This document shows, piece after piece, positions 1-64,000 of a stretch of 64,000 nucleotides of DNA. The notes below the pieces were generated by a model, which was given only the letters and a program-made list of their open reading frames with translations, did not search any database and had not been told where the DNA came from. Source of the stretch: Akkermansia sp. (lineage in GTDB: Bacteria > Verrucomicrobiota > Verrucomicrobiia > Verrucomicrobiales > Akkermansiaceae); the NCBI GenBank assembly GCA_017555025.1, contig JAFZHC010000066.1, forward strand, positions 1 through 64,000, in the 5' to 3' direction. Numbering within the stretch: position 1 is the stretch's first letter; each line of letters starts with the position of its first letter. Position numbers and translations under genes: made by a program.

Positions 1-25
1 CGCATCATGTCTCGCTCGTGTGGGC

Positions 26-48
26 TAGGTGACTCTACCTATCTTTTT
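26..48 (+). terminator. possible weak terminator at left edge
   Basis: A 5-bp inverted repeat (TAGGT...ACCTA) is followed by ATCTTTTT. It could end a gene lying left of the window. The stem is short, so this is weak. Apart from this and the promoter at 165-193, I see nothing coding in positions 1-297. Confidence 0.25.
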
Positions 49-164
49 AACAAATTAAGGCAATCCTTTTTCCTCCGGCACCCTTTTCTGAGACTAAAGT
101 TAATCCCCATTCATCAGCAAATCTGAAAAAGAGCCAAAAATCTTCAGTTTACTCTAATTTTTTC

Positions 165-193
165 TTGACATGACACAAATATGACAGTATAAT
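165..193 (+). promoter_or_regulatory. consensus sigma-70-type promoter for the outer-membrane protein gene
   Basis: A perfect TTGACA (165-170) is separated by 17 nt from a perfect TATAAT (188-193). The start would fall near 200, giving a leader of about 100 nt. The leader contains a GAAAGGAG element near 233-240, far from the ATG, and the bases just before the ATG are A/T-rich without a Shine-Dalgarno sequence. This is the closest match to consensus in the window and predicts strong expression. Confidence 0.85.
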
Positions 194-297
194 CCTCCCA
201 ACGAAACCTAGAGTTCACTCCAATTTCATACCGAAAGGAGCCTCCCCGGTGGAGTTAAGCAGAACAACTCACTACATACAACAAACAAACATATATT

Positions 298-1314
298 ATG
301 AAGGTACGTAACGCACTCCTTGCAGCAGCGCTTGTGATGCCCGCTATGGCCGGCACCGAAGCTCCGATTATTGAGACTGTTGCCCCCGCTCCCGCCGCCA
401 ATCGTCTGAAAGGCTCCGTGACATTCGGCTATGACTCCAACTACACCGGTCGCGGTTATGTTGTATCTCACTCCGTAGCTCAGGGTGACAGCGTAGGTTA
501 TGGCGCCCTCAAGACCAACTACGACATCGGCAAGCCCGGCGGTTGGACCCTCGGTTTCACGATGGCCTACACGGCTCCTATGTCCGGCCACACTCTGTAC
601 GGTAATCCCCGCCTTGGCGGCAATAACATCGTTGGCACTATTCCTCATCCTCTGGATAAGAACATTCAGGTGCCCGTAACCGGCGAACAAGCAGGTGCCG
701 CAGGCAAAACTATTGGAGAGAAAAACATTGAGAACCAGTTCTCCATCATCGCCGACACCAAGTACACCAGCCAGTCCGAGCTGTGGAACGTCACCTTCGG
801 CTACCACTACAACCACGGTGGCCTTCTGGGCGTGATGGCCAAGCACTACCGCGGTCGCGGCGCTTCCAGCGTGAACGAACTCTTCGTAACTCCCGAGTGG
901 ACCCCCCACAAAGCTCTCGCTATCGGTATGAAGACCAGCGCCTCTGTAGGCGGTCTGTCCGGCTGGTGGTTCGAGCCCTATGTAACCGCCAAGGCCCCCA
1001 TCATCGGTACTCCTGAGGATCTTACCCTGCTGGGTATGGTAACCGTTGGTGCTACCTTCTCCTCCGGCATCTTCGCCGACATCTACGAGGCTTGTGGTAA
1101 CGGTATGCAGGCTATCTTCGTGAAGTTCTCCACCCCTTGGTTCGTGACCGACAACTTCATCATCACCCCCTCCGTCAGCTTCAACTGGCTGGGCAACGGC
1201 GGTAACGATGCTAACCGTCGCTCCAAGGTGCGCTATGCCACCGGTAACAGCACGATGATTCCGTTTAAGGACTTCGCCGTAGTGGCCGGTGTAAGTGCCA
1301 CCTACACATTCTGA
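298..1314 (+). CDS. putative outer-membrane beta-barrel protein
   Basis: The 338-residue product begins with a signal peptide (basic start, hydrophobic core LLAAALVMPAMA, cut near residue 19). The mature part is rich in Gly, Thr, Tyr, Trp and Asn with alternating hydrophobic residues, and it ends in TYTF. A terminal aromatic after alternating residues is the usual mark of a protein inserted by the BAM machinery. No porin family is recognised by sequence, so transport or adhesion roles are only inferred. The start follows directly from the signal peptide. The perfect promoter upstream and its position alone in a transcription unit suggest an abundant surface protein. It could be a porin or a family-specific surface barrel. 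Confidence 0.7.
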   Translation: MKVRNALLAAALVMPAMAGTEAPIIETVAPAPAANRLKGSVTFGYDSNYTGRGYVVSHSVAQGDSVGYGALKTNYDIGKPGGWTLGFTMAYTAPMSGHTLYGNPRLGGNNIVGTIPHPLDKNIQVPVTGEQAGAAGKTIGEKNIENQFSIIADTKYTSQSELWNVTFGYHYNHGGLLGVMAKHYRGRGASSVNELFVTPEWTPHKALAIGMKTSASVGGLSGWWFEPYVTAKAPIIGTPEDLTLLGMVTVGATFSSGIFADIYEACGNGMQAIFVKFSTPWFVTDNFIITPSVSFNWLGNGGNDANRRSKVRYATGNSTMIPFKDFAVVAGVSATYTF

Positions 1315-1333
1315 TAAAAAATCTGATTTTTAT

Positions 1334-1362
1334 CTGGCAAAGCAGAAAAGAGCTGCTATAAT
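1334..1362 (+). promoter_or_regulatory. putative promoter for the first ligase gene
   Basis: CTGGCA (1334-1339), 17 nt, then TATAAT (1357-1362). The -10 is perfect and the -35 matches four of six positions. It lies between the barrel gene stop and the ligase start, giving a leader of about 110 nt that contains the hairpin at 1392-1423. Confidence 0.55.
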
Positions 1363-1391
1363 AAGGCTAAGCTCCTATCTGCACAAGACCG

Positions 1392-1430
1392 GAGCCGCTC
1401 ACCCGACAAGGGTCGGGCGGCTCGTCTCTT
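1392..1430 (+). terminator. hairpin between the barrel gene and the ligase gene
   Basis: GAGCCGC (1392-1398) pairs with GCGGCTC (1417-1423), and inside it CCGAC pairs with GTCGG. A pyrimidine-rich GTCTCTT follows rather than a clean T run. It can be read as the terminator of the barrel gene. Because the putative TATAAT box at 1357 lies upstream, it could also be a leader hairpin of the ligase mRNA. Confidence 0.45.
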
Positions 1431-1479
1431 ACAGAGCCGCAACTTACATACCAAAAACAGTAACCATTCTGATACAATC

Positions 1480-3654
1480 ATGGCTGAACTCATCGTACAC
1501 GGTAAGGAAAATATCGTCAGACCGGGCTTCTACATGCCCAACCGCATCAGCATCGAAGCGGGTCGAGCCCTGCACCACCTGCTCGATGGCCAGGTGTGCT
1601 ACCTCGTAGACCCGACCTACCCGCCGGCACCGGAAATCATGGATTTCCTTAAACGCAAGAAGGTTGAAATCGAATACTTCGACTTCCGCAACACCACTTC
1701 CCGCGACGTGCGTGAGCAGATTCTTGCAAAGTTCAGCCAAGGACTCAGCGTGGTTTTCCTGCCCGGTCAGGTAGCACGCATTCGCGGCACCTATTCGGAT
1801 GTGCCCTCCCCCTTCCTCCGCCACGTCGGCAGTCTGCACATCTCCCCCATCCCCCTGTTCCTGGGTTACTACGGCGACAGCGTAACCACCTTGTTCCGCG
1901 AGATTCCCGATGAAGGCTGCCATGAGGAGTTCTGCATTCTTCCCCAGCTGGCACCCGGTCCGCAGACCGGCGAGCGCCTCATGAAGGCCTGGCTCGAGGC
2001 CGGCGCTGCCCGTCTGGCAGCTCAGCCCCTCCTCAGCCACTCTCTGACCACCGAGCTGGTGCGCGGCATCAAGGCTCACCCCACCACCGAAATCATCGAT
2101 GGCATGACCGGCAACGCTCTGCCGTTCTTCAAGGCTCTGGGTGTATCCATGACCGTTGCCAAACTTCTGCGCAAGCGCGACGACAAGCGCATTGGCGTCA
2201 TTCTGCCTCCCGGCCCCGGCGGCGTCATTGCCACTCTGAGCTGTCTGCTTGCCGGCATTACCCCGGTGCTCATCAACTACGCCTCCTCCCGCGCCTCCTT
2301 CGAGAGCACGGTACGTCAGGCAGGGTTGAAGACATTCATCACCGCCCGCAAATTCATGCAGAAGCTCGACACCTTCCCCTGGCCGCCCGAGGAGCAGCTT
2401 ATTTTGGTGGAAGACCTGCTGAAGAACCTTTCCAAGCCCGCCCTGATTGCCAACGTGCTGCTGGCTAAAGCCGGCCCCGCTTCCGTCATCTGCAAGATGT
2501 TCGATACCGATGCACGCAAGGACACCGACGAGGCAGTCATGCTCTTCACCTCCGGTTCCTCCGGCGAGCCCAAGGGTGTGGCTTTCACGCACCGCATGAT
2601 TTTGGCCAACGCCTCCCAGTGCGCCTGCCGTCTCGACATGAACAACCTGCGCTTCCTGGGCAGCCTTCCCATCTTCCACAGCTTCGGTATGACCGTTGCT
2701 ATGATGTTGCCGCTGCTCACCGGTTGTCCCATCTGCTCCTATCCCAACCCGACCGATGCACGCACCATCAACGAGTTGATTATGAAGCACAAGCTCAGCC
2801 TTGTGGTTGCCACTCCCACTTTTGCCCGCGCTTACCTGCGTCGCGCCGACAAGGAAACCTACAAGAGCGTGCGCTACTTCGTGCTGGGTGCCGAAAAACT
2901 GCAGCCGGATTTGGAGAAGGAATTCCTCGAAAAGTGCGATGTGAAGGTGCTGGAGGGTTATGGCCTTACCGAAACCTCCCCGGTTATCGGCGTAAACATG
3001 CCCGATGCCGCCCCCGTTCCCGGCTCCAAGTTCTTCGTACCCGGCACGGTAGCTCGCAGTATCGGCGCCCCCCTGCCCGGCATTGCGGTGCGTATTACCG
3101 ATCTGGATGACGACACCAAGGAACTTCCCCTTACCGAGCGAGGCATGATTTGGTTCAAGGGCGCTAACGTCTTTACCGGCTATGTAGGCAAGCCCGAGCT
3201 CAATCAAGAGTTGTTCTGGAATGGCTGGTTCAAGACCGGTGACGTTGGTCAGATGGACCTCAACGGTTTCATCACTTTGGGTGGCCGCCTCTCCCGCTTC
3301 TCCAAGATTGGTGGTGAGATGGTACCCCATGAAGGCGTAGAGCAGGCTCTCTGCCAAGGCTTCGGCTTGAGTGCCGAAGATGGCGTGAAGATTGCCATCA
3401 CCGGCGTGAGCGACCCGCAGAAGGGTGAGGCCCTCGTACTGCTCTCCGCTCTGCCGCAGCACCAGCGCAGCTCCGAGGAGAAGGAAATTCTCACATCCAT
3501 CCGCACCATGCTTGCCGACATGGAAATGCCGACCCTCTGGGCACCCAAGTACTTGGTACCGGTGGAAAGCATTCCCGCTCTGGCGACCGGCAAGCTCGAC
3601 CTCCGCGGCTGCAAGCTGCTGGCAGACGAAGCTCTGGGCGACCTGAGCAAGTAA
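1480..3654 (+). CDS. acyl-activating AMP-dependent ligase with degenerate N-terminal acyltransferase domain
   Basis: This 724-residue protein looks like the two-domain Aas type (lysophospholipid acyltransferase plus acyl-ACP synthetase). The C-terminal ANL part is complete: P-loop TSGSSGEPKG near 357-366, GYGLTETS near 493, GWFKTGDVG near 582 and the catalytic Lys of ATGKLD near 704. It should adenylate a fatty acid and pass it to ACP or CoA. The N-terminal 200 residues resemble a PlsC domain, but the HX4D box reads NRISIEA, so both His and Asp are missing. I infer that ligation is retained and acyl transfer lost. A second copy lies at 10963-13146. The ATG at 1480 is the first in frame after the hairpin. 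Confidence 0.8.
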   Translation: MAELIVHGKENIVRPGFYMPNRISIEAGRALHHLLDGQVCYLVDPTYPPAPEIMDFLKRKKVEIEYFDFRNTTSRDVREQILAKFSQGLSVVFLPGQVARIRGTYSDVPSPFLRHVGSLHISPIPLFLGYYGDSVTTLFREIPDEGCHEEFCILPQLAPGPQTGERLMKAWLEAGAARLAAQPLLSHSLTTELVRGIKAHPTTEIIDGMTGNALPFFKALGVSMTVAKLLRKRDDKRIGVILPPGPGGVIATLSCLLAGITPVLINYASSRASFESTVRQAGLKTFITARKFMQKLDTFPWPPEEQLILVEDLLKNLSKPALIANVLLAKAGPASVICKMFDTDARKDTDEAVMLFTSGSSGEPKGVAFTHRMILANASQCACRLDMNNLRFLGSLPIFHSFGMTVAMMLPLLTGCPICSYPNPTDARTINELIMKHKLSLVVATPTFARAYLRRADKETYKSVRYFVLGAEKLQPDLEKEFLEKCDVKVLEGYGLTETSPVIGVNMPDAAPVPGSKFFVPGTVARSIGAPLPGIAVRITDLDDDTKELPLTERGMIWFKGANVFTGYVGKPELNQELFWNGWFKTGDVGQMDLNGFITLGGRLSRFSKIGGEMVPHEGVEQALCQGFGLSAEDGVKIAITGVSDPQKGEALVLLSALPQHQRSSEEKEILTSIRTMLADMEMPTLWAPKYLVPVESIPALATGKLDLRGCKLLADEALGDLSK

Positions 3655-3682
3655 ACCGTTCGCTGGCGAGCAACTTTCATCA

Positions 3683-3730
3683 CCTGCAATCTGCATGGCT
3701 ACAGCCCTCTGCAGATTGCAGGCTTCTTTA
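3683..3730 (+). terminator. rho-independent terminator after the first ligase
   Basis: A perfect 13-bp stem, CCTGCAATCTGCA (3683-3695) with TGCAGATTGCAGG (3710-3722), encloses a 14-nt loop and is followed by CTTCTTTA. It lies 28 nt after the ligase stop codon. Confidence 0.85.
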
Positions 3731-3771
3731 TACCCAACTCCCGATTTAGTGCATTCTGACGCACTTCCTGC

Positions 3772-3799
3772 TTGCTTTACGGTAATAATGCGCTACCAT
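3772..3799 (+). promoter_or_regulatory. putative promoter of the TPR/YggS operon
   Basis: TTGCTT (3772-3777), 16 nt, then TACCAT (3794-3799). The GCTTGC context around the -35 recurs at other promoters in this window. A GGAG at 3800-3803 lies 12 nt before the ATG at 3816. Confidence 0.45.
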
Positions 3800-3815
3800 G
3801 GAGTAACGTTTTTTC

Positions 3816-6305
3816 ATGTCGACTCTCAGCACATACTCCGTCCTGGCACTCAGCGGGCTCTGCCTTCTGAGCAGCAATATATTGTGGGCTCAGACATCAC
3901 ATACCGGCCAGGCAGGTATGGTTACCGCCGGTCCGCGAAACCAAACCCCGCGTGACCCTGCAGAGGACTTGCTGGTGGCCTATGGTCTGCGCAATGACGC
4001 CGAAAAAGCAGCAGCAAAAGGCAACTACAACCAGGCACTCAAGAAGGCTCGTCAGGCAGAAAAAATGATGGCCGTCATCGTGCGCGATTATCCTGACTGG
4101 AAGCCAAAAATGATGAACTACCTGCGCGAGCAGCTGGCAGGCAACATTAAGCGCTACAGCGACGAGGCCGCTAAAGCCCCCATTCCTACCGGCCGTCAGC
4201 CGGGGCGCCCGGTACCGCAGGAGATTGACTTCAACCTGCCCGGCATTCAGCAAAACGCTAACAGCGAAGACGGCATGTCACCGGACGGCCTGCCTGACTA
4301 CTCCGCCACCGATAAAGAACTGCGCGAAGAATTGGCCCGCCTGCGCACCGAATGTCGCGAAATGGCCAAGAGCTTCCTCACCCTCAACGAGAAATACAAG
4401 CAAAGCCAGCAGGAACTCATCACAGCCCGTAGTGAGCAGAAAGAGTACCGCGAGCGCTACGAGGAGCTGCTCAAACAGGTAACAGAGGAGCGCAAGCTCA
4501 ATAACGAGGTGGTGGAATCCTTTGCACGCCGCCTCGCCGAGGCCGAGGCCAAGCTCCGTGAGTCCGAACGCGCCCGCAAAGAAGCTGAAGACCGCGCCAA
4601 CGAACTGGCCAGCCAGCTGGCACAAACTCAGGCTGAACTGGAGCGCGTTACACGCGAGCGCGATCAGCTGAAAGCCGAAAACGAGCAACTGAGAGCCATT
4701 GTGGAGCTTAACAGCCCCGAAAAAACCAAAGCTCTGCTTGACCAGAACCTCACCCTTGCCGAGCAGCTCAAGGCAGCCCGTGCCCGTGTAGAAGCGCTGG
4801 AGGCTCAGGCAGCAGGCTCTGCAGACGAGAAAGATGTGCTGGCTCAGCAGTTGTCCGATGCGCGCTCCGAGGTTGACCAGCTGCGCGAACAAATGGGGCT
4901 GGTCTACGATGAAAACCGCGGGTACCGCCGCCGCATTTCCGAGCTGACTGAGCGCCTCAATAATCTCGAAGCCGAGGTGGACGCCACCGCCGCACGCCCC
5001 GAAATCGACCCGGCTCTGGTGGAGGAGAACAAGATTCTGAAAGACGTTATTGCCAAACAGCGCCGCACCATTGAAATGCAGGAGCAAGGGCGAAAGCTGC
5101 TCGTGGAAACCTATAAAAAGCTGAAGAAGAACGACACCCAGATTACAACCGAACTTCAGAAGCTCGATGATGAAAGCCGCCTCGAGCTCACCGACTCAGA
5201 GCGTCGCCTCATCGAATCCATCCGCAATGGTACTACCACCACTCAGGACAGCGATGGCACCAATGCCGTACGTCGCAGCCTGGAAATCCAGACCCTTGCC
5301 AGCCTGGCCGACAAAGCATTCTCCAAAGCCCGCTATACTTCAGCAGAGCAACTCTACCGAACCCTCTACGATTACCAGCCCGACCACGTCCCCGGCTTGG
5401 TGAATCTGGGTACTATTCTGCTATACCGCAACAAATGCGAAGAGGCTATCGAATTCCTCAACCGCGCTACAAGATTAGCGCCTGAGTTGCCCATGACCTA
5501 TTATCTGGCGGGCATTTCCTACTACCGCACAGACCGCATGGAAGAAGCCGAGCGCATGTTTGTGCGCACCATCGAGCTCGACCCCGGCAATGCGGAGGCC
5601 TTCTTCTACCTCGCCAACATCGAGGGCATCAGCGGCCGCCACGAAGAAGCACTCAAGCACTTTGCCGCAGCCGTCAAGCTGAAGCCCGGCCTGAACGATG
5701 CTCACTATAACATGGCACGCCTGTACGCTGAGAATGGCCGCATACCCGATGCCGCACGCGCCTACGACCGAGCCATCGCCAGCGGTGCCGAGCCCGACCC
5801 GGAGTTCGAGAATTACCTGCGTAATCACCCGGATAATATCAAAAACCCCGGTACCGATTTAGTGGCAGAAATTGAGCCGGAACAGGAAGCAGCACGCCTG
5901 CGTGCTGACGACGAGGAGGTAGCCAAACTGCTGGCAGAAAGCGGCGCCCCCGCTGATGACCTCGAACCAACCTCCGATATGACGGAGGAGGCAACAGATG
6001 AAGAGGCTCCTCAAGCAACAACAAGCGTCAACAATAATTACACACCTGAACAACAAGCCATTGCAGATGAGTTTGCCCGCCTGCAAGGGCTCGATATACA
6101 GGCTGCACCCACCCCATCCGCTGCCGGTAAAGGCCACGCTACAGACAAGAGCCGCTTCTCCACAGTACGCGTTCGCACCAATGCCGGCGGCTACCGCCAC
6201 CGCGTAAAGCTGCGCCTCAAGCGCCCCGAACCCCAGCGTCTGCGCGAACGAGGTGGCGATATAAAGCAAATTTCCAAGTCCCGCAAAAAACAACGCAACC
6301 GATAA
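3816..6305 (+). CDS. secreted coiled-coil and TPR protein
   Basis: The 829-residue protein starts with a signal peptide (LSTYSVLALSGLCLLSS...ILWAQ). A long charged coiled coil covers about residues 155-440, full of E/R/K/Q/A heptads. Four or more TPR units follow at about 490-670, recognisable from repeats such as AEQLYRTLYDYQPDHVPGL and the LDPGNAEAFFYLA type. The tail is acidic, then turns basic (KLRLKRPEPQRLRERGG). TPR domains bind other proteins, and the coiled coil suggests oligomerisation, so an envelope scaffold is plausible but unproven. It lies 6 nt before the YggS-type gene and probably shares its mRNA. It is not an SMC or SbcC protein, because no ATPase motif is present. Confidence 0.75.
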   Translation: MSTLSTYSVLALSGLCLLSSNILWAQTSHTGQAGMVTAGPRNQTPRDPAEDLLVAYGLRNDAEKAAAKGNYNQALKKARQAEKMMAVIVRDYPDWKPKMMNYLREQLAGNIKRYSDEAAKAPIPTGRQPGRPVPQEIDFNLPGIQQNANSEDGMSPDGLPDYSATDKELREELARLRTECREMAKSFLTLNEKYKQSQQELITARSEQKEYRERYEELLKQVTEERKLNNEVVESFARRLAEAEAKLRESERARKEAEDRANELASQLAQTQAELERVTRERDQLKAENEQLRAIVELNSPEKTKALLDQNLTLAEQLKAARARVEALEAQAAGSADEKDVLAQQLSDARSEVDQLREQMGLVYDENRGYRRRISELTERLNNLEAEVDATAARPEIDPALVEENKILKDVIAKQRRTIEMQEQGRKLLVETYKKLKKNDTQITTELQKLDDESRLELTDSERRLIESIRNGTTTTQDSDGTNAVRRSLEIQTLASLADKAFSKARYTSAEQLYRTLYDYQPDHVPGLVNLGTILLYRNKCEEAIEFLNRATRLAPELPMTYYLAGISYYRTDRMEEAERMFVRTIELDPGNAEAFFYLANIEGISGRHEEALKHFAAAVKLKPGLNDAHYNMARLYAENGRIPDAARAYDRAIASGAEPDPEFENYLRNHPDNIKNPGTDLVAEIEPEQEAARLRADDEEVAKLLAESGAPADDLEPTSDMTEEATDEEAPQATTSVNNNYTPEQQAIADEFARLQGLDIQAAPTPSAAGKGHATDKSRFSTVRVRTNAGGYRHRVKLRLKRPEPQRLRERGGDIKQISKSRKKQRNR

Positions 6306-6311
6306 CAGGCC

Positions 6312-7004
6312 ATGTACATTGAAGACCAATTACAGGAAATTCGCGCCAATATTGCCGCCGCAGAGTTGCGTGCAGGGCGACCGGCCGGCAGCACAACCTT
6401 GCTGGCCGTCAGCAAAACTTTCCCCGTAAGCGACATTATGCACGCTTACAACGACGGTCAACGCCTATTCGGTGAAAACCGTCTGCAGGAGGCCATGGAG
6501 AAAATCCCCGCCATGCCCGCCGATTGTGTATGGCACCTCATCGGCCCCCTGCAACGCAATAAAGTACGCAAAGCCCTCGAACAAGGCATAGCACTCATCG
6601 AGGCCGTTGACAGCCGCAAGCTGGCAGAAGCCATCTCCCGCATTGCCGGCGAACTGGGCACCACCGCCCGCGTGCTGTTAGAAGTCAACGTAGATGGCGA
6701 AGAAAGCAAGCACGGTTTTACCCCCGAAGGCTTACAACAGGAATGGGAGCTCCTCACCGCCCTGCCGAACCTCGACATTCGAGGGTTGATGTGCATACCC
6801 GCCCCTACCGATACCCCTGAAGGCGCCCGCCCTGCCTTTGCCACCCTCCGCCAATTGGCCGAAACCCTGCGCACACGCGGTCCGCTCCCCCTGCCCGAGC
6901 TCTCCATGGGCATGAGCCACGATTACGCCGTAGCCGTAGAAGAAGGCGCCACCATTGTACGAGTCGGCTCCGCCATCTTCGGCAAACGTGATTATACCAA
7001 ATAA
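6312..7004 (+). CDS. YggS/PROSC-family pyridoxal phosphate homeostasis protein
   Basis: The 230-residue length suits the family. Family motifs are clear: LLAVSKTFP (PLP-binding Lys, near residue 36), FGENRLQEA, WHLIGPLQRNK, LLEVNVDGEESKHGF, LSMGMSHDY and VRVGSAIFG. This fold-type III, alanine-racemase-like barrel binds PLP without known enzyme activity and buffers cytosolic PLP; loss of it disturbs amino-acid and keto-acid pools in other bacteria. It follows the TPR gene by 6 nt, so the two are likely cotranscribed, although no functional link is known. Confidence 0.95.
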   Translation: MYIEDQLQEIRANIAAAELRAGRPAGSTTLLAVSKTFPVSDIMHAYNDGQRLFGENRLQEAMEKIPAMPADCVWHLIGPLQRNKVRKALEQGIALIEAVDSRKLAEAISRIAGELGTTARVLLEVNVDGEESKHGFTPEGLQQEWELLTALPNLDIRGLMCIPAPTDTPEGARPAFATLRQLAETLRTRGPLPLPELSMGMSHDYAVAVEEGATIVRVGSAIFGKRDYTK

Positions 7005-7070
7005 CATCCATTGTACGTCTGACATTCAAATGTAACAGACCCACAATTTCCCGACCGCCCTATTTTTTGC

Positions 7071-7099
7071 TTGCTTCAGGAGGCTTGTAGTGGTAAATT
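7071..7099 (+). promoter_or_regulatory. promoter of the secreted-protein gene at 7130
   Basis: TTGCTT (7071-7076), 17 nt, TAAATT (7094-7099), preceded by a T-rich run and GC (TTTTTTGCTTGC). The leader would be about 25 nt. Confidence 0.6.
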
Positions 7100-7129
7100 C
7101 AACGGGTAAAAATCCACCGTAATTCCACC

Positions 7130-7969
7130 ATGAAATATCAGACACTTTCTCTCGCTCTTGCCGCGTTGCTGGCGCTCACTCCCGCTTATGCCCAGTCCTC
7201 TCGCGGTAGTCGAGGTGCGGCAAAGGGTGCTGCAGCTGCAGCTGAGGCAGAAGCCCCCAAGACCGGCGTTCGCTTTGTCATTTGTGCCCCTGATGGCGGC
7301 AAGCTTCCCAGCCCTCTTTTCTATCAGGCCGGCAAAGACAAATTCAAGAAGGCCACAATATCCGGGCGCATTCCCACTCAGCGCATTAAGCCTAGTGCCG
7401 GTGTTATTCACTTCTACGATACTGATCCGGGTGCCGTTGCTACGGATGATGCCGGCAAGAAAAATGCCAAAGCCGCAGCCAAGGAGCTTCCCAAGCCTGT
7501 TATGACGATTAATGTGCCTGCCAACGCCGGTTCCAAGTGCCTCTGCATCGTCATTCCCGGCGACAAGCCCCAGAATGCCAAGACATTCTTCCTGAATGAA
7601 GAGCAGTTCCCCTCCAAGGGTGTTCACCTCATCAACCTTTCCCCTCAATCGGTTCGCGTATACACCTCCAAGAAGGGTGACTTCTCTGAGAAGGAAAAGG
7701 AGGACGTAGGCCCCTACCGCAAGGAGACCGGTGTGGATGGCAGCAACTCCTGGCACTACACCAAGGGTAACCACGGCGATCAGATTTCCTTCCGTATTAC
7801 CACTAAGCAGACTCAGCAGCCCGCCGGCGGCGCCAAGAAGGCTGCGGAAGCAACCGTACGCATGGGCAAGTTCCTGGTATCCGACAAGCAGGGACAGGTC
7901 AACATCGTTGTAAAGGACGGCAAGCGTAATGGCCTGAAGCTCATGAGCGTGCAGATGGCTAACGACTGA
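7130..7969 (+). CDS. secreted protein of unknown function
   Basis: The 279-residue protein has a clear signal peptide (LSLALAALLALTPAYAQ, cut near residue 22). A low-complexity Ser/Gly/Ala linker follows, and then a basic, probably beta-rich region. I do not recognise a family. Near the C-terminus there is another Gly/Ala/Lys linker before VRMGKFLVSDKQGQVNIVVK. The alternating polar and hydrophobic pattern would suit a periplasmic or surface beta domain. It sits behind its own promoter and 34 nt before the kinase gene. Confidence 0.65.
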   Translation: MKYQTLSLALAALLALTPAYAQSSRGSRGAAKGAAAAAEAEAPKTGVRFVICAPDGGKLPSPLFYQAGKDKFKKATISGRIPTQRIKPSAGVIHFYDTDPGAVATDDAGKKNAKAAAKELPKPVMTINVPANAGSKCLCIVIPGDKPQNAKTFFLNEEQFPSKGVHLINLSPQSVRVYTSKKGDFSEKEKEDVGPYRKETGVDGSNSWHYTKGNHGDQISFRITTKQTQQPAGGAKKAAEATVRMGKFLVSDKQGQVNIVVKDGKRNGLKLMSVQMAND

Positions 7970-8003
7970 TATCAGAACATTTAGCTCCATTTCATCATAC
8001 GCC

Positions 8004-9155
8004 ATGCCCCTGAACAAGCTGACAGAAGGCCCCGTGGCGAGCCGCATCGCCCGCATTGGTGATCAATTTGCCATTAGTGGCGAATTTCTGTACGGTGAAG
8101 AGCTGTGCAATGGTCACATCAATACCACTTATCGCGCCTGCTATCTGACGGAAGACGGCGTGAAGGAGCGCTATATTCTTCAGCGCATCAATGACTATGT
8201 GTTCAAAGACCCGGTCATGGTCATGAAGAATGTGGAAAAGGTAACCCGCCACATACGATGGAAGACCATGCGCCGCCGCAAAAACACGGCCGGTCAGCCC
8301 CTTACCCTTTATCCTGCACGCGGTGGTCGTAACTACATCAACCTGCCGGAGGAGGGCGGCATGTGGCGCTGTTACAACAACATCGAAGGCACGCACACCT
8401 ACGACGTTGTGGAGAACACCCGCCAGGCTTACCAGGCCGGCAATGCCTTCGGCTCCTTCCAGGAGCTCATCTCCGACATGAATCCGGAGGATTTGCGCGA
8501 GTCTATCCCGGACTTCCACAACACGCCCAAACGCTACGAGGCATTGCTGCGAAGCGTGGAGGCCGATGTTATAGGCCGTGCCGTCAACTGCGAAGCCGAG
8601 CTTGCCATGCTGAAGACATGGTCGCCCATGTTCAGCAGGCTCGTTGACATGCAGGCTGCCGGGGAACTGCCCACCCGCATTACCCACAACGATACGAAGA
8701 TTAACAACGTCATGCTCGATGAGGAGACTGACGAGGCAGTCTGCGTCATTGACCTCGACACCGTCATGCCGGGGCTTGCTCTGTATGACTTCGGTGACAT
8801 GGTACGAACAGCTACTTGTACCGCCAGCGAAGATGAGGAGGACCTCTCTCAGGTAGTCATGCAGATGCCTTTCTTCGAATCGCTGGCAGAGGGATATCTC
8901 GATGCGGCTCACGACTTCCTCACGCAGAACGAAATTGACCAGCTTGCTTTTGCCGGCTGGCTGATTACTACGGAAATCGGCATGCGCTTCCTCACCGACT
9001 ATCTGGACGGCGACAAATATTTCCGCATCGAAAAACCCGAGCACAACCTCATACGCGCCCGCAACCAATTTGCCTTGGCCCGCAGCATTCAGACCAATCT
9101 GCCGCGCATGGAAAAATACATCCGCAGGCTGATGAAGTCTCACAAGAAGAAATAA
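8004..9155 (+). CDS. NahK-like sugar 1-kinase (phosphotransferase/APH fold)
   Basis: The 383-residue protein has an aminoglycoside-phosphotransferase fold. GHINTTYR matches the nucleotide-binding loop of N-acetylhexosamine 1-kinases, and THNDTKINN (about 227-235) is the catalytic loop with Asp near 230. IDLDTVMPGLALYDFGDMVR supplies the Mg-binding Asp. NahK enzymes phosphorylate GlcNAc or GalNAc at C1 in the lacto-N-biose and galacto-N-biose (mucin core) salvage route. Substrate here is inferred; related kinases act on other hexoses or amino sugars. No phosphorylase or epimerase of that route lies nearby. The next gene begins 3 nt after its stop. Confidence 0.75.
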   Translation: MPLNKLTEGPVASRIARIGDQFAISGEFLYGEELCNGHINTTYRACYLTEDGVKERYILQRINDYVFKDPVMVMKNVEKVTRHIRWKTMRRRKNTAGQPLTLYPARGGRNYINLPEEGGMWRCYNNIEGTHTYDVVENTRQAYQAGNAFGSFQELISDMNPEDLRESIPDFHNTPKRYEALLRSVEADVIGRAVNCEAELAMLKTWSPMFSRLVDMQAAGELPTRITHNDTKINNVMLDEETDEAVCVIDLDTVMPGLALYDFGDMVRTATCTASEDEEDLSQVVMQMPFFESLAEGYLDAAHDFLTQNEIDQLAFAGWLITTEIGMRFLTDYLDGDKYFRIEKPEHNLIRARNQFALARSIQTNLPRMEKYIRRLMKSHKKK

Positions 9156-9158
9156 ACC

Positions 9159-10892
9159 ATGGCCTCGTGGTGGCACAACGTATTATTCCCTATCGGGGCG
9201 GCTATAGCAGCTATAGTCGCCCCGGCACAGCTGTATGCCTCGGCCACCCTTAGCGACTTAGAGAAACGCATCAGCAACACGCGTAAAATGGGCGATGATG
9301 CCCTCATCTTCCAAACTCATGACTGCAACGTGCTGGTATTGGCAGATGAAGACGAAAACATAGGCGCCATACTGCTACACAGTAAAAGCAAGCGGGTAAA
9401 GGTGGAAGATACCACCCAATTACTCATCGAACTGACGGAGGATGATGAGAGCGCAGAAGTGCGTTATTCTCGCGATGGTTATGCAGCCGTCATCCTATAT
9501 CCCGAAATTGCGGAAGCTGCCACCGAGGAAAATAAAAATCTGGCCGCTGTCAGCCGCCTTGTTTCTGTGTACAACATCTGCCAGACAGGGAAAGGCAACT
9601 GCGAACCACACCGCTGGCACGAAGGTGGCATTTCTTTTCGCAGTTATAGCGGCCGCAGCCTGATGTACGAAATTACGCCGGACCTGACTCAGAAAATTGT
9701 ACCTTACGTAGAAGTACGAACTACACGCCACGGCAACAGCAATACAATTCCCACGTTGTTATCCCACAACTACGGTCTCCCCGAAGGCAGTCAGGCATTA
9801 CGCATGCTCTCCTCCAGGCTGGGGGGTGCCACCCCGCTCTCTGCCGATGAGAATAATGACACCTACCTCACTCGCCGTAAAGACGTCTATTGCTTGGGGT
9901 ACATGAACAACCTTCACCGAGCAAACCGAAATAGAGACGATGTGGGGCATTACATCTTCCCGGAGTTCATCTTTCCGTCAGACATAGCGCAAGTTCAGCA
10001 CGCGGTAGACCGCTCGTTCCTCGTATCCACAAGTGCACAACAGAAAGCGCACCAAACAACACTCGCTGAAGTTCAGAAGATACTGGGGAATGCCATCTCT
10101 GTAGACGACAAATTACATACTTACCTCATTGAGGACTGCTACATTTGCGCCTTGGCTGATTCTGATGGACGCCTGGCCGCTTTCATCCTAAAGCCGGCAA
10201 AAGGCACATCTCCGAACATCATTGAATCTGCCAAAAACGAATTAACGAAACTATTCCCGGCTTACATGTACTATCACCGCGAGCTGAATGCACGCTGCGG
10301 TATAATCCTCTACCATGGCCCTCAGGCGGCAGGTGCCATACCGGGCTGCGACCGCGCTCGAGCGCTGCGAACATTGGTACTCAACCACAGGCGACTGCGC
10401 CGTGCAGTATGGGAAGGCTCATCGCTCAACCTCACTTACAATACCTCGCAAGAGGAGGACGAACTGACTGTAACTCTGGACCTCACCCGCCCCACAGCAA
10501 ATCTCATTGTAGTGACGCCCTCAACAAAAAGCGGGATAACAGCCATCGAGACCAAGTCACTTCTCAGGCTGAGCAACGCAGCAGAAGTCGACGGGGCTGA
10601 GAAAAAAGAACAGGAAAACAAGTTACAGGGCAACTTGCTGTATGCCTCTCAAGATAATAAGATTTTCCTTACCGGCACAAACAAAGCAAAGTCGTTTGCA
10701 GCCGGTACTGCCAACGAGGTAAAAAAAGCCAACACAAACACCCTGCGCAGAACCGTTTTGAAGTTACCGGATGACACATCCCAACTCTTCCCCTCCAACG
10801 CTCGTAAGGAGAAGAAAGAAGAAAATCGCCCTGACCCTTGCACCCCGGCAGAAGCCCGCAAAGCTTACATCGATTATCTCAACAAAATGTAA
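9159..10892 (+). CDS. exported protein of unknown function
   Basis: The 577-residue protein begins with a signal peptide or anchor (NVLFPIGAAIAAIVAPAQLYA). The remainder is soluble, mixed alpha/beta by appearance, with no motif I can assign. It contains several isolated Cys residues, including two short CYICALAD-type contexts, which may form disulfides in the periplasm. The C-terminus is Lys/Glu-rich. It starts 3 nt after the NahK-like gene and is probably translated from the same mRNA, but nothing in the sequence ties it to sugar use. Confidence 0.6.
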   Translation: MASWWHNVLFPIGAAIAAIVAPAQLYASATLSDLEKRISNTRKMGDDALIFQTHDCNVLVLADEDENIGAILLHSKSKRVKVEDTTQLLIELTEDDESAEVRYSRDGYAAVILYPEIAEAATEENKNLAAVSRLVSVYNICQTGKGNCEPHRWHEGGISFRSYSGRSLMYEITPDLTQKIVPYVEVRTTRHGNSNTIPTLLSHNYGLPEGSQALRMLSSRLGGATPLSADENNDTYLTRRKDVYCLGYMNNLHRANRNRDDVGHYIFPEFIFPSDIAQVQHAVDRSFLVSTSAQQKAHQTTLAEVQKILGNAISVDDKLHTYLIEDCYICALADSDGRLAAFILKPAKGTSPNIIESAKNELTKLFPAYMYYHRELNARCGIILYHGPQAAGAIPGCDRARALRTLVLNHRRLRRAVWEGSSLNLTYNTSQEEDELTVTLDLTRPTANLIVVTPSTKSGITAIETKSLLRLSNAAEVDGAEKKEQENKLQGNLLYASQDNKIFLTGTNKAKSFAAGTANEVKKANTNTLRRTVLKLPDDTSQLFPSNARKEKKEENRPDPCTPAEARKAYIDYLNKM

Positions 10893-10922
10893 TCGACTGC
10901 CCCTGTAGTAAACATTCAGGTG

Positions 10923-10951
10923 TTGCAAGAGTATAAAATCTATGCTAAACT
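10923..10951 (+). promoter_or_regulatory. promoter of the second ligase operon
   Basis: TTGCAA (10923-10928), 17 nt, TAAACT (10946-10951). The ATG follows 11 nt after the -10, so the predicted leader is only about 5 nt. Confidence 0.7.
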
Positions 10952-10962
10952 AGACGCGCAGC

Positions 10963-13146
10963 ATGATAGAACCCACCATAGAAGGCCGCGGCAACATACC
11001 GGCAAGCCCGACTCTGGTCATCCCTAACAGGGTTGACTTAGTGTCTCTGCGTGCTCTGGAGGAAGCACTGGGTGGCCGCGACCGAGTGGTATGGATGGTG
11101 GAGAACACCCTGCGCCCCGACCCCGAGGTAATGATGTACCTCTCACAGTCACGTGCAGCGGGTTTTCTGTGCGCCATTGACCAATCCAGCCGTGAAGACT
11201 TGGCCAATATGGTACGTGACCGTCTGCTGCAGGGACGCTATGTGGTATTGCTCTGTGGCCGCCCCGGGCAACAACAAGCTGCGCTGACAGACGTTCCCTC
11301 TCGCCTGCTCAGCTTTGCTGATGGTAGCAAGTTATCAGCCTTGCCGGTCTATGTCGGCATGTACAACAATGACTTGTTAAGAGGCATTGTAACAGCTGCA
11401 CCTTACGATTATCTTCAACTGCATTTCATGCCGGAGCTGAAAGCCGGTCCGGCTCTGGGTGCTCGCGTGCGGGCAGCATGGATGGAAGCCGCGGCTGACC
11501 AGGCTGCAGCCCACCCTGCACTACAAGAGAACACGCTGACGCAAGCACTAATGCACAGCCTGACAGCTCACCCCAACGCCATGATTATTGACGGCGTGGA
11601 TGACAGTCAGCTCACCTACCGCCGCTTACTTATCTATGCCCTCATACTCAGTGAAAAGCTGAGCAAGAACATCTCCAACAAGCGACTGGGCATCATTCTT
11701 CCGCCCGGTAAGTTGGCAGCTATTGCCAACCTCGCCTGCCTGCTAGCCGGTATTACACCGGTTAACATCAACTATACGGTGCCGCCCGAAACATTCCGCT
11801 ACCAAATTGAGCAATCGGGAGTTAACCGCTTCATCACCGAGATGCGCTTTACCCACAAGCAGCAGCAATTCGCCTGGCCCAGTCAACGCGATTTGCTCTA
11901 TATAGATCGGGAACTTGCAGATGTAGGCAATGGTAATATCAAGCTGCGTGATATCGTTATTCGCCTAGGTAAAACAGAATTGCTAACCCGCAGTCTGAAG
12001 CGCAAGACAGCTCGCCCGGATGACGAAGCCCTCCTGCTCTTTACCGGAGCCACCGGAGGCATCGCCATGGGAGTACCCATGAGCCACCGCATGGTGCTTT
12101 CAGCCATCATGCAGACAGGAAGTCGACTGACCGTCAGAAGTGGCCAGCGCGTACTGAGCGCCATGCCGCTTTACCACCCCGCCGGGCTTATATGCGGCCT
12201 GTTGCTGCCCCTGTTGGCCGGGCTTGATATGGTGACTTACCCTGACGTCAACACCCCCAGACGTCTTTGCGAGCTGACTCATAATTACGGCACCGTCATG
12301 ACGACGTTTACGCCGTCACAGACCTATGAACTGCTGAAAGCAGGCAAACCTGAGCATTTTTCCACTCTGCGCCACTTCCTGGTAGTGGGTGAAAAACTGA
12401 CAGCCGACCTCACTCACCTGGCCGCTAAGGAGTACCAACTCAACCTGCAGGAGTGCTACACCCTTACCGAGAGCGCGGCTCCTGTATCTATCTGTGCGCC
12501 GTCACCCACCCCGGCTCCCGGCACAGCACACATTATCCCCGCCGGTTACGCCGGCTCCGTCGGCGCCCCTCTGCCCGGCACAGCCATCCGCATTACAGAC
12601 CTGCACAAAGCAGAGCACAGCCTGCCGCCAACCTCCATGGGCGTTATCTGGCTCAAGGGACCGGCAATCATGCAAGGCTACCTCAAGGACCGCCCAGAAA
12701 GCACCACCTGCATGCGCGGCAAGTGGTTCTGCACGGGTGATGTGGGGAAAATGGATGCTGATGGTCTGCTGACTATCTGCGGGCGCATGGCCCGCTTCAG
12801 CAAAGTGGGTGATGACCTTGTACCGCATGAGGCTGCCGAAGAAGCCCTCCATCGCGTATTGGGAGCAAACCCGGCCGATGGTGTTCCCCGCCTGGCTGTG
12901 GTAGGTGTACCCAACCCCAAAGGCACCGGTGATATCCTGGTGTTGCTCTCCACTCTGCACAAAAATGTAGTGCCACAAGACCTCATTACAGCCCGTTACG
13001 GTTTGCTCAATGCCCGCTACCCGGCCAGCTGGGCACCGGATCGCATCATTCCCGTCAACTCTCTCCCTGTACTTCCCAATGGCAAGCTAGATTACCCGCT
13101 TTGCTACAAGGGGGTATGCAACCAGCTGGGCATAGGGCCAGCCTGA
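10963..13146 (+). CDS. divergent acyl-activating ligase paralogue with altered P-loop
   Basis: This 727-residue protein aligns along its whole length with the ligase at 1480-3654, with the same order of PlsC-like and ANL domains. The acyltransferase box is again NRVDLVSL instead of NHX4D. The ANL P-loop reads FTGATGGIAMG: the usual Lys is Met (codon 12067-12069, residue 369). The LTE motif is YTLTES, and A7 (WFCTGDVGKMD) and A10 (NGKLDY, Lys near 707) are kept. Activity may be weak, altered or lost. It starts the unit leading into the Ser/Thr kinase, 25 nt downstream. It is not a pseudogene, as the frame is intact. Confidence 0.75.
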   Translation: MIEPTIEGRGNIPASPTLVIPNRVDLVSLRALEEALGGRDRVVWMVENTLRPDPEVMMYLSQSRAAGFLCAIDQSSREDLANMVRDRLLQGRYVVLLCGRPGQQQAALTDVPSRLLSFADGSKLSALPVYVGMYNNDLLRGIVTAAPYDYLQLHFMPELKAGPALGARVRAAWMEAAADQAAAHPALQENTLTQALMHSLTAHPNAMIIDGVDDSQLTYRRLLIYALILSEKLSKNISNKRLGIILPPGKLAAIANLACLLAGITPVNINYTVPPETFRYQIEQSGVNRFITEMRFTHKQQQFAWPSQRDLLYIDRELADVGNGNIKLRDIVIRLGKTELLTRSLKRKTARPDDEALLLFTGATGGIAMGVPMSHRMVLSAIMQTGSRLTVRSGQRVLSAMPLYHPAGLICGLLLPLLAGLDMVTYPDVNTPRRLCELTHNYGTVMTTFTPSQTYELLKAGKPEHFSTLRHFLVVGEKLTADLTHLAAKEYQLNLQECYTLTESAAPVSICAPSPTPAPGTAHIIPAGYAGSVGAPLPGTAIRITDLHKAEHSLPPTSMGVIWLKGPAIMQGYLKDRPESTTCMRGKWFCTGDVGKMDADGLLTICGRMARFSKVGDDLVPHEAAEEALHRVLGANPADGVPRLAVVGVPNPKGTGDILVLLSTLHKNVVPQDLITARYGLLNARYPASWAPDRIIPVNSLPVLPNGKLDYPLCYKGVCNQLGIGPA

Positions 13147-13171
13147 TGACCTTACTACCCACCCGCTTGCC

Positions 13172-14179
13172 ATGCCGGATTCATCCCCCATTCTTCCCGC
13201 CTCAGGAGCCGCTGACTCCGGCTTTTCCTTCATGCAGGACATCCTCGACCGCGTAGCTGCCGGCGCACCTGAGGTTACTGATAATTTTGACGACATCTGC
13301 CCTGCACCCAAAGAACTACCGGCCAATTACATGATTAATGGCTATCGCCTGATGCGCTGCATCGGCGAAGGCGGGTTCGGGGTTACTTATCTGGCAACGG
13401 ATGAATTACTCAACCGCAAGGTGGTTATTAAGGAAAATTTTCCCCATGATCTCTGTGAGCGGCGCTGCGGTAGTCTGGACGTTGTACGGCAATCCCATGT
13501 GGAGCAGGAAAGCTGCGATTGGGCGCTGAGCAATTTCCTGCGCGAAGTGCGCCTACTGGCCACTCTGGACCACCCCAACATTGTTAAAATATACACCTTC
13601 TTCGAGGCGCACAACACAGCTTACTACGTTACGGAGTATATTGACGGCAAAAGCCTTGCCGATGTAGTAGCAGACTATAAGAAACACCTTAACCACGTAC
13701 CGCAGGATGCCCTCTACTCGCTCATGGTCAGGGTACTCGACGCCCTCGATTACCTGCACAAAAGAGGAGTGCTGCACTTGGATATCAAGCCTGACAACAT
13801 TCTCGTCACCCGAGATGGCCGACCGGTCATCATCGACATGGGAGCAGCAAAGGAATGTTGGTCGGATGATTCAACCGGAGTGGTGGAATCTCAGGGTTAC
13901 AGCCCGCCTGAACAAGGTGATGGGAGTGGCCGACTGGGGCCATGGACAGATTTGTACGCCTTTGGCGCCACCCTTTATTACCTGCTTACAGGAGTAGCAC
14001 CGGCTACCGGGCGCCAGCGACTGCTTTACGACACTCTCGACCCGCTGGCCTCCCTGCCCAAACTCAATGCCATTTACCACCCACAGTTACTCGCTGGCAT
14101 CGATAAGGTACTCAGCCCTAATATAGAGGGACGTTACCAGAGCGTAGCCGAGTGGATGAATGACCTGAGGGAGCACTAA
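13172..14179 (+). CDS. soluble Hanks-type Ser/Thr protein kinase
   Basis: The 335-residue protein has a 55-residue Pro/Ala-rich lead and then a full kinase domain. Visible are the Gly loop IGEGGFG (64-70), the ATP-binding Lys of VVIKENFP (87), the catalytic loop HLDIKPDNIL (Asp 204) and DMG in place of DFG (222-224). The HRD Arg is Leu, making it a non-RD kinase that probably does not need activation-loop phosphorylation. There is no membrane segment or PASTA domain, unlike PknB. Its targets are unknown; the neighbouring ligase and the downstream RHH protein are candidates by position only. Confidence 0.9.
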   Translation: MPDSSPILPASGAADSGFSFMQDILDRVAAGAPEVTDNFDDICPAPKELPANYMINGYRLMRCIGEGGFGVTYLATDELLNRKVVIKENFPHDLCERRCGSLDVVRQSHVEQESCDWALSNFLREVRLLATLDHPNIVKIYTFFEAHNTAYYVTEYIDGKSLADVVADYKKHLNHVPQDALYSLMVRVLDALDYLHKRGVLHLDIKPDNILVTRDGRPVIIDMGAAKECWSDDSTGVVESQGYSPPEQGDGSGRLGPWTDLYAFGATLYYLLTGVAPATGRQRLLYDTLDPLASLPKLNAIYHPQLLAGIDKVLSPNIEGRYQSVAEWMNDLREH

Positions 14180-14208
14180 ACTGTTAGCGGAATCACCGCC
14201 AACATTAC

Positions 14209-14237
14209 TTGCAAAGGTCGCAGTAATCGGGCATCAT
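14209..14237 (+). promoter_or_regulatory. leaderless-type promoter of the small RHH gene
   Basis: TTGCAA (14209-14214), 17 nt, CATCAT (14232-14237), then exactly 6 nt to the ATG at 14244. The -10 is imperfect at its first base. The geometry is identical to that at seven other genes in the window. Confidence 0.5.
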
Positions 14238-14243
14238 GCCGGT

Positions 14244-14387
14244 ATGGAACACGCTCACATGATTACCTTCCGCTGCAAGCGCGAACTGTTTTCACGCATG
14301 GAACGCTTTGCCCTTGCCCGCAATATCGACCGCACCTCGGTACTCAAGCTGGCCCTGCACTTCTACATGAACCGCTACGGCATTTAA
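14244..14387 (+). CDS. 47-residue ribbon-helix-helix-like protein
   Basis: The short frame encodes 47 residues. A beta-strand-like start (MITFRCKREL) is followed by a helix (FSRMERFALARN), a turn, and a second helix (TSVLKLALHFYMNRYG). This matches the Arc/CopG/MetJ ribbon-helix-helix pattern, including the Ser/Thr N-cap before helix B and the Ala-Leu core. Such proteins are dimeric DNA-binding repressors and often antitoxins. A leaderless-type promoter fits exactly upstream. Its stop codon overlaps the end of the convergent membrane-protein gene by 4 nt. No toxin is recognisable beside it. The sense codon pattern is like its neighbours. Confidence 0.65.
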   Translation: MEHAHMITFRCKRELFSRMERFALARNIDRTSVLKLALHFYMNRYGI

Positions 14388-14776
14388 GCAGCAGTCGAGC
14401 TGCCACCTGCCGCCAGCCAGAATTGCCAGGCAATCAGCAAACGAAGTATCAGGGCAAACAGCATGCCCCAAGTTACGGCAAACGTCAGCTTACCCTTCGG
14501 GGTAAGCTTTTTGCTGCGACTGAGAGCAAAAAAAACAATGGACTGCAACACTGCCGACAAAATGAACGCAGCAGAGCTGCTGCAACCGCTCAACTTCAGC
14601 AACACAGCAGGGGGCTCCAGAAAAGCAAAAGCACAGGAGAGCAAATCCTGCTCATTACCATAAGCCCAGGCTACTATGCCGCTGGGCACCAGCACACACA
14701 AAAACAAGGTAAAACCTGCGACCTTGCTGTATCTCTCCTCTTGCGTCGGTATGTACATAAACTCCTCCGTCATCAT
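14384..14776 (-). CDS. small integral membrane protein of unknown function
   Basis: The product is about 124-130 residues with three or four hydrophobic helices (VAGFTLFLCVLVPSGIVAWAY, FILSAVLQSIVFFALS, LTFAVTWGMLFALILRLLIAW). A GGAGGAG lies just before the ATG at 14758 (protein starting MYIPTQEER), which is therefore the likelier start than 14776. A TTGACA sits upstream. The family is not recognised. It is convergent with the RHH gene and overlaps it by 4 nt at the stops. Confidence 0.6.
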   Translation of the reverse strand: MMTEEFMYIPTQEERYSKVAGFTLFLCVLVPSGIVAWAYGNEQDLLSCAFAFLEPPAVLLKLSGCSSSAAFILSAVLQSIVFFALSRSKKLTPKGKLTFAVTWGMLFALILRLLIAWQFWLAAGGSSTAA

Positions 14777-14871
14777 GCCTTATGCGGCCGGACATGTCAA
14801 GCTCCAATCCAGTACGCCGAAAAGTTGCGAGGCAAAACAAACATGTTCAGCAGTACTCTCATGAAAAACGC

Positions 14872-14900
14872 TTGCGCAGCACCATAGGAAAAGGTACAAT
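14872..14900 (+). promoter_or_regulatory. promoter of uvrB
   Basis: TTGCGC (14872-14877), 17 nt, TACAAT (14895-14900), with the recurring GCTTGC context. The ATG is 13 nt downstream, so the leader is only about 7 nt. I see no LexA-type operator. Confidence 0.7.
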
Positions 14901-14913
14901 ACCTGCACCAACC

Positions 14914-17085
14914 ATGTCCATCTTTCAATTGGTGACAGATTACAAGCCCTCGGGGGATCAGGAGCAGGCCATCGGCAAGCTCCTCCGCTCCTTGCAGGCC
15001 GGTAACAAGCACCAATGCCTGCTGGGCGTGACAGGTAGTGGTAAAACATTTACCATGGCCAACATCATTGCGGCTCAGGACAGACCGGTACTCGTGCTCT
15101 CGCACAACAAAACCTTGGCTGCACAGCTCTACTCTGAGCTCAAAAGCTTCTTCCCCCACAATGCGGTTGAGTACTTCGTCTCCTACTTCGATTACTACCA
15201 GCCCGAAGCCTACATCGCCAGCACCGATACCTACATTGAGAAGGACAGCGCCATCAATGAGGAAATTGACCGCTTATGTCTGAATGCCATGCGCTCACTG
15301 CTGCTGAGGAAAGATGTCATTGTGGTGGCCAGCGTGAGCTGTATTTACGGTCTGGGCTCGCCGGAAGACTACCGGGAACTGACCCTTTCCATTCATGTGG
15401 GGCAGGAAATTGACCGTGATGCCATGCTGGCCTGCCTGACCGAGCTACTCTTCGAGCGCAGCGACTTTGACTTCCGCCGCGGTACCTTCCGAGTGCGTGG
15501 AGATGTTGTGGAAATTTACCCGGCACAGAGTGATGGGGAGGCAATACGTGTAGAGTTTTTTGGCGAGGAGATAGATGCCATAACCCTTATTGACGCCACA
15601 ACCGGGCGAGCCCGGGAAAAAATGCAGAGTTACCTCTTCTTCCCGGTGAAGCAATACGTCTCCTCCCCCGAAAAACGCCACCCCGCCATCCTCTCCATCC
15701 GCAAAGAACTCAGCGAGCGCGTAGCATGGTTTGAAAAGCAAAACAAGCTGATAGAAGCCCAGCGCCTCAAGATGCGCACAGACTACGACCTGGAGCTCAT
15801 CAACGAAATCGGTTTCTGCAAGGGGATTGAGAACTACTCCCGCCACCTCGCGGGCAGAGCTCCCGGCTCCACCCCCTCCACCTTGCAGGATTATTTCCCG
15901 GCCGACCATCTCACCATCATTGATGAGTCGCACGCCACCGTGCCACAGATTGGCGGCATGTACGAGGGGGACCGCTCTCGCAAACAAGTGCTGATTGACC
16001 ACGGGTTCCGCCTGCCCTCAGCCCTCGATAACCGCCCGCTGCGCTTTGATGAGTTCATGGCTCGCCAAGCTCAGCTTGTCTATGTAAGTGCCACACCCGG
16101 TCCCTTCGAGTACGTAAACTGCGTGCCCGGCAACGCACATTACATACCGGTACTCAAGGCCAAACGCGGAAACACACACGCCCGCAGCGAGAAAGCCAGC
16201 CAAGCCATTACTCGGGCGCCGGATGACTTCCGCGGCGTATTCTTCCACCGCTTAGAAGAGCTGCGAGTGCCGCCGCACCCTTCATCAGCTCCGATATCCG
16301 AGTTCAATCCTCGCCGGATTGGGCAACCCCTTATTGTGGAGCAGCTCATTCGCCCTACCGGCCTGCCGGAACCCAAAATCACCCTCCTGCCGTTGGAAGG
16401 GCAGATTGATAAGACCATCGAACTGTGCCATGCCCGCGTCAGTATACGGGAACGCGTACTCGTCACCACTCTGACCAAGCGTACAGCAGAAGACCTGACG
16501 GATTATCTGCGCAATATCGGCCTACGGGTTGAGTACATCCATGCCGATGTGGATGCAATTGAACGCGTGGAAATCCTACGCAAACTGCGCAGCGGGGCGG
16601 TTGATATTCTGGTAGGCATTAACCTGCTGCGAGAAGGTCTGGACCTGCCGGAAGTCTCACTCGTGTGCATTCTGGATGCCGATAAAGAGGGCTTCCTGCG
16701 TAACGAAACCAGCCTGGTGCAGACGGCCGGTCGAGCAGCTCGCCATGTGCATGGCGAGTGTGTGCTCTTCTGCGACGTCATCACCGACTCCATCCGCCGA
16801 CTGGTGGAAGAAAGCGACCGCCGCCGAGCTATTCAACTGGCCTACAACGAAGCTCACGGCATCGTGCCCCACACCGTCGCCCGAACCGACCAGAGCACGC
16901 TCCGCCTCTACACACCGGATGATGAGGAGGAAGACGAGCGCCTACTCATGGCCGCGGAAGACGAGGAAACCGTGGCCGATACCATCCGCCGTCTGGAAAA
17001 AGAAATGAAAGAAGCCGCAGCCCGCCTCGATTTCGAAGTCGCAGCCGTTCTGCGCGACAAGATTAATCTGCTGAAAAAGGGGTAA
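14914..17085 (+). CDS. uvrB: excinuclease ABC subunit B (UvrB)
   Basis: UvrB is the helicase-fold subunit that loads on damaged DNA with UvrA and recruits UvrC. Start 14914 gives 723 residues beginning MSIFQLVTDY, the usual UvrB N-terminus; an upstream in-frame ATG at 14782 adds 44 residues lacking family character and would precede the promoter. Walker A GVTGSGKT is at 38-45, the beta-hairpin SYFDYYQPEAYI follows, and DESH, SATPGPFEY and GINLLREGLDLPEVSL are present, ending in a UVR motif. The protein is about 50 residues longer than usual because of an insertion between SATPGPFE and VEQLIRPTG (about residues 402-470). Confidence 0.97.
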   Translation: MSIFQLVTDYKPSGDQEQAIGKLLRSLQAGNKHQCLLGVTGSGKTFTMANIIAAQDRPVLVLSHNKTLAAQLYSELKSFFPHNAVEYFVSYFDYYQPEAYIASTDTYIEKDSAINEEIDRLCLNAMRSLLLRKDVIVVASVSCIYGLGSPEDYRELTLSIHVGQEIDRDAMLACLTELLFERSDFDFRRGTFRVRGDVVEIYPAQSDGEAIRVEFFGEEIDAITLIDATTGRAREKMQSYLFFPVKQYVSSPEKRHPAILSIRKELSERVAWFEKQNKLIEAQRLKMRTDYDLELINEIGFCKGIENYSRHLAGRAPGSTPSTLQDYFPADHLTIIDESHATVPQIGGMYEGDRSRKQVLIDHGFRLPSALDNRPLRFDEFMARQAQLVYVSATPGPFEYVNCVPGNAHYIPVLKAKRGNTHARSEKASQAITRAPDDFRGVFFHRLEELRVPPHPSSAPISEFNPRRIGQPLIVEQLIRPTGLPEPKITLLPLEGQIDKTIELCHARVSIRERVLVTTLTKRTAEDLTDYLRNIGLRVEYIHADVDAIERVEILRKLRSGAVDILVGINLLREGLDLPEVSLVCILDADKEGFLRNETSLVQTAGRAARHVHGECVLFCDVITDSIRRLVEESDRRRAIQLAYNEAHGIVPHTVARTDQSTLRLYTPDDEEEDERLLMAAEDEETVADTIRRLEKEMKEAAARLDFEVAAVLRDKINLLKKG

Positions 17086-17090
17086 TACAC

Positions 17091-18746
17091 TTATCGCATA
17101 TAACCTCTGCTACCGGCATATAAGCTGCGCCTGACCGCTTCCAGCCCCGGCGAGAGCGAATGAAAGGGAGCATAGCCCTGGTGATTGAGGGTGCGCAGCA
17201 AAGCGGAGTCCGGCGGTAACGCGAGGGCATGCACATCTACCCGAGCGTCCAATAATGCGGGACCGTCAGCAGACAACCAACGGCGAACAACCGTCGAGAC
17301 TTCGCCCACAGAACTAAGGCTGTAGGATTCCACCCCCATACAATGAGCCAGAGCCGCATAATCCATCACAGGGGCTTCTTTTTGACGGTTATCCCCCTCC
17401 GGCCAGCGATTCGAGGACGCCTCAGAATCATTGTAAAGAAACACTTTAACGCTGAGTCCGTAACGCAGCATCACACTCAGCTCGGGCGTGTGAGCGGCAA
17501 AAGCAGAGGCTGAGCATAGTGCCACCACCTGCCGCGAGGGCTCAGCCGCCTTGGCACCAATTGCTAACGCCACCGCACTCCCCTCTATCCCCTGATAAAA
17601 CGAGGCCAGTAATCGACGCTGAGCAAACATTTGCAGGTAGCGAGCAGCCCATATCATCGACGGTCCGGCATCGACCACGAACACAGCATCCGGCTCAGCC
17701 AGACTGCTGATAAAGCGGGTAATGTATTCCGGGCGCAGAGGAGCCCGCTCATTCACCATGCGCAACGAGCCTTCCATCTCTGTAACCGCTCGTGCATGCC
17801 GAATGAGAGCACGAGCCAAAAACTCATCCGACCGATTCCTCTGCAACATAGGCAGCAGCAAAGTGGCCGTTTCGGCTACATCTCCGTGAACAGCAAGGCA
17901 AAGCCGCGTTCGGCGCCCCAGCGCCGCAGCATCGGCATCCACCTGCACCACTCGACCATGGGTCGGCAGGAAATCAGAATAGGGAAAATCAGCTCCCCAT
18001 ATCACCAGCAAATCAGCCACCTGCACCACAGCCGGAGCATCTCCCCACCCCAGAAGTCCCAACATACCTACAGCACAGGGATTATCTTTCTCCATAATAT
18101 CCTTGGCTCGCAAAGTATATACTATGGGAGCGCCCAAGTGCCGCGCCAGATTAATCAGCGCTTCGCGAGCTCCTTTGCACCCCCTCCCGCAAAGAAAGGC
18201 TATTTTACTGCTCCCGTTCAGCAATTCAGCCAGTCGCACAATATCCTCCATCGGCGGCTCTACAATGGCAGGATGTCCGCCGCTTGCGGCAAAGGCCGGC
18301 AACATCGGCGAATGAGCAATAGTATTGGCGCAGACAGAGGGAACAACGCACACCTCCGCAGTGGAACGACTCACAGCTTGACGTAGCGCCTCACTCACAG
18401 AGCAATAGCCCGGCTTTTTGCAAAAGTCAACAGAGGGCACACCCCCCTCTTCCTCCGGCACCAGCGCCAGCACCGGCGCCGAGCTTCGCCCGGCTTCGCA
18501 CAGGCCGGCATGCATGGCATATCTCCCACCACAGCAGGCAGCAATTCTACCGGTAAACATGGCCTCCCCCAGAGCGGCAGATACCGCCGCCTCTGACGTT
18601 GGCATTTCCACTACATGAAGAGTGTCGCAGCGCTGCAAGTTCTCCACCATCCGGCCACACATGCCGGAGGCCGCACAATACACACGCCTTACACCACCCT
18701 GCACCAGGGCAAAGCTTATTTCTTCAGCCGGGGTTCTGCTCATCAC
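17091..18746 (-). CDS. ThDP-dependent enzyme-like protein (pyruvate oxidase/acetolactate synthase fold), probably inactive
   Basis: The 551-residue protein has the three-domain layout of the PoxB/AHAS family: an N-terminal PYR domain with the candidate activating Glu in TSEAAVSAA, a central domain containing FLCGRGCKGA and VVQVDAD, and a C-terminal PP domain. In the PP domain the metal/ThDP motif GDG...N reads CSA...ND (codons 17508-17516), so the Mg-coordinating Asp is gone. It may bind without catalysis or do unusual chemistry. It is the last gene of a minus-strand set after recR (107 nt gap) and ends 5 nt from the uvrB stop. Confidence 0.7.
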   Translation of the reverse strand: MMSRTPAEEISFALVQGGVRRVYCAASGMCGRMVENLQRCDTLHVVEMPTSEAAVSAALGEAMFTGRIAACCGGRYAMHAGLCEAGRSSAPVLALVPEEEGGVPSVDFCKKPGYCSVSEALRQAVSRSTAEVCVVPSVCANTIAHSPMLPAFAASGGHPAIVEPPMEDIVRLAELLNGSSKIAFLCGRGCKGAREALINLARHLGAPIVYTLRAKDIMEKDNPCAVGMLGLLGWGDAPAVVQVADLLVIWGADFPYSDFLPTHGRVVQVDADAAALGRRTRLCLAVHGDVAETATLLLPMLQRNRSDEFLARALIRHARAVTEMEGSLRMVNERAPLRPEYITRFISSLAEPDAVFVVDAGPSMIWAARYLQMFAQRRLLASFYQGIEGSAVALAIGAKAAEPSRQVVALCSASAFAAHTPELSVMLRYGLSVKVFLYNDSEASSNRWPEGDNRQKEAPVMDYAALAHCMGVESYSLSSVGEVSTVVRRWLSADGPALLDARVDVHALALPPDSALLRTLNHQGYAPFHSLSPGLEAVRRSLYAGSRGYMR

Positions 18747-18853
18747 CCCTCTGTTTTGCCTCTACCGAAGAAAAATCGCAATCTATTTATCCAACAATTT
18801 GAAAGCGAAACGCAAAAGCGACCGCCCATTAAAAAATCATTCTGTTTCCGCCA

Positions 18854-19462
18854 TCAAATACCCTTGCGTCCCTCCAGAGCACGCATAAGTGTAATGGCAT
18901 CCGCCTGCCCCAGACCGGCACCGGCAGGCATGCCTTGAGCCAGACGAGTTACCCGGCAATTCAGCGCCGAAAGCTGCTCGGCCAGATATAGAGCGGTAGC
19001 CTCGCCCTCCACATCACTCCCGACAGCCAAAATCACCTCACAGCCGGGTACCGCACGCACACGCTCGACCAGCAGAGAGACAGACAAATCTTCCGGCATA
19101 ACGCCATCCAGCGGGGATATCTTACCCCCCAGGCAGTGATAGAGGCCACGAAAGGAACCGCAGCGCTCAATGGGCAACACATCGGTGGGTTGTTCCACAA
19201 CGCAAAGGAGTGAGGCATCTCGCGCAGGATCGCCACAGGCTGTGCACAACTCGCCGCGCGTAGCAAAAAAACCGCAGCGAGGGCAAGCAGACACATCATC
19301 TACCGCAGCGGTGAGAGCCGCAGCTAGGTTGCGGGCATCCTGTCGCCCGTGCTGCAAAAACCAAAGAGCATGCCGCTCGGCGCCACGGGTACCAATACCG
19401 GGCATGCGTTTTAAGCGGGCAATCAGCTCCTGCACGGGTTGCGGGTAATCCTGAGCCTTCAT
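18854..19462 (-). CDS. recR: recombination mediator protein RecR
   Basis: RecR acts with RecO, and with RecF, to load RecA at gaps. The 202-residue length from 19462 (MKAQDYPQPV) is the family size. A helix-hairpin-helix (LKRMPGIGTRGAERHALWFL), a four-Cys zinc finger (CPRCGFF...LCTAC) and a Toprim domain (VILAVGSDVEGEATALYLAEQL) appear in the usual order. Its start overlaps the stop of the upstream membrane gene by 4 nt (ATGA), indicating translational coupling. A longer in-frame start at 19681 would lie inside that gene and is not needed. Confidence 0.95.
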   Translation of the reverse strand: MKAQDYPQPVQELIARLKRMPGIGTRGAERHALWFLQHGRQDARNLAAALTAAVDDVSACPRCGFFATRGELCTACGDPARDASLLCVVEQPTDVLPIERCGSFRGLYHCLGGKISPLDGVMPEDLSVSLLVERVRAVPGCEVILAVGSDVEGEATALYLAEQLSALNCRVTRLAQGMPAGAGLGQADAITLMRALEGRKGI

Positions 19463-19953
19463 GATTGTTTGCGGGTAATGAGAGACATGCAGGAAACCAA
19501 CAGCCAGCTGAGCATGATGCAGAACACCGGAGCAGCAGCATAAAACACACAATCCCACAACACGCAGAGCAAACCGGGCATCAGCGCGGCCATCAGAGCC
19601 AACACAACCACCTGCATACGTGCAATAAAGGAGGGATAGCGCAGCAACACAACAGCCAGATAAAGCGTAATGGCCGTGCAAAGGGCAAACATACCGCCCG
19701 GGCTGAGAGCAGAATACTGGGTTGCTTCGGCCTCAAGATAAAAGGGAGAACCGCACAAGACTTTGAGCTGCACGGTATCCACCCATTCAAAGGCACCGGT
19801 AAGCAACATCAGCATGGTCGCAAGCAATACCACCACGCAAAGTACCACCCAGCGCAACAACAAAGCATCCCCCCGGGTCAAATGCAGTTGCCCGCCGCCC
19901 TTCGGGCGTATGTTTTTCAGCCGTGCAGCCAGCGCGAGGAAAAATGCTTTCAT
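19459..19953 (-). CDS. membrane protein of unknown function upstream of recR
   Basis: From 19953 the product has 164 residues (MKAFFLALAARL...) with four hydrophobic helices, for example VVLCVVVLLATMLMLLTGAF and VVVLALMAALMPGLLCVLW, and a basic N-terminal segment. An alternative ATG at 20001 would add 16 residues but would place a strong hairpin (19968-19995) inside the coding region. It is coupled to recR through an ATGA overlap and follows fabF. No family is recognised. Confidence 0.6.
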   Translation of the reverse strand: MKAFFLALAARLKNIRPKGGGQLHLTRGDALLLRWVVLCVVVLLATMLMLLTGAFEWVDTVQLKVLCGSPFYLEAEATQYSALSPGGMFALCTAITLYLAVVLLRYPSFIARMQVVVLALMAALMPGLLCVLWDCVFYAAAPVFCIMLSWLLVSCMSLITRKQS

Positions 19954-19967
19954 ATCTTTACGAGAGT

Positions 19968-19995
19968 GCGGCGGTGGGATGTCCCCAACCGCCGC
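19968..19995 (-). terminator. strong hairpin between fabF and the membrane gene
   Basis: GCGGCGGT and ACCGCCGC form a perfect 8-bp stem, and GGG/CCC extends it in the loop. There is no T run after it. It could be a partial terminator or an mRNA-processing hairpin lowering expression of the recR cluster relative to fabF. Confidence 0.45.
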
Positions 19996-20030
19996 AGTCA
20001 ATGATTTAGATTTATTCAGTCAACTGAGGC

Positions 20031-21284
20031 TCAATCAACAAAACGCTTCACAATAAGCGAGGAGTTGTGACCACCAAAACCGAAAGAGTTGCTGAGAGCC
20101 ACATTCACCTGCATCTCGCGTCCCACGTTGGCGCAGATATCCAAGTCGCACTCGGGATCCTGATTGAACACGTTGATAGTGGGCGGCACAAAGTTATCCT
20201 GAATAGCCTTCACGCAAGCCATCAGCTCAATACCACCGGCAGCACCCAACAGGTGACCGGTCATAGACTTGGTAGAGCTGACCACCAACCCATTCTTAGC
20301 GTAATCACCGAAGGTGCGCTTAATGGCCTTCACCTCGCAGATATCGCCTACAGGAGTGGAAGTGCCGTGTGTATTCACATAATCCACATCCTCAGGCTTC
20401 ATACCGGCATGCTCCAGAGCCATCTCCATACAGCGGCTGGCGCCCTCACCCTCAGGTGCGGGGGCAGCGTAGTGATAGGCATCGCAGCTCAGGCCATAGC
20501 CTACCAGCTCGGCAAGAATGCGAGCGCCGCGAGCCTGAGCATGCTCCAGCGTCTCAAGAATGATAACACCGGCACCTTCGCTCATCACGAAACCGTCGCG
20601 ATCCACATCGTAGGGACGAGAAGCGGTAGCAGGGTCATCGTTGCGGGTGGAGAGAGCCTTCATGTTGGCGAAACCGGTAATACCGATGGGCAGGATTGCA
20701 CCTTCAGCACCGCCACACACCATCACATCAGCATCGCCGAACTTCATGATGCGCCAAGCCTCACCAATGCAGTGATTAGCAGTAGCACATGCCGTGGAAA
20801 TGCTCATATTGGGGCCACCGAAACCGTACTCCATGCTCACCAGACCGGAAGCCATGTTGGTAATCATGTAGGGAATGCAGAAAGGAGATACGCGGCGAGG
20901 ACCGGATTTGAAGAGCACCTCGCAGTTGTCGCTGAGGATACCCAGACCACCAATGCCGGAGCCTACCATCACACCGACGCGATCCTTGTTAACCTTGTCA
21001 AGGTCGAGACCGGCATCCTCCAAAGCCATACCCGTAGCGGCCATGGCCAACAGCTCAAAGCGGTCACAGCGACGGATGGACTTGGGATCCTTCTTGAAGT
21101 AGGGAGTAGCATCAAATTCCTTTACCTCACCTGCGAAATGAACGGAAAGATTCTGCGTGTCAATACTCTTAATCTCAGAGATGCCGGAGCGACCAGCCTT
21201 CATACCTGCCCATGTCTCCTCCACGCTGTTGCCGAGGGGAGAAAGAGCACCCATACCAGTAATTACGATTCGACGGTCTTTCAT
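20031..21284 (-). CDS. fabF: 3-oxoacyl-ACP synthase II (FabF)
   Basis: FabF condenses malonyl-ACP with acyl-ACP in fatty-acid elongation. The 417-residue length is typical. The Cys-His-His triad is visible: Cys166 in SISTACATAN, His306 in NTHGTSTPVGD and His344 in MTGHLLGAAGG, with the conserved Lys339. No acpP or fabG lies next to it here, although an acyl carrier protein gene often precedes fabF. A TTGACT-16-TTAAGT promoter lies just upstream. Divergent from the gene at 21436. Confidence 0.97.
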   Translation of the reverse strand: MKDRRIVITGMGALSPLGNSVEETWAGMKAGRSGISEIKSIDTQNLSVHFAGEVKEFDATPYFKKDPKSIRRCDRFELLAMAATGMALEDAGLDLDKVNKDRVGVMVGSGIGGLGILSDNCEVLFKSGPRRVSPFCIPYMITNMASGLVSMEYGFGGPNMSISTACATANHCIGEAWRIMKFGDADVMVCGGAEGAILPIGITGFANMKALSTRNDDPATASRPYDVDRDGFVMSEGAGVIILETLEHAQARGARILAELVGYGLSCDAYHYAAPAPEGEGASRCMEMALEHAGMKPEDVDYVNTHGTSTPVGDICEVKAIKRTFGDYAKNGLVVSSTKSMTGHLLGAAGGIELMACVKAIQDNFVPPTINVFNQDPECDLDICANVGREMQVNVALSNSFGFGGHNSSLIVKRFVD

Positions 21285-21300
21285 GACGTTTGTGTAAAAA

Positions 21301-21328
21301 ACTTAACCGATACTTCGAGCAAAGTCAA
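21301..21328 (-). promoter_or_regulatory. putative promoter of fabF
   Basis: On the minus strand TTGACT (21323-21328) is followed after 16 nt by TTAAGT (21301-21306), with GCTTGAC context. The leader would be about 10 nt. Confidence 0.5.
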
Positions 21329-21400
21329 GCATAAAACTAAAACTCTTTATTCAAAAAGAAGCTTTCGCTCATATTAACTTCACTTGCACGCAATACACGC

Positions 21401-21429
21401 TTGCCTGACGGCCGGTCATCTGGTACAAT
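21401..21429 (+). promoter_or_regulatory. leaderless-type promoter of the SAM-fold / ftsB-like / ruvC operon
   Basis: TTGCCT (21401-21406), 17 nt, TACAAT (21424-21429), then exactly 6 nt to the ATG at 21436. The -35 again has the GCTTGC context. Confidence 0.75.
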
Positions 21430-21435
21430 AGGCGC

Positions 21436-22113
21436 ATGAAGCCCCTGACCAGATTAGGTGAACACAAGATGGATGACGGCAGCGTATGGGAGCTCTGGGA
21501 GCGTGACGGCGAACTGAGCCTGCAGCTCGATGGCCTGCCTTGCGCCAACTCATTTACGCACGGTAGTGAAGATTCGATGGCCGAAATTGCCACTTCTCCC
21601 ATAACCCGCGCCACACAACCCTGCATTATGATTGCCGGGCTGGGGCTTGGTTACGGGCTGGCAAAGGCCATGGAATGCCTGCCCCGCGAAAAAGCAAAGT
21701 TCATCGTTGCCGAGCCAGTTGCGGCCATTGTAGAATGGAACCGCACCTACAGTCCGACTCGCGATGTCTGGGCAGATAAGCGAGTGAGCGCTGAAATTGC
21801 GAGTGCCGTTGAATTGTGCCGCAAACGCACCGGCTCTCTGCATGCCATTCTGCTGCGCCATGTTCACGCCCGCTGCGAACTCACGCTGGGAGATGCTCAG
21901 GCCTACTTCAATGCCCTGAAAGGCGGAAGTCTGCTGGCCATCACCGTAGCCAAGCGCGACAAGCGTCTGGAAAGCACCCTCATGAAAGCAGGGTTCGAAG
22001 TCAGCACTACGCCCGTACCGGCATCATCCAAGGGCAAGCAACTGCGCATGCACACCGTTGTGTTGGCTCGTCGCGGTCGCTTTGTACCCTTTGCCGAGCG
22101 CAACAGCAAGTAA
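21436..22113 (+). CDS. spermidine synthase-like / SAM-binding-fold protein
   Basis: The 225-residue protein has a Rossmann glycine loop (IMIAGLGLGYGLAKAM, about residues 63-78) followed by an acidic residue at the end of strand 2 (FIVAEP), as in class I methyltransferases and spermidine synthases. The catalytic Asp signatures of aminopropyltransferases are not obvious, so the reaction is unknown. It starts a three-gene unit with the FtsB-like gene (21 nt gap) and ruvC. A leaderless-type promoter fits upstream. Confidence 0.6.
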   Translation: MKPLTRLGEHKMDDGSVWELWERDGELSLQLDGLPCANSFTHGSEDSMAEIATSPITRATQPCIMIAGLGLGYGLAKAMECLPREKAKFIVAEPVAAIVEWNRTYSPTRDVWADKRVSAEIASAVELCRKRTGSLHAILLRHVHARCELTLGDAQAYFNALKGGSLLAITVAKRDKRLESTLMKAGFEVSTTPVPASSKGKQLRMHTVVLARRGRFVPFAERNSK

Positions 22114-22134
22114 CCACTCGCATCTCTACCGCTT

Positions 22135-22536
22135 GTGAATATTCCTTTTCTGCGTCGTTCGTATCCCACGCTGGAGGAGCTGGAGCGCATACGCGCCCAG
22201 CGCTCCATGGGCATACGCCGCGTGCTGGGGGTTTCTGCTCTCATCTTTCTGGGCTTCGTCGCCTTTCTGGGCTCAATGCTGATACTCCCCCCCATGCTCG
22301 AGTTGCAAAAGCTCAAGCAAGAAAAGGAGCACACCGAATTTCAGCTCAGGCGCGCCCGTGCCGAAGAGGCCGAAGCTCACAGCCGTTACCTCTGGATGAC
22401 TACTGACCCGGAGTACTACGAGCAGCTGGCACGCGACCGCGCCGACATGGCCAAGGACGGCGAAACCGTCATCCGCCGCCCTTCCCCCGCAGACTTGCGC
22501 CGCCAGCAGCAACAGCGCCGCAAACAGAAGAACTGA
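22135..22536 (+). CDS. FtsB/DivIC-type septum formation protein
   Basis: The 133-residue protein has a short cytosolic start, one membrane helix (VLGVSALIFLGFVAFLGSMLI), a coiled coil (LQKLKQEKEHTEFQLRRARAEEAE) and then DPEYYEQLARDRADMAKDGE, the typical end of FtsB/DivIC proteins. These bridge FtsL and FtsQ in the divisome. Start is GTG at 22135; no ATG gives a complete N-terminus. The tail is Gln/Arg/Lys-rich and specific to this protein. It lies between the SAM-fold gene and ruvC. Confidence 0.8.
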   Translation: MNIPFLRRSYPTLEELERIRAQRSMGIRRVLGVSALIFLGFVAFLGSMLILPPMLELQKLKQEKEHTEFQLRRARAEEAEAHSRYLWMTTDPEYYEQLARDRADMAKDGETVIRRPSPADLRRQQQQRRKQKN

Positions 22537-22559
22537 CCGCCGACCGACGGGTTGATTTC

Positions 22560-23066
22560 ATGCGAGTTCTCTCCATAGACCCGGCAGTCCGCAATACCGG
22601 TTTTGCCGTACTGGATGGTGACCATCGTCAAGCGGCAGCGCTGGAATACGGTACGTTATCGCTGCCGCAAAAATTACCTTTGAGCCGTTGCCTGCTGACC
22701 ATCCATGAAAAAATCTGCTCCCTCATTGAGCAATGGCGACCGGATGAACTGGCCATAGAGGGCATTATTTACGTACAGTCTCACCGCACGGCTATCACCA
22801 TGGGTTCAGCAAGAGCCGCTAGTGTACTGGCTGCTGCCCGATATGATTTACCCATCATGGAATATCCGCCCAGTTGCGTCAAACTGGCAACCGTAGGGCG
22901 CGGCAGCGCCGGCAAACAACAGGTGGCTTTCATGATGAGAGCCATGCTCCGCCTGACCGAAACACCCGCAGCCGATGCGGCAGACGCTCTCGCCATCGGT
23001 TTTACTCACCTTGCGGCAAGTGACCCGCTAAAAGCACACCTTTTTAAGGAACGCAAGTATATATAA
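22560..23066 (+). CDS. ruvC: Holliday junction endonuclease RuvC
   Basis: RuvC cleaves Holliday junctions together with RuvAB. The 168-residue RNase H-fold protein has the four acidic residues expected: Asp7 in LSIDPAVRNTGF, Glu in LAIEGIIY, and the two Asp residues in DAADALAIG. The basic patch RGSAGKQQV matches the family loop. No ruvA or ruvB is adjacent. It closes the operon and faces the ankyrin gene 13 nt away. Confidence 0.93.
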   Translation: MRVLSIDPAVRNTGFAVLDGDHRQAAALEYGTLSLPQKLPLSRCLLTIHEKICSLIEQWRPDELAIEGIIYVQSHRTAITMGSARAASVLAAARYDLPIMEYPPSCVKLATVGRGSAGKQQVAFMMRAMLRLTETPAADAADALAIGFTHLAASDPLKAHLFKERKYI

Positions 23067-23079
23067 CGGAGCTTCTCGC

Positions 23080-23685
23080 TCAATGGCAATGGCCACAGCT
23101 GCACTCATGCTCCCCGCCCTCATGATGACAGCCGCAATCACAGGAAGCTTCGCTGTGTAGGTGTTCAAACACACTATCGGCAAATCCCTCCGGCATAGGC
23201 ATATCCTCCATTGTTGCTGCCGCAGGGGTAAGACGCTCCTTCAAAGCGGCATCCTCCGTCATATCAGCCGGCAGTTTGCCACCGTGATTGCGCACCGTCA
23301 ATTTGGCACCGGCCGTCAGCAGCATATCAACGATATTAGCATACCCATACTGAGCTGCAAGATGCAGGGGTGACTGCCCGTATGCATTGAGCGCGTTCAC
23401 ATCAGCACCGGTTGCGATGAGCAGCGTGATAAGCCCCTCATCCGGCTCAATCCCCATGGCTGCCAGCTCGGGGGAAAAATCAATTTCATCCTGTAACAAC
23501 AAGGTGGAGGCCTTCTGCAACTCCTCCACATCATCAGCCTTCATCAACTCCTCCAGGAACTCCTGTACAGGCTCATCAAAATCATCCGGGTCGAGGTCTG
23601 CGGCAAGCTCTCTCAAATCCTCCATACTGATTTGAGGTTTTTCATCATCGCCGATGGTCACACTATTCCACGCAATATCGCTCAT
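23080..23685 (-). CDS. ankyrin-repeat protein with Cys/His-rich C-terminal tail
   Basis: From ATG 23685 the protein has 201 residues (MSDIAWNSV...). An acidic N-terminal half is followed by two to three ankyrin repeats; PDEGLITLLIATGADVNALN and GQSPLHLAAQYGYANIVDML are typical. The last 20 residues (SCDCGCHHEGGEHECSCGHC plus a His) carry six Cys and five His, a likely metal-binding tail for zinc, nickel or copper. There is no signal peptide, so it should be cytosolic. A leaderless-type promoter lies directly upstream. Partners are unknown. Confidence 0.8.
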   Translation of the reverse strand: MSDIAWNSVTIGDDEKPQISMEDLRELAADLDPDDFDEPVQEFLEELMKADDVEELQKASTLLLQDEIDFSPELAAMGIEPDEGLITLLIATGADVNALNAYGQSPLHLAAQYGYANIVDMLLTAGAKLTVRNHGGKLPADMTEDAALKERLTPAAATMEDMPMPEGFADSVFEHLHSEASCDCGCHHEGGEHECSCGHCH

Positions 23686-23691
23686 GGGGGC

Positions 23692-23720
23692 ATTGTAGCG
23701 TATAATGCCGACAATTGCGA
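23692..23720 (-). promoter_or_regulatory. leaderless-type promoter of the ankyrin gene
   Basis: On the minus strand TCGCAA (23715-23720), 17 nt, TACAAT (23692-23697), then exactly 6 nt to the ATG at 23685. The -35 differs from the local TTGCAA form by one base. Confidence 0.55.
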
Positions 23721-23761
23721 GACTTTTTACATCGGGCAACCGGCAGAATGGCATTTATAGC

Positions 23762-23791
23762 TTGCACAGACAGGATACTGAGTGATAGAAT
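23762..23791 (+). promoter_or_regulatory. promoter of the CPA2 antiporter gene
   Basis: TTGCAC (23762-23767), 18 nt, TAGAAT (23786-23791), with AGCTTGC context. Leader of about 25 nt. Confidence 0.6.
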
Positions 23792-23823
23792 AAACAGCGC
23801 TGCAACACCTCTTTCCTCTCAAT

Positions 23824-25530
23824 ATGATACACGCACTCGTCATCGGGCTTACTCTGGCATTGGTACTGGGCATACTGGCACACAAGCTCAAGCTCTCCCC
23901 TCTTGTCGGCTACCTGATTGCCGGCATGCTTGCAGCACAGCCATGGTGGGGCGAGCCGGTAGACAGCCATATCGTGGAAGACTTCTCCCACATCGGCGTA
24001 ATCCTGCTCCTCTTCGGCGTAGGGTTACAATTTCACATTAAGGATTTGTTAGCAGTACAGAAGGTTGCTGTACCGGGTGCACTCGTCTGCATGGCTACCA
24101 GCACAGTCATGGGGGCTCTCGTCTTCCACACTCTGGGAGGAAGTTCCGGGTGGTTAAGCAGCATTATGTTCGGCCTCTGCATCTGCGTAAGCAGTACGGT
24201 AGTTCTTACACGTGTGTTGGGTGATAACCGTCTGCTGCAAACACCCACAGGCCACACGGCACTCGGTTGGCTTGTTGTGGAAGATATTTTCACCATCCTC
24301 ATGCTCGTGCTGTTGCCCGTCATGATTAGCGGCAAGGAATTAGGGCCTGCTATCGGTAGTGCCGCCATCAAACTGACGCTGCTTGTACTTTGTGTGGCCT
24401 TCCTGGGGCGCAAGGTAATGAAAAAGATTCTCACCTATGTATCTCGCAGCGCCTCCGGCGAACTCTTCACCCTCTCTGTACTGGTGTTTGCCCTAGGTTT
24501 TGCCGTATTGGCAGCCGAAGGGTTTGACGCCAGCATGGAGTTCGGTGCCTTCCTATCAGGCATGGTAGTGGGACAAAGCCGCTTTGCCAGCAGAGCAGCC
24601 AGCGATGCACTACCGATGAAAGATGCCTTTGCGGTGCTCTTCTTTGTTTCCGTCGGCATGGGCTTTGACTTCATGGGGATGATGGAGCATTGGCAACTGG
24701 CTCTGGCAACCTGCGCCGTGGCCTTTCTCATCAAGCCGACGGCGGCGTTCATCATCATACGCTTGCTTGGTAAGCCGCTGCGCATGTCTCTCAAAACAGC
24801 AGCTTCGCTCTCGCAAATTGGTGAATTCTCCTTCATTCTGGCCACCCTAATTGCCTCGCAATACCACATGTTGCCGGACTACGCCGCCAACGTCATTACC
24901 GGTGTCGCCATCATTACCATCACCCTGAATGCCGCACTCTACCGCTTCGTTCCCCGTATGGCCGATAAACTGGAAAAACGCGGAGTAGGAGCAAGTAAAA
25001 ATGTGGTTGGCAACATACCCACTCCCACAGAAGAACGCCACCGCATCATTGTGGTGGGCTACGGTCCCTGCGGTGAAATCATGAGCAACATCCTCCGCAA
25101 GTACGATTTGGAGGTAGTGGTACTGGAAATGAACATTGATACCGTAAACCGTCTGGCGCAGGCCGGCATACCGGTACTGCACGGCGATGCCCGCCTGCGC
25201 AGCATTCTGCAGATAGCCGGCATAGAACAGGCAAAGGCTATCATTATCACCTCAGCAGCAGCACCGGCTCACGACATAGCCGAAAGCGCCCGCAGCATCA
25301 ACCCCTCCATCTCGGTAATGGCCTACACCACCTACATTCGCAACGCCCGTTTGTTGCGCAGCCAAGGGGCTGAAACTGTGTTCTCCGGCGAAGAGGAAGT
25401 GGCACTCAGTATGGCCTCATTCACCCTTCGCTCCCTCGGCGCCACCGAAGAACAAGTTGCCCGCGAAAGGCAGGAAAACCGCCAACGCCTTGCCAATGAA
25501 ACTGCAATAGGCACCACTCGTGGCGTATGA
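23824..25530 (+). CDS. CPA2-type monovalent cation:proton antiporter (Kef/YbaL family)
   Basis: The 568-residue protein has about twelve membrane helices (residues 1-380), including GYLIAGMLAAQPW and FEFGAFLSGMVVG-like core helices of the Na/H exchanger fold. A cytosolic TrkA-N (RCK) domain follows (about 400-530) with the nucleotide loop VVGYGPCGEIMSNIL and acidic strand-2 end VVLEMN. The RCK domain suggests K+ export gated by NAD(H) or a thiol conjugate. No KefF/KefG partner is next to it. The small membrane gene downstream overlaps its stop by 4 nt. Confidence 0.9.
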   Translation: MIHALVIGLTLALVLGILAHKLKLSPLVGYLIAGMLAAQPWWGEPVDSHIVEDFSHIGVILLLFGVGLQFHIKDLLAVQKVAVPGALVCMATSTVMGALVFHTLGGSSGWLSSIMFGLCICVSSTVVLTRVLGDNRLLQTPTGHTALGWLVVEDIFTILMLVLLPVMISGKELGPAIGSAAIKLTLLVLCVAFLGRKVMKKILTYVSRSASGELFTLSVLVFALGFAVLAAEGFDASMEFGAFLSGMVVGQSRFASRAASDALPMKDAFAVLFFVSVGMGFDFMGMMEHWQLALATCAVAFLIKPTAAFIIIRLLGKPLRMSLKTAASLSQIGEFSFILATLIASQYHMLPDYAANVITGVAIITITLNAALYRFVPRMADKLEKRGVGASKNVVGNIPTPTEERHRIIVVGYGPCGEIMSNILRKYDLEVVVLEMNIDTVNRLAQAGIPVLHGDARLRSILQIAGIEQAKAIIITSAAAPAHDIAESARSINPSISVMAYTTYIRNARLLRSQGAETVFSGEEEVALSMASFTLRSLGATEEQVARERQENRQRLANETAIGTTRGV

Positions 25531-25823
25531 ATAAAAGCCCGTTCAGAATACCTGATGATATGGAAAAGAGCCGTTTTCCCTGGGAAAAAGGCTGCTATGT
25601 ACTGCTGGCAGCCATCGGGTTTATCATGCTGGCTTCATGGATACGCGATTTCTTTGAAGTTATGAGTGCGCTGATGATGGGCGTCTTCTTCCTCTGGCAA
25701 GTGATACGAGGGCTCATCATCAAACGCTATTTCTGGCACATTGCAGAAGAAAAAGTGAGCTTCTGGGGGCTATTCGGGGGCCTGTGCTTGGCCATCCTCT
25801 TCTACATGATTTGCCGTAAGTGA
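25527..25823 (+). CDS. small membrane protein coupled to the antiporter gene
   Basis: The 98-residue protein has three hydrophobic helices (CYVLLAAIGFIMLASWI, FEVMSALMMGVFFLWQVI, FWGLFGGLCLAILFYMIC). It begins by an ATGA overlap with the antiporter gene, so it is likely translated with it; an accessory role is inferred. Its last 54 nt overlap the 3' end of the convergent SNF2 gene. The family is not recognised. Confidence 0.65.
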   Translation: MNKSPFRIPDDMEKSRFPWEKGCYVLLAAIGFIMLASWIRDFFEVMSALMMGVFFLWQVIRGLIIKRYFWHIAEEKVSFWGLFGGLCLAILFYMICRK

Positions 25824-28526
25824 GGTCACACCGAGCAACTCCTCAGGGCTGAGGTTCAGTAAAAGCTTCTCCAAGCCGCCCGAGAGCAGATTATCCGCCA
25901 TAGCACTCTTACGCGTGAGCATGTTGTGGATATTCTCCTCTATCGTGCCCCGGCATACAAGCGGATGAATGATAACAGCCTGCTGTTGCCCCATGCGATA
26001 CGCCCGATCGCTGGCCTGATTTTCGACCGCCGGGTTCCACCACCTATCAAAATGAATAACATGCCGCGCACGGGTAAGAGTAAGCCCCGTACCGGCCGCC
26101 TTGAGCGACAACACAAAGAAGCGAGGCCCGCCCGGCGCCTGAAATGCCGACACCAAACGCTGACGCTCTGCTATGGGCGTACCCCCATGCAAAGTAAGCC
26201 CGGGAGCTCCGAAAATCTCTACCAACAATTCATGCAGAGGCTCAATCATGCTGCGGTATTGCGTAAAAACGAGGCAACACTCCCCCGCTGCTGCAATACG
26301 ACGAGCCAGATGACGCAACTGTTCAAATTTACCACTGGCTCCTGCTTCAAACCAGCTTTCACCGCGGTACTGAGCCGGATGGTTACAAATCTGTTTAAGT
26401 CGTCCGAGAATGGGCAAAAGCAGAGAAAGGCGCGTCTGCGGGTCAGGCTCAGCCACCACAGCCCGCAGAGTATCAACCTCGCGGGCATATAGTCGGGTTT
26501 GCTCAGGAGTCAGCAGACAATAAGCCGTTTTTTCCGTCTTGGGAGGCAGCTCCGGCAATAAATCAGGGTCACTTTTGAGGCGGCGCAACATGAAGGGGCG
26601 CACCAGACGCCGCAAGGGCGTATAGTCGCTCCCCATGCTCTGAACCAACGCATTAAATTCTTTCGCAGTACCCAGTAAGCCCGGGGTCAGGAAATCAAAA
26701 AGGCTGCGCAACTCAGAGAGCGAGTTTTCCACCGGAGTACCGGTAAGTGCCACCCTGCGAGGGCTGCTCAGGCGGCACACCGCTCGTGTGCGCTGAGAAT
26801 CCTCATTTTTAACAGCCTGAGCCTCATCCAGTATTAACGCAGGAAATTCATACCGAGCCAACAATTCATTGCGCGTAACAATACCGTAGGTTGTAAGAGC
26901 GACATCTGCGCGGCGCAATAGCCATTCGGGGTTATTATTCAGATAATGAGCATCCTGCCGGTTGAGGGCATAAGGATGCAGCACCACCACCTGCAACTGA
27001 GGCGCAAAACGCCGCAACTCATGCTGCCAGTTTGTCAGAAGCGACGCCGGCGCCACAATCAATGCTGCGCCACGGCCGCCCCCCAGCGCCCCTTTGCGCT
27101 GCAAATGGGAAAGCCAGCTGATTACCTGAAGCGTTTTCCCCAATCCCATATCATCTGCAAGGCATGCACCGAACCCGGCCTCTGTCACATTAAGCAAAAA
27201 GCGCACACCATCCATCTGATAATGCCTCAATATAGATGCCAACGGAGCAGGCAAATCGGGCTTTTCATCACCAAAGCGCAATTTTGCAAGAGCAGATGTC
27301 AGGCCTTCTCCGGCTACCACTCGCAGCCCATCCTCCGGCGGCGGCAACTGGGGCAATGCCTCACTACGCTTACCCAGAAGATAACGCAGTCCCACCAGCA
27401 GGGGAATACCACCGGCAGCCATCCGTGTAGCCTGCCGCCAGCTATCCAGCAGTTTGGTTAGCTTTTCCCGATCCAACCTCACCCATTCCCCCCTAAAACG
27501 CACCAATCCATCATCTTCAGAAGCCAGCAACTGCTCTAATTCATCATCAGACAGGTTGTAATTTCCGAGAACAACTCTCGGGTAAAAACGCAGCAACGAA
27601 TTGACATTCACAGATGGCGCGGCATCCGGCTTACCGGACCCCGGCTCTGCCATGTCCATTCGCACCTCCAGTTCCACTCGAGGAGGCTGCGTTTTCCACA
27701 GGTTCACCATGCGAGTTTCAATACCGGCAGACTCCAGCAAAGGAAGAGTCTCCAAAAAGGCATGAGCCTGGCGTGCACTCCACCCACATGGTTTATACAC
27801 CGATTGAGAATTGATTAAATCAGCAAGAAAAGCACTTTCATCAGCCAAGCGTCGCAGAGGACGCAACAACGCCAGCAACGCCGGGGTATCATCTGCCAGC
27901 AAACGCACCGCCAATCCCAGCGGTGCATGGCGAGGTTTTCCATCCTGCCCCACTTTATGAACAAATGTAGCAAGAAACGCAAATGGAGCATTTTCAGCAG
28001 CCTCTCCCGCATTTTCCGCCAAGTGAAAACACAGCATTCCCAACTGCTGCCAACCCTCGCCCAAGCGAGTCAGCCATTGCTCAGGTGTGCAGCATTCCCT
28101 GGCAGCCAACCACTCCAGAGCAGGTTTCAGTCCGGCCACCCACTCTGTAATATCGGATGCACTTACCCCCTCACCCCCTATGGGTGGAAGCTCCTCCAAC
28201 ATAGCTGCAGCCTGAGCAGCTGACACCGTTAAAGCTGCTTCCATTTCCTCGCCACGGCGCAGCGCCCGCAAACAATGCATCATGCGACTGCGAGCCCATT
28301 CCTGCAATCTCGCCAGAACCGGCGCTGCCTCACTCGGCAAACCATACCGCAACAAATCCAGCATGCCACGCCCGGCAGAAACAGCAAAGGCTCGCTCCAG
28401 TCGCGGCTGTGCCCCCGCCGGAGTGAGTATCAGCCTGCCGTCAGACTTGCATAGCGAAATCTCCACAGCCCCATTGTACCGTGTCCGCCGCAGCAAGGCA
28501 AGCCGATAGCACGTTTTTACGAACAT
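25770..28526 (-). CDS. SNF2/HepA-family DEAD/DEAH-type helicase
   Basis: A large protein of 918 residues from ATG 28526 (MFVKTCYRLAL...); a TTG at 28550 would add eight residues. The C-terminal two-lobed SNF2 motor is complete: DDMGLGKT (Walker A), LDEAQAVKN (DEAQ box), LTGTPVENSLSEL, LVFTQYRS, LKAAGTGLTLTRA and DRAYRMGQ. These proteins translocate on double-stranded DNA or remodel transcription complexes. The N-terminal 400 residues have no assigned domain but carry the pattern of the bacterial SNF2_assoc region. Transcribed toward the antiporter unit, overlapping the 98-residue gene by 54 nt, and divergent from the PBP gene. Confidence 0.92.
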   Translation of the reverse strand: MFVKTCYRLALLRRTRYNGAVEISLCKSDGRLILTPAGAQPRLERAFAVSAGRGMLDLLRYGLPSEAAPVLARLQEWARSRMMHCLRALRRGEEMEAALTVSAAQAAAMLEELPPIGGEGVSASDITEWVAGLKPALEWLAARECCTPEQWLTRLGEGWQQLGMLCFHLAENAGEAAENAPFAFLATFVHKVGQDGKPRHAPLGLAVRLLADDTPALLALLRPLRRLADESAFLADLINSQSVYKPCGWSARQAHAFLETLPLLESAGIETRMVNLWKTQPPRVELEVRMDMAEPGSGKPDAAPSVNVNSLLRFYPRVVLGNYNLSDDELEQLLASEDDGLVRFRGEWVRLDREKLTKLLDSWRQATRMAAGGIPLLVGLRYLLGKRSEALPQLPPPEDGLRVVAGEGLTSALAKLRFGDEKPDLPAPLASILRHYQMDGVRFLLNVTEAGFGACLADDMGLGKTLQVISWLSHLQRKGALGGGRGAALIVAPASLLTNWQHELRRFAPQLQVVVLHPYALNRQDAHYLNNNPEWLLRRADVALTTYGIVTRNELLARYEFPALILDEAQAVKNEDSQRTRAVCRLSSPRRVALTGTPVENSLSELRSLFDFLTPGLLGTAKEFNALVQSMGSDYTPLRRLVRPFMLRRLKSDPDLLPELPPKTEKTAYCLLTPEQTRLYAREVDTLRAVVAEPDPQTRLSLLLPILGRLKQICNHPAQYRGESWFEAGASGKFEQLRHLARRIAAAGECCLVFTQYRSMIEPLHELLVEIFGAPGLTLHGGTPIAERQRLVSAFQAPGGPRFFVLSLKAAGTGLTLTRARHVIHFDRWWNPAVENQASDRAYRMGQQQAVIIHPLVCRGTIEENIHNMLTRKSAMADNLLSGGLEKLLLNLSPEELLGVTSLTANHVEEDGQAQAPE

Positions 28527-28551
28527 AATCCGGCTTCGTTCATCTTTCAAC

Positions 28552-28580
28552 TTGCTCCGGGGCGCGAATCATGTTATCCT
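28552..28580 (+). promoter_or_regulatory. promoter of the class A PBP gene
   Basis: TTGCTC (28552-28557), 17 nt, TATCCT (28575-28580), with ACTTGC context. The ATG is 15 nt downstream, so the leader would be about 9 nt. Confidence 0.5.
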
Positions 28581-28595
28581 CTCGTCTGTTACAGC

Positions 28596-31340
28596 ATGTG
28601 TGCACGTTATAAATCCGGTTCCGACAACACCCCGAATCGAAAGGTTCAGGGCGGTGGCGGAGCATATGGTCAGGCAGCACCACGCAGAAGAGTACAAGCA
28701 GGGCGGAGTGACGATGAAGAACTCCTTTCGCCGCCCGCAGACGTCAAAGTAACGGAATATCCCAGGAACTCGCACCAGAGCTCCTTGCATGTCAATGTAA
28801 ACCGACGCAGCACTCATACACCGGTTCCCATGGCGGGATATGCAGAAACATCAGACCCGCTGCAAACGCCAGCCGGACCTGACGGCAGAAAAGTGCTTCA
28901 CCGAGACACCCCCGACCCTGATAGCGCTTTCGGCACTCCGGGGCCTAAACGGGAATACAAAAAACACAGTCCGTCCGCCCCCTATACGGATACAGCTCCC
29001 GGCCCCTGGCAAGAGCTCGCAGCTCCGCCCAAAAAAGGCACCAGTTTGTGGAAAGGCATCAGCATCTGGCTGTTCTTCCCGTTCCGCATGATTGCCTACC
29101 TCACCCGCACGTTACCATCTGTCGTAAAGTGGGGGCTTCGCTTCCTGATAAGCGGAGCTTTTGTCGGCACCGTATTTGCATTTTTCATGGTCATGTTCTA
29201 TGCCATTAAGGCAGGTCGCTACGACCTGACGCAAGTCATGAGCATGCCCCAACGTACCATTGTACACGACAGAAAAGGTAACGAAATCGGCACCCTGCAC
29301 GGCGAAAATCGCCGTAGTATTGAAAACCTCGAGAGCGAAGTTCCGCAATACTTCATCGATTCTCTCATCATGCAGGAAGACCGCTCGTTCTGGACGCACG
29401 GCGGCATCGACCCTCGAGGCATGCTGCGTGCCGTAGGTCAGGTATTCAAACACGGTCGCACAACTCAGGGTGGTTCCACCCTGACCATGCAGTTAGCCAA
29501 AAATACCTATAATCACCGCACCCGCAGCTTCGATGCCAAGTTTACAGAAATGGCTCTGGCACGCCGCATTGAAGCCACATACGATAAAAACACCATTCTC
29601 ACCTGCTATATTAACCGAGTCTTCTGGGGGCATACCTTCCTGGGGCTCAAACAGGCTGCTCACGGCTACTTCTCCAAGGAACCCCGCGACCTCACTATCG
29701 GCGAAGCTGCCATGCTGGCCGGCATTGTGTGCAACCCCAACGAGTTCTCCCCCTACCGCAGCCCTTCATCAGCTAAGATTCAGAGAGACAAAGTGCTCAA
29801 ACTGCTTGTTGAGCACGACAAAATCACTCGCAATCAATACGAAGCGGCTCTGGCAGAAGAGATTATCACCAATAAACCTGAAAGACGCGGCATTGACAAC
29901 TATGCTCTCGATCTCATTCGCAGCGAAGTGGACCACATACTGGAAATGCTCGATACGCGAGAGGAACGCCTGAAAGAAGAAACCATGTTTGCCGGCGGCC
30001 TGATAGTACGCACTACATTGGACGTGGACCTGCAGGATGCCGTCATGAAGGAAATTGACAACCGGCTGGTGGATATGCTGGAAAAACGCCGGCAATACCC
30101 GCACCAGACCCGTGCTCAATATCAAGCCATGGTCAAAAGCCTGAAGCCCGGCGCCATACGCCCTGCCCCCAAGTATGTACAGGCAGCCTGCGTGATGATA
30201 GACAACGCCACGGGCGCTCTGCTCTCAGTTGTCGGTGGCCGAGACAGCACAGAATCTCCCCTGAACAGAGCTTTACAAAGCCGCCGCCAAGTAGGCTCGC
30301 TCTTCAAACCGATTGTCTATTCCACCTTCTTTGAGCGCGGCGGCAGCCCCAAAACCATGATTTCCGACGGTCGGCTGCAACCGGGGGAAATCCCCGGTGC
30401 CAAGCGCTGGAGCCCCCGCAACTCCGATGGCCGTTTTACCGGCAATCATCCCGCCGGCTGGGGACTTCTGAAAAGCCGCAACACCATGTCCGTGCGCGTC
30501 GGCGCACGAGCAGGCCTGCAAAATGTCGTCAATACAGCCCTGATGAGCGGCTTCCCCGAGCCGCCTAAGAAACCCGGCCCCACCATATACCTCGGTACTT
30601 GGGAAGCCTCACCGTTGGAAGTAGCCGGTGCCTATACCGCCTTTGCCAATGGCGGTGTACGCCCCACCCCCTACATCATTCAGAGCATTACCGATGCTTC
30701 GGGGCGCCTCATCTGGCATAATCCTAATTCAGCCCGTCGCGTCTACAGTCAACGCACGGCCAATTCCACCTCTGAAATTCTACAGCAGATTACCAAACCC
30801 GGCGGCACCGCCGGCAGCATGCAGCGCCTCGGTTTCAAAGCCCCGGCCGGTGGCAAAACAGGTACAACCAATGCCTACCGCAATGCGTGGTTCTGCGGCT
30901 TTACCTCCGATATCACGGCGGCGGTCTGGGTGGGATTTGACCGCCCGGTCACCATTGCCGATAAGGCATACGGCGGCACGCTGGCTCTGCCCATTTGGGT
31001 AGGTGCCATGCAACAAGCCGAAAAGCTCGGTTACCACATGGGGCCCATACGCCTGACAGCGGCAGGCATGCGCAGCAAAGGCATGCGCCTCTGCCGTGAA
31101 AGCGGGGCTCTTGCCCACTCCGGCTGCGAATACAAGCGTACGGCCTATACGGAAACCATGGCAGACTTCACCAAACCGCGCAGCTTCTGCACCCGTCACT
31201 CCACGCTGCAAGCCCCCGGAGGCGATGATGATTTGGCTGAAGACCCCGATGATACGGAACTGCAGGAAGATGACATTGCTGTGGACCCCGAAGCTGAAAC
31301 GCCGCTCTTTACCGATGACGACGTTGCCGAGGAAGTCTGA
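28596..31340 (+). CDS. class A penicillin-binding protein (PBP1a-like)
   Basis: Bifunctional peptidoglycan glycosyltransferase and transpeptidase. The 914-residue protein has an unusually long cytosolic, Pro/Ser/Arg-rich lead of about 175 residues, a membrane helix near 181-204, then a GT51 domain (catalytic Glu near 251 in QEDRSFWTHGGIDPRG; GGSTLTMQLAKN). The transpeptidase domain shows SLFK (nucleophile Ser), SRN and KTGTTN motifs. The C-terminus is acidic. A shorter start would remove part of the disordered lead only. It ends directly against the next, convergent gene with no gap. Confidence 0.93.
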   Translation: MCARYKSGSDNTPNRKVQGGGGAYGQAAPRRRVQAGRSDDEELLSPPADVKVTEYPRNSHQSSLHVNVNRRSTHTPVPMAGYAETSDPLQTPAGPDGRKVLHRDTPDPDSAFGTPGPKREYKKHSPSAPYTDTAPGPWQELAAPPKKGTSLWKGISIWLFFPFRMIAYLTRTLPSVVKWGLRFLISGAFVGTVFAFFMVMFYAIKAGRYDLTQVMSMPQRTIVHDRKGNEIGTLHGENRRSIENLESEVPQYFIDSLIMQEDRSFWTHGGIDPRGMLRAVGQVFKHGRTTQGGSTLTMQLAKNTYNHRTRSFDAKFTEMALARRIEATYDKNTILTCYINRVFWGHTFLGLKQAAHGYFSKEPRDLTIGEAAMLAGIVCNPNEFSPYRSPSSAKIQRDKVLKLLVEHDKITRNQYEAALAEEIITNKPERRGIDNYALDLIRSEVDHILEMLDTREERLKEETMFAGGLIVRTTLDVDLQDAVMKEIDNRLVDMLEKRRQYPHQTRAQYQAMVKSLKPGAIRPAPKYVQAACVMIDNATGALLSVVGGRDSTESPLNRALQSRRQVGSLFKPIVYSTFFERGGSPKTMISDGRLQPGEIPGAKRWSPRNSDGRFTGNHPAGWGLLKSRNTMSVRVGARAGLQNVVNTALMSGFPEPPKKPGPTIYLGTWEASPLEVAGAYTAFANGGVRPTPYIIQSITDASGRLIWHNPNSARRVYSQRTANSTSEILQQITKPGGTAGSMQRLGFKAPAGGKTGTTNAYRNAWFCGFTSDITAAVWVGFDRPVTIADKAYGGTLALPIWVGAMQQAEKLGYHMGPIRLTAAGMRSKGMRLCRESGALAHSGCEYKRTAYTETMADFTKPRSFCTRHSTLQAPGGDDDLAEDPDDTELQEDDIAVDPEAETPLFTDDDVAEEV

Positions 31341-31829
31341 TTACAGCTCGGACTGAGGAACCACCGGAGCTATTTCCGCCGACGGCTCCAGGAAATACCA
31401 TTGCAGCACGTTCGTAAATACATACCAACCACCTGCTGACACCCCTGCAGCGGCCAAGGGAACAGACAACATAAGTGCCAGACTGCGCCAGAGACCAAAG
31501 CGCAACAGATAACGAGCAACTATCAACGGCGTGATGAGCCACAAGCCGCCTGCAACAAACAGGATTGCACACGATATTGCGTTCGTGACATAACCAAAAT
31601 AAATACCCAGCAGCATCAGCAACACCACCAGAACTGCACCACCACAAAGCACAGGTGCCAAAATGCGCTTCAACCATGATACCCCGCACCCACAACCGGC
31701 CAACATGAAACAAAAACCGGCAACGGCGGCATAAAACAAAGGCACCCCGACAAGTAGAAAAGCCACAACAAGTGCGCTTATCAAACAGTCCACCATAAGG
31801 TACGGATCATGAGCCAGAACCTGTAACAT
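31341..31829 (-). CDS. membrane protein of unknown function
   Basis: The 162-residue product is strongly hydrophobic with four or five membrane helices (for example CLISALVVAFLLVGVPLFYA, LCGGAVLVVLLMLLGIYFG). There is no recognised family. A leaderless-type promoter fits exactly upstream, which supports the start at 31829. It converges with the PBP gene with zero spacing. The high Cys content of the helices is unusual. Confidence 0.6.
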   Translation of the reverse strand: MLQVLAHDPYLMVDCLISALVVAFLLVGVPLFYAAVAGFCFMLAGCGCGVSWLKRILAPVLCGGAVLVVLLMLLGIYFGYVTNAISCAILFVAGGLWLITPLIVARYLLRFGLWRSLALMLSVPLAAAGVSAGGWYVFTNVLQWYFLEPSAEIAPVVPQSEL

Positions 31830-31835
31830 AGTAGC

Positions 31836-31865
31836 ATACTATCACAGGCAATACTGAGGTGTCAA
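31836..31865 (-). promoter_or_regulatory. leaderless-type promoter of the membrane gene at 31341-31829
   Basis: On the minus strand a perfect TTGACA (31860-31865), 18 nt, TAGTAT (31836-31841), then exactly 6 nt to the ATG at 31829. Confidence 0.75.
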
Positions 31866-31921
31866 ACTCAAAGCCAATTTAAAATGCTCACCCCGTTTCA
31901 TTTACAGGCATATTTTTCTGC

Positions 31922-31949
31922 TTGCAATCTCGTATAAAAAGCGTATACT
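31922..31949 (+). promoter_or_regulatory. promoter of acnA
   Basis: TTGCAA (31922-31927), 16 nt, TATACT (31944-31949), in the context TTTTTCTGCTTGC. Leader of about 29 nt. Confidence 0.7.
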
Positions 31950-31984
31950 TGTGCGCGTATTATCATTTTCACATACAAAGCACA

Positions 31985-34702
<2,718 letters not shown>

Positions 34703-34712
34703 TTATAACGCA

Positions 34713-35426
34713 ATGCGTTACTACCCCTTCAGGCCCCTGTTGCTCGCTGCCCTGTGTGCAACAGGGGTCTCTTCATGCATCCGCACCGATATCGGCAACA
34801 CCATTGGCAGTATCGGCAAAGAGCTACCCAAGGCTGTGTCAATGCACGGATATGGAGGCTACACCGCCGAAGTTTACGCCAAAGACGGGTACTACTACGC
34901 ATCCCTGCCCATTGCCTATGTACCGGAGCCTCGCTGCGGGCTGGAATATGTACCTCAGTTCATCGGCGAGCCCATAACGGAGGTCTTCGGCGAGAGTTCG
35001 AATGGTACACCTACGCTCAACGAGGTTTACTCGGAGCAGGAATTGAGGAAATTTCCCGCCCGTCAGTACTATGTAAAGATAGCTCAGGATAAAGCTAAGC
35101 TTGAACACTTTCCCACAACGAGCCCTCGCGGCACCACCGGATACATCTTCACGCCTCACGAAGAAGAAGCGCAGCTGGTGCAAGCGGAGGAGTTCAACCC
35201 GGCCGAAGCACAACACCTCGGCTCCCGGGATTTCTCACAGGCAGTATACTTTGCGGCCACACTCCCGACCGAACGCGCCTGGTATAACTACCCGCTCATC
35301 CCCCTGCAATATACCGCTATGCTCGTGCTGGATGTACCGCTGAGCCTCATCACCATGCCGCTCTCTCTGCCGTATGTCCTCAGTGAGCCCATGATTTACA
35401 ACATCGACACCACTCAACCCGAATAA
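34713..35426 (+). CDS. lipoprotein of unknown function
   Basis: The 237-residue protein has a lipoprotein signal (FRPLLLAALCATGVSSC, lipobox VSSC with Cys22). The mature part has several Tyr-rich strands (YGGYTAEVYAKDGYYYASLP) and a hydrophobic C-terminal stretch (PLIPLQYTAMLVLDVPLSL). It resembles small Verrucomicrobiota-type envelope lipoproteins, but no family is assigned. It starts 10 nt after acnA, so at least readthrough expression is likely. Confidence 0.65.
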   Translation: MRYYPFRPLLLAALCATGVSSCIRTDIGNTIGSIGKELPKAVSMHGYGGYTAEVYAKDGYYYASLPIAYVPEPRCGLEYVPQFIGEPITEVFGESSNGTPTLNEVYSEQELRKFPARQYYVKIAQDKAKLEHFPTTSPRGTTGYIFTPHEEEAQLVQAEEFNPAEAQHLGSRDFSQAVYFAATLPTERAWYNYPLIPLQYTAMLVLDVPLSLITMPLSLPYVLSEPMIYNIDTTQPE

Positions 35427-35435
35427 TCCCCCACC

Positions 35436-35942
35436 ATGAACGCCATCGACTTCACCGCCTTACAGAAAAACCCCGCCGAGCTCATCGGCAAGCAGTGGAT
35501 GCTTATCACCGCCGGTACGCCGGATAACTTCAACACCATGACCGCCAGCTGGGGCGGCCTGGGCTACCTGTGGAACCGCCCCGTAGCCTTCGTGTTCGTG
35601 CGCCCCAACCGCCACACCCGCGGCTTCATCGATGCCCAACCCGCCTTCACTCTCTCCTTCATGCCTGAGCAGTACCGCGACGATCTCATCTTCTGCGGTC
35701 GCAACTCCGGTAAGGATGTAGACAAAATGGCCGCCACCAAACTGGCCCCCTCCACCACACCCAACGGTCTCGTTGCCATGGATGATGCCGACCTCGTCAT
35801 CGAATGCCGCAAAATGGCAGTAGCCCACATGCGCGAGGAGGATTTCGTAGACCTCTCCGAAGTGGCTCCCAAGTGGTACGACGCCGAGAACCCGATGCAC
35901 CTCGTCTACATCTGCGAAATCGCCGCAACCTATATCCGCTGA
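35436..35942 (+). CDS. flavin reductase-like protein (FMN-binding split barrel)
   Basis: The 168-residue protein matches the flavin reductase-like split-barrel family: an early MTASWGGLGYLWNRPVAFVF segment, where the Thr-Ala-Ser-Trp region contacts FMN phosphate, then RPNRHTRGFI and FTLSFM. Such proteins reduce or use FMN with NAD(P)H, or are redox proteins without a known partner. It follows the lipoprotein gene by 9 nt. It ends in front of a clear terminator. Confidence 0.8.
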   Translation: MNAIDFTALQKNPAELIGKQWMLITAGTPDNFNTMTASWGGLGYLWNRPVAFVFVRPNRHTRGFIDAQPAFTLSFMPEQYRDDLIFCGRNSGKDVDKMAATKLAPSTTPNGLVAMDDADLVIECRKMAVAHMREEDFVDLSEVAPKWYDAENPMHLVYICEIAATYIR

Positions 35943-35966
35943 TAGCGTTTTTATCACAATGCAGTA

Positions 35967-36003
35967 ACAGTCTGCTCATTCCAATGGGCAGACTGTTTTC
36001 TTT
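35967..36003 (+). terminator. rho-independent terminator after the flavin reductase gene
   Basis: ACAGTCTGC (35967-35975) pairs with GCAGACTGT (35988-35996), followed by TTTCTTTC. It closes the acnA unit. Confidence 0.8.
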
Positions 36004-36027
36004 CGCGGAGAGACTGCCATATTTTTC

Positions 36028-36056
36028 TTGCAATCCGGTAACAGAGTCGATATACT
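36028..36056 (+). promoter_or_regulatory. promoter of the GT10 gene
   Basis: TTGCAA (36028-36033), 17 nt, TATACT (36051-36056), with TTTTTCTTGC context. The leader is about 70 nt. Confidence 0.7.
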
Positions 36057-36130
36057 CAGGATACGGTTACAAGTTCACCTTAACTGTTATTTCTCACCAC
36101 GCCTTCGCAGTAGAAGTTCTAGCATAACGT

Positions 36131-37087
36131 ATGAAAATTAAAATTCTTTCATCATGGGGGCCCTCCTGGCTGCAAAACTATCTCAAGTTGGGAGATGTAG
36201 AGTTCACGCGCGACCCTGATTGTACTGACTACGACTGGCTGGTGGTCTATGACGAAATTCCCCGTAAATTCAAAACGGTAGATGTTCATTGTGCCCCGGA
36301 GCACACGATACTGGTCACGCAGGAGCCCCCTGTCATTAAAGTTCACGCTCCCTGTTATACCAAACAATTTCACTACATGCTCACCACGCATAGTCCGGCT
36401 ATATGCCGCCACCGCGGCTACAGACGTGGTGCAGGCATCCTGACCGGCATGACCGGTCACCCGTTTGAGGAGTTGATAACCTTTCCGGAACGCCCAAAAA
36501 GTAAACTGATATCAGCAGTTTGCAGCCGTAAGCTCATGACGCATACGGAGCACAACAAGCGCCATCACCTCTTTGAGTACTTGCTGAAACACCTCCCTGA
36601 TTTTTCCTGGAAAGGTAAAGGCATCTCCCCCATCTCCATGAAATACGAGGCGCTCGATGATTACAAGTACCACATTGCCGTAGAGAACACCACGCTCGAT
36701 TACCATTGGACGGAAAAAATTGCGGATTCCATCATGAGCCTCTGCCTCACGTTCTACAGCGGTGACCCCAAGCTGGAGCGAGTGCTGCCCCCGGAGTGCT
36801 TCATACGCATCCCTATTGATGACCCGCCTAAGGCTTTAGCCATCATTCAAGAGGCTATTGCCAACAATGAATACGAAAAGCGCTTGCCTGCCATTCGCGA
36901 AGCTCGCCGCCTGCTGGTGGAGCGCTACAACCTTTACCAACAGATTTTGAGCATCGTCGCAGAACAGGAGGAGAAACCGCGCCCTGCTCAGCCATGGAAA
37001 CTCTACGAGCGTCACTACATGCGCCTCAACCCGTTTAATCTTCTGGGAGAAGGCCTGCACCTGCTCCGCGCACGACTGTTCCACTAA
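36131..37087 (+). CDS. glycosyltransferase family 10 (fucosyltransferase-like) protein
   Basis: The 318-residue protein carries the GT10 donor-binding signature: YKYHIAVENTTLDYHWTEKI (about residues 178-197), followed by PPECFIRIP. In known alpha-1,3/1,4-fucosyltransferases these residues (ENT, TEK) bind GDP-fucose. An N-terminal half with DWLVVYDEIPR and TILVTQEPP matches the acceptor domain. There is no signal peptide, as usual for bacterial GT10 enzymes acting on LPS or capsule precursors. It stands alone, without other LPS genes. Donor and acceptor are inferred. Confidence 0.8.
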   Translation: MKIKILSSWGPSWLQNYLKLGDVEFTRDPDCTDYDWLVVYDEIPRKFKTVDVHCAPEHTILVTQEPPVIKVHAPCYTKQFHYMLTTHSPAICRHRGYRRGAGILTGMTGHPFEELITFPERPKSKLISAVCSRKLMTHTEHNKRHHLFEYLLKHLPDFSWKGKGISPISMKYEALDDYKYHIAVENTTLDYHWTEKIADSIMSLCLTFYSGDPKLERVLPPECFIRIPIDDPPKALAIIQEAIANNEYEKRLPAIREARRLLVERYNLYQQILSIVAEQEEKPRPAQPWKLYERHYMRLNPFNLLGEGLHLLRARLFH

Positions 37088-37176
37088 AAAATCGTTCCAT
37101 AGCTTCTTTCAGGAAGGGAGCGTTGACATAACTCTGCGTTCCGGGTGAGTTTGCCCGGAGTTGACTCATTTCTTAC

Positions 37177-37206
37177 TTGTCATATCAGGTAGGGGCATGA
37201 TACCAT
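37177..37206 (+). promoter_or_regulatory. leaderless-type promoter of the amidase operon
   Basis: TTGTCA (37177-37182), 18 nt, TACCAT (37201-37206), then exactly 6 nt to the ATG at 37213. A GC-rich inverted repeat (CCGGG...CCCGG) near 37141-37159 lies upstream and may end the GT10 mRNA. Confidence 0.5.
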
Positions 37207-37212
37207 GTGCGC

Positions 37213-38289
37213 ATGAGGAACATTGTACGCCATTTCATTCTGTTGCTGGGGCTCATTATGCTGCTGGCGGGTGGCGTGCATGCACAAGGCAGCCGTTGGA
37301 ACATATATGACATCGGCGGCGTTAAATATGTAAAACTCAATGACGTATGGAAGTTTTACCGGTTCTCCCCCAAACAGGGTAAACCCGGGTGCATTTCATA
37401 CGGAGCAGCCAACCGTGTCGTCTCCGTAAAGCCCGAACGCCAGGACTTTTACGTTAACAATTATCGCTACATACTCTCCTACCCGGTTCAGCGCCATGGG
37501 GGAGAATTACTGATTTCCGCCATTGATATGAAGAAGCTGGTGGACCCTGTACTACGCCCCCGCTTCTCCAAACGTTCCGGTGTGGTTAAAACGGTAGTTA
37601 TTGACCCCGGGCACGGCGCACACGATGCCGGAGCTGTCAGCCCCTGGGCTCGCGAAAAAGATTGCAACCTGTCAGTAGGCCTCAAATTAAAAGCCAAACT
37701 GGAAAAATTAGGCTTTCGGGTTGTCATGACCCGCAGTACGGATATCTTCCTCACACTCGGCCAGCGTGTAGCTATCGCCAACCGCACACCGGATAGCATC
37801 TTTGTGAGCATTCACCACAATTCCGGCCGACGAGCAGCCTCCGGCATCGAAACCTTTACCCTTGCGCCGCAGGGAACAACCTCCCCCTTCGCCCGCTCCC
37901 GCCGAGATGAAGACTTGGCCGGCAATGACCAGGATAGTGAGAACATAGCCCTTGCCACAGCGGTGCACAGCCGAGCCATTAAAAGCACCAAAGCCATCGA
38001 CCGCGGCATTCAGCGCGCCCGTTTTTCTGTACTCTGCACCATTGAGCGCCCGGCCATTCTGTTCGAAGGCGGCTTTGTGAGTAACCCAGAGGAAGGACGC
38101 CTTATCGCCACCAATTCTTACCAAGAGAAGCTGGCTGACAGCATCTGCCAAGGCATCGTCAGCTATGCTCAGACCGTAGGGGGCCGCGGCACCATCCTCA
38201 AATCCCGAAAAACCCACTCCGGTGGTTCACAGAAAGGTGGTGCACGTCTCAACGGCGGCACCTCATACAGCGGCACTACCAGACTCTGA
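37213..38289 (+). CDS. N-acetylmuramoyl-L-alanine amidase (Amidase_3)
   Basis: A zinc amidase that cuts the bond between MurNAc and the peptide stem in the periplasm. Signal peptide: FILLLGLIMLLAGGVHA. An N-terminal region of about 100 residues, repeated in the next gene, precedes the catalytic domain. The zinc and catalytic residues are intact: His in IDPGHGAHDAG, Glu in AREKDCN, His in VSIHHN and Glu in LFEGGFVSN. ATG 37213 is preferred over GTG 37207 because the promoter's -10 ends 6 nt before it. The tail is Gly/Ser/Thr-rich. First gene of a three-gene unit. Confidence 0.9.
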   Translation: MRNIVRHFILLLGLIMLLAGGVHAQGSRWNIYDIGGVKYVKLNDVWKFYRFSPKQGKPGCISYGAANRVVSVKPERQDFYVNNYRYILSYPVQRHGGELLISAIDMKKLVDPVLRPRFSKRSGVVKTVVIDPGHGAHDAGAVSPWAREKDCNLSVGLKLKAKLEKLGFRVVMTRSTDIFLTLGQRVAIANRTPDSIFVSIHHNSGRRAASGIETFTLAPQGTTSPFARSRRDEDLAGNDQDSENIALATAVHSRAIKSTKAIDRGIQRARFSVLCTIERPAILFEGGFVSNPEEGRLIATNSYQEKLADSICQGIVSYAQTVGGRGTILKSRKTHSGGSQKGGARLNGGTSYSGTTRL

Positions 38290-38324
38290 TTGCGCATTTC
38301 ACCCCTCCACATTTTTCCCATACC

Positions 38325-39461
38325 ATGAAGTTCTCCGCCGTACTGCCCCTGTTCGCCTCCGGACTACTGCTAGCCGCCGTCGCCCAACCGGCAGCAGCTC
38401 AAACGGCTTCCACCCCGGCGGCGGCCATCCCCGTCAATGATGCGGAGTATGTACCCTTGGAGCAACTGCGCAGTTTCTACAAACTCCTGCCGCTGCCCGG
38501 CAATAAGAATGAAAATCTGCGTCTCTTCGGCAATTCCGGCACCACCCTCACCTTCGGACCGGGCAAAAAAGACTTAAGTATTGGCGGTTATCGCTGCCTG
38601 CTCTCCCACCCCATCCGCGAAGACGGAGTCGGCGATTTACTCATTTCCAAGGTCGACATGGTAAAACTTATCGACCCCATCCTGAGACCGACCTACATCA
38701 GCGATCGCCGACTGGTACGCACCGTTGTCATTGACCCCGGCCATGGGGGATACGATATCGGAACTCAGGGGGAAACTCTTAAGGAAGCGGCATTCACACT
38801 TCAGCTGGCACGAGAATTGAGAGAGAGCCTCATCAAGCGTGGATATACAGTTGTGCTCACGCACGAGCAAGACCGCCACCTCTCCGACCAGCAACGCATA
38901 GCCAGCGCCAATGAGGCCGACGCCGCCATTTTCATCTCGCTGCACCTTAACAGCGGCCGCAGCGATATCAAAGGCATCGAAACTTACACCGCAGCCCCCG
39001 ATCAACCCGGCGACAAACGCCGCCCTGCCCATAAGTACGATGCCGCCAACACCGCTCTGGCCTTTGCGCTGCACAGCTCCCTGATTGCCACAACCGAGGC
39101 TACTGATGGCGCCTGCCGCCGCGCTCAATACAGCATTCTCAATTCTGCTGACTGCCCCGCTGTCATGCTGCTGCTGGGCTATGCCACCAACAAGGAGGAA
39201 GAAGCGCTACTGGCAACGCAAGAATACCGCACCAAATTAGTAACTGCAATCACAGAAGGTATTGCCACCTTTGCAGTTCAGCTCAACCCTCAGGCCACGC
39301 TCGCTCCGGCACCCGAAGCCGAGCCCGAGCCCCCGACGCCCGTCAAAGTAGAGCCCCCCAAGCCGGAACCACCCAAAACCAAACCCAAGGCCACTCCCGC
39401 CAAAAAGAAGCAAACCGGCACCACTCGCAAGCGCCGCAGCAGCAACAAGCGCAAAAAATAA
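38325..39461 (+). CDS. Amidase_3-like protein lacking the catalytic Glu (probable pseudo-enzyme)
   Basis: The 378-residue secreted protein (signal FASGLLLAAVAQPAAAQ) is a paralogue of the preceding amidase, with the same N-terminal region and Amidase_3 fold. The zinc ligands are kept (IDPGHGGYD, TLKEAAF, ISLHLN). However, where the neighbour has ILFEGGFVSN this protein has VMLLLGYATN: the catalytic Glu is Leu283 (codon 39171-39173). It may bind peptidoglycan or regulate the active enzyme without cutting. The C-terminus is a Pro/Lys-rich, strongly basic tail of about 60 residues that could bind wall polymers or DNA-like polyanions. Confidence 0.8.
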   Translation: MKFSAVLPLFASGLLLAAVAQPAAAQTASTPAAAIPVNDAEYVPLEQLRSFYKLLPLPGNKNENLRLFGNSGTTLTFGPGKKDLSIGGYRCLLSHPIREDGVGDLLISKVDMVKLIDPILRPTYISDRRLVRTVVIDPGHGGYDIGTQGETLKEAAFTLQLARELRESLIKRGYTVVLTHEQDRHLSDQQRIASANEADAAIFISLHLNSGRSDIKGIETYTAAPDQPGDKRRPAHKYDAANTALAFALHSSLIATTEATDGACRRAQYSILNSADCPAVMLLLGYATNKEEEALLATQEYRTKLVTAITEGIATFAVQLNPQATLAPAPEAEPEPPTPVKVEPPKPEPPKTKPKATPAKKKQTGTTRKRRSSNKRKK

Positions 39462-39467
39462 CAAACG

Positions 39468-40442
39468 ATGGCTATCATCCTGCGCCGAATGCTGCGGGGC
39501 ATTTTGCTACTGCTGTTATTCCTCCTTGTAGTCGCAGGGGTGCTGACGACAATCTGCCTTTCCTCGGCAAATCATCCGGTATCGCAGGCAACACCGGCTC
39601 GCATAGTCCGCTTGCAGCAACATGTTGACCGGCTCTGTGAACAGGCTCGATACGGTGAAGATAAACAATTCGCCCGAAAATATATCGCGGAGCAACTGAA
39701 GAAAGCCGGCTGGACGGTTCAACTGCAATACTTCACCAACTCCGAAGGCGAAACTCATTGCAATATATCGGCCCTACGCCCCGGTAAATCACCCCAACGC
39801 TACATTATAGGCGCCCATTACGATGCCTGCGATACCGGCAACAGCAATCCCGGCGCTGATGACAACGCCAGCGCTGTTGCAGTCTTGCTGGAGCTGGCAC
39901 ACAGCCTGCCGCAAGCTCCGGCACAGTATGGCATAGAACTCGTGGCCTGGGATTGCGAAGAGCCGCCCTATTTCGACACCGAAGACATGGGCAGCGTGAA
40001 CCACGCCGCTTCGTGCACTCCGGCAAGCGTCCGGGCTGTCATCTGCCTGGAGATGCTGGGCTACTACAGCACCGAGCCCGGCAGCCAGCCGGAATTATTC
40101 CCGGGGCACAGGCTTTTGTTGCCGACCATCGGCAATTTTACCGCCATCATCGGCGACTGGAATTCCCTGGGAATTGCCCGCACAGCGTTCAGAGCGCTGA
40201 GTTCCGAGCTGCCTTGCGTCAGACTCAACATCCCCTTTGCTCAGGAAAGCGCTCTGTACTTCAGCGACCATCGCAGCTACGCAGCCGTTAACATTCCCGC
40301 CATCATGATTACAGACACCGCCATGCTGCGTAACCCCAACTACCATACCGCAGAAGATTTGCCCTCCACCCTCAGCTTTGAAAACATAGCTCGCAACGCG
40401 CAAGGCGTCATTCATCTCGTTCGGCAGCTCATGAATCCCTGA
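39468..40442 (+). CDS. M28-family zinc peptidase, membrane-anchored
   Basis: The 324-residue protein has an N-terminal anchor (GILLLLLFLLVVAGVLTTICL) and an M28 aminopeptidase domain. Zinc ligands are visible: His and Asp in IIGAHYDACD, Asp in NPGADDNASA, Glu-Glu in AWDCEEPPYF, Asp or Glu in CLEMLG, and a late His in HTAEDL. It likely removes N-terminal residues from peptides in the periplasm. It begins 6 nt after the amidase-like gene and is in the same unit, which suggests a role in processing wall peptides or released muropeptides, but that is inference. Confidence 0.85.
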   Translation: MAIILRRMLRGILLLLLFLLVVAGVLTTICLSSANHPVSQATPARIVRLQQHVDRLCEQARYGEDKQFARKYIAEQLKKAGWTVQLQYFTNSEGETHCNISALRPGKSPQRYIIGAHYDACDTGNSNPGADDNASAVAVLLELAHSLPQAPAQYGIELVAWDCEEPPYFDTEDMGSVNHAASCTPASVRAVICLEMLGYYSTEPGSQPELFPGHRLLLPTIGNFTAIIGDWNSLGIARTAFRALSSELPCVRLNIPFAQESALYFSDHRSYAAVNIPAIMITDTAMLRNPNYHTAEDLPSTLSFENIARNAQGVIHLVRQLMNP

Positions 40443-40447
40443 ATTTC

Positions 40448-40479
40448 CTGCCTCCCAGGCAGATTTTCATTTATTTTAT
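40448..40479 (+). terminator. terminator of the amidase-M28 unit
   Basis: CTGCCT (40448-40453) and AGGCAG (40457-40462) form a short stem with a 3-nt loop, followed by ATTTTCATTTATTTT. Confidence 0.65.
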
Positions 40480-40491
40480 CACATTTGAGAC

Positions 40492-40520
40492 TTTACAATA
40501 ACAGTCGGCAGGAGTATAGT
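40492..40520 (+). promoter_or_regulatory. promoter of the SulP gene
   Basis: TTTACA (40492-40497), 17 nt, TATAGT (40515-40520). Leader of about 17 nt. Confidence 0.65.
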
Positions 40521-40543
40521 CCCCGCTGAGGATATATACAGTT

Positions 40544-42235
40544 ATGCACGCTCCCAGTCTTATCAAATCCCTCAAGTCGTACGACAAAAAAACATTTTTT
40601 GCTGATTTAACCGCTGGTCTCACCGTAGGTGTTGTGGCACTACCACTGGCCATGGCCTTTGCCATTGCCTGCGGCATAAAAGACATCACGCCCGCCACAG
40701 GCCTCATCACAGCAGTCGTGGCCGGCTTCATGATTTCGCTGCTCGGTGGCAGTAAATTCCAGATTGGCGGTCCCACCGGTGCCTTTGTTGTACTCATTGC
40801 CGGTGTAGCCGGCAGCTTCGGCATGGGCGGCCTCATTCTGTGCACCCTGTTGGCCGGTATATTCCTCATCCTATTCGGTGTATTCCGCATGGGCGCCCTC
40901 ATTAAGTTCATTCCCTATCCGGTCACCACAGGCTTTACCTCAGGCATTGCCGTCACCATCTTCTGCACTCAGATTAAAGACCTGCTGGGGCTTGAAATAC
41001 CGGTAGCCGTACCGGCTGAGTTTGTTGCCAAATGGGGCTGCTATTTTGACTATTTCCACACAACCAATTGGTGGGCACTCGGCATTTCCCTGCTCACCAT
41101 TGCCGTGATTATTATCACCAAACGTCTGCTGCCCAAGGCGCCCTTCATGCTGGTCGGCATGTTGGTCAGCACCTTGGTGTGCATCATCTTCCGCCTGCCG
41201 GTAGAGACGATTGGCTCCCGTTTCGGCGAACTGCCCCAGGGCTTACCCATGCCGTCGTTCCCGGAGTTCAACTGGGCCAAATTACCTGAGCTCATTAAGC
41301 CCGCCTTCGTGATTGCCCTGCTGGCCGCCATTGAATCCCTGCTGAGCGCCAGCGTGGCAGACGGTATGACCGGCTCCCGCCACCACCCGAATACCGAGCT
41401 CATCGGTCAGGGCGTAGGCAACATTGCGAGCGCCCTCTTCGGCGGTATTCCCGCTACAGGCGCTATTGCCCGTACAGCCACCAACATCCGCGCCGGTGCT
41501 AAGACTCCCGTATCGGGCCTTATTCATGCCGTTACCCTGCTACTGATTCTCATGCTGGCCGGGCAGTATGCCGCCGTTGTACCGCTCCCGGCGCTGGCCG
41601 GCATTCTGGTGCTGGTATGTTGGAACATGGCCGAGGTCAGCACCTTTGCCCATCTCCTGCGTGGCCCGAGACAGGATGCCGCCGTGTTGATTATCACCTT
41701 CATTCTCACCGTTCTCATTGACCTCGTTGTTGCGGTGGAAGTAGGTGTCGTGCTGGCCGCCCTTCTCTTCATCGGCCGTATGGCTAAAATCAGCAACGTG
41801 GAATCCATCTCCCGCGAAATTGAAGGTGAGGACCCCGAGGAACAACCCGCTCGCTCCCGTTACCTGCGCCATATTCCCGACAATGTGGAAGTATTCGACG
41901 TACAGGGGCCGTTCTTCTTCGGTGCTGTGGAGAAGTTCAAGGACAGCGTGTTCCGCACCATGGAGGACAACATCGAGTACGTGCTGCTGCGCATGCGCCT
42001 GGTGCCTGCGCTGGATGCCTCGGGTCTGCACGTGCTGGAGGACTTCCTGGAGTACTGCCACCGCCACAATATAACCCTGCTTCTTTGCGGTGTACAGCCC
42101 CAGCCGCTCAAGGTTATCCGCCGCGATACCAGCTTCATTCAGGATTTGAATATCGATAACGTCTGTGAGAATATCGACACCGCTCTGTTGCGCATTCAGC
42201 AACTCGAGGAGAACAAAACAACGACCGACAACTGA
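40544..42235 (+). CDS. SulP-family anion transporter with STAS domain
   Basis: The 563-residue protein has the SLC26/SulP layout: about 12-14 membrane helices (residues 25-430) with the family segments GLTVGVVALPLAMAFAIACG and GGSKFQIGGPTGAFVVL, then a cytosolic STAS domain (about 445-555) with FDVQGPFFFGAVEKF and RMRLVPALDASGLHVLEDF. Substrate may be bicarbonate, sulfate or a dicarboxylate. No carbonic anhydrase or sulfate genes are nearby, so I cannot decide. Confidence 0.9.
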   Translation: MHAPSLIKSLKSYDKKTFFADLTAGLTVGVVALPLAMAFAIACGIKDITPATGLITAVVAGFMISLLGGSKFQIGGPTGAFVVLIAGVAGSFGMGGLILCTLLAGIFLILFGVFRMGALIKFIPYPVTTGFTSGIAVTIFCTQIKDLLGLEIPVAVPAEFVAKWGCYFDYFHTTNWWALGISLLTIAVIIITKRLLPKAPFMLVGMLVSTLVCIIFRLPVETIGSRFGELPQGLPMPSFPEFNWAKLPELIKPAFVIALLAAIESLLSASVADGMTGSRHHPNTELIGQGVGNIASALFGGIPATGAIARTATNIRAGAKTPVSGLIHAVTLLLILMLAGQYAAVVPLPALAGILVLVCWNMAEVSTFAHLLRGPRQDAAVLIITFILTVLIDLVVAVEVGVVLAALLFIGRMAKISNVESISREIEGEDPEEQPARSRYLRHIPDNVEVFDVQGPFFFGAVEKFKDSVFRTMEDNIEYVLLRMRLVPALDASGLHVLEDFLEYCHRHNITLLLCGVQPQPLKVIRRDTSFIQDLNIDNVCENIDTALLRIQQLEENKTTTDN

Positions 42236-42269
42236 TTCGGACGTTGAGACAAAACATTGAGTTTTTCCC

Positions 42270-42896
42270 ATGAAGAAACTCTCCATTCTGCTTTGCACGG
42301 TTGCCATGCTGAGCGGTTGCTCCTCATTGCACATGTAGCAACAACAGAAAAAGTTCACACAAATCTGCGCTGAATGGAGGGTGCAGTCATACCAGCGCAG
42401 ACAGCAGAACCGGCTCACCGCCTACCGCACCTGGCAACAATCGCTCAGCTGCATAACAGCCGCTGAGCTTGTACACCGGGCACCGACGGAAGAAAATCCC
42501 ACCCCGACCATTATCGTCAAGCTGAGCACAGCGGAGGTAACGGAATTAATCGACCTGCTCAGCAAAGGACAACCCGGGAAATTACCGGAGATGAATCAGC
42601 TCATCAAACCCGGTGACGAGCCGTTCGAGCTGACCGCCAACGGTGACATCATCCCCGCCTACAAGCTGCCGCACGATTATGCCCCTATCGACTACAGAGA
42701 AGATTTCTTCCACCTCTATGATGCCGACGGCAACGAAATCGTGCCGGAGCTCAGCCCATGGGAAGACGACATATGCGGCACCGCCACCCCCCGAACAAAT
42801 GCTTTTGTTCAGCTGCCTGATGAAGAGCTCAACAGGCTCCACGCCCTGCCCTCCTACCGTAAATTCAAAGCCGCAGTAGCGGCTCTGAAGAAGTAA
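42270..42896 (+). pseudogene. lipoprotein gene interrupted by an in-frame amber codon
   Basis: ATG 42270 begins a clean lipoprotein signal (MKKLSILLCTVAMLSGCSS, lipobox LSGC). After 22 codons there is a TAG (42336-42338). The same frame continues without another stop to 42896: QQQKKFTQICAEW and then the body with EVTELIDLL and PSYRKFKAAVAALKK. A single C-to-T change of a CAG codon would explain it, as the next codons are CAA CAA CAG. A GTG at 42381 would give a 171-residue product without a signal. This is either a recent nonsense mutation, a sequencing error, or amber readthrough. Confidence 0.75.
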
Positions 42897-42941
42897 GCGG
42901 AGCAAAGGGCGAAAAACCTTCGGACGAACTACCTCAGCTCC

Positions 42942-45137
42942 TTACTTCAGAATACCGCAGGCTTTCAGGTGAGCATCGGGGTCGGGTTCACGCCCCATGA
43001 AATCGCGGAAGGCATCTATAGCGTGCTTGCTGCCACCGACGGAAAGCACAGCCTTGCGGAAGGCCGCAGCCGGTGCCGGATTGAGAATCCCCTCCTCTTT
43101 AAAGCGGCGGTAGGCATCTGCAGCCAGCACATCGGCCCACTGGTATGAATAATACCCGGCGGCATACGCCCCCGTCATGCAATGCGACAAGCGGCGCATA
43201 TACGAGGGTTCATCAACATCCGACGGCATCTGCCACGGTGCCAGCAACTCAGCCGAGGCCTCATCAATATCACGTCCGGCAAAGCGTTGGGCATAGTTCA
43301 TGTGCATTTCCAAATCCAGCTTAGCTAGGCAGAATTGGCGCATCATGGACAATGCAGGCATAAAATGTCTGCCGGCATTCAACTGGGCGACCATCTCCGC
43401 CGGCATGGGCTCTCCGGTTTCATAATGCCGGGCATAAAGCGCGAGAGCCTCGGGCTCCCAAGTCCAGTTTTCATTGATGGTGCTGGGCAGCTCCATAAAA
43501 TCCCAGGCAATGTTGGAGCTCCAATGAGCAGCCAGCTCGGTATCCGTCAACATAGCGTGAAGCATGTGACCAAACTCATGGAAGAGCGTCTGCACGTCCA
43601 TGTGACTGAACAATGCCTGCTGATTACCCACAGGGCGCGTAAAATTGGCGGTAATCGAAGCCAGATGCGGAGCATGGGGAGCACCATCCTTACCGGGAGC
43701 ACCGGCTCGCAAGGGGGATACCCAGGCACCTGCCCGCTTACCGGCTCGTGGGTACAAATCGAGGTAGAACGAACCGAGGTGAGCACCGTTAGCATTGTCT
43801 GTAATAGCAAACATGCGCACCTCCGGGTGCCATACCTCCACCTTACCTTCGGGGCAGCTCTGCCCGGGCTGCAGGCAGACCACGGGCAACTCCGTCACAG
43901 AAATGTTGTACAGCCCGGAAAAAATGGAGAACATGCCTTTCAATACATTTTCACAGGCAAAGTAAGGGCGTACTGACTCCGGATCATAGGCACACTTTTT
44001 CTGAGTATACTCGTTGAGGTAGTAGCGCAGGTTCCAAGGTGCCATGGTATCGCTCTTTTCCCCGCGGCGTTCATTGGCATAGGCTATCAACTCCGCACAC
44101 TCCGCACGGAAGGCCGGAGCCAGACGCTCCATCACATTGTCAACAAAGCCCAAGGCCTTGCTGCCGCTGTTGACCATGCGGTGGTGAGTTTTGTAATCCG
44201 CGTAAGTAGCAAAACCCAACAACTGAGCCAACTCTGCACGCAGCTCCATCACGCGGCCCACAATAGCGGCGTTGTCATACTGACCGCCCTTACCAATCGT
44301 GAGCTGAGCTTCCCAGCAGAGTTTACGAGTAGCCTCCACCTCACAATCACGCAGCACGGAGCCGGCGCTACCGGCTTTCAGCGAAATACGCCAGGCCGGA
44401 GACTCCGGAGTACCATGCCCGCGAGCAGCGGCTTCGGCAGCAGCTGCGGCTAACCAATTATCGCTCATGCCGGTCAATCGGCTCTTATCCGTCACAATGA
44501 GCTCCCAGGCATTGGTAGCATCCAGCACATTCTTGCCAAACTGTATCGTCAGCTGAGAAATTTCCTGCTCAATCTTCGTCTTGCGAGCCTTTTTATCCTC
44601 CGGCAGCTCGGCCCCGTTATCGCGGAATCCATCCAGCGTTTGTTGCACCAGCATTTTCTGCTGAGTGCTGAGCTGAGCCGCCCAAGGACAATCTGCGGCA
44701 GCACACAGCACCTTCCACAAACGGGTATCAGCCATGATAGACGAATAGAATTGATTAAGCTCGGGCATGAGTGAAGACTGAGCCTCACGCACATCAGGAG
44801 CATCCAGCACAGCGGCACGAGTACGCAAATAGTCAACCACACGCTCCAGTTCCCGGGTAGCTTCACCCAGAGCAATAAAGGTGTTCTCAAATGTCATCTG
44901 TTCGGGCGTAAGTTCGCGAATGGCATCCAGACGAGCAGTAGCCAGCTGCAGAGCAACCGGAGCATCCTTCAAAGCCTGCTCTGCTGTCAGCCGAGACCAG
45001 GCCGGGTAAGGCATATCTTCAAAATACGGATGTGCTGACTCAACAGGCTGTACCACAGCCGGTGCAGATTCCGCAGCCTGCACGATAGCGCCCGGCGCAA
45101 CACAGAGCGCCGTTAATAAGAGTGTACGTAATGTCAT
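42942..45137 (-). CDS. secreted M3-family oligopeptidase (Dcp/OpdA type)
   Basis: From ATG 45137 the 731-residue protein starts with a signal peptide (LRTLLLTALCVAPGAIVQA); an upstream in-frame start at 45173 would put 12 residues before it. The zinc motif HEFGH is in TLFHEFGHMLHAML, and the family sequence YFYSYQWADVLAAD-like end (YYSYQWADVLAADAYRRF) is seen. M3 enzymes cut short peptides, and the signal peptide places this one in the periplasm, like E. coli Dcp. It is the last gene of the grpE-dnaJ-rsmE unit. A paralogue lies at 52364. Confidence 0.9.
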   Translation of the reverse strand: MTLRTLLLTALCVAPGAIVQAAESAPAVVQPVESAHPYFEDMPYPAWSRLTAEQALKDAPVALQLATARLDAIRELTPEQMTFENTFIALGEATRELERVVDYLRTRAAVLDAPDVREAQSSLMPELNQFYSSIMADTRLWKVLCAAADCPWAAQLSTQQKMLVQQTLDGFRDNGAELPEDKKARKTKIEQEISQLTIQFGKNVLDATNAWELIVTDKSRLTGMSDNWLAAAAAEAAARGHGTPESPAWRISLKAGSAGSVLRDCEVEATRKLCWEAQLTIGKGGQYDNAAIVGRVMELRAELAQLLGFATYADYKTHHRMVNSGSKALGFVDNVMERLAPAFRAECAELIAYANERRGEKSDTMAPWNLRYYLNEYTQKKCAYDPESVRPYFACENVLKGMFSIFSGLYNISVTELPVVCLQPGQSCPEGKVEVWHPEVRMFAITDNANGAHLGSFYLDLYPRAGKRAGAWVSPLRAGAPGKDGAPHAPHLASITANFTRPVGNQQALFSHMDVQTLFHEFGHMLHAMLTDTELAAHWSSNIAWDFMELPSTINENWTWEPEALALYARHYETGEPMPAEMVAQLNAGRHFMPALSMMRQFCLAKLDLEMHMNYAQRFAGRDIDEASAELLAPWQMPSDVDEPSYMRRLSHCMTGAYAAGYYSYQWADVLAADAYRRFKEEGILNPAPAAAFRKAVLSVGGSKHAIDAFRDFMGREPDPDAHLKACGILK

Positions 45138-45159
45138 AAAATTTCCGGGTGCACCGGCA

Positions 45160-45894
45160 TCAATCCAGCGCATAGCGGGCCGCAGCCGCAGCCATAAACA
45201 CAGCCGTCTCCACCCTCAGAATGATAGGCCCCAGACCGGTTGGTGTGTAGCCGGCAGCCTCGCCGGCAGCATACTCAGATGGCGAAAAATCGCCCTCAGG
45301 TCCAATCAGCAGCACACAATCATGTTGCCCGGCAGAGCGCCCGGCCTCCAACACCTCGCGCAGCGGGCGGGCATGCGGCACGATAGCACATTGTACCTTA
45401 AGTTCAGGCAAGTCACCGCGCTGCAAAAACAGTTTGTAGGGTTGCGGCTCCTCCACTACCGGGAGCTTGTTCACGCCGCATTGCTTGCAGGCCTCAAGCA
45501 CGGTACGGCGCCACTTATCGGCCTTGGCTGAGGCCTCCTTACCACTCAGGCGCACGATGGTACGCTCCGTCATCAGGGGCACAATGCGGCTCACCCCCAG
45601 TTCTACAGCCTTCTGCACAATGAGGTCCATGTTATTCCCCTTGGGAACGGCCAGAGCCAGAGTCACACCGGCCACAGGGGGCATAGGCGGCAGCAGTTCC
45701 TGCACCTGCACCGTCATGCTGCTGCCTTGCCCTGCCAGCACCTGAGCACGGGCAGCCTGCCCATCGCCGTCAAAAACCTCACAGATATCGCCTGCCCGCA
45801 GCCGCATCACGCGCAGAGCGTGGTGAGCCTCCTCACCCTCAATGGTGAGTATACCGGCGCTGAAATCAGCTTTGGGCAGGTAACAACGGTGCAT
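45160..45894 (-). CDS. rsmE: 16S rRNA m3U1498 methyltransferase RsmE
   Basis: RsmE methylates U1498 of 16S rRNA. The 244-residue SPOUT protein shows the N-terminal PUA-like part (GEEAHHALRVMRLRAGD), KGNNMDLIVQKAVELGVSRI, and the knotted SAM site LLIGPEGDFSPSEY ... LGPIILRVETA. It begins 8 nt after dnaJ and ends 22 nt before the peptidase start. The dnaJ-rsmE order is also found in other phyla. Confidence 0.95.
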   Translation of the reverse strand: MHRCYLPKADFSAGILTIEGEEAHHALRVMRLRAGDICEVFDGDGQAARAQVLAGQGSSMTVQVQELLPPMPPVAGVTLALAVPKGNNMDLIVQKAVELGVSRIVPLMTERTIVRLSGKEASAKADKWRRTVLEACKQCGVNKLPVVEEPQPYKLFLQRGDLPELKVQCAIVPHARPLREVLEAGRSAGQHDCVLLIGPEGDFSPSEYAAGEAAGYTPTGLGPIILRVETAVFMAAAAARYALD

Positions 45895-45902
45895 CGTCAG
45901 GT

Positions 45903-47042
45903 TCAGTTCATGTATTTGGCAGCACGCTTATTGAAGTCGCGCACCTCGGGCTGGTTGTCGTCATCCAGCAGAGCGCAGAAACTCTCCAGAGCCTTCAGTT
46001 GCTTGGAGCTGAGGCCGGCAGGAGTCTCCACCAATACCTCTACCATCAAATCACCACGTGCAGCGCTCTTAAGCGAGGGCATGCCCTTGCCGCGTACTCG
46101 GAAAATGGTACCACCCATTGTACCGGCAGGTAACTTCAGTTTGGCAGCGCCATCCAGAGTAGGCACGGTAATGGTACCGCCTCGGGTGGCATCCAGCAGG
46201 CTGACGGGCTGGCTGACATGCAAATCCATGCCATCGCGCGAGAAAATCTCGTGAGGCTCAACCTCAAGGAATACATAAAGGTCGCCGGTTTCGCCACCAT
46301 GCAAACCGGCATCGCCATTGCCGGAGGAGCGCATCTTGGTACCGGTATCCACACCGGCAGGGATATGCAATGTTACCTGAACATCCTTGTGTACACGGCC
46401 CTCGCCATGGCACTTGGAGCAGGGATTGCTGATGGTCTGACCGGCACCTCGGCAGCTGGGGCAGGTGCTCTGCTGTACAAAGAATCCGCTCTGGCGCGTC
46501 ACCACACCGCTGCCATGGCAGGTAGGGCAGGTCTTAAAGCCATCGCGCCCATCCTTCGAGCCGGTAGCACCACAAGCATCGCAAGGCACAAGGCGCTCAA
46601 TCTCCAGCGTCTTATCGCAACCGTGAGCAGCTTCCTCCAGCGTAATCTCCAAGTCATAGCGCAGGTCAGAGCCCGGCTGACGAGGGTCAGCCTGTCGGCG
46701 ACCGCCGCCGCCAAAACCGCCAAAACCACCCATGCCGCCAAAAAACTGAGCAAAGATGTCCATGGGGTCGGTAAAGCCACCAAAGCCGCCGGCACCACCG
46801 GCACCGCCCATGCCACCATTCTTGAAGGCTTCATGACCCAAGCGGTCGTAAGCGGCGCGTTTATCGGCATTGCTAAGCACCTCGTAGGCCTCACCCACTT
46901 CCTTGAATTTCTCCTCGGCCGCCTTATCATCAGGATTGCGGTCGGGGTGGTACTTCATAGCAAGCTTGCGGTATGCCTTCTTAATGGTGGCATCATCAGC
47001 CCCCTTCTCTACCCCAAGCACGCTGTAATAATCATTAGCCAT
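45903..47042 (-). CDS. dnaJ: chaperone DnaJ
   Basis: DnaJ delivers unfolded proteins to DnaK and stimulates its ATPase. From ATG 47042 ([10 protein letters not shown]) the protein has 379 residues. J domain with HPD (KYHPDRNP), a Gly/Phe-rich region ([15 protein letters not shown]), four zinc motifs ([32 protein letters not shown]) and the C-terminal substrate domain are present. It follows grpE by 20 nt; dnaK is not in this unit. Confidence 0.98.
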
Positions 47043-47062
47043 GGTCTGCAAAAAGTATGTTT

Positions 47063-47656
47063 TTACTCAGCGGCGGCCTCAGGAGCAGCTGCAACCACAA
47101 CATTGACAGGGCGCAGCAAACGCCCCTTCAGGTTATACCCACGGCGCAGAATGCGGATGATGGTACCCTCGGGCTGGTCAGAGGGTTCGCTCTGAATGGC
47201 CTCGTGGATGTTGTGATCAAACATCTGCCCCACCTCGGTGGGGATAAGCTCCACACCCTGACCGGCCATGAAGTCATTGAGCTGCTTCTGCACCATGCTC
47301 ATACCGATGTAAATCATGGAAGAAGTATCCTGACAGGCCATCATCATACCCATTTCAAAGTTATCCACCACAGGCAGCAACTCCTCCAGCAAACTGCGTG
47401 TAGCATAGCGGGTAAACTCCTCGCGGTCCTTCACGCAACGCTTGCGGTAGTTATCATATTCCGCAGCGGTACGCATAGCCATATCGCGCCACTTCTGCAG
47501 CTCATCCACGGCGGCCTCAGCTTCACCTTCGGCAGATTCATCCACAGCATCGGCATACTCCTGCTCAGGCTTTTCAGGCTCATTGCAAGCGCAGGGGTCA
47601 TCGCAAGCAGCACCCTCGGGCATATCCTTCTCCAAATCTTTTTCGGTTTCGCTCAT
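47063..47656 (-). CDS. grpE: nucleotide exchange factor GrpE
   Basis: GrpE releases ADP from DnaK. From ATG 47656 ([10 protein letters not shown]) the protein has 197 residues. The acidic lead is followed by the family helix ([20 protein letters not shown]), then [16 protein letters not shown] and the C-terminal beta wing ending near [17 protein letters not shown]. The promoter's -10 box ends 6 nt before this ATG, which fixes the start. No CIRCE or HrcA site is seen. First gene of a four-gene minus-strand unit. Confidence 0.96.
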
Positions 47657-47662
47657 GCCCTC

Positions 47663-47690
47663 ATTATATCGCACGCGCGCGACTTGTCAA
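47663..47690 (-). promoter_or_regulatory. near-consensus leaderless promoter of grpE
   Basis: On the minus strand a perfect TTGACA (47685-47690), 16 nt, then a perfect TATAAT (47663-47668), exactly 6 nt from the ATG at 47656. The vegetative consensus, rather than a heat-shock-factor-type motif, suggests constitutive expression. Confidence 0.8.
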
Positions 47691-47735
47691 CCCCCACGCG
47701 CGACATGCAGGCATGACAATAGACTAACCACTAAT

Positions 47736-47772
47736 CAAAAAGCTCTGCCATGCCCCAGCGGCACAGCAGAGC
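47736..47772 (-). terminator. terminator of the lpdA-GYF_2-TRIC unit
   Basis: On the minus strand GCTCTGC pairs with GCAGAGC (47742-47748 with 47766-47772), enclosing a further TGCC/GGCA pairing, and is followed by TTTTTG. Confidence 0.8.
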
Positions 47773-47796
47773 CGAAAATCCGTTTATGCCGAGGCA

Positions 47797-48540
47797 TCAT
47801 GCATCGTCCAGCGGGTCACGACGGCCTACAGTATCAAACAACGGTCGGTAAGAAGGCAATTTCCAGTTGTGGTGCACAGCCACCATGCGCACAATAAACA
47901 CCATCGCCACACCAAGTATGAACGAAAGCGAATACGAACACCCGAAGAACATGAGCACTTCAAATAATACACATCCGGCAAACGAGGCCGTTGCATACAA
48001 TTCCCCCGGGCGGAAGACATAAGGCACGTTGCCGGTCAGCACATCGCGCAGCACACCACCGGCCACACCCGTGCACACACCCATGCAAATGGACACCAGG
48101 CAAGGGCAGCCTATGCAATGAGCCTTGGCAATTCCCAGCAGCGTAAAGAACGCCATAGCAAAGGCGTCGGCCACGCGAATGGTACCCACAGGAGGCGCAA
48201 TAAAACGAGTGACAAAAAACACAAACAGGCTGGCACCCACAGCGCAATACAGGAATACCACATCGCTGGGGTTAACCCAAAACACCGTAACCGTTGAACC
48301 ATCGGGGCGAGTCAGCCCGGTCAACAACATATCGCGCACGGTACCACCGCCCAGAGAAGCAATGGTGCCGCAGGCAACCACACCGAAGAGGTCCATCCGC
48401 ACCCGGCTCGATGCCGAGGCACCGGCCAAAGCACCTACCACCGAACCGAAAATAGAGCAGAGGTAAAACAGCCAGTGCTGGTCAAATGACTGCACTTCGT
48501 GCAGCGATAACCCGGCAGCAAGCGGCATCATAGCAGACAT
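47797..48540 (-). CDS. TRIC/UPF0126-family membrane channel-like protein
   Basis: The 247-residue protein has seven membrane helices as two repeats, each with a Gly-rich kink: GGGTVRDML and GVAGGVLRDVL. These are the hallmark of the trimeric intracellular cation channel (TRIC) fold, known as UPF0126 or YadS in bacteria. K+ conduction is inferred from the family. The exact start is uncertain (ATG 48540 or a Met nearby). Last gene of the unit after the GYF_2 gene. Confidence 0.88.
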   Translation of the reverse strand: MSAMMPLAAGLSLHEVQSFDQHWLFYLCSIFGSVVGALAGASASSRVRMDLFGVVACGTIASLGGGTVRDMLLTGLTRPDGSTVTVFWVNPSDVVFLYCAVGASLFVFFVTRFIAPPVGTIRVADAFAMAFFTLLGIAKAHCIGCPCLVSICMGVCTGVAGGVLRDVLTGNVPYVFRPGELYATASFAGCVLFEVLMFFGCSYSLSFILGVAMVFIVRMVAVHHNWKLPSYRPLFDTVGRRDPLDDA

Positions 48541-48555
48541 ATCAATACCTCATAC

Positions 48556-48909
48556 TTAACGAACAGCTCTGGCAAGCAGCCACACGGCTATTGCTACCAG
48601 GATGAAGGGCCAAGCCACGCTCAGCACACCCAGCACCAAGAGCACAAAGACTACCGCCACGGCACCCATCAGCACGAGATTACCGGTTGACATATTGCGG
48701 GTAAGCAGCTTCCAGAGGCTGGGGTTAGCCTCCTCCTCTTCTTCTTCGCGCAGGTCGGTAGACCCCAGCGGGCGCCAGGTGGAGGAATCCTCCCGGCGCA
48801 CCCAGGTCTTATTATCAATCCGGCCGGAGGAGCGCAGCTGTACCAGCTCGTTCCCGGTTACAGGACCGATTTTCTCTTCACCGGTATCGTAGTAATACTT
48901 GTGGGCCAT
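48556..48909 (-). CDS. GYF_2-domain membrane protein
   Basis: The 117-residue protein begins with a GYF_2 (DUF4339) domain: KYYYDTGEEKIGPVTGNELV and WRPLGSTDL. Such domains bind Pro-rich peptides or simply other proteins. A hydrophobic region of about 45 residues (LVLMGAVAVVFVLLVLGVL, then a second helix) anchors it. It follows lpdA by 18 nt. Its partner is unknown. Confidence 0.8.
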   Translation of the reverse strand: MAHKYYYDTGEEKIGPVTGNELVQLRSSGRIDNKTWVRREDSSTWRPLGSTDLREEEEEEANPSLWKLLTRNMSTGNLVLMGAVAVVFVLLVLGVLSVAWPFILVAIAVWLLARAVR

Positions 48910-48927
48910 CAGTCGTCAGCAGAGGGT

Positions 48928-50313
48928 TCAGCCGTGAATTGCCAGTCCGTCAGCAGCAAGCACCGCCTCGTGAATAGCCTCCGAAAGCGTCGGGTGGGCA
49001 TAAATCATTGCCTTCATGTCGGCATCGGTCAACTCGCTGCTCATAGCCAGCTCCGGCTGAGTAATCATCTCAGTCGCGCTGTCACCCATGATATGAGCAC
49101 CCAGCAGCTCACCGTTTTCCTTGCCGAAAATCAGCTTCACAAAGCCCTCCGTCTCACCGGCGGCTACAGCCTTGCCAATACCCAGGAAGGGGAACTTGCC
49201 AACTTTGTACTCCACACCGGCCTCCTTAAGCTCGCGCTCACGCTTACCTACGCTGGCCACCTGCGGGTGGCAATAAGTACACCCGGGTACAAAAGAAGGC
49301 TGCTTGGGCTTATACTCGGGGTCAAACATACCCTCCACAGCCTGCTCTGCTTCGAAGCTGGCCGTATGGGCAAGCATGATGCCGCCAATGCAGTCACCCA
49401 CGGCGTATACACCGGAAATGCTGGTGCGGTATGCCTCATCCACCTTAATGAAACCGCGCTCCGTAAGCTCCAGGCCATTCGCCTCGGGCACCACAGGAAC
49501 CACACCGATGGCCACCAGGCACACATCAGCCGTAATCTCCTGCAGCTTACCATTTTTAGCCGTAATGGTGGCTGTTACGCTATCACCATTATCCTTCAGG
49601 CTCTCCACCTTAGCACCGGCCATGCAGGTGATACCCTGCTTCTTGAAGGAACGCTCCATAGCGGTGCAGACGTCATTGTCTTCGTTGGGGAGGATTCGGG
49701 GAAGAGCCTCCACCAGAGTTACCTTCGTACCGAAGCAATGGTACACATAGGAAAGCTCAGTACCGATGGCACCGGAGCCGATAACAATCATGCTTTCGGG
49801 GCGGGAGGGCATTACGAGTGCATCCTTGCTGCCGATAATCGTCTTGCCATTGAAGGGGAAAGCGGGCACCTCGCGCGTACGGGCACCGGTGGCTATCAGA
49901 ATGTTGGCACCCTCAATGGTGCTCACCGTGCCATCGGCAGCCGTTACCTCCACCTGACCGGGTGCCACAATACGAGCCGTACCGGCTACCTGATCAATCT
50001 TGTTCTTTTTGAACAGGAAAGCAATGCCATTGGAAAGACGCTCCGACACAGCACGACTGCGAGCGATAACTGCGGGCCAGTCCACACTCATCTCGCCGCA
50101 AGAAATACCGTATTCAGCGGCATGTTTGGCCATCGTGTTGTACACCTCGGCATTCTTCAGCAAAGCTTTCGTGGGAATGCAACCCCAGTTCAGACAGGTA
50201 CCACCCAGATTCTCCTTCTCCACACACACCACGCTCTTGCCCATCTGTGCTGCACGAATAGCGCCCACATAACCGGCAGGGCCACCACCAATCACTATCA
50301 AATCGTAACTCAT
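48928..50313 (-). CDS. lpdA: dihydrolipoyl dehydrogenase
   Basis: The E3 flavoprotein reoxidises lipoyl groups of 2-oxoacid dehydrogenases and the glycine cleavage system. The 461-residue protein has the FAD loop VIGGGPAGYVGA, the redox disulfide Cys40/Cys45 in GGTCLNWGCIPTK, an NAD-binding GSGAIGTEL, and the His-Glu pair in YAHPTLSEAIHE. The start is fixed by a promoter whose -10 ends 6 nt before the ATG. No E1 or E2 genes are adjacent, so its complex is unspecified. Confidence 0.97.
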   Translation of the reverse strand: MSYDLIVIGGGPAGYVGAIRAAQMGKSVVCVEKENLGGTCLNWGCIPTKALLKNAEVYNTMAKHAAEYGISCGEMSVDWPAVIARSRAVSERLSNGIAFLFKKNKIDQVAGTARIVAPGQVEVTAADGTVSTIEGANILIATGARTREVPAFPFNGKTIIGSKDALVMPSRPESMIVIGSGAIGTELSYVYHCFGTKVTLVEALPRILPNEDNDVCTAMERSFKKQGITCMAGAKVESLKDNGDSVTATITAKNGKLQEITADVCLVAIGVVPVVPEANGLELTERGFIKVDEAYRTSISGVYAVGDCIGGIMLAHTASFEAEQAVEGMFDPEYKPKQPSFVPGCTYCHPQVASVGKRERELKEAGVEYKVGKFPFLGIGKAVAAGETEGFVKLIFGKENGELLGAHIMGDSATEMITQPELAMSSELTDADMKAMIYAHPTLSEAIHEAVLAADGLAIHG

Positions 50314-50319
50314 GCCACC

Positions 50320-50348
50320 ATTTTACTCCTTTACTCGTCGGCATGCAA
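50320..50348 (-). promoter_or_regulatory. leaderless-type promoter of lpdA
   Basis: On the minus strand TTGCAT (50343-50348), 17 nt, TAAAAT (50320-50325), then exactly 6 nt to the ATG at 50313. Confidence 0.75.
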
Positions 50349-50359
50349 CCCGAAAGCAC

Positions 50360-50401
50360 GCCCCTGCACGCACGTGTGTGTCATGCAGGGGCGCTTTTTT
50401 T
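50360..50401 (+). terminator. strong hairpin with T run on the plus strand, upstream of lpdA
   Basis: GCCCCTGCA (50360-50368) pairs with TGCAGGGGC (50384-50392), followed on the plus strand by a run of seven T. Both neighbouring genes run on the minus strand, so as written it would stop antisense transcription. For leftward transcripts it is only a hairpin preceded by A residues. Confidence 0.65.
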
Positions 50402-50444
50402 CGGTCATGTTCACTCAGCATTTTTTCGACCTGAAAAATCGTAA

Positions 50445-51278
50445 TCAACCCACCTCACCATCCGAGCTCCGAACCTCATCCCGGCGGCGATGCCAACACT
50501 CGCGCACAAACTTCCACATACCCATTACGGCACACAGGCAAAGTTTCGGCAACCAACAGATGACTTTCACCGTCACACATGGGAACAAGCATACCGCACC
50601 CACCAACAAAGCAAGAACAGCCAAGCTCAGCACGGGATGGTCCCACATCCAAGTGGCGGCATTGCTCAGCTTCTCCACAAAGTCCGCCGGGCTCTCACTC
50701 GTCATCACCATGGTGACGGCAGCCCCCAGACCGACAAATTTCGCAGCCTTCAGCACTTCATCCAGCTTGGACGGCGACATTTTAGCCAGTCGCTCCGCTG
50801 CCTCTTCACCGCCTTCCCGCACCATGAGTACCATCGTCTTGCAATCATCTGCCCCAAGACCGAACTTGCGGGTACACATGGACAGGTACTGAGCGGATTC
50901 ACGGTTCATGGCACCCAGAGCGGAAGCCACCTCCGCATCCGGACAAAGTCGAAGGGTATTCTCCGCAATATTAGTATGCCTGAGCAGGGCCTCCGCAGCA
51001 TCATCACCCAACGAATGAACCAGTTGGACTCGCTCGGGATGACGAGCCAAGGTCACAACGGCATCGTCCCCATAGTTCCTGACCAATCGCGCCCAGGTCG
51101 GTGACTGTTCCGCCAATTCGCCTACAAGGTTACGTGCCGCTTTGCCGCCGCCGGACGTAACTACCCGCACCAGGCTCCGAAGCCCGGAGTCGAGCACCCC
51201 GCCCTGAGCCTCGCCGCCACACCAAATCATGACGGCCATCAACGGAACAACCAACATATAAGCAATTTTTTTCAGCAT
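50445..51278 (-). CDS. signal-bearing helical-repeat membrane protein (cassette gene B)
   Basis: From ATG 51278, which has AAAGGAG at good spacing, the protein has 277 residues. A signal peptide (IAYMLVVPLMAVMIWCGGEAQG) leads to an alpha-helical region with repeat-like units: LVRNYGDDAVVTLARHPERV is followed by LVHSLGDDAAEALLRH and others, about 21 residues apart. Two or three hydrophobic segments follow (GLGAAVTMVMT, LSLAVLALLVGAVCLFPCVTV, then LPKLCLCAVMGMW), and the tail is basic, then acidic. No family is recognised. It is 26 nt after the stop of the upstream partner, and both probably come from the promoter at 52209. Confidence 0.65.
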   Translation of the reverse strand: MLKKIAYMLVVPLMAVMIWCGGEAQGGVLDSGLRSLVRVVTSGGGKAARNLVGELAEQSPTWARLVRNYGDDAVVTLARHPERVQLVHSLGDDAAEALLRHTNIAENTLRLCPDAEVASALGAMNRESAQYLSMCTRKFGLGADDCKTMVLMVREGGEEAAERLAKMSPSKLDEVLKAAKFVGLGAAVTMVMTSESPADFVEKLSNAATWMWDHPVLSLAVLALLVGAVCLFPCVTVKVICWLPKLCLCAVMGMWKFVRECWHRRRDEVRSSDGEVG

Positions 51279-51304
51279 AATGATAATCTCCTTTCTGACT
51301 GATA

Positions 51305-52147
51305 TTACTTCCACTCCTGTGCGCGCTTCTCCAGAACGTCAAACATCGATTGCTCAAACTGAGCCCGTAAGGAGGCAGCACTCTGCGTCAGTTGTTTATT
51401 CAGTGCCGCCTCAATTTCCGGAGTCGGGTCCGTAAATATATTGACCAGAATCGCTACGACACCGCCGACAACGGTAGAGATACCGAAGGTCGCCCAACCC
51501 GAAACAGCCGAGGCCGACAGAATACCGGTCGTCACTGCCATATTGGTAGCAACCGAGGCCAAAATCTCAGCCCCCACCTCTGCTCCGATTGTGTACATTA
51601 ACTGCTTCCAAATTACCTCGTTCATCCCCTGCGGGGCGGAACCCGAGTTCATCGCAACAGCATTACCCTTCTCCGCCTCACCGATAACCGGTCGGCCCAG
51701 CTTATCAGCCATGATGTTCTCCTGCTCCATCCAGTCTTTCACGACCAGAGCAGTCGCCTGTGCCACAACCTGCGAAGTCTCCAGCTCATCGTAAAGAGCG
51801 CTCTTCACCTTTTGGCTCATCCACTCTTTCACCTCTTCCTCACTGTTCCAAATTGTCTTCCACGTCGCGTTAAACCCCGTCAAATCATCGGCCAATTCTT
51901 CCACACGAGAACCGCGAGCAAGAATGGCGCGCTCCAGTGCCGCTCCATGAGCATAGACAGACTTGCGGCAATTCATATACCCCTCCTTCAAAATAGGAGA
52001 GGAATCGACCGTAGTCTCTGCCGCGATGATTCCACCCGACGGGCCATCCGTCTTGCATACCTCGTACACACCGGCACCGATGGTGCCCAGTATGAGAGCG
52101 CTCAACATACCATAACGAAATAGGGATTTCTTCTTGTCTGTATTCAT
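51305..52147 (-). CDS. membrane protein with internal hydrophobic hairpin (cassette gene A)
   Basis: From ATG 52147 the protein has 280 residues. An N-terminal membrane helix (LSALILGTIGAGVYEVC) is followed by a long amphipathic helical region (GSRVEELADDLTGFNATWKT, EEEVKEWMSQKVKSAL), then a hydrophobic hairpin of about 50 residues (GAEILASVATNMAVTTGIL plus TFGISTVVGGVVAILVNIF), and finally an amphipathic helix (LTQSAASLRAQFEQSMFDVL). This resembles pore-forming or membrane-inserting helical proteins, but no family is recognised. The promoter sits 61 nt upstream of the start. Confidence 0.65.
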   Translation of the reverse strand: MNTDKKKSLFRYGMLSALILGTIGAGVYEVCKTDGPSGGIIAAETTVDSSPILKEGYMNCRKSVYAHGAALERAILARGSRVEELADDLTGFNATWKTIWNSEEEVKEWMSQKVKSALYDELETSQVVAQATALVVKDWMEQENIMADKLGRPVIGEAEKGNAVAMNSGSAPQGMNEVIWKQLMYTIGAEVGAEILASVATNMAVTTGILSASAVSGWATFGISTVVGGVVAILVNIFTDPTPEIEAALNKQLTQSAASLRAQFEQSMFDVLEKRAQEWK

Positions 52148-52208
52148 AGTCTTATTTTTGCTGAGCGTTTGTGTCGCTTTTGCGATTTCTTGTTGCAGCG
52201 ACGAGAGA

Positions 52209-52237
52209 TTTATATCACCGATGTAGCACTTGGTCAA
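52209..52237 (-). promoter_or_regulatory. promoter of the two-gene cassette
   Basis: On the minus strand TTGACC (52232-52237), 17 nt, TATAAA (52209-52214), within an A/T-rich region with a TTTTTT run upstream of the -35. The leader of about 55 nt contains a small hairpin (TCGC/GCGA). Confidence 0.7.
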
Positions 52238-52307
52238 GAAAAAATATAAGATATTTATCTTTTTTGCTACTTTTCAATTTTATTGCGATTTTTCTCAAAA
52301 AACGACT

Positions 52308-52338
52308 AAAAAAGCACTGCCGAACTACCGGCAGTGCT
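52308..52338 (-). terminator. terminator of the second M3 peptidase gene
   Basis: A perfect 10-bp stem (AGCACTGCCG with CGGCAGTGCT, 52313-52322 and 52329-52338) is followed on the minus strand by TTTTTT. It separates the peptidase gene from the two-gene cassette. Confidence 0.9.
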
Positions 52339-52363
52339 GAAAAGAAATCCGACGCAAGAGCGC

Positions 52364-54580
52364 TTATTTGATAAGCCCCTGAGCCTGAAGGAGAGCATCC
52401 GGGTTGGGGTCGCGCTCCATGAAATCGCGGTAGACCTCTGCAGCGGGCTTGCTATCACCCTTGCTGAGCACGGCCTTGCGGAAGGCTGCGCCGGTGGCAG
52501 GGTTCATGATACCCTCTTTCTTAAAGCGGGTGAAGGCATCCGCCGAGAGCACCTCGGCCCACTTGTAGGAGTAGTAGCCGGCAGAGTACCCACCGGTAAT
52601 GCAGTGGGTGAGATGGCGCATGAAGGAGGGTGCACTGACAGACATTGGCAGGCGCCAGGAGTCGAGCAACTGGTTAGTAACCAAGTCGAGGCTCTTGCCC
52701 TTGAACTTCTCGTCGTAGTTCATGTGCATCTCGAGATCAAGCTTGCCGTAACAAAGCTGCCCCATGTTGTCGGTACCGGGCATGAAATATCGGCTCTTCT
52801 GCAATTTCTCGATAAGCTCGGCAGGCATGGGCTCACCGGTCTCGTAATGAACGGCGTACTGAGCAATACCCTCGGGGTACCAGGTCCAATTCTCAAAGAG
52901 TTGACTAGGCAGCTCCACGAAGTCCCAGGCAACGCTGGTACCACAATGAGCCTGCAGCTCTGTATCGCCCAGCATGCAGTGCATCATGTGGCCAAACTCA
53001 TGGAAAATGGTCTCAATATCGTAGTGTGTAAAGAGGGCGGGTTTGTCCTCTGTGGGGGTGGTGAGGTTGCCTACCAGGCAGGCAAGGTGGGGGTCGTGCG
53101 GGGCACCATTCTCACCGGCGCGACCATAGCGAAGGGGCATGACCCAGGCACCGGCACGCTTGCTGGCACGCGGGAAGAGGTCCATGTAGAAGGTACCAAG
53201 GTGAGCACCGGTCTTGTTGTCTGTCACCTTAAACACCTTGACCTCGGGATGCCATACTTCCACCACACCCTCGGGGCAGGTCTCACCCGCCTCCAAACAG
53301 GCGGAGGGCAGCTCAGCAAAGCTGATATCGAACAGATGGCTGTAGATGGCAAACATTCCATTAACCACATTGTCTGCTCGGTGGTAGGGACGCAGCTCCT
53401 CGGGGTCGAAAGCGTATATCTCGCGCGACATCTTGTTGAGGTAGTAGCGACGGTCCCAAGGGTCAATAAACATAACATTGCGCCCCTCCTTGGCGGAGAT
53501 ATACTCCAACAGCTGGCGGCACTCCTCGCGGAAAGCCGGCAGCACCTTCTCTGCCATGTTGTCGATGAATGCCATGGCATTGTCGCCACCACCCACCATG
53601 CGGCGGTGCGTGGTCATGTCAGCATAGGTTTTAAAGCCCAGCAGCTCAGCCAACTCGCTGCGCAACTCCATCACGCGAGCCACAACGGGTTCGTTATCCC
53701 ACTCACCCACAGCACCGATGGTGTTCTGCCCCTCCCAGCACATCTTGCGGGTGGCCTCCACCTCACAATCTCGCAGAACTGAGCCCACGCTCGTGAAATC
53801 AAGAGTAATGAGCCAGGCGGGATTTTCTTCGCTGCCGAAGCCACGCGCCTCAGCATCCGCCTGAGCCTTGCTCATCCAATCATCGCTCATGCCGGCAAGC
53901 TCAGCCTTATCAACAATGAGAAGTTTCCAAGCATTGGTGCTATCAAGCACATTCTTACCGAACTTAAGAGTCAACTCGGAGAGCTCTCGCTCAATCTCAG
54001 CCTTGCGGGCTTTTTTATCCGCCGGCAAATCAGCGCCGCTGTCCACAAAGCTATCAACCGTCTGCTGCACAAAGCGCTGCTTAGCCGGGGAGAGCTCCTT
54101 CACCCACGGCTGAGCTGCGGCACTCTTAATAACAGCCCACAGCTTCTCATTGGCTACAATGCTGGCATCGAACGCAGTCAACTCAGGAATAAGCCCTTCC
54201 TGAGCATTTCGCAGCTCTTCATTATCCATCACAGAAGAGAGATGGTACATATAGCCCTGCACCTGCCCCAGCTCATCGCTGGCCTGATTAAGAGCAAAGA
54301 AGGTATTTTCAAAGGTCGCTTCTTCGGGGGTGATACGGCAAATGGCTTCAATGCGCTCGTAGGCTTTGGCAAGAGCAGCACGAGTATCGGCCACACCCTG
54401 CTGCGGGGTCATCTGCGACCAGGCAGGATATGGTTGATCTTGGAAAAACGGATGCGTAAGCTTTTGCTGAACAACTTCCTGTTGAATGGCTGTAACGGCC
54501 CCGGCGGTTTCCTCGGCCTGCAGCATGCTCAACCCGGTCAGGGCACATACTGCGGTAATGAGTATAGTCTTTGTCGTCAT
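52364..54580 (-). CDS. second secreted M3-family oligopeptidase
   Basis: The 738-residue protein is a full-length paralogue of the peptidase at 42942-45137. It has a signal peptide (ILITAVCALTGLSMLQAEE) and the zinc motif HEFGH in TIFHEFGHMMHCML. The C-terminal YYSYKWAEVLSADAFTRF segment is shared. It should degrade short peptides in the periplasm. Unlike its paralogue it stands alone, with its own promoter (54636-54664) and terminator (52308-52338). Confidence 0.9.
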   Translation of the reverse strand: MTTKTILITAVCALTGLSMLQAEETAGAVTAIQQEVVQQKLTHPFFQDQPYPAWSQMTPQQGVADTRAALAKAYERIEAICRITPEEATFENTFFALNQASDELGQVQGYMYHLSSVMDNEELRNAQEGLIPELTAFDASIVANEKLWAVIKSAAAQPWVKELSPAKQRFVQQTVDSFVDSGADLPADKKARKAEIERELSELTLKFGKNVLDSTNAWKLLIVDKAELAGMSDDWMSKAQADAEARGFGSEENPAWLITLDFTSVGSVLRDCEVEATRKMCWEGQNTIGAVGEWDNEPVVARVMELRSELAELLGFKTYADMTTHRRMVGGGDNAMAFIDNMAEKVLPAFREECRQLLEYISAKEGRNVMFIDPWDRRYYLNKMSREIYAFDPEELRPYHRADNVVNGMFAIYSHLFDISFAELPSACLEAGETCPEGVVEVWHPEVKVFKVTDNKTGAHLGTFYMDLFPRASKRAGAWVMPLRYGRAGENGAPHDPHLACLVGNLTTPTEDKPALFTHYDIETIFHEFGHMMHCMLGDTELQAHCGTSVAWDFVELPSQLFENWTWYPEGIAQYAVHYETGEPMPAELIEKLQKSRYFMPGTDNMGQLCYGKLDLEMHMNYDEKFKGKSLDLVTNQLLDSWRLPMSVSAPSFMRHLTHCITGGYSAGYYSYKWAEVLSADAFTRFKKEGIMNPATGAAFRKAVLSKGDSKPAAEVYRDFMERDPNPDALLQAQGLIK

Positions 54581-54635
54581 AGCTGATGGTTAGTAAAAAA
54601 CTTTCAGTCTGTATATCAGACACACGAACGGGTGT

Positions 54636-54664
54636 ATTCTATCAAAATTTCTCTGTCATGACAA
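54636..54664 (-). promoter_or_regulatory. promoter of the second M3 peptidase gene
   Basis: On the minus strand TTGTCA (54659-54664), 17 nt, TAGAAT (54636-54641). Leader of about 50 nt. The rest of 54581-54827 is A/T-rich with no gene that I can see. Confidence 0.7.
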
Positions 54665-54827
54665 CAATTAAGTGCCACCCTATCGAGTAGTAATTAATGA
54701 ACAAAAATCCTCCAAACCGTACAAGCAATTAACCTGCAAGAAATAACAAACAAAAAAATAATCCGACACCCGCCGCTCAAGGCAAATAGGCAGGCTAATT
54801 TTTTAAACGAAAAAACAGCAACAAAAG

Positions 54828-55313
54828 TTACCAGCTCCCCTTGTTGAAACGGGAGACCTCTCGACGCGCCTCCATCATTTCCACCCGAGCCTTAAGGTCA
54901 TAGCGCTGGTCACGGTGCGTCTTGCCACGTCCGGTACCGATTTCAGCCTTCACCTTACCGTTTTTCCAGTAGAGGCGCAACAGAGGAAGAGCAAAGCCCT
55001 TCTGCGCCTGCTGAATCTCTAATTTTAGAATCTCGCGCTTGTGCATGAGCAAACGGCGGGGACGCTTAGCCTCGTGCTGAAACCACTTACCGGCCGTCTC
55101 CCAAGGTTGAACATCACAGCCATAGAGAAAGAGTTGCCCCTTCTCTACACGGGCGAAAGCATCAGAGATATTCACTCGCCCCTCACGGATGGACTTAACC
55201 TCAGTACCCCGCAATTCAATACCACACTCGTGCTTGCCGAGAATTTCATAATCTCGACCTGCTTTTTTATTGCTCGCAATAAGCGAAGACTGAGGAGCCG
55301 GTTTTTTAGCCAT
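54828..55313 (-). CDS. smpB: SsrA-binding protein SmpB
   Basis: SmpB carries tmRNA into stalled ribosomes for trans-translation. The 161-residue protein has the family core KKAGRDYEILGKHECGIELRGTEVKS-type segment (split here as NKKAGRDYEIL and GIELRGTEVKSIREG), then NISDAFARV and a basic tail (RGKTHRDQRYDLKARV). The tmRNA gene itself is not in the window. Confidence 0.96.
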   Translation of the reverse strand: MAKKPAPQSSLIASNKKAGRDYEILGKHECGIELRGTEVKSIREGRVNISDAFARVEKGQLFLYGCDVQPWETAGKWFQHEAKRPRRLLMHKREILKLEIQQAQKGFALPLLRLYWKNGKVKAEIGTGRGKTHRDQRYDLKARVEMMEARREVSRFNKGSW

Positions 55314-55339
55314 AGCAGAAAATGAAAAGCGGGAAGTTT

Positions 55340-55383
55340 TGTAATGAAAAGACCCGACAACCGGAGATTGACCGGCAGCCGGG
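55340..55383 (-). terminator. terminator of rpoZ
   Basis: On the minus strand CCCGGCTGCCGG (55372-55383) pairs with CCGGTTGTCGGG (55353-55364), a 12-bp stem with one mismatch and two G-T pairs, followed by TCTTTTCATT. Confidence 0.7.
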
Positions 55384-55405
55384 CCTGCTTCAGAGAAGAT
55401 TAGCT

Positions 55406-55717
55406 TTACAGCTCGATAGAGGCCGTAATGGTGCGGTCATCCTCAGAGACATCCTCCGAGCCGCTCAAATCAATGAAGAGATCGTCCTCCAGATCAGCGC
55501 CGGAAATGTGAGACTCCTCGTCACCGGCCTCGCGCCACATGATTTTACCCTCAACAATCTCAGTAAGGGCGATATCACCACTGCCCATCTCGGGGGTGGT
55601 GGGCACGTAGGGGTCAGAGCCCTGATTCAACTGCTGCACACGCTTGGATACGATATTGACCAGCAACTGGTTATCGCCTACAATCTGAGCAGCTTTCTCG
55701 ATGAGTTCAACTTTCAT
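55406..55717 (-). CDS. rpoZ: RNA polymerase omega subunit
   Basis: Omega helps fold and assemble the beta-prime subunit. The 103-residue protein shows the family pattern: NQLLVNIVSKRVQQLNQG, then ALTEIVEGKI. The conserved region is about 65 residues, and the remainder is a strongly acidic tail (GADLEDDLFIDLSGSEDVSEDD) not typical of E. coli omega. The tail may contact DNA-binding surfaces or be specific to this phylum. It faces ssb divergently. Confidence 0.8.
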   Translation of the reverse strand: MKVELIEKAAQIVGDNQLLVNIVSKRVQQLNQGSDPYVPTTPEMGSGDIALTEIVEGKIMWREAGDEESHISGADLEDDLFIDLSGSEDVSEDDRTITASIEL

Positions 55718-55759
55718 GGATGGAAAAATGGTCTGTTCCCACAGCCCGTGGGGTGGTGC

Positions 55760-55788
55760 ATTATACTATGCAGCCTACTGAAATGCAA
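55760..55788 (-). promoter_or_regulatory. promoter of rpoZ
   Basis: On the minus strand TTGCAT (55783-55788), 17 nt, perfect TATAAT (55760-55765), with GCTTGC context. Leader of about 35 nt. Confidence 0.75.
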
Positions 55789-55840
55789 GCCTATAATCGC
55801 GTCAACAAGTAAAAAAGACGGTCTTCTTCTCTCTTTTTGC

Positions 55841-55870
55841 TTGCCAAGAGGGGTAAATGGCGGGTAGAAT
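55841..55870 (+). promoter_or_regulatory. promoter of ssb
   Basis: TTGCCA (55841-55846), 18 nt, TAGAAT (55865-55870), with TTTTTGCTTGC context. The leader of about 80 nt runs to the ATG at 55956. Confidence 0.6.
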
Positions 55871-55955
55871 AAGCGCGAAACATACTTCCTGCCGTGAGCC
55901 TACCGGCCTGAGCGGGATTCTTATACTCCGAACGTTATATTACACACTCACGATT

Positions 55956-56558
55956 ATGGCTAATCTGAACAAAGTCATGCTCATCGGCAACCTCACCGCC
56001 GACCCCGAGGTTCGCCAGACCCCCCGCGGCAACTCCCTTACCGAACTTCGTCTGGCAGTTAACCGCGTATCCAGCGGCCCCAATGAGGGCGAGCGCCGCG
56101 AAGAGACCACTTTCCTTGACGTAACCTGCTGGGGTCGCACCGGCGAGGTTGCAGCTCAGTACCTGAGCAAGGGTCGCCCCGTATTCATCGAAGGTCGCCT
56201 GCAGATGGACACATGGGAAGACAAGCAGACCGGCCAGCGCCGCAGTCGCATTCGCATCATTGCCGAGAATCTTCAGCTGCTCGGCGGTCGTGATGGCGGC
56301 GGCAACTTCAACAATGGAGGTGGCTATCAGGGTGGTTCTCAGGGCGGTTACAATAACGGTGGCGGTTATGGCCACAATGGCGGTTATCAGGGCCAACAGC
56401 GTAACAACGGCTACGGCAACAATGGTGGTTACCAGGGCCAGCAGCACAGCAACGGCTACGGTAACAACGGTGGCTACCAGCAGGGCGGCTACCAACAGGC
56501 ACCGGCTCCTCAGCAGGCTCCCATGCCCGACGAAGCCGATGACGACATCCCGTTCTGA
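55956..56558 (+). CDS. ssb: single-stranded DNA-binding protein
   Basis: SSB coats single-stranded DNA in replication and repair. From ATG 55956 (MANLNKVMLIGNL) the protein has 200 residues. The OB fold covers about 1-110 (TADPEVRQTPRGNSL, FLDVTCWGRTGEVAAQYLSKG, VFIEGRLQMDTWEDKQTGQR). The linker is a Gly/Asn/Gln/Tyr-rich low-complexity region with tandem repeats, and the tail ends in DDDIPF, the conserved partner-binding peptide. An upstream in-frame ATG at 55857 precedes the promoter's -10 and is rejected. Confidence 0.98.
   Translation: MANLNKVMLIGNLTADPEVRQTPRGNSLTELRLAVNRVSSGPNEGERREETTFLDVTCWGRTGEVAAQYLSKGRPVFIEGRLQMDTWEDKQTGQRRSRIRIIAENLQLLGGRDGGGNFNNGGGYQGGSQGGYNNGGGYGHNGGYQGQQRNNGYGNNGGYQGQQHSNGYGNNGGYQQGGYQQAPAPQQAPMPDEADDDIPF
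56382..56471 (+). repeat. two 45-nt imperfect tandem repeats in the ssb linker
   Basis: Units 56382-56426 and 56427-56471 each encode Gly-Tyr-Gln-Gly-Gln-Gln-x-x-Asn-Gly-Tyr-Gly-Asn-Asn-Gly. A partial third copy follows. Differences are mostly at third codon positions. Confidence 0.85.
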
Positions 56559-56589
56559 TAACTTTCTTTAACCTTCAGCTTACTCAAAA

Positions 56590-56617
56590 CCGGCGGGAAC
56601 TCCCCGCCGGATTTTGT
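56590..56617 (+). terminator. terminator of ssb
   Basis: CCGGCGGG (56590-56597) pairs with CCCGCCGG (56603-56610), followed by ATTTTGT. Confidence 0.8.
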
Positions 56618-56659
56618 GAAAGCCTTTTCATCCCCCCCCGAAAAACGACATCTCGCCCC

Positions 56660-57871
56660 ATGTCTTGCAGCTACAAAGAAGCACTGGACTGGCTCTATTC
56701 CACCCAAATGTTCGGCATTAAGCTCGGGCTGGAGGGTATTACCAAACTACTGCAGGCCTGCGGGGTTCTTTATCCCCGTGCTCGCGTAATTCATGTAGCC
56801 GGCACGAATGGTAAAGGCTCCACCTGCGCGTTTGCTGAAAGTGTGGCACGCGCAGCCGGCTACAGCACCGGCCTTTTTACATCCCCTCATTTGGTGGAAT
56901 TCAACGAGCGCATTCGAGTGCAAGGGCAAATGATACCTGATGACGCCGCAGCCAGGCTCATCTGCCGCGTGCGGGACATCATCTTCGACTGGGAGATTAA
57001 GCCCACATTCTTTGAACTAGTGCTGGCTGTGGCGATGATGTACTTTGCCGAGAGGGAGGTAGATATTATCATCTTGGAAACCGGCATGGGAGGTCGGCTC
57101 GATGCCACCAATGCTGTACCCAAAGACGTTGCCGTGCTCACCCCCATCGGTATGGATCACACCCAATACCTCGGCAGCACGCTGGAGGAAATAGCAGCCG
57201 AAAAAGCCGCCATCATTTCCTGGCATCGCCCCGCCCTGAGTGCGCCTCAGCCCCCCGAAGCGGTACGTGCTATTCATGCAGCAGCTCAACGCATGGATAC
57301 CAATTACCGCATCGTGACCGAAGAATGCGAGCTGCCGCTTGGACTGCGCGGACCTCACCAGCGACGCAATGCCGCGCTTGCGCTGGCTGCGCTGCGTGCG
57401 CTGCCCCACTTCCTGGCCGGCGATGAGGAGATTGCCCGAGGCCTGGCTGAGGTACAATGGCCCGGCCGCTTTGAGGAAATTGCCCCGCAGGTTATCATGG
57501 ATGGCGCCCACAACCCGCCGGCCATTCGTGTGCTGGTGGATAGCTGGCAGCAGGCCTATGGAGAACAGAAGGCCCGCTGCATTTATGCCGGCTCGGCAGA
57601 TAAGGCTCTCGATGAAGTGCTGCAGTTACTCTCCCCCATCGTTAAAGAATGGGTATTACCCCCTGTGCAGAGTCCTCGCATCCTCTCCCCGGTTGAAATG
57701 GCTGTTAAGGTACGCTCCATCAGTCAGGCACCCGTCAGCACCCCGGCCACTCTGGCCGAGGCCATAGCTGAGTTACCGCCGTACACACTGATTTGTGGTT
57801 CTTTCTTCCTGCTGGGGGAAGCTAAGGCTCACCTGCGCAACCACTCAGATTACCGCAAAACCGAGCAGTAA
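56660..57871 (+). CDS. folC: folylpolyglutamate synthase / dihydrofolate synthase (FolC)
   Basis: FolC adds glutamate to dihydropteroate and folates. The 403-residue Mur-ligase-fold protein has the ATP loop VAGTNGKGST (near 45-54), the family substrate region GLFTSPHLVEFNERIR, ILETGMGGRLDATN, and TPIGMDHTQYLG. The C-terminal domain has DGAHNPPA. At 403 residues it is slightly short of the E. coli enzyme (422). First gene of a run with the two membrane paralogues. Confidence 0.93.
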   Translation: MSCSYKEALDWLYSTQMFGIKLGLEGITKLLQACGVLYPRARVIHVAGTNGKGSTCAFAESVARAAGYSTGLFTSPHLVEFNERIRVQGQMIPDDAAARLICRVRDIIFDWEIKPTFFELVLAVAMMYFAEREVDIIILETGMGGRLDATNAVPKDVAVLTPIGMDHTQYLGSTLEEIAAEKAAIISWHRPALSAPQPPEAVRAIHAAAQRMDTNYRIVTEECELPLGLRGPHQRRNAALALAALRALPHFLAGDEEIARGLAEVQWPGRFEEIAPQVIMDGAHNPPAIRVLVDSWQQAYGEQKARCIYAGSADKALDEVLQLLSPIVKEWVLPPVQSPRILSPVEMAVKVRSISQAPVSTPATLAEAIAELPPYTLICGSFFLLGEAKAHLRNHSDYRKTEQ

Positions 57872-57885
57872 TCCACCTCCGGTTT

Positions 57886-58599
57886 ATGTCCGCCGATACG
57901 CTCAATATCATTGCCTCGCTGGTATGCCTGACTTACCTGCTGGCATTTGAGCACTTGGGTAAATGGCGCCACCTGCTGAGTGTGGCATTCATCATCGTGA
58001 GTGCCATTTCCGTAATCACGCTGTTGCTGCTGGAGTTGCCGGATGAAGCGGAGGCACCCATGATAGCCTTTGTGCTACTGAGCGGGCACGGACTATGGGA
58101 GCTGGGCAAATGGCTTTTTATCGAAAGCCGTTACCGCCTGCGCAGCCGCAAACGCGCCAACCTCCCCGCACGGCGCCACAAACGTGCCACAATTCCCTAC
58201 CCGCTGAGCAATGCTGAAGTCGTAGCTCACTTTACGGAACTAGCAGCCAAAGATGAGCTGGCAGTTGTAAAACCGGCGCTCAATTTCCTCTCTTGGAACA
58301 ACGGGGAAGACTACATTCTGCAAGTACATCTGCTACCTCAAGGCGGCTGGATTTCCATCTTCTGGTCCCCGGCCGATTTTGAGCTGCGAGATAAGGAGGT
58401 AAAAGCGGCCTGCAAAGCCGCCGAGCTTCCCTGCCACCGCCACCTGCTGGGCATGAGGACACAAGGCATTGCCATCTGCCGCCGCGGTCAAATTACCATT
58501 ACACCGGCAGACCAGCTCATCCATTTCGATGAGTTCCTGCACACCGTCCTCGCGCCGCAAGAGGAGTTCCGCCAATGGTTGAATGATTATCGCGCATAG
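57886..58599 (+). CDS. membrane protein, first of two tandem paralogues
   Basis: The 237-residue protein has about three N-terminal membrane helices (LNIIASLVCLTYLLAFEHL, LLSVAFIIVSAISVITLLLL, APMIAFVLLSGHGLWEL), a basic stretch (RLRSRKRANLPARRHKR), and a soluble C-terminal domain of about 140 residues (TIPYPLSNAEVVAHFTELA, LPQGGWISIFW, LRDKEVKAACKAAELP). The next gene encodes a divergent copy with the same order. I recognise no family. It starts 14 nt after folC. Confidence 0.65.
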   Translation: MSADTLNIIASLVCLTYLLAFEHLGKWRHLLSVAFIIVSAISVITLLLLELPDEAEAPMIAFVLLSGHGLWELGKWLFIESRYRLRSRKRANLPARRHKRATIPYPLSNAEVVAHFTELAAKDELAVVKPALNFLSWNNGEDYILQVHLLPQGGWISIFWSPADFELRDKEVKAACKAAELPCHRHLLGMRTQGIAICRRGQITITPADQLIHFDEFLHTVLAPQEEFRQWLNDYRA

Positions 58600-58604
58600 G
58601 GATT

Positions 58605-59321
58605 ATGATTACTGCTGCTTATACCCTGCTAATCATCGCCGTTCTCTGCTGGTGGTATATTGAAGAACAGCTGCAACAGCGCTTATGGTGCCATCTGCTC
58701 AATGCAACTTCCGTGGCACTGCTGTTCACCATTCATTACCTGTTGCCGGATAGCCGTACACAGGTTCACGAGTTTACCTTCGTAGCAGCCTATTTATTAC
58801 TGTTCCGCTGGCTCTATGCTGCCGGGTTGGAAATATCTGACCGTTACCGAGCACACCGCCAAAGAGCCCGACGAGCAGCCATGCCGTTGCAAAAACCGCT
58901 GTGTACCACATCAACTATTCCGTGCCATTTGAGCATTAAGGAACTCTATGCCCGACTGCGGGAACAATTTACCATCAGCACCGAGAAAAAGGACGTTGAG
59001 TTCACCGCCATGCTGGCGGAAGTAGCGGAGTGCTACGAAGTATGGGCCAAGCCCCTTCCCGCCGGTGGATGGGTACTGGTAGTGTCGGACTACAACAACG
59101 ATGACATTTTGTGCGATAAGGAACTGGAGTTCATATGCTGTAAGCTCGGTAACGTCCTCTCTCCCCGAGATATCACCCCGCCTTGCGACATTACCGCGCT
59201 TGGCATCTGCCATGAAGGGCGGTTGTACATCAGCCCTGCTTCGTGTGCCGAGCTTATTGAGCAGTTGGATATTATTAATGTAAGCCCCGAAAGCCCGGAC
59301 TCACCTTCGGAGAATGGTTAG
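58605..59321 (+). CDS. membrane protein, second of two tandem paralogues
   Basis: The 238-residue protein repeats the plan of the previous one: three membrane helices, an Arg-rich stretch (RYRAHRQRARRAAM), then a soluble domain whose landmarks line up (STIPCHLSIKELYARLREQF, LPAGGWVLVVSD, CDKELEFICCKLG, ITALGICHEGRLYISPAS). The neighbour's equivalents are TIPYPLSNAEV, LPQGGWISIFW, RDKEVKAACKAAE and GIAICRRGQITITPAD. It starts 5 nt after the neighbour stops. Function is unknown. Confidence 0.65.
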   Translation: MITAAYTLLIIAVLCWWYIEEQLQQRLWCHLLNATSVALLFTIHYLLPDSRTQVHEFTFVAAYLLLFRWLYAAGLEISDRYRAHRQRARRAAMPLQKPLCTTSTIPCHLSIKELYARLREQFTISTEKKDVEFTAMLAEVAECYEVWAKPLPAGGWVLVVSDYNNDDILCDKELEFICCKLGNVLSPRDITPPCDITALGICHEGRLYISPASCAELIEQLDIINVSPESPDSPSENG

Positions 59322-59338
59322 TGCGAAAAAACTTTTTA

Positions 59339-59366
59339 TTGACTCAACCTCTACATGTGCTATCAT
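59339..59366 (+). promoter_or_regulatory. promoter of the Sel1 gene
   Basis: TTGACT (59339-59344), 16 nt, TATCAT (59361-59366). Leader of about 25 nt. Confidence 0.65.
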
Positions 59367-59396
59367 TTTTCCGAGCATGATAGATAGTCCGCAATC

Positions 59397-60506
59397 ATGA
59401 ATTTTGCTCTCTTTTACAAGATTTTCGGCAAACAACTCCTGGCCTCAGCGCTGGGGGTGGTTGGCGGAGCTCTTCTTCTGAGCACACCCCAAGCAGCGGC
59501 TCAGTCCAATAAGCAATTGCTTGAGGAAGCTCGACGCGGCGACCCCGTCGCCATGCGACGATTGGGGTACCGTCTTAATCAGGGACTATCTCTTAAACGC
59601 GACCTCCGTAGTGCCGTAGGATGGTGGAAGAAAGCCGCTGAGAAGGGCGATTCACGTGCGCTCGTTTATCTGGGCGACTTGCACCTGAAAGGCGAGTACT
59701 ATGCCGAAAACCGAAAGAAAGCCGTCGAATTGTACCGCGAAGCGGCTAACATGGGCGATGAAGTGGCGATACAACGCCTCGACAAATACGCACCCAAACC
59801 AAAAACAAGCAACCCCAAACCTGATCCTAAGCCAAAGGCAGAGCCAAAGCCTGAGCCACCCCCTGAGCCGGAACCCGAGCCACCTCAGGCTCCCCATGTA
59901 TCCGCGAACAATAGCATAACGGAAACCACACAAGCGGCACAAAATATCGCCCATGCTGCACGAGATAACAAAATCAAGCGCATTGTTTGCTTGCAATCTT
60001 TCCCGGCAAATGGCTGGAAAGATGATGCGCTGGCCCAAAAACTATACTCACAGATAAGCAGAACAATTGCCACGAGAATTGACATACAAAGTTCCGATGA
60101 AGAAGAGGAGCTTACAACCAACCAGCCCAATACAACGGCCATCCTGGTGGGTGAGATTTTCTACAGCAAAGATGAGCCCGTCGGGTATATCACCTACCGC
60201 CTCTACCGCGCCGACAACAGAGCCATCATTGCGGCAGGTTGTCATGTAGTAGGATGGAATGATAGCGAAATAAGTCAAATGTCAGCTACTGAGCAGGAAA
60301 AATTACCCCCTGCAAACGAAGAAAAGCTGGAGAAAATGGCAAATCTGATGAGTAGGCTCTATTCCTCTCAATCCTTGGGGCTCAATCCAAACAAATCTCT
60401 AAAAGGCAAGAGTACCCCGCCCCTGCGCTTGATGTACGCCCGCCTCATACCCGAACTACTCAAAAAAGGCCTCAAGCTCTATGAGCCCGAGACCTTTGAT
60501 GATTGA
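59397..60506 (+). CDS. secreted Sel1-repeat protein
   Basis: The 369-residue protein has a signal peptide (ASALGVVGGALLLSTPQAAA). Two Sel1-like repeats follow: LKRDLRSAVGWWKKAAEKGD and NRKKAVELYREAANMGDE. A Pro/Lys/Glu linker (about 130-165) leads to a C-terminal domain of about 200 residues (RIVCLQSFPANGWKDDALA, ILVGEIFYSKDEPVGYITY). Sel1 domains bind proteins in the envelope. The C-terminal domain is unassigned. It is convergent with the GDYXXLXY gene. Confidence 0.75.
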   Translation: MNFALFYKIFGKQLLASALGVVGGALLLSTPQAAAQSNKQLLEEARRGDPVAMRRLGYRLNQGLSLKRDLRSAVGWWKKAAEKGDSRALVYLGDLHLKGEYYAENRKKAVELYREAANMGDEVAIQRLDKYAPKPKTSNPKPDPKPKAEPKPEPPPEPEPEPPQAPHVSANNSITETTQAAQNIAHAARDNKIKRIVCLQSFPANGWKDDALAQKLYSQISRTIATRIDIQSSDEEEELTTNQPNTTAILVGEIFYSKDEPVGYITYRLYRADNRAIIAAGCHVVGWNDSEISQMSATEQEKLPPANEEKLEKMANLMSRLYSSQSLGLNPNKSLKGKSTPPLRLMYARLIPELLKKGLKLYEPETFDD

Positions 60507-60530
60507 TATCCGTGTATTACTGCTATCGGT

Positions 60531-61421
60531 TCACTTTGAGGCTTCCAATAAAGGGAAGCTGCCTGTACGCATCAGCTCTATGGCTTCCACCCAGGGGATA
60601 TTGTTGAGATAGAGCTGTTTCACGATAAGACCATTGCGGCCGCGGCAGGCAAAATCCACCGTGGTGACAATGCGCTCCAAGGGGAAGGGCTTACCCTCAT
60701 TAAGAATCCCTTTCCGAGCCATCTGCCCTTCCTGCCAAGCGGTTCGGGGCTCGCCGGTTTTCTCAGGTACATAAAAGCGGAAGTAACAACTACTGTTGTA
60801 ATCCCCAACGCAGAGTTTTAACGTCACCGTTGCTTTAACCTTATATTTTCCATCCGCATACTCCACCCCATTATTGATGTTGCCATCCATAGCAGTACGC
60901 AGCTCACCCGGGCGAGGCACATCAAGTTCACTACCGGCCTTCACTACACGCACAAGGGTAGCGGAGCCTTGCTTATTGACACGCCAGTATCCGGCCAAAT
61001 CTCTCAGATAACGATTGTCTTGATAGGATACACCGATGGCACCATCATTGCTCGCAGCGCGTGCCGGAATACCCACTACATCCTCCGCTTTAATTTCTCT
61101 GCGCTCCATACGCCCGTTCTCACCCTCAACCCACACATTCACGACATCATCACCATCATCCCCTCGGGATTTCGGTCCATATTCCTCATCCCAATACAAG
61201 AGGTCAGAGAACAACGGCGAAGTTAACGGGTGGTTAAACCGGCACACAAATTGCACATAATCACCGCGAAATATATCACGAGGGTCGAGGGCATCGCATA
61301 CTACATTAAGCGTGGCAGCCTCAGCTATTTCCTCCGTACGAGCGTGGTAATTATAGCCCAGCCAGGCGAGCTGACCGAGCACTACTGCGGACATCAGAAT
61401 AAGAGACAGACGTTTTTTCAT
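60531..61421 (-). CDS. GDYXXLXY-domain protein
   Basis: The 296-residue protein has an N-terminal membrane helix (LSLILMSAVVLGQLAWLGYNY) and early family residues PRDIFRGDYVQFVCRF, matching the GDYXXLXY pattern. The rest is probably extracytoplasmic beta structure. This family is usually encoded next to a DUF2157 membrane protein, and that is the case here: the start overlaps the stop of the upstream gene by 4 nt. Function is unknown. Confidence 0.8.
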   Translation of the reverse strand: MKKRLSLILMSAVVLGQLAWLGYNYHARTEEIAEAATLNVVCDALDPRDIFRGDYVQFVCRFNHPLTSPLFSDLLYWDEEYGPKSRGDDGDDVVNVWVEGENGRMERREIKAEDVVGIPARAASNDGAIGVSYQDNRYLRDLAGYWRVNKQGSATLVRVVKAGSELDVPRPGELRTAMDGNINNGVEYADGKYKVKATVTLKLCVGDYNSSCYFRFYVPEKTGEPRTAWQEGQMARKGILNEGKPFPLERIVTTVDFACRGRNGLIVKQLYLNNIPWVEAIELMRTGSFPLLEASK

Positions 61422-62593
61422 ACTTGGGAAGAAGAAGGTTGGATGTTCTTAACGGCACGGATGAGGCGACGGCGACTCTTCTCGAGCAGCAGCCCCAGCC
61501 CCAATAACAACAGACCGGCCACCACCAGAACAAGCCCGGAGAAAGTGTAACTATCGAGAACATCGGCCACCAGAGCAATGGCTGTATACACCACCATGAG
61601 GGTTCCGACGTTAATCCAGCTCATGCGCAAAGCACGCACGCCGCAGAACATCATGAGCAGCGCCATCAGGAAGTAAATGAGAATACCTACAAACGGCTCG
61701 AACCGGTACCCTATCACGTCTGACTGCTCTACAAGCCCCATCAGGAACAGGCAGGGCTGCACCAAACTAAGGATTGCAGACACACCGCACCAGGGCATCC
61801 AAGCCACATCGCGCGGCTTCAGGGCAAACAAGACCACGGGTACTACCGCCATAATCACACAACTCGTTACATCCAACGACTCAGGAGGCAAATTATCATA
61901 CATCATTGCCTGCGCAACACTCATCCCCACCAACAGCATCGCAGGTGCAATCCATTTATAGCTATTCCAGCGCTCAGATGCCGTGTTCCACCGCTCTGCC
62001 ACAGCCCACCAAACAGCGACCAACAAAGGCAAAGCATTGTACATGTAATCATCCCTCCAACCGGGTATCCAATTCTCAAACTGCAGGTAACTAGCCCTGC
62101 CATGCCCCAAAACTACCAGCTCCACAAAGGACACCAACACCACCGCCCATATCAGGAAACGCTGACGACAAATGAACGGTATGAACACAATGCCTGCAAA
62201 AAAGAGCGTACAGCCCTCGACAAAAGGATTTTGCAACTGAAAAATCTGCCCGTAGAGAGCAATGCAGGCCAACCACATGCCACCACCGCAAAACCCCAGC
62301 ACCTCTGCCGTGATGGGGTGTACCTCGCGCTGCTTTGCCCAAGCAAGCCAGAACCCCGCCATCAACAGCATGGCCACCAGCATCTTCACCAAAGCGGGGA
62401 TGGTGTACCAATTGGCCGACACCAGCATCACCACACCGGCCACAATCAGCCCCGCCGCCAATATCGACAGGCAAATCAGCAGCCAGCGCATCCCCTTCCC
62501 CTCATTCAGGTTGAAATGCTCCACAATAGCATCCCGCTGAGCCGGAGAAATAAGTCTCGCAGCCAATATCTTATCGATGTCACTACGTTTCAT
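61418..62593 (-). CDS. DUF2157-family membrane protein
   Basis: The 391-residue protein has a short cytosolic lead (LISPAQRDAIVEHFNLNEGK, typical of DUF2157) and about ten membrane helices. It is translationally coupled to the GDYXXLXY gene by an ATGA overlap and follows the rhodanese gene by 13 nt. In other bacteria the two families travel together, so they probably form one membrane unit of unknown role. Confidence 0.82.
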   Translation of the reverse strand: MKRSDIDKILAARLISPAQRDAIVEHFNLNEGKGMRWLLICLSILAAGLIVAGVVMLVSANWYTIPALVKMLVAMLLMAGFWLAWAKQREVHPITAEVLGFCGGGMWLACIALYGQIFQLQNPFVEGCTLFFAGIVFIPFICRQRFLIWAVVLVSFVELVVLGHGRASYLQFENWIPGWRDDYMYNALPLLVAVWWAVAERWNTASERWNSYKWIAPAMLLVGMSVAQAMMYDNLPPESLDVTSCVIMAVVPVVLFALKPRDVAWMPWCGVSAILSLVQPCLFLMGLVEQSDVIGYRFEPFVGILIYFLMALLMMFCGVRALRMSWINVGTLMVVYTAIALVADVLDSYTFSGLVLVVAGLLLLGLGLLLEKSRRRLIRAVKNIQPSSSQV

Positions 62594-62606
62594 GTTGATA
62601 ATATCA

Positions 62607-63092
62607 TTATTGGAAATTAACCATACCGGCAGCCTTCAGCACATCCCAGCCGCCCTCCAGCACATAAATAGGGGCCTCCGTCAGCTGCAACTCCCGCAGC
62701 TCACGAGCAATATCCTCCGACGTCGTACAATCATTCGTACAGAACACCACAATGCACTCCCCTCGGTCGCCGGCCTCCATCAGGCGCTCTACCGCAGCAT
62801 CCAGCAAGGTCTGCTTCTGCGCACCGGGGCGTACCGGGAACATGCGGTTATCATTAAACATGAGGTGGTTGATTTCAAAATCACTCTCACTTCGCGCATC
62901 TATCCACACCACCTTATCACCATACTGCGCACGCACCGTCTCCAGACACACCCGCCCCTCCGGCAACGATGACTGTACACAGGCAGGCAGACGGCGCGGG
63001 GCAAACCAAGCGGCATCCACCCAATACAGCACCAGGGCCAGAGCCAGAATCATGAAGCCAAGTCGGATAAGCTGGGCAAAGGTATCTTTCAT
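62607..63092 (-). CDS. rhodanese-like domain protein, membrane-anchored
   Basis: The 161-residue protein has one N-terminal helix (LGFMILALALVLYWVDAAW) and a rhodanese domain with VVWIDARSESDFEINHL and the active-site loop VVFCTNDCTTSED, where the Cys is present. It may transfer sulfur or act in redox sensing. First gene of the rhodanese-DUF2157-GDYXXLXY unit. An AGGGGTGG precedes the ATG. Confidence 0.85.
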   Translation of the reverse strand: MKDTFAQLIRLGFMILALALVLYWVDAAWFAPRRLPACVQSSLPEGRVCLETVRAQYGDKVVWIDARSESDFEINHLMFNDNRMFPVRPGAQKQTLLDAAVERLMEAGDRGECIVVFCTNDCTTSEDIARELRELQLTEAPIYVLEGGWDVLKAAGMVNFQ

Positions 63093-63101
63093 TCCACCCC
63101 T

Positions 63102-63130
63102 CTTTTACCATACAAAACCCATGCTGTCAA
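63102..63130 (-). promoter_or_regulatory. promoter of the rhodanese operon
   Basis: On the minus strand a perfect TTGACA (63125-63130), 17 nt, TAAAAG (63102-63107). The ATG is 9 nt downstream. It lies back to back with the rph promoter. Confidence 0.6.
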
Positions 63131-63143
63131 TTTCGTTTTTTAG

Positions 63144-63172
63144 TTGAAATATGGGTCACTCTGTGGTAAACA
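63144..63172 (+). promoter_or_regulatory. leaderless-type promoter of rph
   Basis: TTGAAA (63144-63149), 17 nt, TAAACA (63167-63172), then exactly 6 nt to the ATG at 63179. Confidence 0.65.
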
Positions 63173-63178
63173 TAGGTC

Positions 63179-63958
63179 ATGCAACGTCTCAACAACCGAG
63201 GGCTGAATGAAATGCGCCCGCTCGAATTCGTACTCGATGTGGCCCCCCACGCCACAGCCTCCGTGCTCTCCTGCTTCGGCAACACCCGCGTTATCTGCGC
63301 CGTCACTATCGAAGAGGACGTCCCGCGCTGGATGAAGGCTCAGGGCGTTCCCGGCGGCTGGCTTACCGCCGAATACGCCATGCTCCCCTACTCCACCCTC
63401 GACCGTAAGCGCCGCGACAGCACCGCCGGCAAGGTAGATGGGCGCTCCGTCGAAATTCAGCGCCTCATTGGCCGTTCCCTGCGTGCCGTGATGGATTTGG
63501 AGGCTCTCGGCCAGCGCACCGTATGGATTGACTGCGACGTTCTACAGGCAGATGGCGGCACCCGTACCGCTTCCATCACCGGTGCTGCTGTGGCTCTTGC
63601 CATTGCCATCAACCGCATTATGGCAAAAGGGGCTATCACCACCAACCCCATGCGCCAGCTCGTCTCTGCTGTCTCGGTCGGCAAGCTGCAGGGCACTCCC
63701 ATTCTCGACCTCTGCTATGTGGAAGATAAGGATGCCGAGGTGGACATGAACGTCGTCATGACTGAACAGGGTCAATACGTTGAGGTACAGGGCAGCGGCG
63801 AGGAAGCCGTCTTCACCGCCGAAGAAATGGCTCAGATGCTCACGCTGGCCTCCAAGGGCATTGCCGATATTACGGCTGCCCAAAAGGAAGCCATTGCCCG
63901 CGCAGATCAACCCACGGCAGAGGACTTCAATTCCCTGCGCGATTTCTTCGCCAAGTAA
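63179..63958 (+). CDS. rph: ribonuclease PH
   Basis: RNase PH trims tRNA 3' ends by phosphorolysis. The 259-residue protein has the family sequence: NEMRPLEFVLDVAPHATASV, GNTRVICAVTIEEDVPRWM, WLTAEYAMLPYSTLDRKRRD, GRSVEIQRLIGRSLRAVMD and DCDVLQADGGTRTASITGA. Length is slightly above the usual 240 because of a C-terminal helix. After the stop at 63958 the last 42 nt hold nothing identifiable. Confidence 0.97.
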   Translation: MQRLNNRGLNEMRPLEFVLDVAPHATASVLSCFGNTRVICAVTIEEDVPRWMKAQGVPGGWLTAEYAMLPYSTLDRKRRDSTAGKVDGRSVEIQRLIGRSLRAVMDLEALGQRTVWIDCDVLQADGGTRTASITGAAVALAIAINRIMAKGAITTNPMRQLVSAVSVGKLQGTPILDLCYVEDKDAEVDMNVVMTEQGQYVEVQGSGEEAVFTAEEMAQMLTLASKGIADITAAQKEAIARADQPTAEDFNSLRDFFAK

Positions 63959-64000
63959 ATATCCCGTTAAAAATCCGCGCCGTGGTGATAATTTTCACTC

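Follow-up and report, generated by a model that had tools for sequence, protein, structure and literature searches.

The window analysed here, a 64,000-nucleotide stretch of an Akkermansia contig, carries two genes on the minus strand between an M3-peptidase and a dihydrolipoamide dehydrogenase gene. Gene A (51305..52147) encodes 280 aa and gene B (50445..51278) encodes 277 aa, and the pair stands alone among housekeeping genes. Both open reading frames are present as an earlier note on this DNA had described them, and both frames are kept by homologues in two phyla. Translation of A begins at the ATG at 52147, a start backed by homologues that likewise open with MNT. The two genes are separated by a 26-nt gap (51279..51304, minus strand) with the Shine-Dalgarno sequence AGAAAGGAG ahead of the B ATG; in several relatives (L015, L044) they overlap.

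The pair had been taken for an isolated cassette read from one promoter. Its upstream boundary stands, as the M3-peptidase gene ends in an intrinsic terminator with an 11-bp stem and a T tract (52313..52338, minus strand). A hairpin is also found on the other side, between B and the dihydrolipoamide dehydrogenase gene (~50360..50395, no strand assigned), with a T run on the plus-strand side that serves the opposite strand. By eye we found a promoter-like TTGACC-17 nt-TATAAA about 60 nt upstream of A (52205..52234, minus strand), which the promoter scanner did not report; the scanner returned one promoter-like site, the level of shuffled sequence (mean 1.4), and we only infer that A and B share a single promoter. 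The window contains a second M3-type peptidase gene, with the two paralogues (42945-45137 and 52364-54580) being 56% identical and many such copies occurring in the genus. An empty-site comparison at the M3-peptidase locus was of limited use, since most species do not keep the gene order there. Elsewhere in the window, a 45-nt tandem repeat (56363-56480) lies within the glycine-rich tail of the ssb gene.

Protein A combines an N-terminal anchor, a helical bundle (residues 51-149 and 242-279) and a glycine-rich hydrophobic hairpin. Its single N-terminal hydrophobic segment lies at residues ~12-33 (52049..52114, minus strand), followed by a helical middle, and the N-terminal charges fit an N-in topology. 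A lipoprotein-type signal takes the place of the anchor in two relatives (L040 and L042), with the lipobox LAAGC in L040. The hairpin covers residues ~193-240 (51428..51571, minus strand) within an unbroken hydrophobic run (residues 183-245) that is free of charges between residues 195 and 234. AlphaFold models this region as a helix (193-235) with low confidence (pLDDT ~55-60), and the last helix spans residues 242-279. The hairpin is better conserved than any other region of A, with a score of 0.46; the helical bundle scores 0.36 and the remaining regions 0.22-0.35. At most three charges in a 40-residue stretch were counted in 21 of 23 A proteins. It is not universal, because both coupling-protein-linked, plasmid-type A proteins of one planctomycete genome (G539; L168 and L169) lack it. 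The earlier likening of this element to the hairpins of membrane-inserting proteins is plausible in view of its retention, and insertion itself may be supposed.

Protein B has a signal-peptide-like N-terminus, an alpha-solenoid, a C-terminal membrane segment and a basic tail. The solenoid is predicted as short consecutive helices, GDDA motifs occur at residues 70 and 91 (a period of 21), and the C-terminal hydrophobic segment spans residues 207-255 (50514..50660, minus strand). The signal peptide, GDDA-containing helical repeats and C-terminal membrane segments reported earlier for B were thus all found.

Neither protein matched above the cut-off in Pfam, NCBIfam, PHROGs or PADLOC, and a search of PDB sequences returned nothing for A and only designed repeats and noise for B. 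These four profile libraries and the PDB sequences confirm that the pair has no confident match to a known family. A and B are exported, helical membrane proteins of the envelope that fall outside curated families. Fold searches with the models of both gave generic helical matches; the best for B was VIA (Z 6.1), with no family emerging. Several candidates were discarded. The weak matches of B to VirB11 and Kup lay far under the cut-off, its Pfam matches, Bacteriocin_IIi (in 4 of 17 members) among them, were unconvincing, and ZapG-like matches of A look coil-driven. A Pfam scan of 17 A proteins showed no ClyA/HlyE or HBL-type family among the 25 best families at E up to 0.5. We found no relative of A or B in viral contigs, none of the window's own A in a plasmid search and none of the window's B in a phage search. 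A literature search on the pair, on DUF6361 and on Hsp70-dynamin-C39 clusters turned up nothing about the pair.

Across genomes, A and B adjoin each other at 26 loci, of which nine are in Akkermansia species, 15 are chromosomal in planctomycetes, one is in another verrucomicrobial family and one is on pSINAC03, a finished plasmid of Singulisphaera acidiphila. Orthologues of the two genes are therefore regularly found side by side, with varying neighbours. A search of 59 relative genomes found A in five, and the identical five carry B. Presence is patchy, with the pair in 5 of 37 genus-level genomes. Those Akkermansia carriers that are named originate from roe deer, sheep and goat, all ruminants, and from samples labelled Lapin, which we read as rabbit. 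Prompted by a Phycisphaerae contig, we surveyed 392 sampled planctomycete genomes and found A in nine, with B adjoining it in every readable one. A search of the same genomes with B alone gave all nine A genomes as best matches. The next strong B loci, read directly, also have an A-like neighbour (G714, G539 twice, a second pair in G708, G795 and G555). The A-like genes of G539 score weakly (1.2e-4 and 0.01), yet they adjoin B and cluster together in the tree. There are exceptions: A and B lie on different contigs in G433, G329 has a degenerate A and no B, G741 has a B-like gene and no recognised A, and A is a fragment at L045.

Maximum-likelihood trees of A and B give the same five groups. 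Since the major clades match, the pair appears to travel together. The pair of G072, the verrucomicrobium of another family, was found via the A search, has the reversed order B-A and groups among planctomycetes, which points to transfer between phyla. The adjacency, the congruent trees and the absence of a family match all bear out the proposal of a joint, undescribed envelope module; that the two proteins form a complex is the part we infer.

The pair evolves faster than its surroundings. The window and a second Akkermansia genome (G023) share the locus order A, B, lpd, GYF protein, YeiH-like, grpE, dnaJ. Between them A is 47% and B 49% identical, compared with 77-93% for the neighbours (lpd 93%, YeiH-like 88%, GrpE 87%, DnaJ 84%). 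The corresponding dN/dS values are 0.29 for A, 0.25 for B and 0.05-0.13 for genes of the same locus, ratios that are approximate because dS is near saturation; the pace of the pair is 2-6 times that of same-locus genes. Relative to a further genome (G244), identity is 81% for the M3 peptidase, 33% for A and 39% for B. In closer pairs dN/dS is 0.20-0.63 for A and 0.20-0.31 for B, the highest value (G009 vs G007) coming from few changes. Between L015 and L017, the adjoining dynamin and DUF697 genes show similar values (0.18 and 0.20). For A and B the ratio is below 1 everywhere, and the fast evolution is compatible with relaxed constraint too.

Neighbouring genes differ between carriers, and about half of the loci have no conflict-type neighbour; those named below are occurrences, for which we claim no enrichment. 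At one planctomycete locus (L039, 187-5304) a short contig carries a CRISPR array with 36-nt repeats and 73-nt spacing, then A, B, cas2 and cas1, with other cas genes off the contig. In this one relative the pair adjoins an array; around the pair in the window we found neither a CRISPR-cas locus nor a repeat array. The pair of the non-Akkermansia verrucomicrobium (L173, 2746-7577) follows a CARF/Csm6-HEPN-like gene, whose HEPN match is slightly under the cut-off, and two small genes. A DUF6361 gene lies downstream at L171, followed further on by the start of a helicase gene, L045 encodes a kinase-like protein that matches TCAD9 below the threshold, and serine-recombinase-like genes were seen by eye near L041 and L174. 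A DUF3108-like exported protein precedes A at four planctomycete loci (L040, L042, L043 and L167), by Pfam match in the first two and by eye in the others, and is a possible third partner of the pair. We rejected a functional link to the nearby dnaJ and grpE genes, considered in view of the Hsp70 gene of L015, because other genes intervene and the pair sits elsewhere in most carriers.

One alternative ties the pair to dynamins: A would be a dynamin-like stalk and paddle devoid of the GTPase, and the pair a periplasm-side counterpart of dynamin and DUF697 proteins in membrane repair or vesiculation. In an Akkermansia MAG (L015) the genes run contiguously and co-directionally in the order C39-like, dynamin, dynamin, Hsp70, A, B, dynamin, DUF697, and the order B-dynamin-DUF697 directly 3' of B is kept in two further Akkermansia loci (L017 and L049). 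Dynamins of this type occur in four of five carriers of the pair as compared with 7 of 37 genomes of the genus (hypergeometric P 0.0025, kinship ignored). In the window genome, another contig (C35) encodes a homologous dynamin with a DUF697-like protein, and C20 has an Hsp70-dynamin cluster. The 205-aa first gene of the MAG cluster (L015:1108-12681) is GrpE-like by eye, and similar clusters without the pair occur at G000:C20 (L114), L117, L118 and L119. The predicted model of A can be aligned with BDLP (Z 10.4 over 189 residues at 4.2 Å) and the MxB stalk (Z 10.6), with dynamin-family stalks overall at Z 9-10.6; against this, unrelated helical bundles attain Z ~10 and a designed bundle scores 11.1. 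The PADLOC LeoBC profile matched 7 of 17 A members (best 2.2e-5); in a control it matched none of four reversed sequences and two of five real ones. Profile-profile comparison (hhalign) of A with Akkermansia dynamins gave a probability of 13%, dropping to 7% with more sequences. To see whether A is a true dynamin stalk, we aligned its profile with those of three Akkermansia dynamin families and of controls; the signal was confined to 39 paddle columns. With 23 A sequences it shifted to a coil region, and therefore we do not claim dynamin homology. The Dynamin_N (GTPase) domain is absent from A and 16 relatives, dynamins are cytoplasmic and A is exported, and the planctomycete pairs have no recognised dynamin nearby. 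We regard this reading as unlikely. A touch less likely still is ordinary envelope maintenance, in which export and weak constraint would account for the fast evolution. The housekeeping genes beside the pair in the window, a dN/dS below 1 and the DUF3108-like exported protein upstream in planctomycetes agree with it, while the patchy presence, the transfer between phyla seen in G072 and the plasmid, recombinase and CRISPR neighbours speak against it.

A role as a conjugation or plasmid accessory, aiding a type IV coupling protein or excluding incoming plasmids, draws on another set of loci. Both copies in G539 are ordered A-B-ParB-coupling protein, G741 has a B-like gene followed by coupling-protein and ParB genes, and pSINAC03 (L175, NC_019895.1:4571-11074) carries ParB-A-B-coupling protein with a MobF relaxase. 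The 6.8-Mb genome G539 has four coupling-protein matches, two of which adjoin its two pairs. This linkage is limited to one part of the family, in which the A proteins of G539 lack the hairpin, and the window genome has no coupling-protein gene; such a role is distinctly unlikely. The earlier suggestion of a secreted effector A with B as its immunity partner fares worst and appears very improbable. A hydrophobic hairpin like that of membrane-inserting proteins, fast evolution and an adjacent partner would suit it, but A keeps its anchor or lipobox and is inherited, and diverges, together with B as a whole protein; we found neither a swapped toxic C-terminus nor a delivery domain.

The pair is co-inherited across PVC bacteria and one plasmid and evolves fast. 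Because it is also found near dynamin, CRISPR or plasmid-transfer genes in some genomes, it is probably a membrane-active module of the accessory genome. Our preferred reading, to which we give a probability of roughly 0.4, is that A and B form an inner-membrane complex facing the periplasm in which the hairpin inserts under the control of B, as an accessory module of genome conflict or mobile elements. The two proteins would be obligate halves of this complex. A would be held by its N-terminal anchor, or by a lipid in some relatives, and the glycine-rich hairpin of its bundle could insert into a membrane and oligomerise there. B, a solenoid exported by its signal peptide, would be fixed by a transmembrane segment at its C-terminus, with the basic tail in the cytoplasm, and most likely binds the bundle of A and sets the timing of hairpin insertion. 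Complex formation, hairpin insertion, the regulatory part of B and the conflict role are all proposed. The module would be accessory and horizontally mobile, perturbing or remodelling membranes in defence or mobile-element conflict and not serving housekeeping. Counting against a conflict role, the pairs of the window and G023 adjoin housekeeping genes and lie in no defence island. A bolder version, in which the pair is a new PVC-centred conflict module with a B-gated hairpin-inserting protein incorporated into CRISPR, CARF-HEPN, dynamin and conjugation loci, is rather doubtful. The family is new, and we do not claim a new kind of system. Its two genes are held together across two phyla and a plasmid although they belong to no curated family. 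If they act in defence or plasmid biology, Akkermansia, a medically relevant gut bacterium, would possess a system working at the membrane, and the anonymous gene pair that PVC bacteria carry near cas, CARF, dynamin and coupling-protein genes would be accounted for.

Several known systems invite comparison. The alpha-helical pore-forming toxins ClyA, HBL and AhlC share with A a helical bundle and a membrane-directed hydrophobic element. They stand low in the fold list of A, AhlC superposes poorly (Z 7.5 at 9.5 Å), and unlike these toxins A has an N-terminal anchor, a constant partner and no Pfam match. The mating-pair proteins of type IV secretion are likewise exported membrane proteins, and in G539 and pSINAC03 the pair lies beside a coupling protein as well. 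In contrast to them, A and B match no VirB-type family, most loci have no coupling protein and the annotation of pSINAC03 names no VirB-type genes. CRISPR and other conflict systems include accessory proteins that act on membranes; these adjoin cas or CARF genes, evolve fast and are patchily distributed. A and B are similarly fast-evolving, patchy and near cas or CARF genes, the latter at two loci only (L039 and L173); they differ from such accessories (for conflict systems generally, see PMC7159879) in that both are exported and neither has a fused sensor domain. Bacterial dynamin-like proteins (BDLP and LeoA/B/C; PMC2862293, PMC4159319) differ from A in that A lacks a GTPase domain, is exported and carries an anchor, and its profile has no significant similarity to theirs. 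They are nevertheless its best coherent structural neighbours, sharing a helical stalk-like bundle that ends in a hydrophobic paddle or hairpin, and dynamin genes adjoin the pair in three Akkermansia.
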